From Solidesulfovibrio magneticus RS-1 (lineage in GTDB: Bacteria > Desulfobacterota > Desulfovibrionia > Desulfovibrionales > Desulfovibrionaceae): 64,000 nucleotides of DNA. Position numbers and translations under genes: made by a program. Below are positions 1-64,000 of this stretch, in pieces (positions within the stretch are counted from its first letter, which is position 1; every line of letters starts with the position of its first letter). The stretch is from contig NC_012796.1 of the NCBI RefSeq assembly GCF_000010665.1, forward strand, positions 3,625,501 to 3,689,500, given 5' to 3'. Below the pieces are notes generated by a model, which was not told the DNA's origin, ran no database searches, and was given only the letters and a program-made list of their open reading frames with translations.

Positions 1-233
1 GTCTCGTTTTCAATGAGATTACTAGCTTCACAATTTAACACAGGTTCATTTTCTTTGCATTTTTTTTCAGCAACAACTGTATTTTCTACAGGAACATCAC
101 GCTTACGATCAATCTCTTCAAAAATTGATTCAATAAATTTTTTATCGCCTAAATAACAACTCTTGCAATAACGATAGTGATGCCCACCAACAAAAGTAGC
201 TCCACAACTAGCGCACTTATTCTTTACATACAT
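1..233 (-). CDS. Small zinc-ribbon protein, C-terminus beyond window edge
   Basis: Reading leftwards from an ATG at 231-233, an open frame of 77 codons runs off the window. The N-terminus has a CxxC pair and a second CxxC pair about 15 residues later (CASCG and YCKSCY), the pattern of a small zinc ribbon, followed by a charged linker. It sits just downstream of the recombinase genes of element A. Element B has a zinc-ribbon protein of the same design at the matching place (20864-21253), so this is a shared part of the module. The function is not known; a DNA- or RNA-binding accessory protein is possible. The stop codon is not visible. Confidence 0.6.
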   Translation of the reverse strand, partial: MYVKNKCASCGATFVGGHHYRYCKSCYLGDKKFIESIFEEIDRKRDVPVENTVVAEKKCKENEPVLNCEASNLIENE

Positions 234-354
234 AACAAATCCCTCTTAAGTAAGTTTTGAAATATAAAATTGACAATTTTTAATTCAAATAATCAGCGAA
301 TCTATCAACGACATCAATTAGGGGCATCTTCCTACAAAGATGCCCCCCTTTTTA

Positions 355-1455
355 TCAAACCAATTCAGGAAGCAGACTGACCGCTCTTTCTTTTTCACCC
401 TCAAGGCAGTGATAATAATGACTTGTTGTTGTCGAGATCATTGAATGCCCCAATAATTTTGAAACAGCCGCCAGATCAGCTCCTTTACTCAACATCGTTG
501 TTGCAAAGAGATGTCTAAGATCGTACATACGGACAGGATAGTTAATATTTGCCCGCTGACATGCCCCTCTAAATCCTTTGCGGATCATGCCAATACGCTC
601 ACCACGATAATCAACCACATATCCCGAGGTAGATTCAGCCATCCTTGACCGCATTTTTTCGAGCAACTTAGCCGAAATCGGAACAATCCGATACGTCTTT
701 GTTTTACTAGCATATATACGCGCAACACTTTTTTCAAAATCGATATGCTCCCATTTAAGTGCAAGCAATTCTGATTCACCAGGACGGGTCCCAAGGTTGA
801 AGCAAACTTCCATTGCCCAACGAATATGAGACTCTGCACACTCCATAATTCGCTTGATATCTTCAACTGTAAGCTGAATCTCTCGAGGCTTCTCTTTTGA
901 CTTCCGTCTTCCGCGCATAGGATTCACTTTAGTGAGCCCCATTGCAACCCCGAAATTGAATATTGCATTGACATAGTCACCATAACGGTTGACTGTCAAT
1001 TGAGACCGAGGTTTTCCGCTCTTCCCTGGAGTATTTTGAAAAATCTTGATGAATGGAACCATGTCATCAACATAAGTCATCTCATTAACGACTTTGTCGC
1101 CGATGAGTGGATTGAACTGGTTCTCTATCATCTTTTTCAACTTCTTTGTATTGGTCTCTGTCCGACCAGAAACTTCAAGGTGCTCTATGTATTTATCTGC
1201 AAGATCCTTGAAGATTATTTCAAAAGGCGAAGTATTAACCGGTACATCTTCACTCTGGACAGGTTGCTCTGACTCGATTGAAACAGAGGAGGAGACTTCT
1301 CCCCTACTCTGTTTGCTAGCACTTTTCTTTTCTTGATCAAATGCCAAGGCTTCAGCATAAGCATTATCGCCGCGACCAAAAGATTTATCTCGACGCGATC
1401 CATTTACATCAGTGTAATAGACCATCCACCGTCCATCTCTTTGATAGACACCCAT
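355..1455 (-). CDS. Tyrosine site-specific recombinase (integrase) of element A
   Basis: This is a 366-aa phage-type integrase. It has an N-terminal segment with the start MGVYQRDGRWMV, a SAM-like core-binding domain (about residues 80-185) and a C-terminal catalytic domain. The catalytic residues can be placed as Arg224 (TRPGE), Arg314 (DLRH), His337 (LGHS) and Tyr347 or Tyr348 (SHYYH). I chose the ATG at 1453-1455 because GAGGAATCTT precedes it and the element B copy starts at the same residue; the frame is open further upstream without a good ribosome site. It should integrate and excise element A at the tRNA-Thr 3' end. The next gene upstream encodes a second, shorter recombinase. Confidence 0.92.
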   Translation of the reverse strand: MGVYQRDGRWMVYYTDVNGSRRDKSFGRGDNAYAEALAFDQEKKSASKQSRGEVSSSVSIESEQPVQSEDVPVNTSPFEIIFKDLADKYIEHLEVSGRTETNTKKLKKMIENQFNPLIGDKVVNEMTYVDDMVPFIKIFQNTPGKSGKPRSQLTVNRYGDYVNAIFNFGVAMGLTKVNPMRGRRKSKEKPREIQLTVEDIKRIMECAESHIRWAMEVCFNLGTRPGESELLALKWEHIDFEKSVARIYASKTKTYRIVPISAKLLEKMRSRMAESTSGYVVDYRGERIGMIRKGFRGACQRANINYPVRMYDLRHLFATTMLSKGADLAAVSKLLGHSMISTTTSHYYHCLEGEKERAVSLLPELV

Positions 1456-1533
1456 AAGATTCCTCGCATAAGCTTGAATATTGAATAAGACAATGATTTG
1501 AAAGAACCCCAAGGCAGGCTGAAGCAATACACA

Positions 1534-2091
1534 TCAAATAGTATTTAACAGAATTTCTTCAACCTCTTCTTCTTGAATGCCCAAGTATCTTCTTGTTATC
1601 GAAGGGCTACTATGATTAAGACGCTTAGACAATATCTCCCAGCTAACACCAAATGTTTTCCGTTGATGATATGTCCAAGTTTTACGAAGCGTGTGAGCAC
1701 CGTAATTGCCAGTTAAATGTATCGCTTCAGTCCAGCGCTTCACATACTTTGTCACAGCAAATGTTGTTAGAGGATAATTCTTCCCCTTCCTGCTTTTGAA
1801 CAAGTAATCAGAGCCATTAAACTGGTGACTACTTAGATACCCATCCAGCGCAGCTTTAATCTCCTTATTCAAAATGAAGACATTTTCTTTACCGGTCTTC
1901 TTTTCACGCAAAGAAATGCGCTCACCAACCGGAACGTCATGAACGTCATCAATTTTCAAAGCCAAAATGTCTTGAACTCTCAATCCTGAATTTACACCCA
2001 TCACAAATAGCAATTTGTCACGAGGATTATCACTTAAAAGCTTTTTTATACTTTTTATGCTTTTCAGATCAACAATTGGATCAACCTTCAT
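1534..2091 (-). CDS. Short tyrosine recombinase, catalytic domain only
   Basis: This 185-aa protein consists almost only of a tyrosine-recombinase catalytic domain. Arg38 (SGLRVQD), His133 and Arg136 (HTLRKT), His160 (LNHSS) and Tyr169 (RRYLG) form the expected set. There is no full core-binding domain, so it may act together with the longer integrase encoded next to it. The start at 2089-2091 is supported by GGAGGCTTTT just upstream and by the equal length of the element B copy (22835-23392). The pair of recombinases is conserved in both elements. Whether it acts as a second recombinase, a directionality partner or an xer-like resolvase cannot be told from sequence. Confidence 0.85.
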   Translation of the reverse strand: MKVDPIVDLKSIKSIKKLLSDNPRDKLLFVMGVNSGLRVQDILALKIDDVHDVPVGERISLREKKTGKENVFILNKEIKAALDGYLSSHQFNGSDYLFKSRKGKNYPLTTFAVTKYVKRWTEAIHLTGNYGAHTLRKTWTYHQRKTFGVSWEILSKRLNHSSPSITRRYLGIQEEEVEEILLNTI

Positions 2092-2366
2092 AAAAGCCTC
2101 CAATGCTTGAATTTGCAACAGGACAGTGGGAAAACAGGCTTTGAAAATGCTGGGTGAAAATTACCCTTAGAACCTGTTTTCAGAATCCAATTGTATTCCA
2201 ACCGGATACCGCCCCAAGCTAACCCAATGTACGTTTCTACACAAAAACGTACATTCCTTATAAGTATTATTTCTATATAATTTTTGACAGTTTTAACAAA
2301 TCTTTGCCAATAAATAAAAAAGGCCATGCCTTACGACATGGCCATACCTAAAATAACTTTTGAAGA

Positions 2367-2744
2367 CTAAACTTTCGTCAAAATGATCATGTCATTCTCG
2401 ACCGTGACAGTAAATTCATCACCTTCAACAACGTCCAGCCCTTTGAGAGCAAGATTTTTCAGATAGACCTTGAGCTCCAACTTCTTATTCACCTTCGGCC
2501 GACTCGAATTCTTAAGGTACAGCCCTTTGACCTCGTAGTAACTCTTGTCATCACTCATGAGCTTCAGAACGTAGTGTTTCAACGTCTGTCGATGAGTGAC
2601 TCCCAACTCCTTCATGATTTCTGCGGAGTCCATATTCTTTTGAATGCACTCGCGCAAAAGACTCGGATTGTATCGCGACTCGGGCTTTTTCTTATCAGAG
2701 GAGTGTCCCTCTTCAAAAGAATTGGCTTCAGCCTTCTTGGCCAT
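2367..2744 (-). CDS. Small DNA-binding regulator with HTH and AbrB-like tail
   Basis: This 125-aa basic protein has a helix-turn-helix-like region at about residues 30-60 (ECIQKNMDSAEIMKELGV). Its C-terminal hairpin at about 100-125 (VEGDEFTVTVENDMIILTKV) resembles the swapped-hairpin domain of AbrB/MazE-type regulators. AAAGGAGACTGTC precedes the ATG. A 125-aa relative with the same layout is encoded at 23668-24045 in element B, at the same place between the recombinases and the structured RNA. I infer a transcriptional regulator of the module, for example of recombinase expression or of the RNA. No family name is certain. Confidence 0.7.
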   Translation of the reverse strand: MAKKAEANSFEEGHSSDKKKPESRYNPSLLRECIQKNMDSAEIMKELGVTHRQTLKHYVLKLMSDDKSYYEVKGLYLKNSSRPKVNKKLELKVYLKNLALKGLDVVEGDEFTVTVENDMIILTKV

Positions 2745-2990
2745 GACAGTCTCCTTTGTTTACTATAATATATTTCTCTATTTACCCCTTGATTATCAAC
2801 AAAAGTTGTTTCTTTTTGAAACCAAACCAGCTCTTGCCCTGGATAAAAACGTGCATTCGCGCTAGGAGCCCCATCCTGGGGTTTTCCCCTTGAGGGGACA
2901 GCAAACCGTAGACTGACCCCAGAACTGCCCGTATTCAGGCGATTTGGGGCCTCCCCTTTTGCTTCCCCAGGGTTAAGAATTTTCCATTGA
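2745..2990. other. GC-rich spacer upstream of the HTH/AbrB gene
   Basis: There is no convincing gene. The stretch holds several short GGGG/CCCC inverted repeats (about 2870-2960) between the terminator of the structured RNA and the regulator gene, and probably carries the promoter and leader of the recombinase operon. Confidence 0.4.
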
Positions 2991-3025
2991 CCAAAAACAG
3001 AAGGCCCGGCAGAACCAGGCCCTCT
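2991..3025 (-). terminator. Intrinsic terminator after the structured RNA (element A)
   Basis: On the minus strand an 11-bp stem, AGAGGGCCTGG with CCGGGCCTTCT around a 5-nt loop, is followed by GTTTTTGG. It lies just after the conserved noncoding block and upstream of the regulator gene, so it would end the RNA transcript before the recombinase operon. Confidence 0.75.
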
Positions 3026-3765
3026 CATAAGTAATTTGCAGACCATCACCTTGCGCCGGAAGGTAAATACCTATCCGGCGCAAGATGATTTACTGGATCG
3101 AAGATAACGTCGCCGTCATCAGCGTCCATGGATTCCTGACAGGCGGTTTTCCCGCATCAGGCTCCCCGAGAGATGTTTATTGTAACCATCACATTTTCAG
3201 CACAATTATCGAACTGACTATTCCCTGCCAATCAACACCTTGAAATCAAGTACTGAATAATTCTAAATCTTAGCTCAACTAATCAACATCACTTCTTTCC
3301 ATAAACATCTCTCTGCATCTCTTACAGATGCGCTGCCATTCTCATTTGAAATTAGTCTTCTCACAAACCTACGCAAAGCGATCAAACAAGAACTTCCCTT
3401 CGTCGAGTCAACTCTAGACAAAAACCATCCGACACCTAATCGCATACACATGATTCATTTCAATACAATCTGTCTATTGAAACGAACTCACTAACAAGTA
3501 AACTTCGATTTGCCACGAATCTCGTTCATCATATGCGCCACCTTGGTTTCACACCTATCTGGCATTACCGGCTAGTTTAAGGCCTTATCCACTTCACCAG
3601 CTATTTCACAATATACTGGCTGGAAAATCTCAGGATCAATCATTCGATGAGAACGATGATTGATATAACCCCTGAGATTCTTCTTTCAGCCTCAAATCAC
3701 TCAGAATGATAAGGTCCACTGGCAGGACACTAGAACAACGACTTTGTAAGGCACCCATGGCTATT
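3026..3765 (-). ncRNA. Candidate large structured noncoding RNA (element A copy)
   Basis: No gene-sized open frame is present for 1.1 kb, yet short blocks align in order with 24377-25128 in element B. Examples are the 5' block ATGGGTGCCTT, the core GGTGGCGCATATGATGAA and the 3' block around 3094-3120. Hairpins recur at matching sites with changed but still pairing stems: 3315-3331 (loop GUAAG), 3458-3482, and 3626-3679, which contains an apical motif with a bulged base, a CG clamp and a 7-nt loop. Segments near 3582 and 3706 (CCTTATC, GATAAGG) can close a multibranch. An extra 11-bp hairpin lies at 3050-3085. An upstream terminator-like hairpin (3945-3978) and a downstream terminator (2991-3025) suggest an independent transcript. 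The family is unknown; the size is like the OLE, GOLLD and ROOL class, but I recognise no match. Confidence 0.7.
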
Positions 3766-4146
3766 TAGCCTGCACCTAGAAGCTATTAATAATTTACTAA
3801 AATCTTAAATTATTCATAAATTTCGCGGATAAAACTATCAGCAACAAAGAACAATACAAAATAATAACTAAAAAATCTTATAGTTAGAAATAATATTTCT
3901 ATATATCACGCGCAATTATTGTACTTTTAGAAGACTATTCAAAAATCAACAGGGTGTCCATACACCAGATGGACACCCCAAGTTCACAATCACCCCTTCT
4001 AATGATTTGAAGAATTAAAAGAATTATAACATTTAATTGAGTCCTCATCAAAGAAAAGTTTTGTCTTAGACAAAGGGGACATCAGCTATTCATCTTTGGA
4101 AATGATTTACAAAAAAAGACAAACTTTGACTAGGTAATATGGTACA
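3766..4146. other. AT-rich spacer between rep and the structured RNA
   Basis: No gene is seen. The AT-rich stretch 3780-3950 lies immediately upstream (minus strand) of the RNA and is the likely place of its promoter; no clear -35/-10 pair can be fixed. The rep terminator candidate is annotated separately. Confidence 0.4.
3945..3978 (-). terminator. Likely terminator of the element A rep transcript
   Basis: A perfect 10-bp stem (3952-3961 with 3969-3978, GGGTGTCCAT) with a 7-nt loop is followed on the minus strand by TGTTGATTTTTG. It is downstream of the rep gene and separates it from the structured RNA. Confidence 0.55.
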
Positions 4147-5235
4147 TCAAGATTTACTCTCTAAAAGACGATTTTTAAACATGATAATTTGAGATTTATA
4201 TTTTAAAACAGTTTTATAGCCAATACCACTTTCAATAGATATTTTATTGTAACTTAAATTTTGATTATTTAAATACAACTTTAAAATAGCATTACATATT
4301 ACTTCCAAAGTATTATTTTTTCTAATCTCATGGACATACTTTGCCCCTAAGGATTGTCTCTCTTTAATAACTGTCTCTTTATCATCATCACTAACATTTG
4401 AATCAATATCTTTTAAATTCATAACACCATAGTTCTTAAATATATATTTATACTGGGCATCATCTTTTCTGTTCCATATATATCTTGAAACATTTCTAGA
4501 AATAGTTAGAACCTCACTTTCACTCAATGGACCTTTAGAACTCCAATTTACAGATATCACAGAATAGTTTTGCTCTAACAAGTAATTATACAGTCCTTCT
4601 TGGAATACATCATAGTCATTGAACTGTTTAACAATTGAAACTGACCATTTCCTAGCTATATGAAACAGTTCTTCATTTCTACCAGCATAGATTTTATCTT
4701 TATCATATTTTCTAAATCCATGACAACTTGAGACTTCTACAAATTCAGCTAAGTAATTGAGATTGTATGCTTCATTATGCCAAGTCACTTTCCATTTTGA
4801 AGAAAATGGATTCTTTATTGAAGCATTTGTATATCCTGGGTCAGCTGAAGTTTTCTTTTCATAGCCATGGAGCACTGCTTTGAAGTAATTTACACATGAG
4901 ATTCTGATTTTCTTGAAGTTTTCATTGCACGGCCAATAAATTGGTTTTTTAAGTTCATAAGCTAAAGTTCCATGGCTATTTTCATTGTTTACAAAAGATA
5001 TCGTCGGCTGAGGAAGTCCTTCATCCATCCAAACTGAGACACCACCTTCCCAATCCAGATCGAGACAGAGATAATTCCTTCTTGATTTCGGAAATAAGAG
5101 ATAATTTGACTTTTCAAATGCTTCATCAGGCAAAGAACAATTATCAATGACTTTACCTGAACCCCAGCGGATTGTTCTATCGAAGTGTTGTTTAAATCTT
5201 TCTTGCGGCGAAATTGAGGATACAATAGTAGGCAT
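4147..5235 (-). CDS. ColE2-type replication initiator/primase (Rep)
   Basis: This 362-aa protein has the pattern of the ColE2 replicase family (Replicase/PriCT type). The aspartate pair LDLD is at residues 58-61, followed by GLPQPTISFVNNENSHG, ADPGYT at 131-136, IKNPF at 140-144 and GRNEELFHIARKW at 185-197. A helix-turn-helix-like C-terminus is at about 325-355. Such Rep proteins bind an origin near their own gene and make the primer there. I infer that the integrated element can replicate, or once did, as a plasmid-like form. The SD (AAGGAGA) lies within an inverted repeat just before the ATG. Element B encodes a version with an extra N-terminal PrimPol domain. Confidence 0.85.
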   Translation of the reverse strand: MPTIVSSISPQERFKQHFDRTIRWGSGKVIDNCSLPDEAFEKSNYLLFPKSRRNYLCLDLDWEGGVSVWMDEGLPQPTISFVNNENSHGTLAYELKKPIYWPCNENFKKIRISCVNYFKAVLHGYEKKTSADPGYTNASIKNPFSSKWKVTWHNEAYNLNYLAEFVEVSSCHGFRKYDKDKIYAGRNEELFHIARKWSVSIVKQFNDYDVFQEGLYNYLLEQNYSVISVNWSSKGPLSESEVLTISRNVSRYIWNRKDDAQYKYIFKNYGVMNLKDIDSNVSDDDKETVIKERQSLGAKYVHEIRKNNTLEVICNAILKLYLNNQNLSYNKISIESGIGYKTVLKYKSQIIMFKNRLLESKS

Positions 5236-5237
5236 GA

Positions 5238-5268
5238 CAATCTCCTTAGAGTAGTTTCTAAAGAGATT
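5238..5268 (-). promoter_or_regulatory. Inverted repeat covering the SD of rep
   Basis: Arms 5239-5250 and 5257-5268 pair in 11 of 12 positions around a 6-nt loop. The proximal arm contains AAGGAGATT, the ribosome site of rep, 3 nt before the ATG. It could be a protein operator or a translation-blocking hairpin that limits Rep synthesis. Confidence 0.6.
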
Positions 5269-5536
5269 ATTTCTTTATGTCCTTAGAAATGGAAACAAAT
5301 CTTGCGGATACTTACAAAGAAAAATAGAACAAAATAATCTTGTCCAAAAAAATTTTCAAAATGGAATTTCAAATTTAGACATAAAAATACTTGTCTTTCC
5401 ACCGTTGAGAATTTTAATTGATTTTGCTTACAAATCTATAAAATCAAGGGGCCAATGTAATTACACTGGAAACAATAAATTGCTAGATTGAACATATCTC
5501 CTTGTAATAATCAGCAGAGCATAAATTTCTGATCTT

Positions 5537-6424
5537 TTAAACATCTGTATTAAATCCAAGTCTAGCATGACGTTTTGTCAAAACATCCTGAAGTTGAACA
5601 TAGTAGTCAATGCAGACTATCCTTCTCCGTATGCTCTTCGGCGAAAGAAGGTCGATGTATTTATAACCTAGCCTTTTATTCAAATACTCCTCAAGTTCGC
5701 TTCTATATCCATAATTATCATAGTTATGCAGTGCTCTTTTAGAGTTTATGCGATCATTAAACTTTATAACATGAGTCTTGTTTTCATCAGCAACCGATGG
5801 ATTCCAGAAAGGGATAAATCCATAAGCAGGATATTTAGACCAAGACGAGGAATCAGAATAATGGATTGGAGCATCTGCACACCAGTCATAACTACTGACA
5901 CCTAGAGCATGAGCTTTACAACCAGCATTGTATATTTTTATCGCAATATTCTTAATATTTTCTTTATTCTTTTCATTCTTTGAATACCCAGCAGATATTA
6001 TTTGATATTTTTGTTTAATATACAGGTCGACTTCGCCGCCAGTATAATCATGAACAACAGGCACAACAGGAATTCCAGCATCTTTAAGAATTTCTAAAAA
6101 ATTATAGTTAGTCGACAGACTCTCTTTTTCAAAATCTATATCATAATTAAATGCGAAGTCATAGGAACCTTTATACCTTACACAAAATGCCTTGTATCCT
6201 TCAAATGAAAACGGTAAATCACCTGGTGTAATCGAAAAATTTGCGGTAAAAGCCCCTGAATCAAGAATAACGCTATTGATATTGTCGTGTTTGTCTTCTA
6301 AAAACTTTTTATAATCAGGATCCTTCCCTGAGTAAGACAATAGGATATTTAATTTAGCTTGAGGAACACAACGAGTGTATTCCTCAAGCTCCTTTACCCC
6401 AAAACCAGAGAGGTAAATTCTCAA
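5537..6424 (-). CDS. TGT/DpdA-like transglycosylase, element A copy
   Basis: This 295-aa protein carries the marks of phage- and island-type tRNA-guanine transglycosylase relatives. LDSGAF at residues 54-59 matches the DSGGF motif of TGT, and YSDSSSW at 189-195 matches the DSSSW motif of the DpdA-like branch, where the Asp is thought to act in catalysis. In known systems DpdA-type proteins place 7-deazaguanine bases into DNA. Substrate and product here are not known; no preQ0 synthesis genes are in the window, so a host supply would be needed. A 302-aa relative is at 27726-28634. Its upstream neighbour begins 3 nt away and is also conserved, so the two are probably co-translated partners. A tRNA-modifying role is an alternative. 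Confidence 0.65.
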   Translation of the reverse strand: MRIYLSGFGVKELEEYTRCVPQAKLNILLSYSGKDPDYKKFLEDKHDNINSVILDSGAFTANFSITPGDLPFSFEGYKAFCVRYKGSYDFAFNYDIDFEKESLSTNYNFLEILKDAGIPVVPVVHDYTGGEVDLYIKQKYQIISAGYSKNEKNKENIKNIAIKIYNAGCKAHALGVSSYDWCADAPIHYSDSSSWSKYPAYGFIPFWNPSVADENKTHVIKFNDRINSKRALHNYDNYGYRSELEEYLNKRLGYKYIDLLSPKSIRRRIVCIDYYVQLQDVLTKRHARLGFNTDV

Positions 6425-6427
6425 AAT

Positions 6428-7480
6428 CTACTCCAAATTATTGTCTGCAACGTTATTAAGATCGTTTTCAAATTTTTCAACAATTACAGCAAACATATTT
6501 TTCAGCGAATCAAATTTTTCAAGACAATCTTTCGCCAAGTCTACATCCATGCTCAACAAATCAGACTCCTGAGAGTTTTTCAACATGCCATACATACGAT
6601 CGATTTCTTCCCTAAAATTGGCCACTTCCGTCTGAATCGTGAGACATTTATCTTTCTTTTGAGCAATTCTGCCAGCATTAATGTATTTATTTTTAAACAA
6701 TTCAGTCAAATCTTGATTACTTTTTTTCATTTTAACAATATCGGTTAATTCTTTTCCAGAGACTACATATCCATTATCTGAGGCTTTTCTCAATTCTTCC
6801 AATTCAGACAATTCCAAATTGCAAGACTTATCCTTCAATGACTTATAATTTTTTCCAAACGACTCTCTACTTTTAAGAAGCCGAGACCATTCATCATCAT
6901 TACTCTTCCGCAACGCCAAGTCATCTTGGGAAATACAAACATTCATGAATTCAGTAAAGCTTAATCCGGCTTGTCTACTCGCCCTTTCGAGCTTAAGTAA
7001 TGCATCAATACCCAATTCGTGATACGCTTCATCAATATTGGCTTCGAACAATCTTATATAATTTTCAATTGTTCTTAAAATTATTCCTTCATTGAAAACA
7101 CGAGTAAAAAATTGATGCCAAGATTCAGCACCAATGAATTTGACATCATTTTTCAACTCATACAGCTTTCCACCGATGTCTATTTTTAACTTAACAAAAG
7201 GGGAATTCAATCTTGAACAATTGAAATCTGATTTTTTAATTTCGATTACAATATCAGAGGCAATAGAAGACATTTCCTCCATCAACACAGATTCATTCTC
7301 CAACAGAAGACGAATTGTTCTATTGAATACTTCTTTTGTTCCTTCAGCGTATTCCGCATATGCATCACAATTTGCAAAATTTCCCAACTGATCACAGTGG
7401 CTGCTATCAGGGGAATCAGGGGACTTAGGGCAATTAGGACAATCATCACATTCATTATATGTGTTATTCAACTCTCTCAC
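6428..7480 (-). CDS. Coiled-coil protein of unknown function, partner of TGT-like protein
   Basis: This is a 350-aa charged, mostly helical protein. The N-terminus is Cys-rich (CDDCPNCPKSPDSPDSSHC). The middle, about residues 120-170 (ESWHQFFTRVFNEGIIL and onward to DEAYHELGIDALLKL), aligns in pattern with the 302-aa protein at 28636-29544, and the second half looks like coiled coil. Both proteins lie directly upstream of the TGT-like gene, 3 nt and 1 nt apart. I do not recognise a family; the central part recalls DUF3102-like nucleoprotein or partition accessory proteins. The start codon is uncertain: a GTG at 7480 follows GAGCAGG closely. Confidence 0.6.
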   Translation of the reverse strand: MRELNNTYNECDDCPNCPKSPDSPDSSHCDQLGNFANCDAYAEYAEGTKEVFNRTIRLLLENESVLMEEMSSIASDIVIEIKKSDFNCSRLNSPFVKLKIDIGGKLYELKNDVKFIGAESWHQFFTRVFNEGIILRTIENYIRLFEANIDEAYHELGIDALLKLERASRQAGLSFTEFMNVCISQDDLALRKSNDDEWSRLLKSRESFGKNYKSLKDKSCNLELSELEELRKASDNGYVVSGKELTDIVKMKKSNQDLTELFKNKYINAGRIAQKKDKCLTIQTEVANFREEIDRMYGMLKNSQESDLLSMDVDLAKDCLEKFDSLKNMFAVIVEKFENDLNNVADNNLE

Positions 7481-8271
7481 CTGCTCTTTTTATTCATTGG
7501 AATGTTATTTGAAAAATTTCGATCCCGGAAAAGGTTTTCCAGCCGAAAATCAATCATAATTTTACCTCAATACAGCATAATATTTCAAAATGAGGCATAA
7601 TACAGGCGACGAGCTCATGATGGGCATGCTCATGACCCTTCTGCATCTATCATTTCTATACGACGCAGGAGAATGTTAAAAAAACTCGCAACATTCTATA
7701 TTCTTTCACTTTTTTTCACAGACCCGAAACCATTGACCAATGGATGCTCATCGTGCCCACCCCCAAGAAGTCATCCTCCTGGCGCAAAGGACAACGCGGA
7801 ATGCCATTTTCAGACGGAAACAAATGGACACCGCCGATCAACCCGTTCGCCGGCGCCAACCTCAAAAACTATGGGTGCTCTCAATGAGGCAGTGACCAGC
7901 TTCCCGGCCTGCCAGCGAATCCAAATAATGCAGGCGTAGGAAGCTGCGCAGCCACCGGGCTAACAAACATGGACCATCGTCAACCCGTTCGCCGACAACT
8001 ACCCAAAAAATTATGGGTCCTTTCAATGAGGTATTGACAAGCTTACCGGCTTGCCAGCGAATCCGAATAATGCGTGCGCAGATCCCTGCGCATGTACGTA
8101 GAGCATCCTGGAGAGGATTTTACGTTTTTCATTGAAAAGGGCCAATCCGGTCAACGGCTCCAAAAAATACATTATTTCAATTATTTAGCGTCATAAATTG
8201 GCACAAAATCTTTCAAATTCTGTCAACCATCTGAATTAGTTTATTTTTATCTAAGAAGATTCGACCGATGC
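7481..8271. repeat. Noncoding repeat region
   Basis: No convincing gene lies here. Two imperfect direct repeats of about 95 bp occupy 7836-7930 and 7978-8076; both read ...CAACCCGTTCGCC... and ...TGCCAGCGAATCC.... From about 8050 to 8240 the sequence is a diverged member of the palindrome-headed interspersed repeat family and matches 46140-46320 closely. Confidence 0.6.
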
Positions 8272-8304
8272 AAAAAGCCCAGGGCGGCTTTCGCCGCCCC
8301 GGGC
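8272..8304 (-). terminator. Terminator of MucR-like gene
   Basis: On the minus strand a stem of GCCCGGGGCGGC with GCCGCCCTGGGC around GAAA is followed by TTTTT, downstream of the gene ending at 8382. Confidence 0.85.
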
Positions 8305-8381
8305 AATCACGTCGTGTGGTGGTTTCAGTCGATCACACGTACCTCGCCAAGCGCAAAGCTGATGAGGTTAACGCGCCAGGG

Positions 8382-8918
8382 TCAAGCAGTAATGGAGGGG
8401 GGAGTAGAGTGACCCTTATCCTCTACCGGCTTCTTCTCGGAGGCCAGAACCGCTTTCGCGGCCTCCTCCCGCTTTTCCTGCTTCTTCTGCTTTTCTTGCC
8501 ACCGCTTGGTTTTTTCCCAGGGCTTCGATTCCTGGACCGATGCTTTTCTCGCTGCAATCTGGTCCCGGCACATCAGCGGGGTGTTTTTAGCGTACCCGCA
8601 CAAGTCCAGATAAGTATCACGGGTTAAACCGTGCTCTGCCAGGTGTCCCTTCGTCAAGGTCTTGAATTCACCCCCGCAAATGCAACAGACGATTTTATCC
8701 GCCTGTATTGCATTGTGAGGATTAACCTTCAGCTTCATAGGGGCAACATTGTCTGACACCCCAGATACTGGAGAAGAAGCAACTTGACCGTTAGCAATAT
8801 CGACACGCATCTTGGCGAGGCTTGTCAAATACTTGCCAGCGAGATCAGTTGTCTGCTCAACCGAGAGAGAAGGGAACTTGTCCATGACCAAACGTAACAG
8901 CTCGATTTCCATTTCCAT
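8382..8918 (-). CDS. MucR/Ros-family zinc-finger regulator
   Basis: This 178-aa regulator of the Ros/MucR type has an N-terminal helical part, then a zinc finger CCICGGEFKTLTKGHLAEHG with two Cys and two His. The family signature LTRDTYLDLCGY follows, and then a charged tail (KPWEKTKRWQEKQ). Ros/MucR proteins bind AT-rich promoters and silence or tune genes. The start at 8916-8918 follows GAGGTTAAG; an earlier in-frame start has no ribosome site. At least three relatives lie in element B and one in the flanking core. It probably controls genes of the island. Confidence 0.85.
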   Translation of the reverse strand: MEMEIELLRLVMDKFPSLSVEQTTDLAGKYLTSLAKMRVDIANGQVASSPVSGVSDNVAPMKLKVNPHNAIQADKIVCCICGGEFKTLTKGHLAEHGLTRDTYLDLCGYAKNTPLMCRDQIAARKASVQESKPWEKTKRWQEKQKKQEKREEAAKAVLASEKKPVEDKGHSTPPSITA

Positions 8919-8966
8919 CTTAACCTCGTTAGATGAAAAACGAGTTGAATGGAGTAATGGATACAA

Positions 8967-9473
8967 TGCTGGTCAATGATCGGGAATAATCTCCAGTGAT
9001 CAGAGAAAAAGCAAAGGAGTTTTCCTTTACCCTCTCCACTGGTCAAAAGAGAACTCCAATGAAAAGCAGGTTCGGCACTGAAAACCATACACACTTCGTG
9101 AGCTAGCTCTCTGGAGAAAGCTAGCCTGGGGCAGACGCCCCTTTTTCAAGGATCACGATTCAGTAATATGCAGCCGGTATGGCATTGTCAACACAGACAC
9201 TCTCCCGTGCAAACCAATCTTTACCCCCATCTTGGCCGCGAGCAAGAATTCCTCCACTTACCACTCACCCCCTATTTTTATGAGAGTGGTGCCAAAAATC
9301 TCGGGGTATGACTTTTCAGATTACCACTTCTGGTCTAAAATCGTAGCAGGGTTGATGACAATCCCCCCACTTCGTTAAATACAGTTCAAAATGACTAGCA
9401 GCAATTCCATCGCAATTTAGTATAGAATTAGTGCGTGTCCATTCAAACCCATCCCGATCACAACACAGTACGA
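8967..9473. other. Intergenic stretch
   Basis: No gene is seen. A 21-nt region at 9128-9146 (GGGGC, loop, GCCCC, TTTTT) could end a plus-strand transcript. The part from about 9290 recurs next to the DUF6573 gene at 34560-34885, so it belongs to a repeated DUF6573 cassette. Confidence 0.45.
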
Positions 9474-9854
9474 TTATTCGTCTTCTGGCAGCATAATGGT
9501 CAACACTGGCTCGCCGTGATCACCCGGTCCCATGATCGCCAGGACGTGAACGGTATCCCACCGCCCCGGCTTCATAAGAAACAAGACGTCGAATTCGACA
9601 CGATCGCCGGCGCTGGAAGATTTCGCCGCGATCAATGTCCGAAAAAGGAGATCATGAAGACGCCCCTCAAGGGACTGCCCTTCTCCTGCCAGCCCAGCCG
9701 GCGGCGCAAGGTAATCACCATAGAGGTGGCCAGTGACACAGGTGTTCACCTTGAAGCCAAGCCGATTCGCTTGCTCGGTGACGTCAATCAACACCCCGTC
9801 CTCGATGGCCTGTTTCCGCGTGTAGCTGAAAATGATGTTCCAATCTTCGGCCAT
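9474..9854 (-). CDS. DUF6573 family protein, copy 1
   Basis: This 126-aa protein starts with DWNIIFSYTRKQAIEDGVLI and ends with MGPGDHGEPVLTIMLPEDE, the two hallmarks of the DUF6573 family found in many mobile elements. Its biochemical role is unknown. The copy looks intact, and a second intact copy is at 34886-35266. Its SD lies in a 12-bp hairpin that is also present before the other copies. The downstream flank is repeated with the gene, so the unit has moved or been duplicated as a cassette. Confidence 0.8.
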   Translation of the reverse strand: MAEDWNIIFSYTRKQAIEDGVLIDVTEQANRLGFKVNTCVTGHLYGDYLAPPAGLAGEGQSLEGRLHDLLFRTLIAAKSSSAGDRVEFDVLFLMKPGRWDTVHVLAIMGPGDHGEPVLTIMLPEDE

Positions 9855-9856
9855 TT

Positions 9857-9901
9857 GGGTATCCTCCCTTTGGAATATTTGAATTTCCTGGGAGGATACC
9901 C
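9857..9901 (-). promoter_or_regulatory. SD-sequestering hairpin before DUF6573 copy 1
   Basis: Perfect 12-nt arms GGGTATCCTCCC (9857-9868) and GGGAGGATACCC (9890-9901) enclose 21 nt. On the minus strand the proximal arm contains GGGAGGA, the SD, two bases before the ATG. It looks like a built-in translational lock or a binding site for the protein itself. Confidence 0.75.
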
Positions 9902-10023
9902 TGGGGCCGAAGGAGAGGTCACGATAACAATTTCAATGCCTCTAAGATCAAGCACTAAACAATAAACACTTCTACTCAGACTGCGTAGTGTTCTTGCTTG
10001 TTATAGACTTGTAATATATTTTT

Positions 10024-10776
10024 CTACAAATGCTGAGAATTATCAGCTAATTCTTGATTGTCCTTGAAGAAATATCTGACAGGATTTTGAGATGATCCTG
10101 GAACTTTACGACCTAAGTAAATATTCTGTATTTCAATTGGCGCATTTTTGCCGACAAAACCCCACCTCGGACGTCGATCTTCGGTTGTTCCAGGGAAATT
10201 ATCTGGAGTCGCTTCTAGCCATTGTTCTGCCTGAAAAACACCGACTACAAGCCCTTTTATAATGGCCAGAACAATATCCATATCTTTAGCTTTAGATGGA
10301 TTCAGCCTCCATGCATATCGCACAGATTCATAAACGTTTTCTCGCTCGTACGCTGATTTATTTATATTTATAGCCAGTGCATTATGCTTAAACTTTACAG
10401 ATTCTGCTTGATACAATTCAATTATTTGCTTGTAGTGCATCAATCCTCTATCATCAGAGTTTTTTCCACCCTGTATATTTGTCAAACCTGGATATGCATC
10501 AATTAGCGCGGATTCTATTTCATAGGCAGTTTCGCTATCTAATCCATGTCGATGTATCACGTGTACAACTTCGTGTCCTTGAATTTTTATTTCATTGATT
10601 CTTCTAATTTTTTGCGAAAAAGCATCAGAGTCTATATCTTCTACAACTTCACCGCTCGCATGCTGAAAGACTCTGTTGCCCTTCCCCTTGCCTACGTAAA
10701 AAGTTTCTCCGTTTCGCGGATCAATGAGCCGATAAACGTAATACTTAATGCTCTCGCAGACTTCAGTGCTAAACAT
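10024..10776 (-). CDS. GIY-YIG nuclease family protein, LEM-3-like
   Basis: This 250-aa protein has an N-terminal GIY-YIG domain of the LEM-3 type: YYVYRLIDPRNGETFYVGKG with the YVY and YVG tyrosines, then GNRVFQHA and a Glu in ETAYEIESALI that could be the metal ligand. The C-terminal half is of unknown role and includes WGFVGKNAP. The domain cuts DNA in known members; the target here is not known. The ATG at 10774-10776 follows GAGGGG; a TTG two codons earlier is possible. It lies directly after a DUF6573 copy, as another GIY-YIG gene does at 40834. Confidence 0.8.
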   Translation of the reverse strand: MFSTEVCESIKYYVYRLIDPRNGETFYVGKGKGNRVFQHASGEVVEDIDSDAFSQKIRRINEIKIQGHEVVHVIHRHGLDSETAYEIESALIDAYPGLTNIQGGKNSDDRGLMHYKQIIELYQAESVKFKHNALAININKSAYERENVYESVRYAWRLNPSKAKDMDIVLAIIKGLVVGVFQAEQWLEATPDNFPGTTEDRRPRWGFVGKNAPIEIQNIYLGRKVPGSSQNPVRYFFKDNQELADNSQHL

Positions 10777-10782
10777 GTCCAA

Positions 10783-11362
10783 CCCCTCTTTAAAATTTTG
10801 TGTTTTATCGTTGACTAAAATACATTAAACAAGTTTATAAGATATGTCTGAAAAACGAATTTATCTAGACCATACTTTTGTTCGTGAGTACATCAAACAA
10901 AAATTACGAACTTTTAAAAATCGATCCTTTCAGACTGATTTAGCGGTGCCGCCTCCAGACGCCCTCCCCAGTTCTCAACGACTTGATTAGTTTATTGCCC
11001 TACACGCCTCCGAACGTTTCAAAATATCTATCATTATAAGTTTAATTACCCATACCTATAGCAGAGATCAATCCAGGAGCAGCTAAATATAGAGACTGCT
11101 TGATGCCAAACAAAAACCTTTCGTCATTGACACATTCTGTAAAAAATGGTTTTTTGCAGAACTTATATTCGACCGGCAATCTTTTAATGTTAGAAAAAAA
11201 TCATGAAATAGAACTGTAGCCAATTTTTTTCGATAAGATATTCAAGTTTTTGTTGACGTCGATGGCAAGCATCTAACAACTTTCACTAGCATTGCAAAAT
11301 ATTTTTCGAGAAAAATTGATTAAAAATCAGTATTCATTATAGTTCCAGATTTTTTTGAAAAG
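10783..11362. other. Intergenic stretch
   Basis: AT-rich, with no clear gene. An open frame of 48 codons on the plus strand (10844-10990) lacks a ribosome site and is not counted. The string ATCCAGGAGCAGCT near 11070 recurs just before the GIY-YIG gene at 40834 and may be a relic of a similar insertion. Confidence 0.35.
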
Positions 11363-12265
11363 CTAGCAGGATACTATTCTTTCAGCATTGTTTATAAATA
11401 CGTCAAATAAATCTTCATTTGTGTTATAAAAAAGTAAAGAATTTATATTGAATCCGATCCTCAAGCTGCCACATGGTCCATTTTTTTGCTTAGCAATAAT
11501 AATTTCTTTAAATGTTTGCTGCGTGTCGTCATCTTCGTCAACAGATATGACTACATTGTTTTTAATGTAAAAGACTACATCTGCATTGTTTTTTATAAAT
11601 ATGCTTGTGTCTATCGTGTATTCATTTTTTGTATACCGATCCCTTGCCCCTTCCAGGTCATCATAAATCAAAACGATTGCAGTATTTAGTTTTTCAGCTA
11701 ATTTCTTAAAAGAAATCAAAGCCTCTTCTATTGTCGCCTTGTCTTTAGTTACATCACCTAGCAATTGCAGAGAATCAACAACAATAAGCTTTGGAACTAG
11801 TTTTGAACTCGAACATTTATTCTCAATTTTTTCAAACGTATACTTAGTGTCACAAAAAAAATTTATCGGAGCTTTATTTATAATTTCACCAAATTTATAA
11901 AGTTGTTTCAAGTCTCCATACCCTAGCATATTTAAATAAAAATGATTGTAACTAGTGTTTGAAAGCTGGAAAAGAATTTTTTTGACCAGCATTTCTGGCG
12001 ATGCATCGAGGCTAAAATAAAAAACTCTATTCCCGTGATTAATCGCTGTATTTGAACTAATATTTAGCGCAAGTGATGTTTTATGAGAATTGGGCATACC
12101 AGCTAGTATAATTAAATCTTTTCTTTGAAAACCTTTTGTGTAAAAATCAATTTCAAAAAAATCTGTCGGTACACCTGTGATTACATAGTCCATCTTCAAT
12201 CTTGTTTCGAGTTCAGTGTATATATTAGTGAGGACGTCTCGAATGGTTTTTTGGGATTTTTTCAT
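11363..12265 (-). CDS. DnaB C-terminal-like RecA-fold ATPase, element A copy
   Basis: This 300-aa protein resembles the ATPase half of the replicative helicase DnaB without its N-terminal primase-binding half. It has a Walker A-like AGMPNSHKTSLALNI, a Walker B stretch LIVVDSLQLL and the DnaB-type IAKQKNGPCGSLRIGF. The usual GKT of the P-loop is HKT here; the Lys and Thr are kept. The start matches the element B copy (41664-42566), which is close to identical; a GTG six codons upstream is possible. It may load or act as a helicase with the element's Rep, or have become a regulator. Confidence 0.75.
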   Translation of the reverse strand: MKKSQKTIRDVLTNIYTELETRLKMDYVITGVPTDFFEIDFYTKGFQRKDLIILAGMPNSHKTSLALNISSNTAINHGNRVFYFSLDASPEMLVKKILFQLSNTSYNHFYLNMLGYGDLKQLYKFGEIINKAPINFFCDTKYTFEKIENKCSSSKLVPKLIVVDSLQLLGDVTKDKATIEEALISFKKLAEKLNTAIVLIYDDLEGARDRYTKNEYTIDTSIFIKNNADVVFYIKNNVVISVDEDDDTQQTFKEIIIAKQKNGPCGSLRIGFNINSLLFYNTNEDLFDVFINNAERIVSC

Positions 12266-12347
12266 GTTTAGATCTCGCTTCACTAATATGTTTGCAAGTA
12301 TTTAGATATTGCCTAAAAACAATCCAAATATACATGTAGCAGCCTTG

Positions 12348-12872
12348 TTAGAAAATATCTATTTCATTTATTAAAAACCTTAGAAATTTTTGCATTGGTG
12401 GCATTGTTTTTCCTGAGTACGAAAGAGAAGAAACCCTGACCGGTCGTGCAATTCCACACTCTGATCTTATAAAGATTTTATAACTTGTCGCATCTGTCAA
12501 TATTTCGCTGCTAATTTGAATTACTGAAAAAAATCTACTTTCATTAATACACTGATTTATTCGATTTAAAGTTATTTTTCCCAGTCTGGTTGTCATGCAA
12601 TTTGAATAGTTATTGTCTTTGCAACGAGAAGTCTTGAAGAATGCAGTTAGTTCACCAGTATTAAGAAGAGTTATTTCTTTTTTTACACCGCACCATCCTG
12701 GAAAAACTTTGAGTACTATTTTTTCAAATCGATAAGTTTTGTTCTTTGCAATGAAATTTTTATTATTCAAAAGTATTTCATATATTTTCTCGTGCATCGT
12801 TTCGATATTTTCAAGATTAATTTTATGAGATCCATTTTTCTCATGCCACTCAATCATTAACTTTGATATCAT
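12348..12872 (-). CDS. Conserved protein of unknown function, element A copy
   Basis: This protein of about 174 aa (ATG at 12870-12872; an upstream TTG would give 191 aa) has no recognised domain. It shows a Cys in FPGWCGVKKEI, a segment TTRLGKITLNRINQCIN and a Pro-rich part near the C-terminus (TMPPMQKFLRFL). It is nearly identical to 42651-43175 in element B and in both places follows a DnaB-like gene's upstream side, so the two are probably one operon. The function is unknown. Confidence 0.6.
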   Translation of the reverse strand: MISKLMIEWHEKNGSHKINLENIETMHEKIYEILLNNKNFIAKNKTYRFEKIVLKVFPGWCGVKKEITLLNTGELTAFFKTSRCKDNNYSNCMTTRLGKITLNRINQCINESRFFSVIQISSEILTDATSYKIFIRSECGIARPVRVSSLSYSGKTMPPMQKFLRFLINEIDIF

Positions 12873-13057
12873 TATAATTCTCTGTGAATACATCAATATA
12901 CAGTATTTTGCGTATACTTTCAATACGCTTTTGTTTATTATACCATTTTAAATTCAAAAGTAAACTTAATAATTTATCTGGAGTCAAAAAAAATGCAAAA
13001 CAATTCTCTGTCCGGCGCACTCCCTTAATTGCCCCTTGAAGCCGAAACGACTTGATC

Positions 13058-13290
13058 ACCTCGGGGCAAGGGCCAGGTCACGGTGCTGGGGCAGCTAACG
13101 GGGAGAGCCGGGTACTCGGCAGCACCGCCGGCTGAATCGGACATTGGGCCTAGGCGGCCCACCCTTGCGTTTTTGGAACTAACGAGACCAAACTGCAGCC
13201 CGCAGGGGAAAACCCCCAGGGCGGGGCCGTAGGGCGTGAATTTGGGGGGTCTCCGGGGAGCCGCAACAGGAACGGGGACGAAGGGCCGCC
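13058..13290. repeat. GC-rich interspersed repeat, copy 1
   Basis: The block starts at CCTCGGGGCAAGGGCCAGGT and includes GAATCGGACATTGGGCCTAG. It is almost identical to 43363-43590 and recognisable at 37655-37870. It has a local stem (GGGCC with GGCCC) and no convincing reading frame. It lies downstream of the small membrane protein genes. Confidence 0.7.
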
Positions 13291-13363
13291 CGGCGGCAGA
13301 GAATCGCTGGACTAGAGGGCTGCCATGAGGCTGGAACTACTTGAAGAAATCAACTTGACGGTT

Positions 13364-13456
13364 TTAACGGAGTTTCCGCCGAATGATGACCACAAGGCCA
13401 GTGAGCAGAACAATCCCTTGGCAGATATTGGCAAAGACTCGGCGAATCAATGCCAT
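13364..13456 (-). CDS. 30-aa hydrophobic peptide overlapping the upstream gene
   Basis: The ATG (13454-13456) lies within the last codons of the 58-aa gene, whose TGA is at 13447-13449, so the two frames overlap by 10 nt. The peptide begins MALIRRVF, has a membrane-crossing stretch QGIVLLTGLVVII and ends RRKLR. The copy at 43669-43761 differs by two residues near the start (VFANI against AFTRI) and keeps the frame. The overlap suggests translational coupling. The role is unknown. Confidence 0.55.
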   Translation of the reverse strand: MALIRRVFANICQGIVLLTGLVVIIRRKLR

Positions 13457-13623
13457 TTTGTCTTGTCGAAGACACCACGCTGGGTCAGTTCATTTTCCTT
13501 GTAGCCGTCGAAGTTGAATCGACCGGGCACACTGCCGCCGTCATGACGTTTGGTCCGCAATACGAAAACCGCCACCAGGATGAAGACGACAACGGCAATG
13601 GCTACTACGATGATCCATTCCAT
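13447..13623 (-). CDS. 58-aa single-span membrane protein
   Basis: The protein starts with a membrane anchor, MEWIIVVAIAVVVFILVAVF, followed by a conserved basic and polar tail (RTKRHDGGSVPGRF...KTKWH). The copy at 43752-43928 is nearly identical, with mostly conservative or synonymous changes, which supports real coding. It is followed by the overlapping 30-aa peptide. The function is unknown; small membrane proteins of this kind often modulate transporters or kinases, but nothing here proves it. Confidence 0.65.
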   Translation of the reverse strand: MEWIIVVAIAVVVFILVAVFVLRTKRHDGGSVPGRFNFDGYKENELTQRGVFDKTKWH

Positions 13624-13820
13624 GGCAAACTGGTAGCAGGCAGGGCCGAGTTTGTCACCCTGCGGTGGTATGAGCCCACGGCCAATGGGGCTCCGGCAGC
13701 ATCTCCCTCTAGTCGGTCCCTAGACACGGCACAAGGTAATCAAAAAAATTTGTTCTATGGCTCAAACTTTTGTTGACTGCATAGGAACTCTGTGAGAATT
13801 TGGAATTAAGTGGAGGTTCC

Positions 13821-15218
13821 ATGCTGATCACAACATTTCAGACAACCAATAATTACTATGCTTACTCTGCATGGACTAACGAGATAGCTCGTATTTCAAA
13901 AGAATTATATAATTTATTCAATAACGCAGAAGAGTCTGAAAAGAGGCGTAAAGGGATTGAACTTGGATTGCTCCCAATTGCGCCTATCCCAGTGGATGTC
14001 TTCTCTGATGAACGAATAGGTGAAGCTGTTTCAGAACTCATGGAACAAGGACCAGAAACTTTAATACTATCAGTAACAGATCAATGCAACTTCCGTTGTC
14101 GCTATTGCCAATTCTCCGGTGCATATCCTCAGTCTAGAGTTCATTCCAATAAAAAAATGACTTCTGAACTTGCAGTACAAGCAATTGATTGGTGCGCTAA
14201 TTTTTTACGCACCAAAAGACATGTCGGATTCTATGGAGGAGAACCACTTTTAAGGTTTTCACTTTTAAAAGAAGCAATTAGACACGCACTGAGCACCTTC
14301 AAAGGAGAAACTAGCTTTGGCATAACCACCAATGGCTCTCTTTTAGATGTAGAGGTCATGGATTTTCTAGAAGAATTCAATGTTCATCTTTTTGTTAGTT
14401 TGGATGGCCCCGCGATTGTTAATGATAGATATCGGTTAGACTCAAGCGGACGGCCAACTTTCAATGTTGTCTGGGGTAATTTGCAAAAACTTCAGAATAG
14501 GCATCCTGCGTATTATTCCAAATACGTTGGATTTAATGTAACAGCTGCGCCGCCAGACCAACTCCCCCTTGTCGTTCGTTTTTTTGAAGAAAATCCTAGT
14601 TTCTTCAAAGATAAATTGTTCAATATTTCGAACATTAAACAAGGGAGTGACGAGATTTTTCAGAGACTTGAGGTTAAGGAACCCGGATCACAAATAAACT
14701 ACCAGTGGGCTTGGGAGGCATTCCTTTCTGCTTGTATCCATAACGAACGGCCGCCGGATTATACTCGGAAAATTTGTGAGCCTCCGATGGCAAGAATACA
14801 CCATCGAGAAATGGGAGCACAAGTTTCTTTTACAACAGATGCTGGACAGTGCGAGCCAGGATTGCGTTGTCATGTCATGACAGATGGCACACTCCATATG
14901 TGCGAACATATCGATCCTATTTTTCCCCTTGGTCGATTGCCAAGTGGTTTTGACTATGACTCAATTCGAACTTGTCTTCGCATGTTTCGTGAAATCATCA
15001 ATGTTCATTGCCAGGATTGTTGGGCGATACAACTTTGTTCAAAGTGCATCCCTCATATAGTTGACGGAACTTCTCTGTCTTTAACTAACCTCTCTTCTTT
15101 GTGTAATGTTATTAAAAAACGACTAAAACGTGACTTCGCTCATTATTGCGAATCAAGAGAAAAAAATCTTGACTGCTTTGAATGGATTGCAAACAAAACC
15201 TATGATGTGAACATATGA
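13821..15218 (+). CDS. Radical SAM/SPASM peptide maturase
   Basis: The 465-aa enzyme has the radical SAM motif Cys89-x3-Cys93-x2-Cys96 (DQCNFRCRYCQFSGAY), the glycine-rich YGGEPLL for SAM binding, and a Cys-rich SPASM C-terminus (CHVMTDGTLHMC ... CQDCWAIQLCSKC). SPASM maturases install crosslinks or epimerise residues in ribosomally made peptides. The segment after the CxxxCxxC motif recalls maturases of Cys-containing peptides. The ATG at 13821 follows GTGGAGGTTCC. The next genes are a 46-aa Cys-containing peptide and an ABC exporter, which fits a RiPP cluster. It is on the plus strand, unlike most of the island. Confidence 0.88.
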   Translation: MLITTFQTTNNYYAYSAWTNEIARISKELYNLFNNAEESEKRRKGIELGLLPIAPIPVDVFSDERIGEAVSELMEQGPETLILSVTDQCNFRCRYCQFSGAYPQSRVHSNKKMTSELAVQAIDWCANFLRTKRHVGFYGGEPLLRFSLLKEAIRHALSTFKGETSFGITTNGSLLDVEVMDFLEEFNVHLFVSLDGPAIVNDRYRLDSSGRPTFNVVWGNLQKLQNRHPAYYSKYVGFNVTAAPPDQLPLVVRFFEENPSFFKDKLFNISNIKQGSDEIFQRLEVKEPGSQINYQWAWEAFLSACIHNERPPDYTRKICEPPMARIHHREMGAQVSFTTDAGQCEPGLRCHVMTDGTLHMCEHIDPIFPLGRLPSGFDYDSIRTCLRMFREIINVHCQDCWAIQLCSKCIPHIVDGTSLSLTNLSSLCNVIKKRLKRDFAHYCESREKNLDCFEWIANKTYDVNI

Positions 15219-15363
15219 ATATTGAAGTTTGCAAATTACATATATTTTAACTATGCAGAATCGTTTCTTTTTAGCTTCCTGATGCAGCAAGCGCAGCATT
15301 ACTTGACTGTGCTAGCTACTATAGTGAACCGAGATCATTAACCTTGTAAACGTGGAGGTCACA

Positions 15364-15504
15364 ATGGGCACCAAGAAGCAGGAAGTTGATTTCGTGTTTT
15401 CTGGAACTCAGAAGGCAACCGTTCCCTCGAAAAAAAAGAAGAATTGCTCTTCGGAATGTGTTGGAGGATCTGCCAGCAAGGGTAACATGAGCGCAACAAA
15501 TTAA
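15364..15504 (+). CDS. 46-aa candidate RiPP precursor peptide
   Basis: A short frame with a strong ribosome site (GGAGGTCACA before the ATG) lies between the maturase and the exporter. The N-terminal half (MGTKKQEVDFVFSGTQKATV) would be the leader. A lysine run KKKK at 23-26 could mark cleavage. The core would hold the only two Cys (28 and 32, NCSSECVGG) and a Ser/Gly/Asn-rich end. Two Cys in the core fit thioether formation by the maturase, though other chemistry is possible. I know no identical precursor family. Confidence 0.65.
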   Translation: MGTKKQEVDFVFSGTQKATVPSKKKKNCSSECVGGSASKGNMSATN

Positions 15505-15527
15505 TAGACCAAACTGCATGTATATGT

Positions 15528-15570
15528 TGGCGGCCAAGTTCACAGTTAAACTTGGCCGCCACGAGATTTT
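15528..15570 (+). terminator. Hairpin with T-run between precursor and exporter
   Basis: A 13-bp stem (15528-15540 with 15549-15561, TGGCGGCCAAGTT) with an 8-nt loop is followed at short distance by TTTTTT just before the exporter ATG. It would act as a partial terminator or an RNA-stabilising hairpin, giving more precursor than transporter mRNA. Confidence 0.65.
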
Positions 15571-15572
15571 TT

Positions 15573-17369
15573 ATGAACAAAGCCACAACATCTGATCTAA
15601 ATATTGCCCGAAGATTTGCCGCATTTTTAAAATCTTACACTTGGCAAATAATTTTCGCACTGACATGCGCACTGTGCTCAAGCGCTGCTGGAATTGCATT
15701 GCCATTACTTGCCGGGTCATTAATCAATAAACTTCAAGAAACAACACAGGTTTCTAGTTTTTTCAACCTCCACAACTTAGAACTGTGGAGTCTTGTTAGC
15801 GTGTTCGCTTTTCAAGCTGTGTGCAGCTATTGTCAAGTTGTTTATACCTCGAGAATATCGGAGGGGGTTGTTCGCGACATTCGAATCGCAGCATTTTCTG
15901 GGCTACTAAAAAAAGAAATGCTGTTTTTTGACCAAATTAAAGTTGGAGATGTGTCTTCACGTGTTAGCAAAGATGTGAATGATGTTCAAGAATTGTACAC
16001 TGAAAGTTTCCAGGATATCTTTCTGAGTATTATTGAAATATTCGGTTCAATATCTGCAATGTTGTATATCTCTTGGAAAATGACGTTATTAACTTTGTGT
16101 GTTGCCCCGCTCTCTGCAGCGCTTGTTTTGTATTATCGCAATCGTTTTCGGATGTTGGCAAGATCGCAAGCTAGACTCATGGGTGATATCAGTTCGCACG
16201 CGCAAGAAGCTTCAACCCATATACGTATTATCAGAGCATTTGGAGCCGAGACTGTCGAACTAAAAAGAATGCTATCTGTTTGCGACAAATTTTACACTTC
16301 AGGTATTTCTTTAGCGAAAGTTTTTGCATCTCAGACTGTAGCAAGTCGCGTTCTTGTATGGGTAGCTATTTTTTTTGTGATGCTCTACGGATTTTATTTA
16401 ATAGCTCTAGGAGACATGAATAGCGGGCAGCTTGTTGCATTTTTGATATTGGCTTATAAGTCAACGCAGCCCGTACTGCACGTAAGTTACATTGTAAACA
16501 ATATGCAAAGGAGTCTAGCCGCAGCAAGCCGCGTCTATTCTCTGCTTGAAGACAACTTACCTAGTCGGTCATTGAATCAGCCATTGTCTTTTGTGCCATT
16601 TAATCCCCAGGGACAGATATCGTTTGATCGGGTGAATTTTTCTTATTGTGGTGAAGATGTTTTGAATGATGTAGTTTTTTCGGTCGACAAAGGTGAGTTT
16701 GTAGCTTTAGTTGGACCATCTGGAGCAGGAAAGACTACGATACTTAAACTGTTGCTTGGATTTTATTCTCCTTCGAGTGGACGAATTTTACTTGACGACG
16801 TCGACATATCAAGAGTTGACCCTGCTATATTGCGCTCGGCGATAGCATATGTTCCACAAGAATCTATGCTTTTCAATAGAAGTATATATGAGAACATAGC
16901 ATATGGAAACAACTCAGCGTCTTTTGCAGAGATTGAAAGCGCTGCTAAAAATGCAGGGGCTCTCGACTTTATAAGAACATTACCTCAAGGTTTTGACACC
17001 ATGGTTGGCGAACTTGGCGCTAGACTCTCTGGCGGCGAGCGACAAAGAATAGTGCTTGGAAGAGCTTTTTTACGAAATCCAAAAATATTGCTACTGGATG
17101 AACCGACTTCAAATCTAGACTCTAACAATGAAGCATTGCTTAAAGATAACATTAAAGAACTGGCAAAAGGTCGAACGACTGTCATGGTCGCACACAGGTT
17201 CTCGACAATAGAACATGCAGATCGTGTTATTGTCATAAATTCAGGACGTGTCATAGAATCAGGAAGCCCTCAGCAACTTATACAGCAACGCGGATTGTTC
17301 TATCAAATGAGAATGTCGTCATCTAAGATAGAAGACTTACCCATGCCTGCTGTGAGTGTTGCAGATTGA
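15573..17369 (+). CDS. ABC exporter (fused TMD and ATPase) of the peptide cluster
   Basis: The 598-aa half-transporter has about six membrane helices in residues 1-310 and one ATPase domain. Walker A is GPSGAGKTT, the Q-loop lies near VPQES, the signature is LSGGERQRI and Walker B is ILLLDEPTS, followed by the H-loop VAHRFS. The layout is that of type IV exporters (MsbA/LagD-like); there is no N-terminal C39 peptidase, so the leader would be removed by another protease. As a homodimer in the inner membrane it should export the modified peptide. The start at 15573 is preferred; a TTG 21 nt upstream lies inside the hairpin. Confidence 0.88.
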   Translation: MNKATTSDLNIARRFAAFLKSYTWQIIFALTCALCSSAAGIALPLLAGSLINKLQETTQVSSFFNLHNLELWSLVSVFAFQAVCSYCQVVYTSRISEGVVRDIRIAAFSGLLKKEMLFFDQIKVGDVSSRVSKDVNDVQELYTESFQDIFLSIIEIFGSISAMLYISWKMTLLTLCVAPLSAALVLYYRNRFRMLARSQARLMGDISSHAQEASTHIRIIRAFGAETVELKRMLSVCDKFYTSGISLAKVFASQTVASRVLVWVAIFFVMLYGFYLIALGDMNSGQLVAFLILAYKSTQPVLHVSYIVNNMQRSLAAASRVYSLLEDNLPSRSLNQPLSFVPFNPQGQISFDRVNFSYCGEDVLNDVVFSVDKGEFVALVGPSGAGKTTILKLLLGFYSPSSGRILLDDVDISRVDPAILRSAIAYVPQESMLFNRSIYENIAYGNNSASFAEIESAAKNAGALDFIRTLPQGFDTMVGELGARLSGGERQRIVLGRAFLRNPKILLLDEPTSNLDSNNEALLKDNIKELAKGRTTVMVAHRFSTIEHADRVIVINSGRVIESGSPQQLIQQRGLFYQMRMSSSKIEDLPMPAVSVAD

Positions 17370-17797
17370 AAGGTCAGAGGTGGCTGTCCTGAAAGCCCCC
17401 CTGAAATAACACATACGATCACGAATACTCAATAAATACTCGTAATTATAGTTTTCGGCCAAACGAACAATGCAGCGCGACCCTACTCCCCTCAACGCGA
17501 TCCACCCAACGCGCAGATGTCTGCGCACCATATGGTGCCTCACCACACCCTCATTTTTCGGTTCATTTCGCCCGCCCAGCCCAGCCCCAGTATCCCAAAA
17601 TTTTAAATTTCGACGAATACGACGCATCTTTTTGAAATCACTTATGATTCACACATAACTTGCGCTCAAAATCTTTCAAAACGTGTCAACACACTGAAAT
17701 TAATGAGTATAGCGGAACATCCTGCGCCGCCGTGGCCACTGGAAAGGAAAAGCAGGCAAAGAAGAGGATTGCGGATAAAACGAATACTATATCACGT
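17370..17797. repeat. Palindrome-headed interspersed repeat, copy in element A
   Basis: After 17503 the sequence follows the family pattern: head GCGCAGATGTCTGCGC, then GGTGCCTCAC, TCATTTTTCGGTTCATTT, a GC-rich middle, ATTTCGACGAATACGACGCA and an AT-rich tail ending near 17700 (TCTTTCAAAACGTGTCAACA). It is nearly identical to 51899-52100. The remainder, 17370-17502, holds no gene. Confidence 0.7.
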
Positions 17798-18304
17798 TTA
17801 AATACGGTCTGAACCTAAAACAGCGCACTCAATCCTGGCAGTTCTTTCATCAATAGACTTCAAGACAAGGTCGTCTAGGACAATGGTTTCTCGAGATTTA
17901 ATCTCATTTTGAACAGTCAAGAACGACCTATTAATCATACCGCCATCGGCAGCTATCTCCACACACGATATTTCGATGTTCTTATGAACCTTACCGGTTA
18001 AATTAGTCAACTGTATACGAGCTAAAGTTTTTTCCTGACATTGAGCAACATCCATTACCAAGGAAACATCCAACGCCCCTTTTCTTTCAGCCAATCCGAC
18101 ACTGCAAGCACTGACAACGGCGGTCTCAATTCTTATCCCATCATCCAATACCGCCTTAGCCTTAGGACTACCCAGAAACTTACCAATCAAACTATTATCA
18201 AACCCTGAAAATACAGCAAAAACAGCAACAACTGACACCAAAACAACCCCAAACAAATAAACACTGGCATCATTTTGCGATGAAATTTTAAAAACTTTCT
18301 TCAT
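17798..18304 (-). CDS. Membrane-anchored protein of unknown function, element A copy
   Basis: The 168-aa protein has one membrane helix near residues 15-35 (VYLFGVVLVSVVAVFAVF). A domain outside the membrane follows with four Cys that could form disulfides (SACSVG, VAQCQEK, ISCVEI, IECAVL). It is about 95% identical by eye to 52196-52702 in element B. It ends next to the interspersed repeat and belongs to the tRNA-proximal end shared by both elements. The function is unknown. Confidence 0.65.
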   Translation of the reverse strand: MKKVFKISSQNDASVYLFGVVLVSVVAVFAVFSGFDNSLIGKFLGSPKAKAVLDDGIRIETAVVSACSVGLAERKGALDVSLVMDVAQCQEKTLARIQLTNLTGKVHKNIEISCVEIAADGGMINRSFLTVQNEIKSRETIVLDDLVLKSIDERTARIECAVLGSDRI

Positions 18305-18385
18305 ATTTAAACATTCCTATCGGGAATAAAATCATGCAAATAAACACAATTTTAAAATTTTTAGCAACCATAATTCCATCAACAC

Positions 18386-18736
18386 TCAACGGCCGACAGA
18401 TTCGTAACACATTTGACCAGAATGTTGCATATCTTTATCAAAAAAATCATCACATCTATACAAATTTTTACTGCGAGACTTATCATTTTCATGATATACA
18501 ATCACTTCAATTAATGTAGTTATCAATTGTCGACCATCTGGCCAACTTAAACCACTTGTGCCAACAATTTTAGATTCAAATTTTGATTGAATTTTATCTA
18601 AATGACTACAGCTTCCGTATTTATAAATATCATTCAATTTACACCCAGGCAGCGAACTCCATGATTTTTCTTGAGCATACACAAAAGATATGTTGATTAC
18701 TAAAAAATTGAACAACAAGAATATAAATGTCCGCAT
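18386..18736 (-). CDS. Small secreted Cys-containing protein
   Basis: The 116-aa protein begins with a clear signal peptide (MRTFIFLLFNFLVINISFVYA, cut likely after VYA). The mature part of about 95 aa has four Cys (LPGCKL, GSCSH, YRCDDF, QMCYE). AGGAGTAAAGCA precedes the ATG at 18734-18736. It is only in element A, between two genes that are adjacent in element B, so it was gained here or lost there. No family is recognised. Confidence 0.6.
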   Translation of the reverse strand: MRTFIFLLFNFLVINISFVYAQEKSWSSLPGCKLNDIYKYGSCSHLDKIQSKFESKIVGTSGLSWPDGRQLITTLIEVIVYHENDKSRSKNLYRCDDFFDKDMQHSGQMCYESVGR

Positions 18737-18893
18737 TGCTTTACTCCTGAAGATACTTTGTGTCCAAATAGCCATAGGCAGCAAACAACCACACAGATAC
18801 GCTCTTATACGAACACATTCAACGAGATTTCCGAAGACTAATAAGACAACCAACGCCTATTTCAAGATCTAAATCCACCTAAAACAATCACCA

Positions 18894-19214
18894 CTACCGT
18901 GAACTGCTAATTGAAAACTTTCTATCCACCTCAAGTGCTGAAGCAAGACCTTTAGAATTAGTACGTTCAGTCTCTTTTTCTTTCAAATCAATCACTCCAA
19001 TCCTCTCCCCATTCTCTCCACAAAGAACAATACGCCCCCCGTCTTCGAGCGTAACCATCCGTACTTCGGGATTAAAAGCGTTTATTCCAAGCTCCTGAGA
19101 CCAGACACTCTCTGGTGCCAAACAAATACAAAGAACCATACTGAAAAAATAGAGAAATATGAACACTATTAGGGCCTTTGATGAGTTCTCTACAAGCGGG
19201 CAAAATGCCCTCAC
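18894..19214 (-). CDS. Exported or anchored small protein, element A copy
   Basis: The 106-aa protein has a hydrophobic helix at about residues 14-33 (ALIVFIFLYFFSMVLCICLA), then a conserved segment (NAFNPEVRMVTLEDGGRIVL, CGENGERIGVIDLKEKE). The start is a GTG preceded by AAGG at 7 nt. The element B copy (52816-53097) has lost this GTG. Both are next to the attachment end of the element. The function is unknown. Confidence 0.55.
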   Translation of the reverse strand: MRAFCPLVENSSKALIVFIFLYFFSMVLCICLAPESVWSQELGINAFNPEVRMVTLEDGGRIVLCGENGERIGVIDLKEKETERTNSKGLASALEVDRKFSISSSR

Positions 19215-19260
19215 TGATTTGCCTTGTGCTCATAGAAAACGCAACGAAGAATTTGCAGCC

Positions 19261-19661
19261 GCATTCCTAACGCAAAATGAATCGGTGCGCATAGCGGACA
19301 ACACAGGGTAATGTCATTCCCGATGAATCCCCTACCCCGACGCGCAGACGTCTGCGCACGCATGGTACCTCACTGACCACTCATTATCCGGTTCATTTTC
19401 GACTTATCGGCCCGCCAGCCCCGGCTGTCCCAAAGTATCAGAATTCGACGAATTTGACGCATCAATATAAAATTATTGACGATCCACACATAACTTCCGT
19501 TCAAAATCTTTCAAACAGTTTCAACGCACTGAAATTACAGAGTATATCATAATAATTCTGCGCCGCCGTGGTCACAGGAAAGGATAAGCAGGCAGGGGGG
19601 AGGATTGCGGATAAATCGGGTCCGCCAACGATGCCAACAGGCATGACCCGCTGAACATAGA
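19261..19661. repeat. Palindrome-headed interspersed repeat, next to the junction
   Basis: The head palindrome GCGCAGACGTCTGCGC is perfect near 19343, followed by the family body to about 19540. The same arrangement stands at 53250-53460 beside the intact tRNA. No gene is seen. Confidence 0.7.
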
Positions 19662-19694
19662 AAAGGGGCCAGGACTTTGACGTCCTAACCCCTT
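19662..19694 (-). terminator. Copy of the tRNA-Thr terminator at the element junction
   Basis: AAGGGGTTAGGAC and its partner form the stem, followed on the minus strand by CCCCTTTTC. It matches the terminator downstream of the intact tRNA at 53594-53633 and now follows a tRNA fragment. Confidence 0.65.
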
Positions 19695-19701
19695 GAAATC
19701 A

Positions 19702-19746
19702 TGGAGCCAGCATGGAGACTCGAACTCCAGACCTGCTGATTACGAA
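19702..19746 (-). other. Attachment-site scar: 3' part of tRNA-Thr
   Basis: These 45 nt are identical to 53641-53685, that is, from the anticodon loop to the CCA end of tRNA-Thr(CGU); the identity stops exactly at 19746/19747. The direct repeat marks the two ends of element B, and the original 3' end was displaced here on integration. A functional tRNA is not possible because the 5' half is missing. Confidence 0.88.
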
Positions 19747-19929
19747 AACATAAACTTTGGCTAATCAGTTGATTTTATTGGTATCAATAAATTGATTTGT
19801 TGGCGGCCAGCCAACAAAATATCCTTGCGCGGCATTGAGCATTTGGCGCTCTTTTGGTAATTGTTTGGCGAATGCTTTGGCGTTCTATCCGGTCACTTCT
19901 TTAACTGTACTTGCCAACAAACAACACCT

Positions 19930-20790
19930 ATGAAGCCAAACAAGCCGAAAGTAGCAACTTTGGATGAAGTGTCCATCACGCGAGATGGAGAGTATGCTTA
20001 TATCGAATTCTTGGACAAAACTATTGGCTCTGTCTCTTTAAAAATTGGACAAAACATTACAAGCATGAGCGATAGCGACATTCTCGCTCTTCACAACTCC
20101 CTACTGAACAGGATGTATGAATTCAGAAAGCAATGCGAATATATCGCAGCAGAGGTGCCTCCTGGAAAACCTCAAATTAGATATGAGTCAAGAAGCAACC
20201 AATGGGTTCCTGAAGGAGATGTACTAAGATGTCTCATTGAAGACGAAGGGACTGAATTTGAAACTACTATAAGAATAGACGACCATGAGTTGTCACTTGA
20301 AGAATTTGGAAGACTCCTCTTGGTGTACAATGGGTGGGGTATGCGAATCGTCTTTGTGCCTGACGATGAAATTGATAAAACTCCTAAGATAGAAATGAAG
20401 TCCGCAATTAAGAAATCCAATTCTAAAAAAGTTGCGCCGCTAAAGCAGTTCTTGGGCAAATGGCGTATCGTTTGGATGGAAAGCTGGGACCAGGACTATG
20501 TTGACATGGAAGAGCCGGGTTTCATTAGCTTCGAATCTAAAAACAATGGTGAATTCCATTTTGGTAACGTACATGCCAGTATAGACTGTCAATTGTCTGA
20601 GTTTGCAAATGAACAGCGACTAGAATTCTCTTGGGTTGGTCATGATGAAATGGATGAAGTAAGCGGGCGCGGGTGGGTGTCGCTAAAAAATGATGGAACG
20701 CTTTCTGGGCACATCTTTATACATGGCGGCGAAAATTCATCATTTTCAGCAAAAAAATTCAAATCTTTGAAAAACAACAAAATTAACTAG
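19930..20790 (+). CDS. Conserved two-part protein of unknown function
   Basis: The 286-aa protein has an N-terminal part of about 150 aa ending in GWGMRIVFVPDDE, a motif seen in a widespread hypothetical family. Its C-terminal part of about 100 aa has GKWRIVWMESWDQDYVDMEE and GRGWVSL...GHIFIHGG, also known as a stand-alone hypothetical domain. No activity is known for either. The ATG at 19930 is taken because conserved sequence begins there; there is no clear SD, and a TTG at 19861 is open. It is the first gene inside element B after the attachment scar, on the opposite strand to the module, and probably is cargo. Confidence 0.6.
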   Translation: MKPNKPKVATLDEVSITRDGEYAYIEFLDKTIGSVSLKIGQNITSMSDSDILALHNSLLNRMYEFRKQCEYIAAEVPPGKPQIRYESRSNQWVPEGDVLRCLIEDEGTEFETTIRIDDHELSLEEFGRLLLVYNGWGMRIVFVPDDEIDKTPKIEMKSAIKKSNSKKVAPLKQFLGKWRIVWMESWDQDYVDMEEPGFISFESKNNGEFHFGNVHASIDCQLSEFANEQRLEFSWVGHDEMDEVSGRGWVSLKNDGTLSGHIFIHGGENSSFSAKKFKSLKNNKIN

Positions 20791-20863
20791 ATTAATTACA
20801 GCAAATCTATTTTGTTGACCTAAAAAATGGCGAACACCTTTGTTTAGATGTTCGCCAATATCA

Positions 20864-21253
20864 TTACGGCACGTAGGTCATCTTGCTACAAATTGCATCA
20901 ACTAATCTTTTGTGTGCATATTCTGGGCTCGGACTTTTTGTGCATTTAATTCTAAAATCATCATTTTCAATTTTTTTATTGCTTTCAGTCTGAATTTCTG
21001 TTGGTGATTTATGGTTTATGCCATTGGAAGTGTCGCTACCTGATTCGCCTGGACGTCTTCCCCAGAACCGTTCATAGTACTTCTTTGTAAGCAGACTATA
21101 TAGTCCATCTTCAAAGTCACCAATACTGTACTTGTGTTTGTTTGGCAAGTAGTCATTCAAATAACATTCTAAACAAAAATATGACTTAGCACATCTTGGT
21201 TGGTAGTCTTTGCCACACAGAATACAAGTTTGAGTTTTCATTTGAGCTTTCAT
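20864..21253 (-). CDS. Zinc-ribbon protein, element B
   Basis: The 129-aa protein (ATG at 21251-21253, preceded by GAGAGGACTACT) has CILCGKDY and YFCLECY, two CxxC pairs forming a zinc ribbon, then an acidic and polar C-terminus. It corresponds to the partial gene at the left edge of the window in element A. It may bind nucleic acid or a module protein. An upstream in-frame ATG lacks a ribosome site. Confidence 0.6.
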   Translation of the reverse strand: MKAQMKTQTCILCGKDYQPRCAKSYFCLECYLNDYLPNKHKYSIGDFEDGLYSLLTKKYYERFWGRRPGESGSDTSNGINHKSPTEIQTESNKKIENDDFRIKCTKSPSPEYAHKRLVDAICSKMTYVP

Positions 21254-21358
21254 AGTAGTCCTCTCTTTGTGGTATGTATAAATAATAAATTCGCTAGATT
21301 TTCTTTGACTTAGCAAGGCATCAGTCGACTTCTGACGCCTTGCATTAACCATCACCGC

Positions 21359-21442
21359 TTAAAGTTCAGACATCAATTCTTCGACAGCATCTCTGATGAA
21401 ATCCTTGAAATCGCGTTCGCCAGTAATTAGCATTAACTTCAT
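21359..21442 (-). CDS. Possible 27-aa peptide, maybe relic of an excisionase-like gene
   Basis: After GGAAGGAATAAGA an ATG opens a 27-codon frame (MKLMLITGERDFKDFIRDAV, then EELMSEL). This resembles the first residues of small excisionase-type HTH proteins, but it stops before a DNA-binding domain. It lies between the zinc-ribbon gene and the integrase. It could be a truncated xis or chance. Confidence 0.3.
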   Translation of the reverse strand: MKLMLITGERDFKDFIRDAVEELMSEL

Positions 21443-21590
21443 TCTTATTCCTTCCTTGTATTTTTCATAATTTAAACTGTTTGACGAATTGTCGTCACAA
21501 CAAACAGCATTGCTGTAGTTTTCTATGTTTCGATAAAACATAATTCTTCCTGTTGACAAGCAAATTTTTACTCATACTGTAATATTATAG

Positions 21591-22715
21591 CTACATTAAT
21601 TCAGGCAACAAACTAACTGCCCGTTCTTTTTCACCTTCAAGACAATGATAGTAATGGCTCGTTGTCGTAGATATCATTGAATGGCCTAGTAACTTTGACA
21701 CCGCAGCGAGGTCAGCACCCTTGCTCAGCATGGTTGTAGCAAAGAGGTGTCTTAAATCATACATTCTGACAGGGTAAGTTATTCCAGCCCGCTCACACGC
21801 TCTTCGGAAACCTTTACGGATCATGCCAATTGGCTGACCACGCCATTCGATAACGTAACCTGACTGCGATTCAGTCTTTACTTCTTTCATCTTACCAAGG
21901 AGAGTTGGGGAGATCGGAACGACCCGATAGGTTCTTGTCTTGCTGGCATAGATTTTTGCGATGCCTTTATCGAAGTCGATGTGATCCCATTTCAAGGCAA
22001 GAAGCTCTGATTCACCAGGACGCGTCCCCAGGCTGAAGCAAACTTCCATGGCCCACCTGACATGCGGTTCAGCGTGGTCCATGATCCTTTTAACGTCATC
22101 GACGGTCAACTGGACATCTCGGGGCTTCTCTCTTGATTTCTTCCTGCCCTTCATGGGGTTGACCGTGGTCAACCCGGTAGTGACACCGAAATTGAAGATG
22201 GCGTTGACGTAGTCGCCATAGCGGTTCACTGTCGGCTGTGACCGAGGGCGGTTCTGTTTCCCGTTGGTCTCCTGGAAGAACTGGATGAACGGCACCATGT
22301 CGTCAATGTAGGTCATCGAGTTCACCACCCGGTCGCCGATGATCGGATTGAACTGGTTGTCGATCATTTTTGCCAACTTCTTGGTATTGTTCTCAGTTCT
22401 GCCCGACACCTTGAGGTGAGCCAGGTATTTCCCAGCTAGCTCTCGAAAGGTCATCCCTTGGCCGGACTGAATAGTCTTCTCCGGTAAAGTGATCTCTTCA
22501 ATCATCTTTACTGGTGCGGGGGCTGGCGAACTGATCAGATCAGTCGGCGGCAGTGGCAATGCCGTACACAGCTTTTTGGCATCACTGACAGCTTTGTTGA
22601 AAGCTTCAGCCTGGGCATAAGCCTCTTCACCACGGCCAAATGATTTGTCTCGCCTTTTCCCTGTTTCATCATGATAAAAGACCATCCACCGTCCATCTCG
22701 GTCATAAACACCCAT
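21591..22715 (-). CDS. Tyrosine site-specific recombinase (integrase) of element B
   Basis: The 374-aa protein is closely related to the 355-1455 gene: MGVYDRDGRWMVFYHDETGK at the start, core-binding domain in the middle, and catalytic residues in TRPGE, DLRH, LGHS and SHYYH at the end. GGAGGAATTCT directly precedes the ATG; the frame extends upstream over the end of the next gene without a ribosome site. It lies 1.8 kb from the tRNA scar and should move element B at tRNA-Thr. The two integrases are similar enough that they could cross-act on both elements. Confidence 0.92.
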   Translation of the reverse strand: MGVYDRDGRWMVFYHDETGKRRDKSFGRGEEAYAQAEAFNKAVSDAKKLCTALPLPPTDLISSPAPAPVKMIEEITLPEKTIQSGQGMTFRELAGKYLAHLKVSGRTENNTKKLAKMIDNQFNPIIGDRVVNSMTYIDDMVPFIQFFQETNGKQNRPRSQPTVNRYGDYVNAIFNFGVTTGLTTVNPMKGRKKSREKPRDVQLTVDDVKRIMDHAEPHVRWAMEVCFSLGTRPGESELLALKWDHIDFDKGIAKIYASKTRTYRVVPISPTLLGKMKEVKTESQSGYVIEWRGQPIGMIRKGFRRACERAGITYPVRMYDLRHLFATTMLSKGADLAAVSKLLGHSMISTTTSHYYHCLEGEKERAVSLLPELM

Positions 22716-22834
22716 AGAATTCCTCCGAAAAGTCAATACGATCAATAGAGTTTTCAAAAATAGCAATAAACAGCAGTTTTCAAAAATATGTTTCAAACAA
22801 ATCAAAGGGCTCAAAAGCCCTTTGAAGGAAGTGG

Positions 22835-23392
22835 TTAAATTGTATTCATCAATATTTCTTCGACTTCCTCCTCTTGCACTCCAAGATACCTTCGAGTGAT
22901 CGAAGGACTGGAATGGTTTAAGCGTTTCGCTAGAACTTCCCAGGATACTCCGAATGCCTTTCGCTGATGGTAGGTCCATGTTTTTCGAAGTGAATGAGCA
23001 CCGTAGTTTCCTTTCAGATTAATGGCCTCGGTCCACTTCTTCATGTACTTTGTCACAGCATAGGTTGTGAGAGGATAATTCCGACCTTTCCTGCTTTTAA
23101 ACAGGAAATGATCATCGTCATCCTTTACGGTCATCAAATAGGCATCGAGTGCAGATTTGATCTCCTTGTTCACCACAAAGACATTGTCCTTACCCGTCTT
23201 CTTTTCGCGCAAGGTAACGCGCTCACCGATCTTCACATCTTTGACATCGCCTATTTTCAAGGCAAGTAAGTCTTGGACGCGAAGACCTGAATTCACACCC
23301 ATGACAAAAAGCAATTTGTCGCGGGGAGCATCAGAAAGTATCTTCTTGATGCTCTTCACGCTTTTCAGGTCGATGATCGGTTCTACCTTCAT
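22835..23392 (-). CDS. Short tyrosine recombinase, element B copy
   Basis: The 185-aa relative of 1534-2091 has the same catalytic set (SGLRVQD, HSLRKT, LNHSS, RRYLG). GGAGGTAAAAG precedes the ATG. The order short recombinase then integrase, with 119 nt between, is the same as in element A. The conservation of both genes suggests that both are needed for movement. Confidence 0.85.
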   Translation of the reverse strand: MKVEPIIDLKSVKSIKKILSDAPRDKLLFVMGVNSGLRVQDLLALKIGDVKDVKIGERVTLREKKTGKDNVFVVNKEIKSALDAYLMTVKDDDDHFLFKSRKGRNYPLTTYAVTKYMKKWTEAINLKGNYGAHSLRKTWTYHQRKAFGVSWEVLAKRLNHSSPSITRRYLGVQEEEVEEILMNTI

Positions 23393-23667
23393 CTTTTACC
23401 TCCAATTCCCTTTTTTGTTTTGGGGAGTTGAAAATCGTGCATACAATTCAGCCACTCAAGGGAGCCATTCAAGAGACCCTGCGATAACCGCATAAATTTC
23501 TTTCAGAAATCCATTTTAAAATCCCCAATGTACGATTCTATCTATAAACGGACTTTCCTTATAAATGTTATTTCTGTATAACTTTAGACAAATAAACAGA
23601 ATCTTGCGCGTAATATTCAAAAAATAGCCATGCCTTTCGACATGACTATGTTAAAACTCAAAGCCAT

Positions 23668-24045
23668 TTAGACCTTCGTCAGAATGATCATCTCGTTCTC
23701 AACCGAGACAGAGAATTCATCTCCTTCGTTGATGACCAGACCTTGAAGGTCAAGGCTCTTCATATAGAGCTTCAATTCCAACTTGTTATTGACCTTCGGC
23801 CTTCTCGAGTTCTTCAGGTATAATCCCTTGACCTCGTAGAATGTCCTGTCATCGCTCATCAGCTTCAAGACGTATTGCTTCAAAGTCTGACGATGCGAGA
23901 CACCCATCTTGGCCATGATCTCCGAGGCAGTCATGCCCGCGAAGATGCATTCGCGAAGAAGCGAAGGATTGTACTTCGATTCGATCTTCTTCTTTTCAGG
24001 ACCTTCTTGAACATCCATAGCCGCGCTATCGTTCTTCTTGCTCAT
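23668..24045 (-). CDS. HTH/AbrB-like small regulator, element B copy
   Basis: The 125-aa relative of 2367-2744 shows the same layout: charged N-terminus, HTH-like ECIFAGMTASEIMAKMGVSH, and hairpin tail VNEGDEFSVSVENEMIILTK (first residues approximate). AAAAAGGAGCTTGT precedes the ATG. Its leader contains three mutually exclusive inverted-repeat arms (24159-24204). I infer a role in controlling the module. Confidence 0.68.
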   Translation of the reverse strand: MSKKNDSAAMDVQEGPEKKKIESKYNPSLLRECIFAGMTASEIMAKMGVSHRQTLKQYVLKLMSDDRTFYEVKGLYLKNSRRPKVNNKLELKLYMKSLDLQGLVINEGDEFSVSVENEMIILTKV

Positions 24046-24158
24046 ACAAGCTCCTTTTTAAGTTTGATTGATAATTTCTGTATTCCGGCAAAGATTCTTC
24101 AAAATTGCTGCAAAACTGCTTAGATTTGCTTGATCTTGCACTTAATTTACTTGATCTC

Positions 24159-24204
24159 CCTGGGGCCAAAACGTGAATTGGCCCCAGGATCAATTTCCTG
24201 GGGC
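24159..24204 (-). promoter_or_regulatory. Three-arm alternative hairpin in the leader of the regulator gene
   Basis: Arms 24159-24169 (CCTGGGGCCAA), 24178-24188 (TTGGCCCCAGG) and 24197-24204 (CCTGGGGC) let the middle arm pair with either neighbour, as in attenuators. Upstream of 23668-24045 on the minus strand. Confidence 0.4.
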
Positions 24205-24344
24205 TTTTGGTCACGGGGGATGGGCAACTATGGGTGAAGCTCCAAACGTCCCAGGGCGGGGAGTATATAGGGCCTTGTTTTGGGGCTGGGCGGTGGTGAT
24301 TCCCTTGGCCAGGGATGGAGGGGCGAATTGATCACTTTCTGAAA

Positions 24345-24376
24345 CGAAAAAAGGACCCCGCCCCAAGGCAAGGTCC
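24345..24376 (-). terminator. Intrinsic terminator after the structured RNA (element B)
   Basis: On the minus strand GGACC and GGTCC close a stem that contains a GCC/GGC inner stem and is followed by TTTTTT. It is in the same position as 2991-3025 in element A. Confidence 0.65.
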
Positions 24377-25128
24377 CCATACACAATCGCGTAGTCTCGC
24401 CGCCGTCCCCGATGGTCTAAGCCACCAGGGAGAGCAGCGACTTCAGGATCGAATGATGCGTCGCCGAATCAAGCGTCCTTCACAACCCAACGTACGGTTT
24501 GCCCGTATTGAGCTGTAGCAAGAGATGTTTTTGTTCTTATTGAAATGCTTTGCCGATCAAGACTGTCAATATTTCACAGAAGTCAATGTCTTAAATAGTC
24601 TTGACGACACCAATCTCAATTTCAACTTTCAAATAATCTACAAATATCACATCTCTCGCCGTATCCCTTACGGACACGCAGCCATCCTCTTTAAAGACTA
24701 ACGACTCCAACGTTTTTGCTTTAAAGCATTTAAAGAGGATTTCCCTTGGTCTTAAGCCCGGTTCTTTGAAACCGTCCCACACTTAATCGCTATACATATG
24801 ACCAGAAGACACTTCACCTATCTATGTCTTCAGAATTGGACAAATCCAATAAATTTCAGTTTGCCATGAATTTCATTCATCATATGCGCCACCTTAGTCT
24901 CTCCATCATTTCAATGGATACGGTCCAGCTTCTCGATCTCAATCCCTTTCGCAACTGAATCGCTTCATATTGCTTAGATACGACTCAAGACTACTTGTTC
25001 GATGGAGCCGACAAGCAGTTTTGACCTTGAGCCATTTTTGTTTTTGATCGCAACAGAGCCTTAGGTTGAATCCGTTGTTTGCAGTATCAGCAACACTTGA
25101 CCTGCGACTTAATGCAAGGCACCCATGA
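24377..25128 (-). ncRNA. Candidate large structured noncoding RNA (element B copy)
   Basis: This is the counterpart of 3026-3765. Conserved blocks are 25115-25128 (5' end), 24860-24897 (core with CATCATATGCGCCACCTTAG on the plus strand) and 24445-24480 (3' end). Hairpins at 24661-24677, 24805-24831 and 24985-25024 correspond to those in element A with different but pairing stems. The apical motif (bulged T, CG clamp, loop ATGGAGC at 25002-25008) matches ATGAGAA in A. Nucleotide identity is low outside blocks while folding is kept, which is what a functional RNA shows. Known tmRNA or RNase P signatures were not seen. Confidence 0.7.
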
Positions 25129-25668
25129 CAATTTTACTACGCTAAATATTTGTTTTGATTATTTGAACATGCTGAAATCTTGAAAAGCTTATCTCGACTA
25201 TTCATAGCAAGCCATTGACTCCTGTTATTTCTTGACAATCACACGGATCGTATTCACATTCAATAATATACGTATTAATTTCTGTCTAACGAAAGAGAAA
25301 GTTGCCAAATCGTTCTGAAACCAGTCCCTTATCGGAATAATATGCTAGAAAATATCGTTAACTTTTATGTGAAGCATCTAAAATAAAGAGCTATCACTTT
25401 TCATATCTTGAAATTAGGAGGCAGCCTAGAAGACGCCATCCTCGTCAAGCTTTTAATTCAAATTTTAATGAACCGGTAGCAGTTTGGTATATCAGTTTTT
25501 CTCAAGAAAAAAATTATTATTTTAAAAATAAATATTATATTTATCTATTATAAAATGATTAGAATAATTTTAAAAATATTATCTAATTCTAACACTTAAA
25601 TAATATGATTCTATTTGATAAATCAAAACATACATTCATAATACAATTCAAACGAAGCTAGACTACGA
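25129..25668. other. AT-rich spacer between PrimPol-Rep gene and the RNA
   Basis: No gene is seen. The region 25490-25660 is very AT-rich and could be an unwinding element or promoter region. A weak inverted repeat at 25417-25444 might end the rep transcript. Confidence 0.4.
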
Positions 25669-27495
25669 CTAGGATTTTTTACTATCTATATAAACATTAA
25701 TAAAATCTCGCCTCGACCTAACGGTGTTTATGCTTTTCCCGCTACTCTTGGAAATATTCCTATCGCTCAAACTTTTTCCAGACGCCATCAAGTTGTCAAT
25801 TGTCGTTCTCAAGACATCATCGGTGTTATTTCTTTTTGCAATATGCGTATAGCCAGTCCCTAACATTTTATTGTCTTTAGCTGCTTTGCTTCTCTCTTCA
25901 TCATTTAGTGCAGGATCTATCGGAGACAATCCCATGACACCATATTTTTTCATATTTCTATTATAACGAGGATTGTCTTTGTTTTTCCAGAACCATTTAG
26001 AAACATACTTGGCAAGTCTATCTACTTCGTCATTGTCGAGAGGACCTCTATCAGGCCAGTGCTCCACAATCTTCGTAGAATTATAATTGTTCAGATAGAG
26101 TAATAAGGAATTAAAAAGACTTGGTTCATCAATCTGCTTTCTGACGTTAGCATTAGACCACATCCTTGCAATATAAAATAGCTCCGGGTTTCTTCCTGAG
26201 AATATTCCGTTTCTCATATTTTCAAAATACTGTTTTTTGCTGGGCAATTCTACGAAGCTGGCTAAATCTTTCAGCATATAGGAGTTATCATGCCACGAAG
26301 TGTCCCAGGCTCCAGAAAAAGGATTCTTAATTATGACATGGGTAAAATCTTTGTCTGCTTTTAACTTCTCGGTGTATGCGTACCTAATCGCATTAAAGTA
26401 TTCTATGGGTTTTCTGCGAATCTTATTGTCGTTGCGACCGCAAGTCCAGTACACAGAATCTTTCAATTCATACAAAATATGGGAGTGCCCATTCTGAGAA
26501 TTGACGATCACTATCGTTGGTTCTGGGAGGCCAACCGTACTCCATGCGTTCGCGGAATCCTCATAGTCTAGATCGAAGCAAAGATAAGATCGCCGCGACC
26601 TTGGCAAAGCAAGGTAGACACCCTCCCTGAAGGCCATAGCTGGATGCGATAATTTGTCACACTGTTTGTCGTATCCCCACAGAATACTATTATCGAAGTG
26701 CATTTTAAATCTTCTTTGCGGCGATGAATCAGAAGACTCATCTTCATATTCTTCAAACTCTGGAAAATCTTGCACGGAATAACAGTACTTAATTTCTGTC
26801 CCTGCTAGATCTTCTTCGAGAGGCAGGGCTGTATTGTCTTGAATTGGCTCTTTTCGACATAAATCCAGAACCCATTCTGGGGCAGGACTGATCGGCAGAT
26901 TCTTTTTTATCGTATAGAATTTAAATGTCACAGGATGTATTGAGCCTGGAGCTACGACCTGGAATCCTGAGCCTAGCACATCAAAGACAACGATACTCAT
27001 GGATTGACCAGGAATAATTTCAACATCTTTTTTCTCTTGATGTTTTCGATAAACAAATCCATCTGTCGGATATTGATAATAATAGTGATTCTTGCCGCTG
27101 CCAGTCTCAATGGTCAAAGTATTCTTGAAATCTTCTGAAATGTTGTTTTCTGAAAGATATTTTTCAAAACATTCTACATGATCAATATCCAGGACAATCA
27201 CGCCACTCGCAGGACCGCAAGCGACACCAGCATTGTTTCTTATGTAATCTAATGCGTTGAATTCATCTTTTTCAACACAGGCTTTCGACCAGCCGCATTT
27301 GATAGGTGCTTTTTCTTTATTTTTCTGTTCCGGCAAAGCTCTGACCGGTATTAACGAAAATATTTTCGACAGTTCTTCAAAAACTTCAATTCTATCTAGC
27401 TCATTAAATTCAGTCAGATTGTTAATCTTTTCGACCAGCTCATTCGGAAGCTGTCGAACTGCGGGCATAAGATCTTCTTCGTCCCGGAAAGACAT
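25669..27495 (-). CDS. PrimPol-ColE2-type Rep fusion, replication initiator of element B
   Basis: The 608-aa protein joins two replication domains. Residues about 45-215 form an archaeo-eukaryotic primase-polymerase domain: catalytic pair in VLDIDH (Asp103, Asp105), histidine motif GSGKNHYYY (132-140) and VAPGSIHP (181-188). Residues about 258-608 match the ColE2-type Rep of element A (4147-5235): CFDLDY at 306-311, NGHSHILYEL at 335-344, IIKNPF, and GRNPELFYIARMW, with an HTH-like end. The fusion would give origin recognition and primer synthesis or extension in one chain. Element A lacks the PrimPol part. Confidence 0.85.
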   Translation of the reverse strand: MSFRDEEDLMPAVRQLPNELVEKINNLTEFNELDRIEVFEELSKIFSLIPVRALPEQKNKEKAPIKCGWSKACVEKDEFNALDYIRNNAGVACGPASGVIVLDIDHVECFEKYLSENNISEDFKNTLTIETGSGKNHYYYQYPTDGFVYRKHQEKKDVEIIPGQSMSIVVFDVLGSGFQVVAPGSIHPVTFKFYTIKKNLPISPAPEWVLDLCRKEPIQDNTALPLEEDLAGTEIKYCYSVQDFPEFEEYEDESSDSSPQRRFKMHFDNSILWGYDKQCDKLSHPAMAFREGVYLALPRSRRSYLCFDLDYEDSANAWSTVGLPEPTIVIVNSQNGHSHILYELKDSVYWTCGRNDNKIRRKPIEYFNAIRYAYTEKLKADKDFTHVIIKNPFSGAWDTSWHDNSYMLKDLASFVELPSKKQYFENMRNGIFSGRNPELFYIARMWSNANVRKQIDEPSLFNSLLLYLNNYNSTKIVEHWPDRGPLDNDEVDRLAKYVSKWFWKNKDNPRYNRNMKKYGVMGLSPIDPALNDEERSKAAKDNKMLGTGYTHIAKRNNTDDVLRTTIDNLMASGKSLSDRNISKSSGKSINTVRSRRDFINVYIDSKKS

Positions 27496-27725
27496 ACCAA
27501 CACCTCTATTGACTACAGCAGAGATACAAGCATTCGACCACTATAAAATGACTTGTTTTTCAAAAACAAAATATTATTTTCAAATTTTGACAGTACAAAA
27601 TACGGTTTTCTGCCGTTGATAATTTTCAAAAATTCATCACTTAGCTCTATGAATTCAACGCTAGCGTATAAATGCCAACAGCTTCAATGATCTATTGAGC
27701 CAGGTTGGCCAAACGGTTGCGTTTT

Positions 27726-28634
27726 CTATGGGTATTGCGTGTCAAATCCATTTGCGATGTGGGCTTCACGCACACGGTCTTGCATCTTAACAAAGTAATG
27801 AGTATTGACAAGCTGCCGATAAAATGTCGCGTTTTGTCCATACAAATTTTGATATGTTATACCGAGTTCATTTTTCAAGTATTCCATGATTTCGCCAAAA
27901 TATAGCGAACCATCCAAATATTTTTTGGAATCTGATTTGTTCGGTTCGAAATCTTTAAACCTCAGTGTTAATTCTGGGTCATTCGGAGTATTCTTGGCGT
28001 TCCAGTAATACATAAATCCAAAGATTTGGCCTTGAGCCCAGTTACTGCTATCGCTGTAATCAACTGGCAAATTCTTCAACCTGTTGTATGCGCTAACGCC
28101 GAGCAAGTGAACTTTCTTTTTCGCTTGCTTAATTTTTAACACAGTAGCGGCTAACTTTTGCTTGTCATTTTTGTGTTCAGAAAATCCAAGCGATATCAAA
28201 TCGTAACTTTTCAAGTATTCATCAAGCTCAGCCACTTCTTCCCCGATGTAATCATGCACAACAGGAACAACTCTTATCCCGGCTGCTTCGATTTTTTTCT
28301 GATTTTTATAGTTCTTTTCAAATCCATTTAAGTTGAAGTCTTCGTCGAAATTGAAAATAAAATCGAACTGCCCTTGGAATGTTTTACAATATTCAATGAA
28401 CCCATCAATATTGATGGGCTTACCGTTACTTCCTTCGATGTTATTTAAGCTGAAGGCCCCACTATCGAGGATAAGGCTGTTAATCATGCTCCTGTTTGTC
28501 TCAATCATGCTATAATAATCGCCACTCGTTGTCCCATACGACAGCAAAATGTTTATTTCTGCATCATTAAACATTTTTCTGTATTCAGCGAGAATGTCGA
28601 AGCTAAATGAAGAAAGGTAGATTTTGATTTGCAT
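27726..28634 (-). CDS. TGT/DpdA-like transglycosylase, element B copy
   Basis: The 302-aa relative of 5537-6424 keeps LDSGAF (residues 56-61, Asp57) and YSDSSNW (193-199, Asp195), both lined up with the same motifs in element A, and the shared VPVVHDY segment. Overall identity is moderate, so the two copies separated long ago while the candidate active-site motifs stayed fixed. The start codon lies 1 nt after the upstream partner gene. A role in placing a 7-deazaguanine base into DNA, or in tRNA modification, is inferred from the family. Confidence 0.65.
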   Translation of the reverse strand: MQIKIYLSSFSFDILAEYRKMFNDAEINILLSYGTTSGDYYSMIETNRSMINSLILDSGAFSLNNIEGSNGKPINIDGFIEYCKTFQGQFDFIFNFDEDFNLNGFEKNYKNQKKIEAAGIRVVPVVHDYIGEEVAELDEYLKSYDLISLGFSEHKNDKQKLAATVLKIKQAKKKVHLLGVSAYNRLKNLPVDYSDSSNWAQGQIFGFMYYWNAKNTPNDPELTLRFKDFEPNKSDSKKYLDGSLYFGEIMEYLKNELGITYQNLYGQNATFYRQLVNTHYFVKMQDRVREAHIANGFDTQYP

Positions 28635-28635
28635 A

Positions 28636-29544
28636 TTATATTTTCCTCAGCTCTTTTCTCAGCCAAACTAGTTCACGAATTGCCTGCGTGACAATATCCA
28701 ACCCGAGATGCTTGACCTCGTCTAGCCCTTTAGTCCTGTATCCTGACGTATTGTCCAAAAATTTACAGAGCAATCCAGGCGACGATAGTGCGTGTTCTGT
28801 TGCGTTTTTATTGGTTGAAATTTTAAAATCTCGATTGGCTATTGATTCTTTCATGTAAGCATCTTTTTCAGCTTGGCTTGCTAGGCTTCCGATGTGGGTG
28901 ATTACTTTTTTGTTTACGACACAGCCAACCGACACACATCTGTAATACAATTCATTGTCAGCGCCAGCCTTTTTAACCTCAGAAAAATCTTTTTCATAGG
29001 CACATATTTTATCGACCTTTTCTTTGAAAATTCTTCGTTCCTCCTCTGTGTCGACTGGGCTGTTGAATGAAAAATCAAACATTTCTCCTGTCTTCTTGAG
29101 ACCTTCCTTGTCTTTCCTGTGCTTGTCTATGAGCAAATTGAATACATAGAGCAGCTCATCTATCCCAAGGAAATAATATTTTTCAAGTTCTTTTCCGTAG
29201 TTATACAACTTGACGGCTTGCTCTCGTCTCCTTTTCCCGAAATTTGTAAAATTTTCAGCAGCAAATTTTGTCCAACTATCCTTTACCCGGTCAATACTTG
29301 GATTTTTGTTGTAGCGATCTTGTAAATGGAAAAGTAGCTCACCAAGCCGCGCCCAATTATATGTCCTTGTCTCGATAGCTTTCTTCCCGATGACTTCGAA
29401 GTCTAAATAAATACTGTCGATGCATCTTGCTTCATCCGGTATTGTCATGAAACTGTTTATCGACGATGCTAATGCTGTAATACTCTGAACGTTGCCAGCA
29501 ACGTCAATTCCAAACTGATTGATATAACCGAGATCAATGGCCAT
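28636..29544 (-). CDS. Unknown helical protein, partner of TGT-like protein (element B)
   Basis: This 302-aa protein has a region at about residues 85-155 (DSWTKFAAENFTNFGKRRRE ... YYFLGIDELLYVF) that aligns in pattern with the 350-aa protein at 6428-7480. The outer parts differ: it lacks the Cys-rich start. It is packed between the DUF3987 gene (9 nt) and the TGT-like gene (1 nt), so it is in one operon with both. The SW...F...RR/RT pattern suggests a DNA-associated adaptor; no function is known. Confidence 0.55.
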   Translation of the reverse strand: MAIDLGYINQFGIDVAGNVQSITALASSINSFMTIPDEARCIDSIYLDFEVIGKKAIETRTYNWARLGELLFHLQDRYNKNPSIDRVKDSWTKFAAENFTNFGKRRREQAVKLYNYGKELEKYYFLGIDELLYVFNLLIDKHRKDKEGLKKTGEMFDFSFNSPVDTEEERRIFKEKVDKICAYEKDFSEVKKAGADNELYYRCVSVGCVVNKKVITHIGSLASQAEKDAYMKESIANRDFKISTNKNATEHALSSPGLLCKFLDNTSGYRTKGLDEVKHLGLDIVTQAIRELVWLRKELRKI

Positions 29545-29553
29545 ATTTATTCC

Positions 29554-30966
29554 TTAAGCTATTTGGTAAACCGTCTTGCCCTTTAAATTGTTGGCAATGA
29601 CTATGATTTGGTTTGTCTCTTCCAGATATTTAATAATCTTATCCATCTGATCAGCATTGAAATTGCCATTGTTTTTTAATAATTTTGGGCGAATACACGA
29701 GCCTCCTTCTTTTGCTATGTATCTCAGAATTGCTTTTGATCGCTTAGCAACTTCTGACTCCAGAATAAAATTGCTTAAAAGCCACTTTGTCGACGTGTAT
29801 GCACACTTAACAACGTGGCCGCCTCCTTCAATGTCAAGGCGTTCCAGAATTGTCGACTTTTCATCTTCTGCAAGACGAAGTAACATTGCTATTTTCAATA
29901 TGTATGGCGACCATCTTCTTAAGAATGGTTCTATATAATCCTTTATTTGTTTTGTTTCGCGCCGAACTTGATTGTACATCGATTCATGAACATCGTTAAA
30001 TGCTCTCTTTGCGCCATTGGACAAAGAAAATTCTTTTTTGTCGTGGATACTTGTTAAAAATTTAATCATACCTGACTCTACGCGACTGTATTTGCTGTTG
30101 ACATTAACGCTCGGCAACGCCTTTGGAATGTCATCCTTGATCGGAGGCAGAAACAAAAGAAACCTCGGCAAGAATCCAGAAAGAACATCTTCTTCGTTCA
30201 ATAATTTTGCAATTTGACTGTGCGTTGTTGCGCCGCAAATAGATATAAATGGCTCCTCGAGAGTTATTGATCCACCTGTCTTGGTGGCTGTTTCATAAAA
30301 CCGAGGGACATCATACAAATCTGCCATAGTTGAGCGCATCGACATGCTCGAGATGCCGCCTGTAAGTTGCTGCAACCATGTTCCGAATTCGGAGCTTAAT
30401 ATTAAGCCACCGTTCTTCTTAGACAACACATCAAGAAGTGCCGCGAAAGTCGTTCTTGTTGGCAAAAATATATTTTTCTCATACAGTCCATCTTTTTCTT
30501 GACATTGTGCCCCCTTCAGATTGTCAACTACGCCTGACCCGATCTTAGATTTATTATAATTTGCTATGATTTCTTGTATCGCATAAGCTGGACCATGAGC
30601 AATACGCTGCGCCGTGGTCTTAAACCCACCGGATTTATTAACTTCAATCATCCACAGGTTTGGATAAAGTTTTTGGAAATAGCCTTCTTTTTTTGTCGGC
30701 AGGTCATTTTTAGGAATGCAGACAGACTTTTGAACAACTGACGAAATAAGGCTTAGTGTATTGACAGTGGCAGATATTTCATCGCAACCTGTTTGAGCCC
30801 GAACACACTCGATATAATCTTTAATAAGACTTGGGAATCCTCTCGTGTCAATTGTAACACCAGTATTGTCAAGTTGATCTTCTACGGTCGCAACCTTTTG
30901 CTTTAACACCTCGTCTTTGTCTTCTTCCTGGTCAGTAGTCTTCTTGGCGTTTTTGTCATTTGCCAT
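29554..30966 (-). CDS. DUF3987-type ATPase
   Basis: The 470-aa protein matches the DUF3987 (YfjI-like) type of mobile-element ATPases: PNLWMIEVNKSGGFKTTAQ with a P-loop-like SGGFKTT at 112-118, LLDVLSKKNGGLILSSEFGT as the acidic second motif, then a helical C-terminal half ending in a winged-helix-like region. Such proteins often accompany primases in prophages and satellites and are thought to act in replication. It has no counterpart in element A within the window. It is probably the first gene of the operon leading to the TGT-like protein and Rep. Confidence 0.75.
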   Translation of the reverse strand: MANDKNAKKTTDQEEDKDEVLKQKVATVEDQLDNTGVTIDTRGFPSLIKDYIECVRAQTGCDEISATVNTLSLISSVVQKSVCIPKNDLPTKKEGYFQKLYPNLWMIEVNKSGGFKTTAQRIAHGPAYAIQEIIANYNKSKIGSGVVDNLKGAQCQEKDGLYEKNIFLPTRTTFAALLDVLSKKNGGLILSSEFGTWLQQLTGGISSMSMRSTMADLYDVPRFYETATKTGGSITLEEPFISICGATTHSQIAKLLNEEDVLSGFLPRFLLFLPPIKDDIPKALPSVNVNSKYSRVESGMIKFLTSIHDKKEFSLSNGAKRAFNDVHESMYNQVRRETKQIKDYIEPFLRRWSPYILKIAMLLRLAEDEKSTILERLDIEGGGHVVKCAYTSTKWLLSNFILESEVAKRSKAILRYIAKEGGSCIRPKLLKNNGNFNADQMDKIIKYLEETNQIIVIANNLKGKTVYQIA

Positions 30967-32110
30967 ATTGTCCTCTCAATTTACTATAGCTTCTACAAAT
31001 AAATCACGAGAGCCTGTTCGTAGCGACAAAACAAGTCGTGATTTGTCCGGATGTCTGTCTTTTTAACTCGAAGATGGACTTGAGGTGATAAGATCATTAA
31101 CTTCTTAAGTTCCGAACCTACAGCCCTCACATTCCCGCCTGTCCTCCCCGGAATGACCCAGGATACTCGATGCGTAGACGTCTGCGCGTTATGTCGCGCC
31201 TCACCAACCCTCACCAACCCTCATGAGCCGGCGTATTGTCGCTACCGGGGGCGAGGCAACGCCTCCGAAGTCTCGGAGGTGACGCCGACTCCCGTGCCCC
31301 ATGCAACCTCGGCAGATAATCGCGCGCGCTGGCGAGCCTCGCTGGGACGCTTTGTCTTGCCTCCCAATCACCCGGGATACTCGATGCGTCGACATCTGCG
31401 CATGGGGTAGCGCCTCACCAGCCCTCATGTCTCACTCATTGTCGCCGGCCCCTGTCGGCCATCGCCCCAGTGGAGTTGGGCAAAATGAGACCGCCGACCT
31501 TGCCAGCGCAGGACTGTTCCCTCTTGCAAACAGACCCGAAATGACCCCCAAAACATAATGCGCCGATGTCCACGCATTGTGTCGCGCCTCACTACGCCCT
31601 CATTTTCAGGCTCATTTTCGACACCGCCCTGAGGCAGGCCTGCCTTGACACGGCCAAAATTAGGAATTCCCAAAAAAATTATTAAAATTCAGTATTTTAT
31701 CCTGAAAATTGCAATCCGAATTCCATCGAATTTTGCCAAATTACCGATTATATTGTATTTTTCTGAAACACGTCGCCGACGACGGCGACCGGCCAGAGCA
31801 TCACCTCCGGCCCACTGCTGAATGCCCCAAACGGCCCATTTCGCCGTTTCGCCAGGCTCATTGGCACCAAACGTCGCCCCCTCGCCGAAAACCGCAGGAT
31901 CGCGGCCCTGGACGCGGCTACGCACCCATGCCAGCGGCCCAGGCACGAGGCACCGGCCCGGTCCCCTCAAATCCTAATTCGAGAAGTACCTTACAGCCCT
32001 GTCAGTCGCAAGTCGGCGTGGCAGAAGAAGTGCATCTTGCCCCTCCCGCCGGGACGGGCATGGAGCCGGCGACGGCGTTGCCCTCGCATCGTGCCGGCAC
32101 CCACGAACAC
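30967..32110. repeat. Noncoding region with several degraded interspersed repeats
   Basis: Heads of the palindrome family occur near 31173 (GCGTAGACGTCTGCGC), 31387 (GCGTCGACATCTGCGC) and 31562, each followed by GCGCCTCAC-like text; the last continues to about 31750. The remainder (31760-32110) is GC-rich and resembles host sequence but shows no convincing gene. Confidence 0.55.
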
Positions 32111-32145
32111 AAAAAGGCCCGGGACGGTAAAAACCATCCCAGGCC
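32111..32145 (-). terminator. Terminator of MucR-like gene
   Basis: On the minus strand GGCCTGGGATGG pairs with CCGTCCCGGGCC around TTTTTA, followed by TTTTT. Confidence 0.85.
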
Positions 32146-32174
32146 CAGGCTATCTGTTTACTCGTGATTACGCG

Positions 32175-32807
32175 TTACAATTTCAGCGTGCTATCCCCCT
32201 TGTCGTCCTTCTTCTCGGGCGTTCCCGAAGCGTTGGCTTGAGGCTTGGCATCGGATTTCGGGGCCTTCGGGGTTTCCATGGGAGTGGACTTGTCGTCGGT
32301 AACGATTTCATCCACAGCCTGGGACGCAGCTTCCCTCGCGGCAGCTTCCCTGGCTTGCTTGTCCTTCCAGCGATTGGTCTGTTTCCAGGGCTCGTTTCCC
32401 TTGAGCTTGTTCGCACGCTGCTGACGATAAGTCTCCGTCATCAGGCGCTGGGTAGGGGAGTATCCACACAAATTGCGATACTCTTCCGGAGTAATACCAT
32501 GGCTTTCCCGAAGATGGGGTTTCGTAATGATATCAAATTGTTTACCACAGAGGCAGCACGTGGCTTTATCGCCTTGCAGAGCATTTACGGGGTTACACTT
32601 CAAGTCTGCCTGGGTGTAACCATGCCCAGACATCTTTTTGTCAGCAGGGCCGTTGCCATCATCGCTGGCCCCGGTGTTGCCTTTAGCAATATCAGCCTTC
32701 GTTTTGGAAAGGCTCTTAATGGCCTTGTCAGTCAACTTAAGCGCGTCATCAATGGAAAGACCAGGATTAGCTTCCAAGATAACTTTCAGAATAGCTACTT
32801 CGCTCAT
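32175..32807 (-). CDS. MucR/Ros-family zinc-finger regulator
   Basis: The 210-aa protein has the finger CCLCGKQFDIITKPHLRESH and the family motif GITPEEYRNLCGY, with an acidic, Ala-rich extended tail that other copies lack. GGAGAAACTGACC precedes the ATG. It sits at the place corresponding to the 8382-8918 gene in element A, after the module and before a DUF6573 copy. Inferred role: control of island genes. Confidence 0.82.
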   Translation of the reverse strand: MSEVAILKVILEANPGLSIDDALKLTDKAIKSLSKTKADIAKGNTGASDDGNGPADKKMSGHGYTQADLKCNPVNALQGDKATCCLCGKQFDIITKPHLRESHGITPEEYRNLCGYSPTQRLMTETYRQQRANKLKGNEPWKQTNRWKDKQAREAAAREAASQAVDEIVTDDKSTPMETPKAPKSDAKPQANASGTPEKKDDKGDSTLKL

Positions 32808-33420
32808 GGTCAGTTTCTCCGACTGTAAATAGTTTACTCGTCTTTGCCCAGCCAGATATTGAGTCGACTGAATTCTTTACTCGCTCTTCGCCGTCATTTC
32901 CTGTTTGGAGTGATGTGTTCAGTCTGCCCACAGGGTCGGCATTCGTTCCAGGAAGACCGCCAGCCCATCAAAGCGACCAAGCGGCTCGATGCCGTGCCGG
33001 CCTGCTTCCCCTGGCTCGTCCCTGCCTGGCTCTCTGGCAACCATTTTTGCCATGGTGAGCTTTCCGCTTAGGGGGTGCGATTCTCCCTTGCCGATTAACC
33101 CCCTGTAGGATAACCGCCTCTATCAATAGAGGAAGTTACTCCCCGTGGGCTCATATGGGTACTTTCTAGGCCATCCCGGAAGATGCGACAATTTGCAAAA
33201 AGACTTTTTGCATAAAATCGATCAGAATTTGGGGTGCCCGAAAACATCGTGGGAAAGCTGCGGGGCTTAGGGATACCGCCTTCGACGACAAGAAAGGATG
33301 AAACGGAATCTGCCAGAGAAGACGCGTGTGACTTATTATGCCATATTGGTCTTGAATCATGGACGATTAATCTTGACTCACAACAAAACAACAACCTGGC
33401 AATGATAGGACCACAACATT
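32808..33420. other. Intergenic stretch
   Basis: No gene can be supported. A short inverted repeat TTTGCAAAAAGACTTTTTGC is near 33190-33211. Confidence 0.35.
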
Positions 33421-34431
33421 ATGGGCGATGAAATAAATCAGAATATCATTTTCCCGTTCTATCTTAACGAAAGAACAGGCAATACGTCTTTTATCGATGG
33501 GATTTTGACAAAACTTTTTCTAGGCAATGCAAAAAATAAAGATTCAAACCAAATCAACGAAAGAAGTCTTGCGTGCAAAATCATAAACGAATACACTAAT
33601 GACATTGAACAAATACTATACTCAAAGGCCTTGGCACCGATGACAGAGTATATTCTTGAAGGCCTTAGTGCAATTTCTGACACAACAAGCATTCAAGGAA
33701 TTAGCTTAAAAACGACATTTACATATTTGAAAGACACGCTCTTGAATGACGAGAGGCCAAAAGATGATGTTGTCGACGCTCTAGGAGAGCTACTGCAAAC
33801 AGACACAACTTACACAGCTCACATTGGCTTGTTGAAATTTTATGGACTTGACCCTAAAACAATAAAAATTTATTTTGAAAAGATAAACAACCTCCAGGAT
33901 AACGAAAAATTAAAAGCTTGCTTTTCTTCGATAGGCATTTTCGGAATGAGGTTTATAATAATAAACTACCTCATTACACAGTTCACGTCAAAAATCGAGC
34001 GAGAAAGACATTTTGATTTTAGGATATTTGGAGAAATATTTGCCTTGTATGTAACACATGTAACAGATCTTCCTGCTTCAATTGAAAGCTTGAGCACGGA
34101 ATCATTGATGCAAATAATGTTGCGGACTGTATTCCATGACGGGATAATTTTTCGCGAATGGCAATTTTATGCAGAACGTTCCATTCGCGCGATGTCCACA
34201 CATGGGAAAAGCCATACAATGCGTGAAACATCTAAAAAAAAGAAAGAACAACCTCTTTTTCATGCGGCACAGATTATTTTTGAAAAACTAAAAAGCCCAG
34301 ACAACAACAAATCGTTAAGCGAACTTGCAGATGACGTCAGAAAATCAGCAGGATTTGAAGAGTACAATCTTGGAAAAAGACGAATTGAGGATGAAGTCAG
34401 AAAATTAAAAAAGAAACAAAAACAGCCTTAA
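33421..34431 (+). CDS. Cargo protein of unknown function
   Basis: The 336-aa protein is AT-rich, helical and has no transmembrane segment or known motif I can name. Its last 40 residues are highly basic (SKKKKEQP earlier; KRRIEDEVRKLKKKQKQP at the end). It stands alone on the plus strand between two noncoding stretches, with weak ribosome site GATAGGA at 10 nt. Composition differs from the flanking GC-rich repeats, which suggests an independently acquired cassette. A defence or regulatory role is possible but not shown. Confidence 0.6.
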   Translation: MGDEINQNIIFPFYLNERTGNTSFIDGILTKLFLGNAKNKDSNQINERSLACKIINEYTNDIEQILYSKALAPMTEYILEGLSAISDTTSIQGISLKTTFTYLKDTLLNDERPKDDVVDALGELLQTDTTYTAHIGLLKFYGLDPKTIKIYFEKINNLQDNEKLKACFSSIGIFGMRFIIINYLITQFTSKIERERHFDFRIFGEIFALYVTHVTDLPASIESLSTESLMQIMLRTVFHDGIIFREWQFYAERSIRAMSTHGKSHTMRETSKKKKEQPLFHAAQIIFEKLKSPDNNKSLSELADDVRKSAGFEEYNLGKRRIEDEVRKLKKKQKQP

Positions 34432-34885
34432 CTAAAACGTCACCATGCTTTTGTGTCTAATTTGATAGAAAGTTATTATCAATACATTCTACAAGCCAGA
34501 ATAGCTTTCGATTTGCCTGTTGAAAATACACGCATTTCCCACCAAGCCCCTCATGCTGGAAGGTCAGTGCTCAAAATCCCGGGGTTTGACTTTTCGATAT
34601 TCCACCACGCCTCAAATTCAGAAGAATTTATCGCCAAAAATTCCCACTTTGCTGATTGCGGCCTCAAGACGTCACGCTTCAAAAAGTGCGATACCCAGAT
34701 CTCCCCTGAAAAAAGTTCCGGACTCGAACCCTTGGCGGGGCAAAGGGGGCAATAGAGCCTCCAAGTCCTGCCCCCTTACTACGTGCGCATCATGGTCTTT
34801 GATCAGCACGTAGCAATTTCATCGTAATTTAGTATAGAATCAGTGCGTGTCGCTTCAAACCCATCCCGCTCACAACGCAGCACGA
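34432..34885. other. Intergenic stretch, DUF6573 cassette flank
   Basis: From about 34560 the sequence recalls 9290-9470 next to DUF6573 copy 1 (for example TTTAGTATAGAATCAGTGCG against the matching text at 9415). There is no convincing gene. Confidence 0.4.
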
Positions 34886-35266
34886 TTATTCGTCTTCTGG
34901 CATCATAATGGTCAACACTGGCTCGCCGTGATCACCCGGTCCCATGATCGCCAGGACGTGGGCAGTGTCCCATCGGCCCGGCTTCATGAGGAACAAGACG
35001 TCGAATTCGGCGCGGTCGCCGGCGCTGGAAGCTTTCGCTGCGATCAATGTCCGAAAAAGGAGATCATGAATACGTCCCTCAAGGGACTGACCTTCTCCTT
35101 CCAGGCCAGCCGGCGGCGCAAGGTAATCACCATACAGATGGTCAGTGACACAGGTGTTCACCTTGAAGCCTATCTCGGCTGCTTGCTCGGTGACGTCAAT
35201 CAACACCCCGTCCTCGATGGCTTGTTTCCGCGTGTAGCTGAAAATGATGTTCCAGTCTTCGCCCAT
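34886..35266 (-). CDS. DUF6573 family protein, copy 2
   Basis: The 126-aa intact copy is about 92% identical by eye to 9474-9854: DWNIIFSYTRKQAIEDGVLI at the start and GPGDHGEPVLTIMMPEDE at the end. The same SD-covering hairpin stands before it. The role of the family is not known. Confidence 0.8.
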   Translation of the reverse strand: MGEDWNIIFSYTRKQAIEDGVLIDVTEQAAEIGFKVNTCVTDHLYGDYLAPPAGLEGEGQSLEGRIHDLLFRTLIAAKASSAGDRAEFDVLFLMKPGRWDTAHVLAIMGPGDHGEPVLTIMMPEDE

Positions 35267-35268
35267 TT

Positions 35269-35313
35269 GGGTATCCTCCCGTTGGAATATTTGAATTTCC
35301 TGGGAGGATACCC
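35269..35313 (-). promoter_or_regulatory. SD-sequestering hairpin before DUF6573 copy 2
   Basis: Perfect 12-nt arms at 35269-35280 and 35302-35313, with the same sequence and spacing (21 nt) as before copy 1. Confidence 0.75.
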
Positions 35314-35421
35314 TGGGGGGAGAAAGAGGTCACTACCGGCAGCGAACACAGACTGTTTGACAAGAAACGGGCGTCTTGGGATTCAAAGGAGGTGTTGAAG
35401 GCTTTGTCAGGAAAGATATAT

Positions 35422-36249
35422 TTATCTTACAGCGCTCGACAGCAAAAGTGCAGTACCGAACGCAACATACACGATAAAAATTACCAAAGAAATTGAGAGA
35501 GGTTTTTCCCAAGATCTTTTCTGAAAAAAAGGGATATGGTCATAAAAGTATTTAACCTGTTTTCTGCCATCGAAAAACCACCACGCTGCTATGTACAAAA
35601 ATTTGATGCTGGACAAATTTGCTTTTTCAAAGTTCGCATCGAATACCGTCATCGTCAATGCAAAAAGTATAGAGCCACACATCCAGTACATAGACTTCTT
35701 TTCATTCTCGATCTCGCCTAGCTGCTTCCAGTTTTTCATCTGTATAAATGACCCAAATATAGGAGTAAAAAGGAAAGACCAGGCGATTGCAGCTCCAGGA
35801 TTCCACATCGTCGGAAACTTTCCAAGCGTCTTGCCTAGTCCGTCATCTTCATTAATATGAGCTTCATACTCTAACATGAAAGTCTTGATCTTTAAAATAA
35901 CTCGACTGGCAGAGTTTTCAAACTTTTCAGTGCGTTTCCAATTGAAAAATTTTTTAGCCTTGAACTTATCGGTGGCCTTCACCGTCACAATGCACTTTGA
36001 CACATCTTCTCTGATAAGTATTTCAACCTCAAGAGGATAGTCATCAAGAGGCAATGCAGTAAACTTCTTTCCAAAACTATACGTCGAAATATTCTTGTCG
36101 TAGGAGATTAATGTCCCGCCAATTGCGTTCATTGCATTAACAATTTTGGCAGAAACATTTTCAGCCTTCTGGCTAAGTTCAAACTCAATACCAATCATGC
36201 CATCAATAGTTTGTCCAGCCTCAAGTCCAGCACTTTTTGCTTCAATCAT
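35422..36249 (-). CDS. Multi-span membrane protein of unknown function
   Basis: The 275-aa protein has a soluble N-terminal part of about 150 aa and then three or four membrane helices, with NPGAAIAWSFLFTPIFGSF at about 150-170, a motif I have seen in hypothetical membrane proteins of mixed bacteria. The C-terminus has another helix (SISLVIFIVYVAFGTALLL). The following gene upstream (36268-36594) also encodes a membrane protein, 18 nt away, so they form an operon. The function is unknown. Confidence 0.6.
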   Translation of the reverse strand: MIEAKSAGLEAGQTIDGMIGIEFELSQKAENVSAKIVNAMNAIGGTLISYDKNISTYSFGKKFTALPLDDYPLEVEILIREDVSKCIVTVKATDKFKAKKFFNWKRTEKFENSASRVILKIKTFMLEYEAHINEDDGLGKTLGKFPTMWNPGAAIAWSFLFTPIFGSFIQMKNWKQLGEIENEKKSMYWMCGSILFALTMTVFDANFEKANLSSIKFLYIAAWWFFDGRKQVKYFYDHIPFFQKRSWEKPLSISLVIFIVYVAFGTALLLSSAVR

Positions 36250-36267
36250 GATTTGCCTCCTTGATGT

Positions 36268-36594
36268 TTATTCATCGTTGTCGCCACTAGCAAGCTGAAG
36301 AAGCTGCGACACACTCCAATTTAGGCCAAATCCAACAAGACCAAGAATCAATAGGCCATAAAATCCAAAGAATAACCATCCAATATAACAATAAGACGCA
36401 GAAAGACCGCCAACAACTATCCACGCGAATTTTTTAAAGCTTAGCACGATAAGCATTGTAACGAATACGAGAATTGCCGCAATAAAGCTTCCGGTTTTAA
36501 ATAAAACAATAATAGAAATAACTGCAACCTGAAATAAAAATGCATTTAGATTTAAGAAGCCAATGAATGCATTGGCCAATGTCGAAGCCTTCAT
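36268..36594 (-). CDS. Small membrane protein with three helices
   Basis: The 108-aa protein has hydrophobic helices at about residues 20-50, 52-72 and 75-95. GAGGACTACT precedes the ATG, the same leader text that precedes the zinc-ribbon gene at 21253. It is co-transcribed with 35422-36249. No family is recognised. Confidence 0.55.
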   Translation of the reverse strand: MKASTLANAFIGFLNLNAFLFQVAVISIIVLFKTGSFIAAILVFVTMLIVLSFKKFAWIVVGGLSASYCYIGWLFFGFYGLLILGLVGFGLNWSVSQLLQLASGDNDE

Positions 36595-36817
36595 AGTAGT
36601 CCTCTTCTTCTATTTATAACCGTATTATTTTGATGGAAACATTACGACAAAAACGTCTGGCAAGGATTTCTTTGCAAGTCCATTCAGACCTACCCTCCTG
36701 CACCTACGTGCCGGCCACCCTGAAAATAGGTAACTTAATTCCTATTTACAAGAAAAAAAGGTGAATTGTCTGGTTCGCCCCTTGCCGCCAGTCCCGTATT
36801 GGTAGCCAGGGGGAGAA

Positions 36818-37141
36818 ATGGCTAATATCCATGAAATATTGGGAAAAAGAATCCAGTCGCTCAGGAAGAAAGCCGGGCTGACCCAACTGGAACTGGCCGA
36901 AAAAGCAAATTTATCCTTGAAGCACCTCGGGGAGATCGAACGCGGCCGGGGCAATCCTACCCTTGAAAGTCTTCACAACTTATCAGTCGCGCTCGATATC
37001 TCCCTAATGAAGTTATTTGACCTCGAAGTTGATCTGCTCACAACCAAGGTGACAGAAGAACTTGCCATAGACATTATTCAGTCAGCATCCCCGAGCGACA
37101 AAACAAAGATCCTTAAGATATTGACTGCCCTGACAGAATAG
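36818..37141 (+). CDS. XRE-family HTH transcriptional regulator
   Basis: The 107-aa protein starts with a Cro/CI-type helix-turn-helix (RIQSLRKKAGLTQLELAEKA, then HLGEIERGRGNP) over residues 8-63 and ends in a short helical tail. GGGGGAGAA precedes the ATG. It probably represses a nearby promoter; the diverging membrane protein operon at 36594 is the closest candidate. Confidence 0.85.
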   Translation: MANIHEILGKRIQSLRKKAGLTQLELAEKANLSLKHLGEIERGRGNPTLESLHNLSVALDISLMKLFDLEVDLLTTKVTEELAIDIIQSASPSDKTKILKILTALTE

Positions 37142-37154
37142 ATCCAGCTAGCCA

Positions 37155-37349
37155 TTAATCATAGAACTTCGGATCATTGTCCGTGACTTTCAGATCGTTG
37201 AACCTGCCACGAACATTATCTTCTTCTTTCCCTATCGCATTTCGAACGTTATAACGACCAACAATGACACCACCTCCGTGAGCGATTGTTTTGACCACAC
37301 CGCCAACAACGACACCTAAGGCGATCCCAACGACAAATTTCAAAAGCAT
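37155..37349 (-). CDS. Small protein with a glycine-rich membrane segment
   Basis: The 64-aa protein has a hydrophobic, Gly/Val-rich start (LLKFVVGIALGVVVGGVV) and a charged tail ending in DNDPKFYD. The ATG at 37347-37349 is favoured because GGAGGT lies about 10 nt upstream; a start six codons earlier is possible. The function is unknown. Confidence 0.5.
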   Translation of the reverse strand: MLLKFVVGIALGVVVGGVVKTIAHGGGVIVGRYNVRNAIGKEEDNVRGRFNDLKVTDNDPKFYD

Positions 37350-37392
37350 GATATTCCGAACCTCCATGAAAATAGATTAGATGACCAGAACG

Positions 37393-37614
37393 TCAGCCAT
37401 TGCCTTTCGACACAGCAACTATCTGATCAAGATATTCTCTGAAAGTTGCAGTGAGATGCATGCCTATCTCTGCCCACCGCCGTACAAACACTCCTTGTAC
37501 TCCTGAATCTGCCGCGCCCATGACATCAAAAAGGTGTTCGATGGGTTGAAAGCGCTTGGTGATCTCTTCGATCAGTTCGAGCATTTTGTCGTTGGATTCT
37601 GCTTCAGTCGGCAT
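37393..37614 (-). CDS. Small helical protein of unknown function
   Basis: The 73-aa protein starts MPTEAESNDKMLELIEEITK after GAGGTGAAC. It is acidic at the N-terminus and mostly helical. The frame continues upstream through the GC-rich repeat, but that part is not counted as coding because the same repeat elsewhere is not in frame with any gene. Confidence 0.55.
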   Translation of the reverse strand: MPTEAESNDKMLELIEEITKRFQPIEHLFDVMGAADSGVQGVFVRRWAEIGMHLTATFREYLDQIVAVSKGNG

Positions 37615-37654
37615 GTTCACCTCGTGATCCAGGAGGCCGGGGACCAGAAGAGGA

Positions 37655-37870
37655 TACCCTCGGGGCAAGGGCCTGGTCACGGGGCTGGGCAGCTGATGGG
37701 GAGGCCGGGGCGATTGGTAGCGCCGCCGGCCGAATCGGACATTGGGCCTAGGCGGCCCACCCTTACGATTTGGGGGCGAGGGGCCAGGGCAATCTAGCCC
37801 GCAAGGGGAATGGGCCAGGACGGGGCCGTAGGGCGCGAATCCAAGGGATGTCCAGAGGGCCGGGGCTGGG
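37655..37870. repeat. GC-rich interspersed repeat, copy 3
   Basis: Contains CGGGGCAAGGGCC, GAATCGGACATTGGGCCTAG and GGGGCCGTAGGGCGCGAAT in the order found at 13058-13290 and 43363-43590, but more diverged. Confidence 0.7.
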
Positions 37871-38013
37871 ATGCTGGCCGCCACTCCCCTCATGAGGCAA
37901 CGGAAGATCAATTACTGAGCAAAGCTCATGAACATAAATTTCATTTCACGTTGACAGAAAGTCACCTTAAAGCTATCTGGCCATTTATTCATCCGAACAC
38001 TAAGGAGCTAATC

Positions 38014-38550
38014 ATGATCGATAAAGAAATTTGGGCAGAAGCTTTAAACCTGGCGAAAGACCAACTCCGACACGGCAAAGTTCATTTCAGCGAATTGGAA
38101 GTCGTAACGAAGAGCATTTACGAAAAACTGACTGCTCTCAGCGCCGGCCCGATCATTGACGTCCAGCCCGAGCCCATGAAGCAAATCGAAACTGCGCAGC
38201 ATGTGAAGACCAAGAAAGGTGTCAAATGTGCCGTCTGTGGCGTAGAATTTAAGGTTTTAGGCACGAAACATCTTGAGACTCATGGTCTGACACGTAAAGA
38301 GTACATGAACAAGTTCGGCGTCACTAAGAAAGATATGTCGGTCAAGATTGCCAGAAAAACGCTTACAGGCGAAAACAATCCCCTCAAGCAGATTCAGATG
38401 ATTATGAAGGAATTTGGAATGAAGCGCGGAGATGTTACTCAGTTTGTTCTGGACAATGGTTTTGACGGCATGAAATCGCTTGCTGCTGCCGCTAAAGAAA
38501 AGAATGTTGGCATTCTTGAGTTGCTGAAAGTTCCTGCTGAAGCAAAATAG
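38014..38550 (+). CDS. MucR/Ros-family regulator with extra C-terminal domain
   Basis: The 178-aa protein has the finger CAVCGVEFKVLGTKHLETHG and LTRKEYMNKFGV. Instead of the usual short tail it carries about 60 further residues (MIMKEFGMKRGDVTQFVLDN and onward) that look like a small helical domain. AAGGAGCTAATC precedes the ATG. It is the only MucR-like gene of the island on the plus strand. Confidence 0.8.
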   Translation: MIDKEIWAEALNLAKDQLRHGKVHFSELEVVTKSIYEKLTALSAGPIIDVQPEPMKQIETAQHVKTKKGVKCAVCGVEFKVLGTKHLETHGLTRKEYMNKFGVTKKDMSVKIARKTLTGENNPLKQIQMIMKEFGMKRGDVTQFVLDNGFDGMKSLAAAAKEKNVGILELLKVPAEAK

Positions 38551-38586
38551 ACCAAGATCGACAAAAAATAGTTAGGCCCAAGCAAG

Positions 38587-38630
38587 AAGCCCACGTCTTC
38601 CATGTCAAAGTGGACGGCGTGGGCTTTCTA
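38587..38630 (+). terminator. Terminator of the plus-strand MucR-like gene
   Basis: AAGCCCACG (38587-38595) pairs with CGTGGGCTT (38618-38626), with an inner TCCA/TGGA stem and a short T-rich end. Confidence 0.7.
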
Positions 38631-38801
38631 TATGAGCATTCAGTCTTGGATAATGCCGTCTGCCAAAAAATCACCCTTTTCATAACTAATTTAAAACGCA
38701 AAGACGGGGCTATCCAGTCTTTTGTTGAAACAATTTAATTATAAAACAAAACGCTGGGGGAAAAATAAAAAAAACACTTACCCTAGAGCTATTAAGACTA
38801 C

Positions 38802-39098
38802 CTATTTGACGCGAGGATCTTCTGGTTCCCATGGCGTACGTTCACACCAACCATCCACAATTTCCACGTTGTCTGCGACACTGCTCTGATCCGGTTCTTC
38901 AAGCTCAGTATAAGTATGTTCGAAAAGATCAACATGAAACGGCTTGCCGCATTTTTTGCTTGGACAAACTCCGTCAATGCTCATCACGTATGACGACTTG
39001 TCGCCCATCTCCGCTTCTTCGCTAGAGATCAATTCCCAATCAGCACATTCAACATCAAAATCATGACCGCACGACTTGCACTTGCACTTCAAGGACAT
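38802..39098 (-). CDS. Small zinc-binding-type protein
   Basis: The 98-aa acidic protein has CKCKSCGHDFDVEC near the N-terminus and CPSKKCGKPF in the middle, a likely treble-clef or ribbon metal site. It ends with an acidic tail. It stands upstream of the secreted nuclease cassette on the same strand, but 159 nt away. The function is unknown. Confidence 0.55.
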   Translation of the reverse strand: MSLKCKCKSCGHDFDVECADWELISSEEAEMGDKSSYVMSIDGVCPSKKCGKPFHVDLFEHTYTELEEPDQSSVADNVEIVDGWCERTPWEPEDPRVK

Positions 39099-39257
39099 GC
39101 CACTACCTCTTTGTTGTTTTCTGCAGAAATGCTATTGGCTATTATCAAATTTAAACATCGCAAGCTGAAAAGCCTACTTAAAAACCTGAGGGACGTAAAG
39201 CCCACTTGTCAATGTCTGTGATTAACTCCGAGACACTTGAAGACTGATCCCGAGTCC

Positions 39258-39785
39258 TTAATACTCCTCAGAATGCTCCCGATGCCGATCCCAATTGTCC
39301 ATGTAGAGTTTGGCTAACCCGGGGTCTCGAATGATCAGCAGGTTCTCAGCATTCTTCTCTTCGGCTGCCTTAGTGAAGTTAAAAGACCCTGTGACAACAA
39401 TCACACCGTCAATTATCATCACTTTATTGTGAGCGATGGCATGTTTGTCGTCAATCCAGACTGGAATGCCTTCATTTTTAAGAAATGTCGCCCCGGTATA
39501 AGTGGCTTTTCTTTGACTTTTATCGAGAAGAGCTTCGACCTTTACTCCCCGGCGAGAGGCATCAACAAGGGCCTTTGCTATTGGAGCAGAGGTAAAACTG
39601 TAAGCTTGCACATAGAGTGTCTTTTTAGCTTGACCAATGGCATCAACAATTGCTTGCTGTGCGCCACCCCTTGGAGAAAAGTACACACTAACAGGCGTGT
39701 CATGAAGACCAATGTCGTAGGCCTGGATGGCTCCTGGGTAAAATAGCCAGAAGCACACAATCAAAGCCGAGAGGCAAAATTTCAT
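39258..39785 (-). CDS. Phospholipase D-family secreted endonuclease (Nuc type)
   Basis: The 175-aa protein has a signal peptide (first 22 residues, LIVCFWLFYPGAIQA) and a single PLD/HKD motif HNKVMIIDGVIVVTGSFNFT, as in the plasmid-borne Nuc endonuclease, which is a homodimer joining two HKD motifs. It should be periplasmic and cut DNA or RNA without a strong sequence preference. Two genes for secreted proteins follow upstream on the same strand (39840 and 40215). Confidence 0.85.
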   Translation of the reverse strand: MKFCLSALIVCFWLFYPGAIQAYDIGLHDTPVSVYFSPRGGAQQAIVDAIGQAKKTLYVQAYSFTSAPIAKALVDASRRGVKVEALLDKSQRKATYTGATFLKNEGIPVWIDDKHAIAHNKVMIIDGVIVVTGSFNFTKAAEEKNAENLLIIRDPGLAKLYMDNWDRHREHSEEY

Positions 39786-39839
39786 TGGAGCACCTTTGCG
39801 GGGGCAAGAGCATGCCTCACCCCCGCTTACTTGACTCGC

Positions 39840-40163
39840 CTACTTCTGCTTGGCGATGATCTTGTCTTTGATCTTGTCGTAGGTTGCGCCAGGAATGATC
39901 TTTTTGGAAACAAGCTGATCCTTCTTGGCGTAGGGACGGCCCTCAATGATCTTCTTGGAGTAGGCGTCACCAATGCCAGGCAGAGATTTAAGCTGATCTT
40001 CGGTCGCGGAATTCAGGTCAATAAGCTCGGCCTTGGCGGCAGGAGCTTCGAGCTTAGCCGGGGAGGCCGTGTTCGGAGTGGTGGCTTTCTGCCCGGCAAT
40101 GCCCGCAGAAGCCATGCAGCAAACCAGCAGCAGAGCAACGATAAGCAAATACGCTTTCTTCAC
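39840..40163 (-). CDS. Secreted ComEA-like helix-hairpin-helix protein
   Basis: The 107-aa protein has a signal peptide with a Cys pair that may be a lipobox region (LLLVCCMASAGIAG), a Pro/Ala linker and a ComEA-type double HhH (LIDLNSATEDQLKSLPGIGD, then YSKKIIEGRPY). ComEA-like proteins bind double-stranded DNA in the periplasm. Next to a periplasmic nuclease this suggests a small DNA-handling set. A GC-rich inverted repeat (39797-39825) separates the genes. Confidence 0.82.
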   Translation of the reverse strand: MKKAYLLIVALLLVCCMASAGIAGQKATTPNTASPAKLEAPAAKAELIDLNSATEDQLKSLPGIGDAYSKKIIEGRPYAKKDQLVSKKIIPGATYDKIKDKIIAKQK

Positions 40164-40214
40164 AGGGGATTCTCCTGGATTCAGGGTTGAAAAGGGGAGA
40201 ACGCCTGCCCCAGC

Positions 40215-40487
40215 CTATTTCAAATTGTGCTGCGCACGGTACGCCTTGACCATTGGGTCGGTGACGTCCTTTGGGTAACAGAGCGGAGAACGGCCACCCG
40301 GTCGGCTGTAGGCACTTCTCCCGCCACAACTCCTACCGTTGCGCATGGTGTTGTAGGGACACGGGCAATTGCCAGGGTAGGAACTGATTGACTCCTTGAT
40401 CATCATGTCTCGGACTTCTTGATCCGTGCCTGCGAATGATAAGACAGGAACCAGAACCAAGGCAAGCGTCAAGAAAAGTCTCTTCAT
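40215..40487 (-). CDS. Small secreted Cys-rich protein
   Basis: The 90-aa protein has a signal peptide (MKRLFLTLALVLVPVLSFAG) and a conserved Cys-rich core SYPGNCPCPYNTMRNGRSCG followed by PLCYPKDVT. This core is known to me from hypothetical proteins often found with Nuc-type nucleases, and here it forms a cassette with the PLD nuclease and the ComEA-like protein. The biochemical role is unknown. Confidence 0.7.
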   Translation of the reverse strand: MKRLFLTLALVLVPVLSFAGTDQEVRDMMIKESISSYPGNCPCPYNTMRNGRSCGGRSAYSRPGGRSPLCYPKDVTDPMVKAYRAQHNLK

Positions 40488-40626
40488 AATACCGCCCCTA
40501 GGTTATTGATTTTTGTCTGCCCATAATCCTTTTTTCTCGTCCCGACATTGAGGGCCTGATTAAGCCATTGACAAATCGTATATGTTTAGATCCAATGCAA
40601 GTCAACTTCAAGCTCTAGATTTATTT

Positions 40627-41494
40627 CCGCGATAAGTATTTTGAAGAGAAGATCGGTCAGACGTCTTTCCATGGACTGATCTTCACCTTCCAACCCAGAC
40701 GGAGGGCCTAGGTAATACCAAACTTTATTTGAATACAAATTTCAGATCACGACGTTCTGAAACAATGGATCAGATGAAATATGCCTGCAAAACCATGACC
40801 AGTCTTCGTTTCAAATAAATCCAGGAGCAGCTGATGGTTAATAATAAATTTGACCACATCTTAGACAGGCTTTTAAATCCAAAATTTTTGTATACTCGCT
40901 TTGAACTAATTCAAAATAGGAATCTAATACCGAAAAATCCAGGGATATATACGTGGTACTTCAAAGAAATATCGACACTTGTGCCTACGGACGATTGCCA
41001 CGTTTTCGAAAACAAGAAATTATTATATTTAGGCATATCTCCTAGACAATCTCCATCTGCATCGATGAGCAAACAAAATCTTCAAAAAAGAATAATAAAT
41101 CACTGCAGAGGTAACGCGAGTAGCTCAACGCTAAGGTTTACCCTGGGTTGCTTAAGAGGACTTCCTCTCTGGCGTGTGGGCCGACGAACGAACTTTGGGA
41201 AAGAAGGTGAGAAATCATTATCAGATTGGATGAATACAAACGCGTTAGTGACCTGGGTTGAGTACCCTAGTCCATGGGATATCGAGCATCGACTTATCTG
41301 CGAAACAAAGCCACCTTTGAATATCTCAGGGTCTTTTCATGAATTTAAAAATACAATCCTTGAGTTACGTTCACAAGCAAAACAACACGCACAATCTATC
41401 TCGCTTGCTCGGTGACGTCGATTAAGTCACCGCCCTCAATTGCCTGCTTGCGCGTATAGCTGAAAATGACACCTCATTCCTCCCTCATTTGGGC
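40627..41494 (-). pseudogene. DUF6573 copy interrupted by a GIY-YIG gene
   Basis: The two halves of a DUF6573 gene lie at about 40627-40726 (3' part) and 41400-41494 (5' part, from the start region). Between them stands a 670-bp insert with the GIY-YIG gene. About 55 nt of the gene are missing at the insertion point, and the halves carry several base changes. The SD hairpin upstream (about 41497-41540) is decayed. The copy cannot make the full protein. Confidence 0.75.
40834..41415 (+). CDS. GIY-YIG nuclease inserted in a DUF6573 gene
   Basis: The 193-aa protein carries NPGIYTWYFKEI and KLLYLGISPRQ, the two tyrosine motifs of GIY-YIG, followed by RGNASSSTLRFTLGCLRGLP, RRTNFGKEGEKSLSDWM and WDIEHRLI, which are typical of one widespread GIY-YIG family. 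CCAGGAGCAGCTG precedes the ATG. The last codons and the stop lie in the antisense of the broken DUF6573 gene. This looks like a homing-type or selfish cassette, though a defence or repair role is also possible. Confidence 0.8.
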   Translation: MVNNKFDHILDRLLNPKFLYTRFELIQNRNLIPKNPGIYTWYFKEISTLVPTDDCHVFENKKLLYLGISPRQSPSASMSKQNLQKRIINHCRGNASSSTLRFTLGCLRGLPLWRVGRRTNFGKEGEKSLSDWMNTNALVTWVEYPSPWDIEHRLICETKPPLNISGSFHEFKNTILELRSQAKQHAQSISLAR

Positions 41495-41663
41495 ATCCTC
41501 CTATTGGAAGATTAGAACTTCTAGGGATGATACCCTGGATCGAAAAGGAGATCACAGATTTATGACATTTAAGATTTATAAAAGCCATACAAGGCAAATA
41601 ACTATACAGTTTTCGTCCTTCAATGCGGCTCGCCTGTACTAACATTATTTACAACTGACAAAT

Positions 41664-42566
41664 TTAGCAAGATACTATTCTCTCGGCATTGTTTATAGAT
41701 ACGTCAAATAAATCTTCATTTGTATTATAAAAAAGCAGAGAATTTATATTGAATCCGATCCTCAAGCTGCCACATGGTCCATTCTTTTGCTTAGCAAGAA
41801 TGATCTCTTTAAATGTTTGTTGAGTGTTGTCATCTTCGTCAACAGACACGACTGCATTGTTTTTAATGTAAAAGACTACATCTGCATTGTTTTCTATAAA
41901 CATGCTTGTGTCTATCGTGTATTCATTTTTTGTGTACCTATCCCTCGCCCCTTCCAGGTCGTCATAAATTAAAACGATTGCAGTATTTAGTTTTTCAGCT
42001 AACTTCTTAAAAGATATCAAAGCCTTTTCTATTGTCGTCTTGTCTTTAGTGACATCACCGAGCAATTGCAGAGAATCAATAACAATAAGCTTTGGGACTA
42101 TTTTTGAACTCAAACATTTAGTCTGAATCTTTTTAAAAGTATATTTAGTATCACAAAAAAAATTTATCGGAGCTTTGTTAATAATTTCACCAAATTTATA
42201 AAGCTGTTTTAAGTCTCCATACCCTAGCATATTTAAATAGAAATGACTGTAACTAGTGTTTGAAAGCTGGAAAAGAATTTTTTTGACCAGCATCTCTGGC
42301 GATGCATCAAGACTGAAATAAAACACTCTATTCCCGTGATTAATTGCTGTGTTTGAACTAATATTTAGCGCAAGTGATGTTTTATGAGAGTGTGGCATAC
42401 CAGCAAGTATAATTAAGTCTTTTCTTTGAAAACCTTTTGTGTAAAAATCAATTTCAAAAAAATCTGTTGGCACACCTGTGATTACATAGTCCATCCTCAA
42501 TCTTGTTTCGAGTTCAGTGTATATATTAGTGAGGACGTCTCGAATATTTGTTTTTGATTTATTCAT
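41664..42566 (-). CDS. DnaB C-terminal-like ATPase, element B copy
   Basis: The 300-aa protein is about 93% identical by eye to 11363-12265. The P-loop region is AGMPHSHKTS here, AGMPNSHKTS there. Walker B LIVIDSLQLL and LAKQKNGPCGSLRIGF are kept. Because the two copies also share flanking genes and a repeat, the whole block has been duplicated or exchanged between the elements. Confidence 0.75.
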   Translation of the reverse strand: MNKSKTNIRDVLTNIYTELETRLRMDYVITGVPTDFFEIDFYTKGFQRKDLIILAGMPHSHKTSLALNISSNTAINHGNRVFYFSLDASPEMLVKKILFQLSNTSYSHFYLNMLGYGDLKQLYKFGEIINKAPINFFCDTKYTFKKIQTKCLSSKIVPKLIVIDSLQLLGDVTKDKTTIEKALISFKKLAEKLNTAIVLIYDDLEGARDRYTKNEYTIDTSMFIENNADVVFYIKNNAVVSVDEDDNTQQTFKEIILAKQKNGPCGSLRIGFNINSLLFYNTNEDLFDVSINNAERIVSC

Positions 42567-42650
42567 GTCTAGCTCTCGCTTCGCTAACTTGTTTTCAATG
42601 ATTTAGCCACTACCTGAAAACTAGCGCTGCCCCATACATTAAGACACTTG

Positions 42651-43175
42651 TTAAAATATATCCACTTCATTTATTAAAAGCCTTAGGAATCTCTGCATTG
42701 GTGGCATTGTTTTTCCTGAGTACGAAAGAGAAGGAACTCTGACCGGTCGTGCAATTCCACACTCTGATCTTATAAAGATTTTATAACTTGTCGCATCTGT
42801 CAATATTTCGCCGCTAATTTGAATTACTGAAAAAAATCTACTTTCATTAATACACTGATTTATTCGATTTAAAGTTATTTTTCCCAGTCTGGTTGTCATG
42901 CAATTTGAATAGTTATTGTCTTTGCAACGAGAAGTCTTGAAGAATGCAGTTAGTTCACCAGTATTAAGAAGAGTTATTTCTTTTTTTACACCGCACCATC
43001 CTGGAAAAACTTTGAGTACTATTTTTTCAAATTGATAAGTTTTGTTCTTTGCAATGAAATTTTTATTATTCAAAAGTATTTCATATATTTTCTCGTGCAT
43101 CGTTTCGATATTTTCAAGATTAATTTTAGGAGATCCATTTTTCTCATGCCACTCAATCATTAACTTTGATATCAT
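42651..43175 (-). CDS. Conserved protein of unknown function, element B copy
   Basis: About 174 aa and almost identical to 12348-12872, with only a few substitutions (for example NEIDIF against NEVDIF at the end). Its position relative to the DnaB-like gene is the same. Unknown function. Confidence 0.6.
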   Translation of the reverse strand: MISKLMIEWHEKNGSPKINLENIETMHEKIYEILLNNKNFIAKNKTYQFEKIVLKVFPGWCGVKKEITLLNTGELTAFFKTSRCKDNNYSNCMTTRLGKITLNRINQCINESRFFSVIQISGEILTDATSYKIFIRSECGIARPVRVPSLSYSGKTMPPMQRFLRLLINEVDIF

Positions 43176-43362
43176 TATAATTCTCTGTGAATACATCAAT
43201 ATACAGTATTTTGCGGATACTTTCAATACGCTTTTGTTTATTATACCATTTTAAATTCAAAAGTAAACTTAATAATTTATCTGGAGTCAAAAAAAATGCA
43301 AAACAATTCTCTGTCCGGCGCACTCCCTTAATTGCCCCTTGAAGCCGAAACGACTTGATCAC

Positions 43363-43590
43363 CTCGGGGCAAGGGCCAGGTCACGGTGCTGGGGCAGCTA
43401 ACGGGGAGAGCCGGGTACTCGGCAGCACCGCCGGCTGAATCGGACATTGGGCCTAGGCGGCCCACCCTTGCGTTTTTGGAACTAACGAGACCAAACTGCA
43501 GCCCGCAGGGGAAAACCCAAGGGCGGGGTCGTAGGGCGCGAATTTGGGGGGTCTCCGGGGAGCCGCAACAGGAACGGGGACGAAGGCCCG
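43363..43590. repeat. GC-rich interspersed repeat, copy 2
   Basis: Nearly identical to 13058-13290, with small indels only, and in the same context downstream of the two small membrane proteins. Confidence 0.75.
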
Positions 43591-43668
43591 CCCGACGGCG
43601 GCAGAGAATCGCTGGACTAGAGGGCTGCCATGAGGCTGGAACTACTTGAAGAAATCAACTTGACGGTT

Positions 43669-43761
43669 TTAACGGAGTTTCCGCCGAATGATGACCACAA
43701 GGCCAGTGAGCAGAACGATCCCTTGGCAGATGCGAGTGAAGGCTCGGCGAATCAGTGCCAT
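43669..43761 (-). CDS. 30-aa hydrophobic peptide, element B copy
   Basis: Second copy of the 13364-13456 gene, with start MALIRRAF and identical C-terminal half GIVLLTGLVVIIRRKLR. The ATG overlaps the end of the 58-aa gene by 10 nt. Conservation of the overlapping frame supports expression. Confidence 0.55.
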   Translation of the reverse strand: MALIRRAFTRICQGIVLLTGLVVIIRRKLR

Positions 43762-43928
43762 TTTGTCTTGTCGAAGACACCACGCTGGGTCAGTTCACTT
43801 TCCTTGTAGCCGTCGAAGTTGAATCGGCCGGGCACACTGCCGCCGTCATGACGTTTGGTCCGCAATACGAAAACCGCTGACAGGATGAAGACGACAACGG
43901 CAATGACTGAGGTGATGATCCATTCCAT
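43752..43928 (-). CDS. 58-aa single-span membrane protein, element B copy
   Basis: Copy of 13447-13623. The membrane helix differs slightly (IITSVIAVVVFILSAVF), the tail VPGRFNFDGYKESELTQRG is nearly the same. The ATG at 43926-43928 matches the other copy. Confidence 0.65.
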   Translation of the reverse strand: MEWIITSVIAVVVFILSAVFVLRTKRHDGGSVPGRFNFDGYKESELTQRGVFDKTKWH

Positions 43929-44007
43929 GGCGATTTGGTAGCAGGAGGACCGGGGCTTGTCATCTTGCCGGGATATGAAGACCTCGGCCGAAGGGAGGTT
44001 GGCCGTG

Positions 44008-44070
44008 CCTCCCCCTAGTCCGGCCGGCGGCATAAACTAATCAACATAGCAGTGGGTGGGCGGTGACACA
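44008..44070 (-). pseudogene. Fragment of a DUF6573 gene
   Basis: The text CCGGCCGGCGGCATAAACTA ... GGTGACACA follows the middle of DUF6573 copies (compare 35100-35155). Only about 60 nt remain. A similar but shorter trace is at 13700-13745, just before the radical SAM cluster. Confidence 0.5.
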
Positions 44071-44071
44071 T

Positions 44072-44104
44072 AAAAAGCCCCAGCACGGGGAGGCGCACTG
44101 GGGC
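44072..44104 (-). terminator. Terminator of MucR-like gene
   Basis: CCCCAGTGCG pairs with CGTGCTGGGG on the minus strand, followed by CTTTTTA. Confidence 0.82.
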
Positions 44105-44151
44105 TGAGGGGGAGGCCGCATCAGGCTGGGCGGCATCGAAAGGTTGGCTTG

Positions 44152-44559
44152 CTATTCGGCTTTGTCTTTGCCACGCCGTTCCCACAATTTCATGTCTTTC
44201 ATTTTGGCGCGACGTTCTCGAACCAAGGCTTTACTGACCAATGCTTGGGTCTTTTTGTAGCCGAATTTTTCCTTATATTCTTCTGGGGTGAGGCCATGGG
44301 CCGCCAAGTGCTTCTTGGTAATGACTTTGAATGATTTACCGCACTCTAGGCAGGTTACCGAGGCTTCCTTGATAGCCTTTTTCGGGTCAATGGCCGGGGC
44401 GGCAGCATCGGCATTAATCGTGGCGATTTGACCTGTGCTGACAGCAGCAATGCCTTGAGCGACGGACTTGACCATGCTGATAATTTCATCTTCAGTCATT
44501 GGCCGGGCGTTAGCTTGGGCTTTTACGATTTCAAGAGCGCTCTGGATATACTCTTCCAT
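44152..44559 (-). CDS. MucR/Ros-family zinc-finger regulator
   Basis: The 135-aa protein has the complete finger CLECGKSFKVITKKHLAAHG, LTPEEYKEKFGY and a basic tail ending WERRGKDKAE. GAGGAAAAA precedes the ATG. It is the island copy most similar to the chromosomal gene at 53895-54308, so one may derive from the other. Confidence 0.85.
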   Translation of the reverse strand: MEEYIQSALEIVKAQANARPMTEDEIISMVKSVAQGIAAVSTGQIATINADAAAPAIDPKKAIKEASVTCLECGKSFKVITKKHLAAHGLTPEEYKEKFGYKKTQALVSKALVRERRAKMKDMKLWERRGKDKAE

Positions 44560-44777
44560 TTTTTCCTCACTGGATGGGTTCGCAGACGAGATGAATTGCT
44601 GACTAAATATGGGATGTCTTTCTTTGCTGTCAAGAATGAAATGGCCTTCGATTAGTTCATATTACCGTTGGATTTTGCTTAGGCCAGTATGCTTGCCTGA
44701 TGGACCAGGGAATCAGGGCTAGCGGAGAATAGCTACGGGGCAAGGGCCAAGTCACTTGGCTGGGCCATCTGACAGAT

Positions 44778-45869
44778 TCAAACATCACCAAACAAGGACG
44801 AATGACATATTCCATTCTTCAACCCTGGATCATTTAAGACACTGAAAATCTGGGACTTACTTAATAAAAAATGATAAGATTCAAGTATTGGCCGAGGAGT
44901 GTAAACAAAAGAACTTTCTAAAAAATGTGCTAGTTCATTAGCCATGCAAAGAACAACTGCATAGCTGATAGCAGTAAAATCAGCATCGACATCTTCGATG
45001 TCAATAAACTGGGGCGCGTGGTGAAATCGTATGGCATCAACAGAATAATCAGGAAGATTGAAAGACCTACAAACAACACATCCAGAAGTTGAATGGCTTA
45101 TTCCATATTCATTTATTTCATCTTGAATACTATTCAAAAAACAATCCGACTTGGAATCATATAATATTAACTTCCCAATATCATGAAGTATTCCGAGCGT
45201 AGACGCTACAGAAGATTCAACATGGTGAAAAGCAGGAGAAATTTTCTTTGCAATATACGCAGTCATTCCAACATGCGACCAAAGCTTATTCATAAGGGCC
45301 TTAGACATACCAGCACTTTTAGCCGAACTCTCGAGTATTTCTATACAAAGTAGAGTCTTAAGATTGCCAAATCCAATTACATTGATAGCACTTTCTAAAC
45401 TCGAAACTTTTGATTTAATGCCGAAAAAAGAGCTATTTGCTAACTTAAGAATATTAGCAGTTAGAACTGGATCAGAACTTGCTAATCCAGCTAAAATCTT
45501 AGGCGTAGTGTTTGGATTCTCAAGACGTCCCAACACAGTTGAATTCGTTGCCCCTGCCGCCACTTGATTCATGGATCTGGCAATTCTTTGAGGCAGGACC
45601 GAAGGAATTTTAAAGACGTCTTTTGAAAAACTACTGTTTCCACTAGAATCAAAAAGCATTTGTTGAACAAAACTTTTAATCTTATCTGTTTCATCTTGGC
45701 CATATTCTATCGATGATTTCCCATGCTTTTCAACTTTTGGGCTTGTAAGACAAGAAACTTCTAAATATGGCAGTTTTTCGTGCCGAAAAGAAGATTTCTC
45801 TTTTTTAAAATAAATCATCAAAACAACTGCTACAGCAATTACCAACAACACAACACCAACAAAAATCAT
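44778..45869 (-). CDS. Membrane-anchored HDOD-domain signalling protein
   Basis: The 363-aa protein has an N-terminal membrane helix (MIFVGVVLLVIAVAVVLMIY), a linker and an HDOD domain over about residues 85-300. LGILHDIGKLILYD is the residual HD-like motif, and the preceding DPVLTANILKLANSSFFG is typical of HDOD. HDOD proteins act in signalling, motility and stress control, mostly without known enzyme activity. AGAGGTTTTTA precedes the ATG. It lies near a hybrid kinase and a lone receiver, possibly one signalling set. Confidence 0.85.
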   Translation of the reverse strand: MIFVGVVLLVIAVAVVLMIYFKKEKSSFRHEKLPYLEVSCLTSPKVEKHGKSSIEYGQDETDKIKSFVQQMLFDSSGNSSFSKDVFKIPSVLPQRIARSMNQVAAGATNSTVLGRLENPNTTPKILAGLASSDPVLTANILKLANSSFFGIKSKVSSLESAINVIGFGNLKTLLCIEILESSAKSAGMSKALMNKLWSHVGMTAYIAKKISPAFHHVESSVASTLGILHDIGKLILYDSKSDCFLNSIQDEINEYGISHSTSGCVVCRSFNLPDYSVDAIRFHHAPQFIDIEDVDADFTAISYAVVLCMANELAHFLESSFVYTPRPILESYHFLLSKSQIFSVLNDPGLKNGICHSSLFGDV

Positions 45870-45949
45870 TAAAAACCTCTAATTGAGTAGTTCAGTAAAT
45901 AACGACTACCCAAACTCCAACTGAAACTGGATATTTTTTAATTGGGCGG

Positions 45950-46132
45950 ACTGAAAGTCCAGCTACGAACCGACAATATTCGTAGCCGACTGCTCACATC
46001 AAACCCGTCGTTGAGGTCACGTTCAAGATGATGCGCAAGATACTTCTGGATTATATCTTTGGTCAATGCGCAGGAGGTGACGCATAAGTAACCCCGCGCC
46101 CCAAAAGGGCAACCCGAGTGCCGCTTCTTCAC
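45950..46132 (-). pseudogene. Remnant of an IS200/IS605 TnpA transposase
   Basis: The frame gives RHSGCPFGARGYLCVTSCAL and IIQKYLAHHLERDLNDGFDV, close to the C-terminal part of Y1 transposases of the IS200/IS605 group (FWARGY, then a YL..H end containing the helix of the catalytic Tyr). The N-terminal half is absent; the sequence joins directly to the interspersed repeat at about 46133. Confidence 0.6.
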
Positions 46133-46139
46133 CAGGCTT

Positions 46140-46320
46140 GCCAGCTAATCCGAATAATGCGTGCGCAAATCCCTGCGCATGCACGTAGAGCATCCTGGTG
46201 AGGATTTTACGTTTTTCATTGAAAAAGGCAAATCCGGTCAAAGGCTCAAAAAAATGTATTATTTCTAATATTTATCGACAATAATTGATACTAATCTTTC
46301 AAATTCTGTCAACAACCCGC
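46140..46320. repeat. Interspersed repeat, diverged form
   Basis: Very similar to 8050-8238: GAATAATGCGTGCGCAAATC, CTGCGCATGCACGTAGAGCA, a T-rich middle and the tail CTTTCAAATTCTGTCAACAA. It overlaps the 3' end of the truncated DUF6573 copy. Confidence 0.65.
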
Positions 46321-46760
46321 ACCAAGGCTGGCTCTCTCAGTTCGCTCCGGCTTTGGCGCCATATGCGCGCGCCCGTCGACAGCTGGGATACTTGCCGACC
46401 TGCCACCAACACTGGCTCGGAGTGATCACCCGGACCCATGATCGCCAGGACGTGAACGGTATCCCAGCTGCCCGGCTTCATGAGAAACAAGATGTCGAAT
46501 TCGGCGCGGTCGCCAGCAATGGAAGCTTTCGCCGCGATCAATGTCCGAAAAAGAAGATCATGAAGACGTCCCTCAAGGGACTGCCCTTCTCCTTCCAGGC
46601 CGGCAGGGGGCACAAGGTAATCACCATAGAGGCGGTCAGTGACACAGGTGTTCACCTTGAAGCCAAGCTGATTCGCTTGCTCGGTGACGTCGATCAACAC
46701 CCCGTCCTCAATGGCTAGTTCCCGCGTGTAGCTGAAAATGATGTTCCAGTCCTGGTCCAT
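46299..46760 (-). CDS. DUF6573 copy 3 with replaced C-terminus
   Basis: The 153-aa frame follows DUF6573 from DWNIIFSYTRELAIEDGVLI to GPGDHSEPVL, then loses the conserved TIMLPEDE end. It runs on for about 35 unrelated residues into the neighbouring repeat. The break is near 46400 and was probably made by a deletion or repeat insertion. The product may be non-functional. The SD hairpin before it is retained with one G-T pair. Confidence 0.65.
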   Translation of the reverse strand: MDQDWNIIFSYTRELAIEDGVLIDVTEQANQLGFKVNTCVTDRLYGDYLVPPAGLEGEGQSLEGRLHDLLFRTLIAAKASIAGDRAEFDILFLMKPGSWDTVHVLAIMGPGDHSEPVLVAGRQVSQLSTGARIWRQSRSELREPALVRVVDRI

Positions 46761-46762
46761 TT

Positions 46763-46809
46763 GGGTATCCTCCCTGTTGGAATCTTGAATAATTCCTAGG
46801 AGGATATCC
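46763..46809 (-). promoter_or_regulatory. SD-sequestering hairpin before DUF6573 copy 3
   Basis: GGGTATCCTCC (46763-46773) and GGAGGATATCC (46799-46809) pair in 11 positions with one wobble, so the stem survived sequence change. Confidence 0.65.
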
Positions 46810-46974
46810 TGGGGCAGGAGGACAGGTCACGCATAAGACAAAGATGCTGTATAAATAATTAGTGTCTGAATTGATTAATTGTAAAATCATAGATGTATAT
46901 AGTATTTTTATAATTTTGATTCGTAACTAATAAAATTTTAATGTAAAAATTTAATAAAGTCATTCACTTGATTG

Positions 46975-49900
46975 TTATGTCAAGTCAAAGTTTTTAGCTA
47001 ATTCTGCCTTGAGTAGTAAAAACTCTTTTTCTAAATCGTCAATCTGTGCTTTGACAAAATCAATTTTGCCGCCCTTTGCATTGTTTTCAATATTTTGAGC
47101 TATTGCTACGAGTGTGTGTCCACCAACATAGCTTGAGGCTCCTCTCATAGTATGACAATGGCGCACAAGGCTTTGTAAGTCATTAGAATTTATACTCTGT
47201 TTGATTAGAAAAAGATTGCGAGGCGTATCTTCTAGAAATATTTTTATAACATCGCGTGCAACGTCTTCGTCGTTTAACATGCGTTCAAGACAAGTAACTC
47301 TATTAAATAATTCATTGCAGTACTTTTTTGGAGTTCCATCTGAATGGGTATCAGTTTCGTCTGGATTCTGTGTGTGTTTAGAATTTTGCTCGCCATGAAG
47401 CCATTTTGCAAGAACTTGAGTCAAATTTTTAAGCATTATCGGTTTGGATATATAATCATCCATGCCTGCGTCGAGGCACTTTTTTCGATCACCAGTCATT
47501 GCATTCGCTGTCATCGCTATGATCGGTATGTTATGATTAATAACTTTTGAGAGGGGGTCTCGAATGCGCTTTGTCGCTTCGTACCCATCCATGTCTGGCA
47601 TCAATACATCCATGAAGACGATATCGAAATTGATTAATTCTAAAACTTGAATTGCAGCTGCTCCGCCAGAGACAGTTTCGACGCTTAATCCTAACTTTGT
47701 TAGTATGCCTGTTGCTACTTGTCTGTTGGTTGTGTTGTCATCGACAACAAGAATACGCCCACCTTGAGAGAAATGAATGATATTCTCATTTGTATTACAA
47801 TGTGTGATTATGTTTTGATTGTTAACATCGTCTGTATCAATAATAACACTTGAAAGTATTTTAAAAAAATCAGATTGGCGAATAGGTTTGTTTGCATAAG
47901 CAGAAAAACCTACTTTTTTATAGATTTCTACATTTTCGTTCTGACCTAGTGAGGTCAAAATCACCATTTTGGTCCTTGAGAGACGAGGATCGGCTTTAAT
48001 AGCCCGTCCCAGTGCTTCTCCGTTCATGCCGGGCATTTTTGAGTCAATCACAGCGATAATGAAAGGATTATTCTCGTTCAAAGCTTTATAAAGTGCTTGC
48101 AGTGCACTTGGAGCGTCAATAACCGTAGAAGGGCGCATCCCCCAAGTTGTCATAAGAGAATACAGGATGTCACGGTTGGTTGCATTGTCGTCCACAATTA
48201 AAACGCGCACCTCAAAGAGGTTCGCGGGTATGAGTGTCGTCTCATGGGTTCCCGGCGGTGGTATCTCAAGACGTACCGTAAACCAAAATTCAGATCCCTG
48301 ACTTTCTTGGCTCGTGACTCCGATTTCTCCCCCCATTAATTCTGTAAGTTGTTTTGAAATTGCTAGACCCAAACCGGTTCCTCCATATTTCCGGGTTGTC
48401 GATGTGTCAGCTTGAGTGAATTTATTGAACAAATTACGAGTATTTACTGGTGAGATTCCAATTCCTGTGTCACAGACAGAGAAGCGAAGAATACAATTTG
48501 TTGTGCCATCTTTTACAAGTGTGACTCGTAAGGTTATTTCGCCAGCATGGGTGAACTTGATTGCGTTGCCCGTCAAATTAGTAAGTATCTGACGCAAGCG
48601 CCCTGGATCACCTCGTAACCATTTAGGGACGTTGGGTTCAACTTTACATAAAAGTTCAAGGCCACGACCATACGCTCGTAACGCCATAGTATCGTCGAAG
48701 TCATCAAGTAGATTTATAAGATTGAAGTCAAATGACTCAAACTCAATCTTTCCAGCCTCTATTTTAGAAAAGTCGAGAATATCGTCAATCAAGTCAAGCA
48801 AGGAGTCGCCACTGGAACGAATAGCTTCAGCGAAACGTGTCTGTTCATACGTAAGGTTGCTATCCAATAAAAGTCCCGTCATGCCAATTATTCCATTTAA
48901 CGGAGTTCTAATTTCATGGCTCATGTTGGCTAGAAATTCTGATTTTAAATTGGCAGACTCAAGTGCTTGCGTTCTTGATTGAATTAGTGAAAATTCGAAA
49001 GATTTACGCTCTGTGATGTCAAGGTTTCGAACAAATCTACCGAGAGAAGAGCCATCTGATAATATAATTTGCTGACAATGATGATGAATCCAAACAAGTT
49101 TGTTAGCTCTATTGAAAATTTTGAATTCAATGTCGCATTGTTGATTGTTCTCAGAAAAAATGTTTTTGCAGTGTGTTTCTAGTTTGCTTAAGTCTTCAGG
49201 TTGAACAATTTCATATATAAGTTGCTGGTTTTGGATAAATTCCTCAGGCCGGTAGCCGGTCACACGTTCGCAGGCTGGTGATACCCAGAGTAAATTTCCG
49301 TCACTTCCGACCCAATACTCCCATTCATAGCTGTAATCAGCTATAGCTTTGTATTTTTCCTCCGCTTTTTTTATCAAATCGTATTGACGACTAACTAAAG
49401 ATTCTCCAACAAATTTAGCTACCAGTAAAGAGAGTAATGAAGCTATGCCAACTAATACTAAATTAATGAAAAAATATAAATTAGCTGTTTCCAGCACAGT
49501 CGCACGCGGAGTGTTGGCGATGACGACCATGTAAGGAAGTCCATTGGGGGGTAGTTTTAATTTAATGAAATAATAGATGGCTTCGACACCGTCGTCTCTA
49601 ATGCCAGATATTGTTCCTTTTTCTTGATCTGTTTCGGCAATTGTTTTCCATGTATCAATATTGTATGGGATCCCTATGTGTGGCGAATTTAGTTTCCAAG
49701 ATTGCTCAGCCAAAGAAATGCCGTTCCGATCAACCAAGGTTATTCTAGTACCATTCAAAATACTTATTTTGCTAAGGTGGTCTAAATAAGTATCAAGTCG
49801 GTAAGTTACAAACAAGACTCCTGCAATTGTTCCACCATTATCTTTAACAGGAAAGCCAAACTGCAAGACAGGAACTCCCGCGAGTCGACTGACAACATAG

Positions 49901-50355
49901 TTACTGACACTAATACTTTTGCCGCGGATAGCTTCGGTGAAAGCTTCTCTGTCAGACAAATTTATTATTCCATTGGGTGGTATAGCTGAAGCTTGGACAT
50001 TTCCATCTAAATCAAGAAGGACAATATTGACTATGTTTTTATTGTCAAGAATGAACTGCTTAAATAATGAGTTGCATTGGGATACTGAAAAACTTTTGAC
50101 TTCTGGTAGCGCAGATAAAGTACTTAAATAATGATTTATTTGATTAAATTTTACAGCTTCGATAGTTGCAACATTCTGAGCTAGATTGGCTATTTCTTTT
50201 TTGAACTCTTTAATGGCGAGTCTTCTTTGGGCCAAGCCATAAAATATAACAAATAGCAAAACAGGCAGCATGCTGGATACAACTAGCAAGAATAGATTTC
50301 GATTTATATCAGACTTATTAAACATGCGGCAAAAGTATTTCAGAATGTTGTTCAC
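46975..50355 (-). CDS. Hybrid sensor histidine kinase with two receivers and Hpt
   Basis: The 1126-aa membrane sensor is built as TM1 (about 20-43), a periplasmic double-Cache-like domain (45-285), TM2 (293-313) and PAS (335-450). A HisKA domain follows with His480 in MSHEIRTPLNGIIG. Then come HATPase (580-700, N box LTNLTGNAIKF, GTGLGLAI), receiver 1 with Asp771 (VIDSKMPG), receiver 2 with Asp916 (VFMDVLMPDMDG) and Hpt with His1068 (HCHTMRGAS). Signal flows by phosphorelay to an external receiver, perhaps the lone one at 50864-51262. The start is a GTG; an ATG at codon 11 is possible. It is large cargo for an island of this size. Confidence 0.92.
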   Translation of the reverse strand: MNNILKYFCRMFNKSDINRNLFLLVVSSMLPVLLFVIFYGLAQRRLAIKEFKKEIANLAQNVATIEAVKFNQINHYLSTLSALPEVKSFSVSQCNSLFKQFILDNKNIVNIVLLDLDGNVQASAIPPNGIINLSDREAFTEAIRGKSISVSNYVVSRLAGVPVLQFGFPVKDNGGTIAGVLFVTYRLDTYLDHLSKISILNGTRITLVDRNGISLAEQSWKLNSPHIGIPYNIDTWKTIAETDQEKGTISGIRDDGVEAIYYFIKLKLPPNGLPYMVVIANTPRATVLETANLYFFINLVLVGIASLLSLLVAKFVGESLVSRQYDLIKKAEEKYKAIADYSYEWEYWVGSDGNLLWVSPACERVTGYRPEEFIQNQQLIYEIVQPEDLSKLETHCKNIFSENNQQCDIEFKIFNRANKLVWIHHHCQQIILSDGSSLGRFVRNLDITERKSFEFSLIQSRTQALESANLKSEFLANMSHEIRTPLNGIIGMTGLLLDSNLTYEQTRFAEAIRSSGDSLLDLIDDILDFSKIEAGKIEFESFDFNLINLLDDFDDTMALRAYGRGLELLCKVEPNVPKWLRGDPGRLRQILTNLTGNAIKFTHAGEITLRVTLVKDGTTNCILRFSVCDTGIGISPVNTRNLFNKFTQADTSTTRKYGGTGLGLAISKQLTELMGGEIGVTSQESQGSEFWFTVRLEIPPPGTHETTLIPANLFEVRVLIVDDNATNRDILYSLMTTWGMRPSTVIDAPSALQALYKALNENNPFIIAVIDSKMPGMNGEALGRAIKADPRLSRTKMVILTSLGQNENVEIYKKVGFSAYANKPIRQSDFFKILSSVIIDTDDVNNQNIITHCNTNENIIHFSQGGRILVVDDNTTNRQVATGILTKLGLSVETVSGGAAAIQVLELINFDIVFMDVLMPDMDGYEATKRIRDPLSKVINHNIPIIAMTANAMTGDRKKCLDAGMDDYISKPIMLKNLTQVLAKWLHGEQNSKHTQNPDETDTHSDGTPKKYCNELFNRVTCLERMLNDEDVARDVIKIFLEDTPRNLFLIKQSINSNDLQSLVRHCHTMRGASSYVGGHTLVAIAQNIENNAKGGKIDFVKAQIDDLEKEFLLLKAELAKNFDLT

Positions 50356-50863
50356 AAAATTAAACCAATGTTTTTTAACTTAGCGAAATAACGTTAGAAT
50401 AAATGCAAAGCAAATTGCCTTTTATTGTGTTTATACTTGTAATAGTCATGGTAAACGTTTAAAAGTTTTGGTGTGGGATCATGGCATTGTTGCTTGTGGT
50501 AGGAGTTGATAAGGGCTTGAAGTATATAAGTGTAGAGGTAGGAGGTTATGTAATAAATGTGGAATCTTTACATTATGTTGTCTATGCTTTGGTGCCAATG
50601 CGTCTTAGATTGAGAGCTTTTATTTCCAAATATTAAAATTGTATAGGTCTTTAACAAATCGACCGTTTTTTCTCTGTTGGTTATTGTACTAGATTTTTTC
50701 AAGTTCTGTATTGTATTCTAGTGCGAACATCCAATGAAGAATGAAAATTTTGGTTGTAAAATTCTTTCTTAATGTTGTGCATTTGCATACCACATCTTGT
50801 CGTATAATTGTGAATAGTAAGTGTTGCGAAATCAACGTCTCCACTGGTGTGTTTTATGTGTTT
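50356..50863. other. Intergenic stretch between receiver and kinase
   Basis: AT-rich, with no open frame or structure that I can support; it should contain the kinase promoter. Confidence 0.35.
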
Positions 50864-51262
50864 TTAGTTTGTTGCTGGCGAGTGCCAAGTTGTTTCTAGG
50901 CATGTTTCTTTTTGTGTATTTGTTAATTCTTTGAGGGCCATAAAACTTATCGGTTTCATGAGAATTCTGTCAAAGGTTCTTTTGCCTGCTTGCGCTAGCA
51001 CGATGTCAGTTGTCGTCGCTGTGATGGCATATATGGAGGTTGATGTGTTTAAGGTAGACTTTCTGATCAAATGTGTGCTTTCGATGCCGTCCATTAAGGG
51101 CATGTTTATATCCATCAATATCAGGTCAAAATTTTCAACCTTTGACGCTTCGAACGCTTCTTTGCCGTTGCGTGCAAGGGTAATCTCATGGCCAAGTTTT
51201 GAGAGCATACGCGTGTAAACTATGATGTTAACATCATCATCCTCGGCTACAAGTATTTTCAT
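50864..51262 (-). CDS. Stand-alone response-regulator receiver domain
   Basis: The 132-aa protein is one CheY-like receiver: acidic pocket EDDD at 7-10, phospho-acceptor Asp51 (LILMDINMPLMDG), Thr in ITATTT, Lys in MKPIS. No output domain follows. It is 509 nt upstream of the hybrid kinase on the same strand and may be its partner in the phosphorelay. Confidence 0.88.
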   Translation of the reverse strand: MKILVAEDDDVNIIVYTRMLSKLGHEITLARNGKEAFEASKVENFDLILMDINMPLMDGIESTHLIRKSTLNTSTSIYAITATTTDIVLAQAGKRTFDRILMKPISFMALKELTNTQKETCLETTWHSPATN

Positions 51263-51898
51263 GTTTTTTAATGGTGGTTTGTTCGTTTGATTTTGCAGCT
51301 ATTTTCTTAGTTTTCGTTTGTTTGATCATCTAATCTTACATCTGTTTTGCAGGTTTAGTGCATGGTGTTTTTACCTTTAGAGGGGGGGGGGGCAACCGTG
51401 CATCCTGTTTAATCCTTGTACCTGACATAGTATTGATAGTCCACAGTCTCAGGAGAATAGTTTTTATGAACAATAGGAATACTTGCAGTTAAGGTTTGAA
51501 TTTTTTACAATTTCTGTTGCTCTGCTGGAAATTTAACATGTTTCGCTTGCCGAAGAAACCGCAGGAATTAGTAGGTCCGCAATGAGTAAAAACACTTGAT
51601 GAAGCGCGAAAGATTATTAGTGACGATTTTTTTAGTGCGAAATGCCACTGGTCTAGTAAAGGTAAGAGGGGTATCGCTTCACATCGTGTGCATTGCATTT
51701 ACTGAAATGTCTGTAGAATCAACATCTAAGACCAAAAACTTACTGAAAATCGGATGGTTAGGATATACGGGAAGATCCTGGGGGTTCTGACCAGGGGGAG
51801 TGAAAAGGGCTGGCGAACTGGAAAAAGCCCAAGAAAAGGGTGGTAGAGAGCAGGGGAGGATGTCCTGGGGACAGGCCAGGGGGGATGCCCCCTCCCCC
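51263..51898. other. Intergenic stretch with a run of 11 G
   Basis: No gene can be supported. A homopolymer of 11 G lies at 51382-51392. From 51770 the sequence becomes GC-rich and leads into the interspersed repeat. Confidence 0.4.
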
Positions 51899-52100
51899 CC
51901 AACGCGCAGACGTCTGCGCACCACATGATGCCTCACTGACCACTCATTATCCGGTTCATTTTCGACTCATCGGCCCGCCAGCCCCGGCTATCCCAAAATT
52001 TTAAATTTCGACAAATACGACGCATCTTTCTGAAATCACTTATGATTCACACATAACTTGCGCTCAAAATCTTTCAAATCGTGTCAACACACTGAAATTA
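51899..52100. repeat. Palindrome-headed interspersed repeat, element B
   Basis: Perfect head GCGCAGACGTCTGCGC at about 51903, then the family body. It is the counterpart of 17503-17700. Confidence 0.75.
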
Positions 52101-52195
52101 ATGAGTATAGCGGAACATTCTGCGCCGCTGTGGCCACTGGAAAGGAAAAGCAGGCAAAGAAGAGAATTGCGGATAAATCAAATACTATATCACGT

Positions 52196-52702
52196 TTAAA
52201 TACGGTCTGAACCTAAAACAGCGCACTCAATCCTAGCAGTTCTTTCATCAATAGACTTCAATACAAGGTCGTCTAGGACAATGGTTTCTCGAGATTTAAT
52301 CTCATTTGGAACAGTCAAGAACGACCTATTAATCATACATCCATCGGCAGCTATCTCCACACACGATATTTCGATGTTCTTATGAACCTTACTGGTTAAA
52401 TTAGTCAACTGTATACGAGCTAAAGTTTTTTCCTGACATTGAGCGACATCCATTACCAAGGAAACATCCAACGCCCCTTTTCGTTCAGCCAATCCGACAC
52501 TGCAAGCACCGACAACGGCGGTCTCAATTCTTATCCCATCATTCAATACCGTCTTAGCCTTAGGACTACCCAGAAACTTACCAATTAAACTATTATCAAA
52601 CCCTGAAAATACAGCAAAAACAGCAACAACTGACACCAAAACAACCCCAAATAAATAAACACTGGCGCTCTTCTGCGATGAGATTTTAAAAAATTTCTTC
52701 AT
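52196..52702 (-). CDS. Membrane-anchored protein of unknown function, element B copy
   Basis: The 168-aa copy of 17798-18304, with start MKKFFKISSQKSASVYLFGV, one membrane helix and four Cys in the outer part plus one extra (ADGCMI against ADGGMI). An upstream frame extension of eight codons is not conserved. Unknown function. Confidence 0.65.
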   Translation of the reverse strand: MKKFFKISSQKSASVYLFGVVLVSVVAVFAVFSGFDNSLIGKFLGSPKAKTVLNDGIRIETAVVGACSVGLAERKGALDVSLVMDVAQCQEKTLARIQLTNLTSKVHKNIEISCVEIAADGCMINRSFLTVPNEIKSRETIVLDDLVLKSIDERTARIECAVLGSDRI

Positions 52703-52815
52703 TTCATACATTCCTATCGTCAACAAAAAAAATACAGGCAGATACTACAGGACCAAAATAAATCAAAATCTACCTGCACACCAAAACACGACAATGCAAA
52801 TCTTGACACTCTAAT

Positions 52816-53097
52816 TCACTTACTGACTGACAATTCTTCCTCGTCATCAAGTGCTGAAACAAGACCTTTAGAATTAGTACGTTCAGTCTCTTTTTCTTTC
52901 AAATCAATCACTCCAATCCTCTCCCCATTCTCTCCACAAAGAATAATATGCCCCTCGTCTTCGAGCGTAACCATCCGTACTTCGGGATTAAAAGCGTTTA
53001 TCCCAGGATCCTGAGACCAGACACTCTCTGGTGCCAAGCAAACACAAAGAACCATACTGAAAAAATAGAGAAATATGAACACTATTAGGGCCTTCAA
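52816..53097 (-). CDS. Exported or anchored small protein with altered start, element B copy
   Basis: Copy of 18894-19214. The GTG start of the element A gene reads GGG here, so translation would have to begin at a TTG (53095-53097, product of 93 aa, MKALIVFIFLYFF). The conserved middle PEVRMVTLEDEGHIILCGEN is intact. The C-terminal end differs. It may be weakly expressed or decaying. Confidence 0.5.
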   Translation of the reverse strand: MKALIVFIFLYFFSMVLCVCLAPESVWSQDPGINAFNPEVRMVTLEDEGHIILCGENGERIGVIDLKEKETERTNSKGLVSALDDEEELSVSK

Positions 53098-53593
53098 CGA
53101 GTTCTCTACACGCGGGCAAAATGCCCTCCCTGATTTGCCTTGTGCTCATAGAAAACGCAACGAAGAATTCACAGCCGCATTCCTAACGCAAAAGGACCCC
53201 GTGCACATAGTGGGCAACACAGAGCATTGTCATTCCTGATGAACCACCTCGGCACAGCGCGCAGCCCTCTGCGCATTGGGTAACGCCTCGCCAACCCCTG
53301 ATTTTCCGGCTCATTTCGCCCCTGCGGCCCGGCCCGCCCCGGCATCCCAAAACTTCAAATTTCGACGGATCCGACACATCCTGCTGAAATTACTTACGAT
53401 CAGCGTGAAATCAGCGTTCAAATTCGTTCAAATTCGTTCAACACACCGAAATAACATATGAAACACAGAACGCGCCGCCGGGCCGGGAAAACCTGGTGGA
53501 CAATACGGGTGGATGGGGGACCGGATGACAGGGGGATTTGGGATTGCGGATAAATCGGGGCCGCCAACGATGCCAACAGGCATAGCCCGCTGA
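53098..53593. repeat. Attachment-proximal noncoding region with repeat
   Basis: The stretch 53100-53220 matches 19210-19320. A diverged repeat with head GCGCAGCCCTCTGCGC lies at about 53257-53460. No gene is seen. Confidence 0.6.
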
Positions 53594-53633
53594 AAAACGA
53601 AAAAGGGGCCAGGACCATCGGTCCTAACCCCTT
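53594..53633 (-). terminator. Terminator of tRNA-Thr
   Basis: AAGGGGTTAGGAC pairs with GTCCTGGCCCCTT around 5 nt, then TTTCGTTTTT on the minus strand. Confidence 0.85.
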
Positions 53634-53640
53634 GAAATCA

Positions 53641-53716
53641 TGGAGCCAGCATGGAGACTCGAACTCCAGACCTGCTGATTACGAATCAGCTGCTCTACCA
53701 ACTGAGCTATGCTGGC
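53641..53716 (-). tRNA. tRNA-Thr (anticodon CGU)
   Basis: The 76-nt cloverleaf on the minus strand has acceptor stem GCCAGCA with TGCTGGC, encoded CCA, D-arm GCTCAGTTGGTAGAGC, anticodon loop TTCGTAA giving CGU (reads ACG), and T-arm with GTTCGAGTC. Its 3' half is repeated at 19702-19746, so it is the integration site of the islands. The gene stays complete because the element brings the same 3' sequence. Confidence 0.95.
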
Positions 53717-53856
53717 GAATGTGTGGAAAGGCTTGATACACGCGACATTCAGGGGCGTCAAGGGGTTTCGGCGACCGGCCAAAACTGGCCATCACTGGTC
53801 ACTATTGACCGCGCTTTGCGGTCATAAGCGCGTATCTCCAGCCAAGTCCATCGCCA

Positions 53857-53886
53857 CAAAAAGCCCGACAGGAATTCCCGCCGGGC
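53857..53886 (-). terminator. Terminator of the chromosomal MucR-like gene
   Basis: GCCCGGC pairs with TGTCGGGC (one bulge or wobble) on the minus strand, then TTTTT. Confidence 0.75.
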
Positions 53887-53894
53887 GAGGCAGC

Positions 53895-54308
53895 CTATTT
53901 CGCGCCGCCCTTGACGCGCTTTTCCCAAAGCCTCATTTCCTTCATCTTCTTGCGGCGCTCACGCTGCAATTCCTTGCACACCAGCGGCATGCCCTTGGGA
54001 TAGCCCCACTTCGTGCGGTATTCCTCCGGGGTCAGCCCGAATTTCGCCAGATGTTTTTTGGTCAGGATCTTGAACGACTTGCCCGACTCCAAGCAAATGA
54101 TACTGCGCTCGCGAACCGCCTTCTTGGGATCCACCGCCGGAGTCGCGGCGACTTCCTCGGCAGCAGCCAGACTCGGACCAGCGGACACAAGCCCCCGAAT
54201 ATCATCAGTCAGGCGGCGAACCATGGAAGTAATCTCTTCCTCGGACATATTGCGCACGCTCGCCTGAGCCTTTACGATCTCCAAAGCCTCTTTCAAAAAG
54301 TCATCCAT
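53895..54308 (-). CDS. Chromosomal MucR/Ros-like regulator with degenerate finger
   Basis: The 137-aa GC-rich gene is upstream of the tRNA, outside the element. It has CLESGKSFKILTKKHLAKFG: the second Cys is Ser and the last His is Phe, so at most two of the four zinc ligands remain. LTPEEYRTKWGY and the basic tail are kept. Some members of the Ros/MucR family fold without zinc. It is most similar to 44152-44559. GAGGGTTACTT precedes the ATG. Confidence 0.85.
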   Translation of the reverse strand: MDDFLKEALEIVKAQASVRNMSEEEITSMVRRLTDDIRGLVSAGPSLAAAEEVAATPAVDPKKAVRERSIICLESGKSFKILTKKHLAKFGLTPEEYRTKWGYPKGMPLVCKELQRERRKKMKEMRLWEKRVKGGAK

Positions 54309-54651
54309 AAGTAACCCTCACTTTATTCTCCGAGGCCTACGCCGGCACAGCTTTCATGTCTACTAAATTATTGTTCATGCTTGCCTTCGCCATGGCGGAC
54401 ATGAAACAAACGCAGCCGGCCAAGCACAGATCCGTAAACAAACACCGAAGATCATTTCCCGCAATCCGCCATCTAAGAAATGAATTCAACACGAAGAAGC
54501 GCGGCCCAGATTCGACCACGATAACCATGTACTGAAAAAAAAGACGAACCGGCGACACACGACCAAAAGCAACTTGGCGAAAGAACCCGAGGGCAGCGAG
54601 ATCCTTCCGCCAAGTCGCTCCATCCCTCAAAAAAAGGGATGCCCTAAAAAG
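54309..54651. other. Intergenic stretch
   Basis: No gene can be supported. A short inverted repeat CATCCCT...AGGGATG with an A/T-rich loop at about 54625-54642 may belong to the end of the EAL-like gene. Confidence 0.35.
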
Positions 54652-55371
54652 CTAGGGCCAATATCCCGTATTCGGAATAACACCGGCCGTATCACGCTTC
54701 CAGACGCCCTGTGCGTAGCGGACGCCGAGTCGTTTGAGGGCAAGTTTGTAGCTGCTGCATTCCACGCCGGCAACAGCGACATCCATCAGTAAGTTGTCGG
54801 CAAATTGCACCAGCGAGGACATGGCTTCCGAACGCTTCGCTTCATCCCAATGCCAGGGAAGCTGGCGCGGCGTAACCCGTAAAATATCCGCCGGCAACAA
54901 CTCCATAAAGCGAGCCGGCGGATTGTCGAGGTCGAAATTGTCGAGCAGCACCCGGACACCGCGCCGCTTGGCCGTGAGCAGCACGTCGAGGCTGCGCGCC
55001 GGATCGGCCATAAGCACGCTCACATCGTACATGGCGATGATCCGCTCCGGCATAACTCCAAGCGACAAGCCCAGATTGCCGCCGGCTTGCTGATGGTCGC
55101 CCCGCAGCAGATACGCCGCAGGTTCACGCAACTCCCGCCCCCAGGCGGCTAGGGCATCCCCCTCACCGGGGGCGGCCCCGATCGCCGGAAGAAGCGACGC
55201 TTCCTCATGGCGCGAACCCAACATGCTGGCGGCCTCGATGCCGGCCACGCCGCCATCGCCAAGATCGACCAGAGCTCGAAAATAGAGGTCCTGCCGCACA
55301 ACGCCAGCATCCTCCCTCAGGGCTCGAACTCCCCGCACGACCAGTCCTATTTGATCAAATGTCTGCGCCAT
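54652..55371 (-). CDS. Degenerate EAL-domain protein
   Basis: The 239-aa protein has the outline of an EAL c-di-GMP phosphodiesterase domain: LLDNFDLDNPPARFMELLPA recalls the DDFG region, and VAVAGVECSSYKLALKRLGV with QGVW recalls the GVET...QGY end. The EAL signature itself and several metal-binding acids are missing, so it is probably a non-catalytic sensor or protein-binding domain. The ATG at 55369-55371 with GAGG about 9 nt upstream is favoured. It is outside the island, divergent from mtaB. Confidence 0.6.
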   Translation of the reverse strand: MAQTFDQIGLVVRGVRALREDAGVVRQDLYFRALVDLGDGGVAGIEAASMLGSRHEEASLLPAIGAAPGEGDALAAWGRELREPAAYLLRGDHQQAGGNLGLSLGVMPERIIAMYDVSVLMADPARSLDVLLTAKRRGVRVLLDNFDLDNPPARFMELLPADILRVTPRQLPWHWDEAKRSEAMSSLVQFADNLLMDVAVAGVECSSYKLALKRLGVRYAQGVWKRDTAGVIPNTGYWP

Positions 55372-55524
55372 GGCACCCATCCTCAAGAATGACACAACTC
55401 TTACAAAAAACGTTCCACAATTATTTTCAACAAAAACAGCACACTACAAGAATAAGCATGTCCTTTTTTCAGGACTTTACCCCAAATTATCCTGTTTATC
55501 CCAAATACAGGACTACGCTGCACC

Positions 55525-56869
55525 ATGGACCCCGACCTCGCCCTTTGCTATGCCCCGCCCATGCCGCACACATCACCACGCCGTTTCTGGCTCGCCACCC
55601 TGGGCTGCAAGGTCAATCAGTACGAGGCCCGGGCCCTGGCCGAGGCCTTTGCCGCCAAGGGCTGGAGCCCGGCACCATCCCCGGCTGACGCCGACCGCAT
55701 CGTGCTCATTTCCTGCGCCGTCACCGCCAGGGCCGAATCCGAAAGCCGCCGCCTGGCCCGGGCACTTATCCGCGAAGCCAAGCCCGGAACCGAAGTCGCG
55801 GCCACAGGCTGCGCCGCCGCTGTCCACCCAGAGGCCTTCGCCGCCCTGGGGGCCGTGCCCATGCCCGACAAGGATCGGCTGGCGGCCGCCTCTGACACGC
55901 TGGCCCCTTGCCCGCCTCGCCCCGGCGACCACTTTCCGAATCTGGCCGTCGCCGGCTATGACCGGGCCAGGGCCTTGCTTAAAATCCAGGACGGCTGCTC
56001 CCACGGCTGCACTTATTGCATCGTGCCGGCTGCCCGGGGGCCGTCGGTGTCCCGGCCCTACCCCGCCATCCTGGCTGAAGCCCGCCGACTGCTGGACGCC
56101 GGCCATGCCGAACTGGGGCTCACCGGCATCAACCTCGGCCATTTCGGCCCGGACCTCGCCCCGCCCATGAGCTTCTGGCGGCTGGTGGCCGATCTGGAGC
56201 GTGACCTGCTGGCCAGCCACGGTCCGGCCTTCCGCCTGCGCCTGGGCTCCCTGGACCCGGCCATGCTGGACGCCGAGGGCCTGGCCGTCCTGGGCGAAAG
56301 CCGCCGTGTCTGCCGCCATTTGCACATCTCGCTGCAAAGCGCCGATCCGGGCGTGCTGGGCGCCATGAACCGCCGCCCGAATGATGCAGACGCCGTGTCC
56401 TTTTTTGTAGACAAACTCGGTATGAAATGGGGCCGCATGGCCCTGGGCCTGGATCTTCTGGCCGGATTTCCCGGCGAAGCCGACACCGCCCACGCCGCAA
56501 CAGCCGCGTTCTTGACCCGGCTGCCGGTCAGTTATGCCCATGTATTCCCCTATTCGCGCCGCCCGGGCACACCGGCCGCGACCATGGCCGGACAGCTGCC
56601 CAAGGAAATCAAAACGCGCCGGGCAGCCGAGCTGCGACGTACCGCCGAGGACAAGGCCCGGGCGTTCTTGACCCGCCTTGCCACCGAAGATCGGCTGGAG
56701 GTGGCTGTCGAGTGCGCCGATCCGGCCGCCGGTTCCTGCGGGCGCTACGTGGACTGCCGTTTTGTCGATGCCCCCCCCCCTGACGCCCGGCGGTCTGGTC
56801 GCGGCCCGGCCGGTGGGCCTCGACGGCGACAGCCTGCTGGTGGCCGTCCTGCCCCAGGAGGCCAGATGA
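55525..56869 (+). CDS. mtaB: MtaB-like tRNA methylthiotransferase, frameshifted near the end
   Basis: This radical SAM methylthiotransferase has the N-terminal UPF0004 cluster (Cys28 in TLGCKVNQYEA, Cys64 in ISCAVTA, Cys96 in ATGCAA) and a radical SAM cluster Cys158-x3-Cys162-x2-Cys165 (CSHGCTYC). MtaB adds methylthio to t6A37 of tRNAs. At 56771-56780 a run of ten C shifts the frame. With nine C the protein would continue LTPGGLVAARPVGLDGDSLL and stop at 56869, overlapping the next start by ATGA. As written, the frame runs through into the DUF4416 gene. The start is uncertain (55525 or 55561). Confidence 0.82.
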
Positions 56870-57444
56870 GCCGCCCCCGGGAACCCCGGCCGGGCAAACT
56901 CATGGTTTCGTGCCTGTCCGCGGAATCAGACCGGCTCTGGCCTGGGGTGCTTTGCGCCCTGCAAGACCTCTTCGGCCCGGCCGAGCTGGTCTGCCCGGCC
57001 CTGCCCTTTGACCACACGGCCTATTATAATGAAGAGCTGGGCTCGCCCATCGTGCGCCGGTTGGCCGCCTTTGCCCGGCCCTATCCCCTGGACGGACTCG
57101 TCGCGGCCAAGCTGGCCACCAATGCCCTGGAGGACCGTTTGGCCCGACCGGACGGCTCGCGCCGGGTCAATCTCGACCCGGGGCTTGTCACCTGCGAACG
57201 GCTCGTGTTGGCAACGGGCAAGAATTTCACCCACCGCGTCTACCTCGCCCAGGGAATATTCGCTGACTTGACTCTTGTTTTTCAGGGCGGGTCCTGGCAA
57301 ATCCTGCCCTGGACGTTTCCCGACTACGCCGCGCCGGAGATGCTCGCCATCCTCACCGACATCCGTGCCCGCTGCCGCCGCGATCTGCGCGAAGGGGCCG
57401 TCCTTCACCCTTTCTCCAAGGAGCTTCCATGCCCAAGAGCATGA
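56866..57444 (+). CDS. DUF4416 family protein
   Basis: The 192-aa protein starts MSRPREPRPGKLMVSCLSAE and has the family features DHTAYYNEELGSPIVR, RRVNLDPGL and TLVFQGGSWQILPWTFPDYA. The DUF4416 family is typical of delta-proteobacteria and relatives; its function is unknown. The ATG overlaps the TGA of the corrected mtaB frame and its end overlaps yicC, so it is inside a tight operon. Confidence 0.85.
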   Translation: MSRPREPRPGKLMVSCLSAESDRLWPGVLCALQDLFGPAELVCPALPFDHTAYYNEELGSPIVRRLAAFARPYPLDGLVAAKLATNALEDRLARPDGSRRVNLDPGLVTCERLVLATGKNFTHRVYLAQGIFADLTLVFQGGSWQILPWTFPDYAAPEMLAILTDIRARCRRDLREGAVLHPFSKELPCPRA

Positions 57445-58310
57445 CCGGATACGGCAAAAGCCGCATCGAATCCGACACCTTCACCCAGGTCTGGGAAGTA
57501 CGGGCCGTCAACAGCCGTTTTCTCGACCTCAAATGGCGGTTGCCGCTGTTTTTGCGCCCCAGCGAAGCGGCCCTGGAGCGCGTGGTGCGCGAGGCCGTGG
57601 CCCGGGGACGGGTGGAAATCCACCTGGAATTCACCCCCACCCGGGTGGACATGTGGAAGGCCAGCTTCAACACCGGCTTGGCCGGGGCCATGCTCGACGA
57701 GCTGGCCGCGTTTGCCGCCCACAAGGGCGTGCCCTTCGCCCCGGACATAAGCCGCATGATCGGCATTTCCCACCTCTGGCAGGAAGAGGCCGTGGACCCC
57801 GATCCCGAGCTTTTCGCCAAGCTGGCCTCCGGCCTGCGCCAGGCTCTGGTCGATTTCAACGACGCCCGCGCCCGCGAGGGACGCAACCTGGCCGACGACC
57901 TGCTGACCCGCTTGGGCCGGCTCAAGGACTGGCAAGCGGCCATCGAGGCCGGTGCGCCGGCGGTCGTGGCCGAGCGCACCGAGCAGCTCGTAGCCCGCAT
58001 CACCGCCCTGCTGGAAAAAGTCGGGGTCGAACCCACCCAGGACCGTCTGCTTCAGGAAACCGCCATCCTGGCCGACAAGCTCGACGTTTCCGAGGAGATG
58101 ACGCGTCTTTCCGGCCACCTCGCCCGTCTGGAGGGGCTTTTGCGCCAGGGCGGCGAGATCGGCAAGAAGCTCGACTTCCTCATCCAGGAAGCCTTCCGCG
58201 AGATCAACACCTGCGGCAACAAGGCCCAGAACCTCGACATCAGCCGGCTGGTGGTCGACTTCAAGGCCGAGCTGGAGAAATGCCGCGAGCAGGTGCAAAA
58301 TATCGAGTAG
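57429..58310 (+). CDS. yicC: YicC/YloC-family endoribonuclease
   Basis: The 293-aa protein has the N-terminal signature MPKSMTGYGK, EVRAVNSRFLDLKWRLP, and the C-terminal DUF1732 part (GEIGKKLDFLIQEAFREINT, CGNKAQN). YicC proteins are ribonucleases that help degrade RNAs such as small regulators. It lies upstream of the DUF370 gene and gmk, an order conserved in many bacteria. Confidence 0.95.
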   Translation: MPKSMTGYGKSRIESDTFTQVWEVRAVNSRFLDLKWRLPLFLRPSEAALERVVREAVARGRVEIHLEFTPTRVDMWKASFNTGLAGAMLDELAAFAAHKGVPFAPDISRMIGISHLWQEEAVDPDPELFAKLASGLRQALVDFNDARAREGRNLADDLLTRLGRLKDWQAAIEAGAPAVVAERTEQLVARITALLEKVGVEPTQDRLLQETAILADKLDVSEEMTRLSGHLARLEGLLRQGGEIGKKLDFLIQEAFREINTCGNKAQNLDISRLVVDFKAELEKCREQVQNIE

Positions 58311-58406
58311 GCGGCCGGGCTTTCCTTTGCCGCCGTTTCCGGTATGCTGGCCGCGACGCGCCCCCGGCGTCGCGGCTTTTTCGTCGACAAAAAGCTCAGG
58401 TGAGGC

Positions 58407-58667
58407 ATGGCCCAAGGACTGCTCAACATCGGTTTTGGCAACTACGTCGCCGCCTCGCGGGTGACGGCCATCGTCAACCCGGCCTCTTCGCCCATGCGCC
58501 GCCTGCGCGAGGAAGCCCGGGCCGAGCGTCGCCTCATCGACGCCACCCAGGGCCGCAAGACCCGCTCCATCATCATCACCGACTCCAACCACGTCATCTT
58601 GTCGGGCATCCAGGCCGAAACCCTGGGAACCCGCTTCGAAGCCCAGGAGGAAGACCATGCCGGCTAG
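58407..58667 (+). CDS. DUF370/RemA-family regulator
   Basis: The 86-aa protein starts with [20 protein letters not shown] and has [20 protein letters not shown], the DUF370 signature. RemA of Bacillus is a DNA-binding regulator of biofilm genes; the role in this group is not known. It overlaps gmk by 11 nt and follows yicC, as is usual. Confidence 0.93.
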
Positions 58668-59289
58668 ACGTTTAGGCATGTTTCTGGTCATTTGCGCTCC
58701 TTCCGGAGCCGGCAAGTCCACCCTGATCAAAAAACTGTGCGCCGAGTTTCCGGCCATCAGTTTCTCGGTCTCGGCCACCACCCGCGCCCCGCGTCAGGGG
58801 GAACGGCCCGGCATCGACTACCATTTCCTGTCCCGGGAAGAGTTCCTCGCCTGGCGCGAGGCCGGCAAGCTGGCCGAATGGGCCGAGGTCCACGGCAACT
58901 TTTACGGCACGCCCATCGCCCCGGTGAAGGACGCCTTGGCCGCCGGGCGCGACATCCTGTTTGACATCGACGTCCAGGGCGCGGACCAGTTGCGCGACAG
59001 CCTTGGCCGCGACGGGGCCTATATCTATATCCTGCCGCCGTCCCGGGCCGAGCTCTACCGCCGCCTGTCCGGCCGGGGCACGGATTCCCCGGAAGTGGTG
59101 GCCAAGCGCCTGGCCGCCGCCCAGGGCGAACTGGCCCAGGCCCCGCTCTTCGACTACTGGGTGGAAAACGCCGAACTGGACGCCGCCTACGGCGACTTGA
59201 AGGCCATCTATCTGGCCGAGCGCCGCCGGCCGGGACGCCATCCCGATTTTCTGGGCGAACTCCTGGCCCAGTGGGAAGCGGCCGTTTGA
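58657..59289 (+). CDS. gmk: Guanylate kinase
   Basis: The 210-aa enzyme phosphorylates GMP or dGMP with ATP. The P-loop is APSGAGKST at 14-22, the GMP-binding part includes [20 protein letters not shown], and FDIDVQGA is the second nucleotide motif. GGAGGAAGACC precedes the ATG. It is essential in purine nucleotide supply and belongs to the yicC operon. Confidence 0.97.
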
Positions 59290-59376
59290 CGCCTCCCGAA
59301 TCAGACCTGCGGCGTTGACCGGTTTCCCTGTTCCCTGATAGAGATGCGTAAACAGGATCGTCACAAAGCATAAGCC

Positions 59377-60267
59377 ATGAGCCAAAAGACTCCGGAATCC
59401 CACGATGCCGCGACCGCTCCCGCGCGCGAACGCATCAAGGGCATCTTCTCCACCCAGGCCATCCAGAAGGTCGGCACGGGCACGACGACCCGCCGCACCA
59501 TCCAGAAGATGTACTGGTTCGTGGAAGAAGACGACAAGCATGTCCTGGAGATCCAGCCGCTCAACAAAAATTACGTGCCGTCCGGCCCCAAGCGCAACAT
59601 CAGCCTGGACGAATTGCTGGAAAAGTTCTCCCCCGAGCCGGAGTTCTACGTCTCCACGGTGTATCCACGCCTGCGCGAACTCAACATGGTCATCCAGAAG
59701 GGCGAGCGCCACCGTGAAAAGGGCGAGACGTTTTGCGCCGAACTGGAATTCGGCCAGGCGCTGGCCGTGGACGAGGACAACGTCCGTGCCAACTTCGGCC
59801 TGGGACTCACCTACCTTGACCGGGGCGAGGCCAACAAGGCCGACGACATCTTCCAGCGGCTGGTTCGCCTGGACGCTGCCTTTGAGAAAAGCCACAAGCA
59901 CCTGTTCAATGAATTCGGCATCAATCTGCGCAAGAACAAGATGACCGACCAGGCCCTGGAGTATTACCGCCGGGCCGAGGAACTCTCGATTCGCGACGAC
60001 AATCTCATGTTCAACATCGCCCGGGCCTTTTTCGACAAAAAGCAATACGCCCAGACCATGGAGTATCTGCAAAAGGCCCTGGAGCTCAATCCCGACCAGG
60101 CCGAGGCCCGCAAATTCGCCGAATTCCTCATTGCCAAGGGTCTGGCCAAGGCCGAACTGCCGGCGGCCTCATTGCCCCTTGGCGCATCCCCGACCGACGA
60201 TGCGGCCGCTGCCCGGGCCGTCGGCGTCACCATGGACACCGAGCCCTTGACCGACGAGGCCGGCTGA
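59377..60267 (+). CDS. Tetratricopeptide-repeat protein
   Basis: The 296-aa soluble protein has an N-terminal region of about 110 aa without known domain (RRTIQKMYWFVEEDDKHVLE) and three to four TPR motifs over about 115-250, such as NVRANFGLGLTYLDRGEANK and NLMFNIARAFFDKKQYAQTM. TPRs bind proteins. It is on the same strand as gmk, 87 nt downstream. Confidence 0.85.
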   Translation: MSQKTPESHDAATAPARERIKGIFSTQAIQKVGTGTTTRRTIQKMYWFVEEDDKHVLEIQPLNKNYVPSGPKRNISLDELLEKFSPEPEFYVSTVYPRLRELNMVIQKGERHREKGETFCAELEFGQALAVDEDNVRANFGLGLTYLDRGEANKADDIFQRLVRLDAAFEKSHKHLFNEFGINLRKNKMTDQALEYYRRAEELSIRDDNLMFNIARAFFDKKQYAQTMEYLQKALELNPDQAEARKFAEFLIAKGLAKAELPAASLPLGASPTDDAAAARAVGVTMDTEPLTDEAG

Positions 60268-60701
60268 CGTTTTCCGGGCTGCCGCCACCAGGCCGGTCCG
60301 ATGACGGCGCTGGGCCGCAGTTCCCGCAGGTGACGCGCCGACTTGGCGGCGGAACGCGGTGCGCCTGCCTTGACCTCGCCGCGCGCGGCGCTTGCGCCTT
60401 GAGCGTCCTGCCCAGTGGGACGCGCCTTGTTGGGGCCGCCTTCCCGTGCCGCTCCTGCAAAACCGACAGCCTCACCGGGACAACACGTCTTATGGCGTCG
60501 TGTACTACGACAAACACCACTTGCGTTCTTCGGCATGGACACATAACCCGCCCTTGATACGCGCTCTCCGCGCGGAACGTCGCCCTGCCCTGCCGCCGTC
60601 CCGGCGACGCCATGGCCGCCCAACTTGAAAAACAATCCCGGCGACGGCAGGCCCCTTGGCTGCCGGCTCGCGCCGCTTGTCCCGTTTTCCCGGAGGACCC
60701 C
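60268..60701. other. Intergenic stretch upstream of recJ
   Basis: GC-rich, without a gene that I can support; frames here overlap on both strands as is common at this composition. A frame from 60612 continues into recJ but a better start is at 60702. Confidence 0.4.
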
Positions 60702-62402
60702 TTGCCCAAGAAATGGATATTCCCCGCCCCCCTGGCCGACGCCGGCCGCATCGCGGCCGTGGCCGACGGCCTGGGCGTGTCCCAGCCCATTGCCGCCCTG
60801 CTCGCCACGCGCGGCTACGACACGGCCGAGGCCATGGACCGCTACCTGTCGCCAGGCCTGCGCCATCTCATGCGTCCGGCCGACATCCCGGGCCTGGAAA
60901 CGGCCGTCGGCGTCATCGTCCGGGCCGTGGCCGCCGGCCAGACCCTGGCCATCTGGGGCGACTACGACGTGGACGGCATCACCGGCACGGCGCTTCTGCT
61001 CGATTTCTTTCGGGAGCGCGGCCTAAGCCCCCTTTACCGGCTGCCGGTGCGGGCCGAGGAAGGCTACGGCCTCAACATCGGCGGCATCGAGGAACTGGCC
61101 GCGGCCGGGGCCGAGGTGCTCATCACCGTGGACTGCGGCATCACCGCCGTGGCCGAGGTGGCTCGGGCCAAGGAACTGGGGCTTTCGGTGGTGGTCACCG
61201 ACCACCACCTGCCGGGCGAGGAGCTGCCGCCGGCCGACGCCGTGGTCGATCCCAAGCTGGGCGACGGCCCGGGCAACGACCTGGCCGGAGTCGGGGTGGC
61301 CTTTTTCCTGGCCGCCGCCCTCAGCCGCGCCCTGCCCGGCGACCCCGGCGACGTCCGCCGGCTGCTTGACCTCGTGGCGCTTGGCACCCTGGCCGACGTG
61401 GTGCCCCTTGGCGGCCAAAACCGCATTCTTGCCAAAAACGGCATGTTGCTTTTGGCCGAAGCCCGCCGGCCCGGCGTGTATGCCTTAAAGGAAGTGGCCG
61501 GCCAAAATCCCAAGGCGACGCTTGGCGCGTCCCAGATCACCTTCGGCCTGGCCCCGCGCATCAACGCCGCCGGCCGCATGGGCCGACCCGACGCCGCCCT
61601 GGAGCTGCTCCTGGCCCCGGACCTGGAGACCGCCCGGCCCCTGGCCGCCGACCTCGACGCCGAAAACACCCGCCGCCGGGCCGAGGAGGACGCCATCCAG
61701 GCCGAGGCGCTACGTCAAGCCGAGGCCGCCCCGGACCACTTCGGCCTGACCCTTTTCGCCCCCCACTGGCACCAGGGCGTCATCGGCATCGTGGCCTCCC
61801 GGGTGGCCGAGGCCCGCTACCGGCCAACGCTTATCCTCACGGCCGATCCAGCCAAGGGCCGGCTCAAGGGCTCGGGCCGCTCCATCCCGGAATGCGACCT
61901 GCACGGCCTTCTCTGCGACATCGCCGACAGCCTGCTCGCTTTCGGCGGCCACAAGCAAGCGGCAGGATTCTCCATAGATCCCGACAAACTTGGCGAGGTG
62001 TCGCGGCGCTTCAACGAGGCGGCGGCGGCGGCCCTGGGCCATGCGGTTCCGACGCCGAGCCTGCGCCTGGACGGCGAGCTGGCCTTTGGCGAAATCAGCT
62101 CCACCCTGGTGCGCGAGTTGGCCCTGCTCGAGCCCTTTGGCTGCGGCAATCCCGAGCCGGCCTTTGCCTCGCCGCCGGTGACGGTGCAAGCCCGGCGGGC
62201 CTTTGGGGAAAACCATGTGGCCCTGACCCTGCGCGATCCGGCCGCCGGGGTGACGTTTAAGGGCAAGGCCTGGCGCATGGCCGCCCAAATCGGCCAGGAG
62301 ACGGCCGGCCGCACAGTGCGCGTGGCCTATTCGCCCAAGATCACCTACTTTTCCGGCATCCCGGAGATCGAGCTGCGGCTGCGCGACCTGGGGCCGGCCT
62401 GA
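60702..62402 (+). CDS. recJ: Single-strand-specific exonuclease RecJ
   Basis: The 566-aa DHH-family exonuclease degrades single-stranded DNA 5' to 3' in recombination and repair. Motifs are WGDYDVDGITGTALLL (motif I), DCGIT, VVTDHHLPGEELP (DHH), DLVALGTLADVVPL (motif IV), and SFGGHKQAAGFSI in the DHHA1 domain, then an OB-like end. A TTG at 60702 after GGAGGACCCC gives the usual N-terminus PKKWIF; an ATG at 60612 would add 30 residues without similarity. Confidence 0.95.
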   Translation: MPKKWIFPAPLADAGRIAAVADGLGVSQPIAALLATRGYDTAEAMDRYLSPGLRHLMRPADIPGLETAVGVIVRAVAAGQTLAIWGDYDVDGITGTALLLDFFRERGLSPLYRLPVRAEEGYGLNIGGIEELAAAGAEVLITVDCGITAVAEVARAKELGLSVVVTDHHLPGEELPPADAVVDPKLGDGPGNDLAGVGVAFFLAAALSRALPGDPGDVRRLLDLVALGTLADVVPLGGQNRILAKNGMLLLAEARRPGVYALKEVAGQNPKATLGASQITFGLAPRINAAGRMGRPDAALELLLAPDLETARPLAADLDAENTRRRAEEDAIQAEALRQAEAAPDHFGLTLFAPHWHQGVIGIVASRVAEARYRPTLILTADPAKGRLKGSGRSIPECDLHGLLCDIADSLLAFGGHKQAAGFSIDPDKLGEVSRRFNEAAAAALGHAVPTPSLRLDGELAFGEISSTLVRELALLEPFGCGNPEPAFASPPVTVQARRAFGENHVALTLRDPAAGVTFKGKAWRMAAQIGQETAGRTVRVAYSPKITYFSGIPEIELRLRDLGPA

Positions 62403-62676
62403 TCGGACTTGTCAGATTGCACTACTTGCCATTGAAATGCAGCGAGTTAAGCACGATCTGCCATGGCCCCTCCCCCCGCAGGCCGCGTCGGATGCCGTGG
62501 TTCCTGGCGGCCACGGGCTTGCGTAAAAAAATTTTGACTCGCGTAAAAAAACGCCCCATTTTGTCTTGCCAAGAAGTAATGGATAACATTATTGCTAAAC
62601 CAAGTCGGCGGGACGCCACCCGTCGACGGCGTCGGACACCGTTTAACGCCAACTGTTTATTTTCAGGAGGAAGGTT

Positions 62677-64000
62677 ATGAAGCGTTACACTGTTTGGGCC
62701 CTGCTGGCCGCCCTCGTTCTGGGCATGGCCGGGTTCGCCCAGGCCGCCACGGAAGTGAAGATGACCGGCGATGCCCGCGTCTACGGCGTCTTCTTTGCCA
62801 ATCACAACTTCACCGGCTGGAACACCGGCAGCTGGGACAACAACAGCGGCGCCTACACCGGCGCCGGCACCCAGACCGAAGACCGTTTCCAGATCTGGGA
62901 ACGTTTTCGTCTGCGTTCCGACTTCGTGGCCAACGAGGCCGTGAAGTTCCGTCTGGGCATCAAGGTTGAAGACACCTGGGGCCACGGCACCCTGACCGCC
63001 GCCAACCCGCAGGTCGCCATCGCCGTCTACCAGGCTTACCTGCAGTTCAAGCTGCCGGATTGCGACATCGAAGTCACCGCTGGTCTGCAGGATCTGTCCC
63101 TGCCGGCCAACGCCTTCTTCACCGACTCCGTTGTCTTCGGCGGCGACCGCGCTGCCGCCCTGGTCGTGAACGCCCCGCTGATCAAGGACACCCTGGCCGT
63201 GTCCGCGGGCTTCTCGCGCATGATCGACACCAACCGCACCTACGACACCACCACCACCCAGGTTGCCGACGAGCTGGATATGTACTTCCTGGCTCTGCCC
63301 ATCACCCTGGACGGCTTCAAGGCCACCCCGTGGGGCGCCGTGGCTGTTGCCGGCGACAAGGCCGGCTACTTCAACGCCGGCTTCGCCGACTACCTGATGT
63401 CCGCCGGTTCGGTCCTGTACGGTTGGAAGAACGACCAGAACGCCTACTGGTGGGCTGGCTCGACCTTCGAAGTGACCGCTCTTGACCCCGTGAAGTTCTA
63501 CGCTGACGTCATCTTCGGCGCGGGCGCCATGTCCGACCGCAAGTACGCCAAGCGCCAGGGCTGGTTCATCGACTTCGGCGCCGAGTACACCGGCTGGGAT
63601 ATCCTGACCCCGCAGGTCTTCGGCTGGTGGTCCACCGGCGAAGACGGCTCCATCCGCAACGGTTCCGAGCGTCTGCCGCAGATCCTGCCCAACTGGGGCC
63701 CGGGCAACAGCTTCCTGTTCGACGATTCCCAGGAGCTGGGCAAGGAGTCCAACATGGGCGCCAACCCGGTCGGCGCCTGGGGCCTCGGCGCTTCGCTGAA
63801 CAACATCTCGTTCATCGAAAAGCTGTCCCACATCCTGACCTTCACCTACATGCGCGGCACCAACCAGCCCGGCGCCATCCGCAAGATGAACGTGCTGCTT
63901 GGTTCCAACCCGTACTACACCATGGGTCGCGACCTGACGACTGAGGAATCCCTCATGGCCGTCAACTTCGACACCAAGTACATGATCTACGAGAACCTGG
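62677..64000 (+). CDS. Outer-membrane homotrimeric-type porin, C-terminus beyond window
   Basis: The frame starts at an ATG preceded by AGGAGGAAGGTT, has a signal peptide (MKRYTVWALLAALVLGMAGF, cut after AQA) and at least 420 further residues of alternating amphipathic strands rich in Tyr, Trp and Gly (for example RFQIWERFRLRSDFVANEAV). This is the major porin type of Desulfovibrio. It is open to the right edge. Codon use is strongly biased, suggesting high expression. Upstream, GCGTAAAAAAA occurs twice near 62520-62550. Confidence 0.9.
   Translation, partial: MKRYTVWALLAALVLGMAGFAQAATEVKMTGDARVYGVFFANHNFTGWNTGSWDNNSGAYTGAGTQTEDRFQIWERFRLRSDFVANEAVKFRLGIKVEDTWGHGTLTAANPQVAIAVYQAYLQFKLPDCDIEVTAGLQDLSLPANAFFTDSVVFGGDRAAALVVNAPLIKDTLAVSAGFSRMIDTNRTYDTTTTQVADELDMYFLALPITLDGFKATPWGAVAVAGDKAGYFNAGFADYLMSAGSVLYGWKNDQNAYWWAGSTFEVTALDPVKFYADVIFGAGAMSDRKYAKRQGWFIDFGAEYTGWDILTPQVFGWWSTGEDGSIRNGSERLPQILPNWGPGNSFLFDDSQELGKESNMGANPVGAWGLGASLNNISFIEKLSHILTFTYMRGTNQPGAIRKMNVLLGSNPYYTMGRDLTTEESLMAVNFDTKYMIYENL

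Follow-up and report, generated by a model that had tools for sequence, protein, structure and literature searches.

What is a structured RNA of about three-quarters of a kilobase doing in a bacterial genome when it interrupts no gene and lies, twice over, beside genes for tyrosine recombinases? The window (the whole stretch of DNA that was analysed, 64,000 nucleotides) comes from Solidesulfovibrio magneticus RS-1, a sulphate-reducing bacterium whose 5.3 Mb genome is in three contigs. An earlier note on this DNA, made from the sequence alone, had proposed a large structured RNA at two places, and had said that no known family fits it.

A family does fit, at least in part. The 3' part of the RNA matches domains 5 and 6 (D5 and D6) of group II introns, and the model of those domains in Rfam (RF00029) matches both loci, though below its gathering score. 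The best explanation is that we are probably dealing with a group II intron-type ribozyme RNA, without a reverse transcriptase (RT) reading frame, that forms a stand-alone transcription unit in the integration module of integrative elements of the Desulfovibrionaceae. Four things are still unfamiliar: domains D1-D4, ends that are non-canonical, the lack of a reverse transcriptase, and the fixed site by the recombinase module.

Two integrative elements and their RNAs

The window holds two integrative elements, both on the minus strand. The order in each is replication gene, RNA, a gene here called c1, short tyrosine recombinase, long tyrosine recombinase. In element 1, the RNA and its surroundings are as follows.

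4147-5235, minus: replication protein (PF03090, Replicase), a variable upstream module
3950-3980, minus: intrinsic terminator separating the replicase gene from the RNA (terminator scan)
3892-3902, minus: shared motif ATAGAAATATT, upstream of the RNA (motif test)
2999-3774, minus: the RNA, from the 5' strand of helix P0 to the terminator (alignment, covariation, fold, terminator)
2367-2744, minus: c1, a 125-aa HTH and AbrB-like protein, the constant neighbour downstream
2266-2276, minus: shared motif ATAGAAATAAT, upstream of the short recombinase gene (motif test)
1534-2118, minus: short tyrosine recombinase, catalytic domain only (PF00589, phrog_216)
355-1527, minus: long tyrosine recombinase (PF00589)

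The corresponding features of element 2 are these.

25669-27495, minus: Prim-Pol and Replicase protein
25275-25285, minus: shared motif ACAGAAATTAA, upstream of the RNA (motif test)
24351-25142, minus: the RNA, from the P0 5' strand to the terminator (alignment, terminator, fold)
25136-25142, minus: P0 5' strand, GCGUAGU
25123-25129, minus: IBS1-like GUCAUGG
24863-24869, minus: EBS1-like UCAUGGC
24442-24517, minus: domains 5-6 (RF00029, 33.0 bits, E 2.9e-4)
24389-24395, minus: P0 3' strand, ACUACGC
23668-24045, minus: c1
22835-23392, minus: short tyrosine recombinase
21591-22979, minus: long tyrosine recombinase (reading frame as called; true start uncertain)

The earlier note had read the RNA as lying on the minus strand, with a terminator of its own. 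Intrinsic terminators are indeed found at 3025-2999 and 24378-24351, and both loci encode an RNA of about 0.74 kb on the minus strand with strong covariation. The boundaries that it gave were slightly too narrow; from P0 to terminator, the RNA runs from about 3774 to 2999 and from about 25142 to 24351.

A conserved fold

Evidence for structure came from alignment of homologues. A first alignment held the two window loci and five more copies from the same genome. The main alignment holds 32 sequences from 10 genomes, out of 33 candidates; one (L043) was left out, its 5' part being cut by a contig end, while another (L023) was added by hand, and near-identical copies were retained. The fold of these 32 sequences has a closed D1, D2, D3 (the GUAAG hairpin), D4, D5 and D6, with D3 and D4 assigned partly by eye. 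In element 1, its parts are placed as follows.

3766-3774, minus: P0 5' strand UGCAGGCUA, complementary to 3045-3037; a clade-variable helix
3755-3761, minus: IBS1-like GCCAUGG, directly preceding the intron-like core, whose 5' end reads GUGCC from 3754 downwards; pairs with 3512-3518
3397-3754, minus: domain 1, closed by CCUUA/(C)GAAGG (in element 2, CCUUG/CAAGG) (RNAalifold and D1 model R1)
3512-3518, minus: EBS1-like UCGUGGC in the apical loop of domain 1 (covariation and pairing with IBS1)
3339-3392, minus: domain 2 hairpin; its stem includes column pair 486-535, one of the four significant over all pairs
3315-3331, minus: domain 3 hairpin with GUAAG loop, the first hairpin of the earlier note (alignment)
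3166-3314, minus: domain 4, stem AGAGAUGUU/AACAUCUCU with a variable loop and no RT reading frame (alignment, fold)
3134-3163, minus: domain 5, with AGC triad, two-nucleotide bulge and GNAAA-type loop (RF00029 match 3092-3166; covariation)
3094-3128, minus: domain 6, with GNRA tip; the A at 3098 is bulged, and all 32 aligned sequences have this A
3043-3088, minus: 3' hairpin right after domain 6, of variable sequence (alignment, fold)
3037-3045, minus: P0 3' strand UGGUCUGCA (P0 pairing tests)
2999-3025, minus: the RNA's intrinsic terminator (stem and U run align in a 28-sequence set)

Element 1 and L023 have, by eye, A/G in place of G/C as the closing pair of D1.

Covariation was assessed by a G-test with APC against a phylogeny-based null (30 simulations, 783 columns). 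Taken over all of the roughly 304,000 column pairs, four reach E ≤ 0.05, and each of the four falls inside a predicted helix. Among the 138 predicted pairs, 26 pass a Bonferroni threshold and 54 have p < 0.01; the predicted structure and the test use one alignment, which favours the structure, although the D5/D6 helices are those of a known model. The structure has been maintained with a mean column identity of 58-65%.

Single sequences were folded as well. From P0 to P0', the predicted stability corresponds to z = -6.4 for element 1 and -7.0 for element 2, with none of 20 shuffles equally stable, and these folds recover P0, D5 and D6 unaided.

The individual helices for which compensatory change had been claimed are in the alignment as well. 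For example, minus strand 3331-3315 reads GCAUCU-GUAAG-AGAUGC against GUGUCC-GUAAG-GGAUAC in element 2, with two double changes and one single. The hairpin at 3458-3482, the apical stem at 3635-3664 and the ACGA/UCGU stem are likewise seen, and so is the GNAAA hairpin near 3140, which is D5.

Domains 5 and 6, and the departures from a canonical intron

In a permissive Rfam scan, RF00029 matches over its full length at both window loci, with 33.0 bits (E 2.9e-4) in element 2 and 23.1 bits (E 0.07) in element 1, both below the gathering score of 40. In another species of the genus, one homologue lies above it, at 40.9 bits.

These sub-threshold matches are specific. A scan of the whole host genome, in which 150 of 213 first-look candidates were scored, gave seven places at E ≤ 10, all seven of them copies of the free-standing RNA. 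Over 14 genomes, 27 of the 32 listed places belong to the RNA family, four are the RT-bearing introns of genome G008, which serve as a positive control, and one is unrelated. The model is not sensitive across the whole family: 7 of 13 family loci scanned reached E ≤ 0.5, and L122, L125, L126, L134, L127 and L177 did not. Only a plastid group II D5 model matched L126, weakly (27.7 bits), and no group II model in Rfam matched the other five at E ≤ 0.5.

No D1-D4 model in Rfam matches the window loci (E ≤ 5) or 12 further whole-RNA loci (E ≤ 0.5), while L080, an RT intron of G008 used as a positive control, matches RF02001 and RF01998 in the same scan. Matches to Rfam families besides group II all fall far below their own gathering scores. 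OLE, GOLLD and ROOL are large bacterial noncoding RNAs of similar size, and size is all that the free-standing RNA has in common with them, as had been supposed; none of the three matches it in Rfam.

The details of D5 and D6 also agree with a group II origin. D5 has an A/C-G-C triad (AGC or CGC) in 32 of 32 aligned sequences, a two-nucleotide bulge, and an upper stem of 4 bp capped by a GNAAA-type loop; the textbook upper stem is one nucleotide longer. D6 has a GNRA tip and an unpaired, bulged A in all 32 (the pattern used to extract D6 required A, and no copy was lost for lacking it). In the divergent locus L127, D6 is irregular. When D5/D6 alone is considered in 22 sequences, the paired fraction is 96.2% (of 550 cells). 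The covariation measure there is 0.616 against 0.240 when shuffled and 0.055-0.131 with slid partners. Further, a search with D1 only gave eight new divergent loci, and the six tested all carry D5/D6 by a separate model (E ≤ 8e-12).

The ends are different. After IBS1, the 5' end reads G-N-G-C-Y in the 32 aligned sequences (GUGCC in 15, GCGCU in 7, GUGCU in 5, GAGCC in 4, GGGCC in 1), and the fifth G of the canonical GUGYG is present in none of 38 sequences, six divergent loci included. At the 3' end, none of the 32 aligned sequences has the canonical AC or AU ending 7-8 nt past the branch A; the dinucleotide at +7 is AA in 15 and AG in 10. By eye, the divergent locus L123 has AC there.

Judged by comparison of sequences, the RNA is of group II type, with six domains assignable. 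It is called "group II-type" here, rather than a canonical group II intron, because its ends are non-canonical and because Rfam's D1-D4 models do not match it.

No RT reading frame lies within the RNA. RVT_1 was not found in the host genome (G000) or in G004, G005, G007 and G011, that is, in five of the 11 RNA-bearing genomes among the 14 scanned; the other six have one or more RTs each. G004 is a single-contig assembly. The RT of G008, used as a query, found nothing in G000, G004, G005 and G007.

In G008, a close relative, the RT-bearing group II intron is present four times with the same score each time, and two of the copies are near neighbours. They lie at G008:C1:377649-380632 and at two further places, and L068 and L080 are among the loci concerned. 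Two copies of the free-standing RNA, L039 (G005:C139) and L047 (G000:C2:93741), have short insertions between D5 and D6, with an AT-rich stretch in L039; these are either decaying copies or tolerated extensions.

Candidate pairings of the flanking sequences

In group II introns, EBS1-IBS1 pairing would be expected beside D5 and D6, and a candidate for it is present. The apical loop of D1, UUC[AUGGC]AAAC, is predicted to pair with GYCAUGG immediately before the core. Over 38 sequences, 262 of 266 cells are paired, and among 15 distinct combinations the true matching beats permutation with p about 6e-4, in a permutation that ignores relatedness. Tested against a phylogenetic null, individual IBS1-EBS1 pairs are not significant (p about 0.1).

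Loci obtained after the idea had been formed bear on it independently of the first set. Three of them make all seven pairs with changed bases: L122 (GCCGUGG with UCACGGC), L123 (GCCACGG with UCGUGGU) and L125 (GCUAUGG with UCAUAGC). The double changes in L122 and L123 are new, and L125 pairs like its relative L023. In L126, L134 and L127, six of seven pairs form and one fails. A search by eye for EBS2-IBS2 gave no convincing pairing.

A second helix, P0, which the earlier note did not include, encloses the RNA. One strand is a leader segment some 10-28 nt ahead of the 5' block, and the other begins about 41-56 nt past D6. Its sequence varies by clade: GCGUAGU/ACUACGC, CGAAUUAUUUGCAGU/ACUGCAAAUAAUUCG, AUUUCGACGAUU/AAUCGUCGAAAU and CAGUCC/GGACUG are all found. 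In fixed windows, positioned after the helices had been seen, 21 representatives (L039 left out) score 21.5 with their own partners against 13.5 with swapped ones (p = 5e-5), and the own partner is strictly best in 9 of 21. In a free scan of 29 sequences (L044, L046 and L019 left out), the best helix lies at the place of P0 in 26, the exceptions being L025, L026 and L089, with p < 0.05 individually in 13. The best fixed-window helix of L126 is not the one seen by eye. The predicted P0 is, in fact, weak in several sequences. Because P0 joins the leader to the 3' flank, the "exons" would be a mere closing stem, and the whole would be one folded unit.

Distribution and neighbourhood

Copies of the RNA are found in at least 17 genomes of the Desulfovibrionaceae, in five genera. 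The D1 model matches at least 15 of the 348 genomes of the class, all in this one family, and in a sample of 395 genomes from the phylum it again matches, among the candidates scored (no more than 7 in any genome), in Desulfovibrionaceae only. Two further genomes were reached through c1 (L173 and L177); here only the D5/D6 model matches, at loci too short for D1. An exact pattern for the core occurs at eight loci in 84,980 species genomes (the window's own genome possibly not included), all from Solidesulfovibrio, Desulfovibrio sp. DV and Fundidesulfovibrio. The exact pattern has no match in viral contigs. Plasmids and phages, searched with the DNA of one locus each and with the c1 protein, gave none.

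What lies next to the RNA is constant on one side and variable on the other. Among the 41 loci that have flanking sequence, the RNA is followed by c1 and one or more tyrosine recombinases in 40, and the exception, L063, runs off its contig (c1 of element 1, L059 and L145 was missing from the automatic layout and was established separately). The replication protein upstream is of at least four types and switches even inside one RNA clade. Its constant position upstream of c1 suggests that the RNA is passed on as part of the element and not by retrohoming. Distances between RNAs follow those between c1 proteins (Mantel r = 0.86, 30 loci), with a lower value of 0.61 for RNA and recombinase. From these distances, the RNA is evidently co-inherited with c1.

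The C-terminal half of c1 has a weak likeness to AbrB/SpoVT/MazE (best E 0.28; model pLDDT 75), and one of 21 members matches MazE_antitoxin at 0.006.

A short motif recurs in front of these genes. It was defined as A[TC]AGA[AT]AT[TA]A[TA] with at most one mismatch on either strand, and its counts lean in its favour because it was picked by eye from these very loci. It precedes the RNA in 38 of 41 regions against 11.4 expected from shuffles (37 of 40 without L060, whose region ends at a contig end), c1 in 21 of 37 against 3.3, and the short recombinase in 27 of 37 against 5.2. Of the 21 instances before c1, 19 lie at -37 to -47 from the start.

The gene upstream of the RNA is divergent in one clade, where its nearest possible start lies 97-180 nt from the 5' block, so that the RNA should have a promoter of its own there. 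A promoter right at the 5' block, where TTAAAT/TATAAA just upstream resembles a -10 element, was considered and dropped, because no -35 was found by eye and because P0 requires that the leader be transcribed. A sigma54 promoter, read by eye, has the wrong spacing. A sigma-70 scan stayed near the shuffled expectation (13 against 9.7, and 7 against 5.4).

What the RNA might do

If the RNA is, as we think probable, a stand-alone ribozyme of group II type, the most likely course of events would be as follows. It would be transcribed from its own promoter. P0 and EBS1-IBS1 would then bring both junctions to the D5/D6 active site, where the ribozyme would cleave, or splice itself out of two very short exons, with no maturase. 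The intron RNA, or the short joined exons, could in turn act with c1 or under its control, and that role might lie in regulating excision or integration of the element, or in its maintenance.

A more specific version can be offered, tentatively, with the odds somewhat against it. Here, a group II ribozyme lineage would have been domesticated as a stand-alone noncoding RNA gene, keeping its active-site domains and EBS1 while shedding the RT, the host gene and the canonical ends. The substrates of such an RNA might be the two short paired exons that flank it, or DNA or RNA targets that match GYCAUGG, and it would belong to a tyrosine-recombinase integration module, controlled by a dedicated HTH/AbrB-like protein.

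One alternative is that this is an ordinary ORF-less group II intron that is spliced, does nothing, and rides as a passenger in an integrative element. ORF-less introns are described in bacteria (PMC4424553), and the intact D5/D6 and EBS1-IBS1 are just what such an intron would have. We nevertheless think this unlikely. The RNA interrupts no gene, and nothing obvious would select for its splicing, yet its structure is kept at the level of identity given above. A passenger is also not expected to sit upstream of c1 in 40 of 41 loci, to have distances that track those of c1, to share a motif with the upstream regions of c1 and the recombinase, to have "exons" that pair with each other in P0, or to have non-canonical ends.

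Alternatively, the RNA might descend from a group II intron, have lost catalysis, and now serve as a structural or regulatory noncoding RNA with D5/D6 as a scaffold or protein-binding site. The non-canonical 5' and 3' ends, a D5 upper stem one nucleotide under textbook length, and the absence of an Rfam D1-D4 match would all suit this reading. Against it, the AGC/CGC triad and the bulged A are kept in all 32 aligned sequences, and EBS1-IBS1, for which a scaffold has no need, covaries. On balance, this seems a rather poor prospect.

Very improbable is an unrelated new large RNA whose D5 and D6 look right by convergence. Such an RNA would match no D1-D4 model and would mostly score below gathering with RF00029, and 6 of the 13 family loci scanned indeed have no match to that model at E ≤ 0.5. 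This reading must, however, also account for a model that is specific in the host genome at seven places of seven, for one homologue that passes the gathering score, for the weak match of L126 to the plastid D5 model, and for two further features predicted of a group II RNA, the EBS1-IBS1 pairing and the bulged A of D6.

Remnants of a reading frame, which the earlier note had named as what might undo its proposal, are scarcely credible: the 5' block (3747-3758, minus) does read AUG GGN GCY UUR, x-Gly-Ala-Leu, in 32 of 32 with variation in third codon positions, and one short frame (SVRD) is conserved, but the former meets a stop within 5 codons in 17 of the 32 copies and after 18-40 in the remaining 15, shares no sequence beyond MGAL across clades, begins with ACG in one copy and has no obvious Shine-Dalgarno by eye, while SVRD is simply the D3 hairpin with its GUAAG loop, and indels and stem swaps abound.

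Relation to described systems

The nearest described case is C.te.I1 of Clostridium tetani, an ORF-less group II intron in a genome without an intron-encoded protein (IEP), which has a novel 5' splice site, lies between ORFs, self-splices in vitro, and is described as lacking EBS2 (PMC3919590). As described there, it has one locus, in a single species, where it is linked to a surface-layer gene and yields protein isoforms (PMC3919590). One review names it as the sole one of its type among over 1,500 (PMC4424553). So far as these accounts go, the two RNAs are alike in having no IEP or RT reading frame in the RNA and none found in the host genome, an unusual 5' end, and a place between ORFs. Unlike C.te.I1 as there described, the free-standing RNA is present in many copies over 17 genomes of one family and in no gene, is tied to a recombinase module, is closed as a whole by P0, and has its own terminator.

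Mobile bacterial group II introns that bear an RT or maturase, such as the four copies in G008, have D5/D6 recognised by the same Rfam model. They occupy scattered sites, whereas the free-standing RNA has one fixed site beside c1, no RT, a D1-D4 part that Rfam does not recognise, and ends that depart from GUGYG...AY. Phage group II introns described as ORF-less, about 600 nt long and resident in a mobile element (PMC12350094) are likewise comparable. They are reported to have been found by Rfam D1-D4 and D5/D6 models, and help from an RT in trans is speculated for them (PMC12350094). In contrast to that report, the free-standing RNA has no D1-D4 match, no RT found in its host, and no match in viral and phage collections by the searches described above.

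Group II components have been retained for new roles elsewhere, in domesticated protein derivatives such as the G2L4 RT (PMC12337344). In that case, as described, it is the RT that is kept (PMC12337344); here it is the RNA, and the RT is missing. Among open-licence PMC papers on group II introns in Desulfovibrio or D. magneticus, or on domesticated, exapted or free-standing group II RNA, no title or abstract opening describes such an RNA.

What makes this family useful, then, is its many copies in five genera and its maintained structure, with no gene interrupted, a somewhat unusual domain V, and scores mostly under the Rfam cut-off. With it, one can test whether bacteria are able to retain, and put to use, a group II ribozyme that has no RT. 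The family also bears on the route from intron RNA to snRNA, and suggests a ribozyme partner for a tyrosine-recombinase module. If domestication should prove the correct reading, the RNA would be the equivalent, on the RNA side, of the group II reverse transcriptases that have been domesticated, and bacteria would offer a parallel to the transition from which the snRNAs of the spliceosome arose.

Modules without the RNA, and other cargo

The protein c1 is more widespread than the RNA: 50 of 348 genomes have it. By the D5/D6 model, no RNA lies within the 1.5 kb flanks of 15 of the 21 c1 loci tested (seven of the 15 were rechecked with filters off). Modules of c1 and recombinase without the RNA therefore exist, and the RNA is not obligatory for the module.

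In four such RNA-less modules (L169, L170, L178 and L179), the same slot holds a small ORF for a hydrophobic/basic peptide of about 31-37 aa (for example, MVLRVVMVLIESKLAREILKQALIVVIKRSI, translated by eye), near an AGATATT motif. It is possibly an alternative cargo. In L066, L152 and L156, the RNA and c1 are both in place with extra DNA between them, which carries ORFs on the opposite strand, and this may mark a point of cargo insertion.

L168-L170, from three genomes in two genera, have a common GGGGCTTCCCCAGGGTTGACCC block before c1 that looks similar, by eye, to the GC-rich sequence at 2870-2975, ahead of c1 in the window. Farther upstream, both elements of the window carry a relative of phage queuine tRNA-ribosyltransferase (phrog_887), at 5537-6424 and 27726-28634 on the minus strand, and proteins of this cluster (c2) also lie upstream of the replication gene in several relatives.
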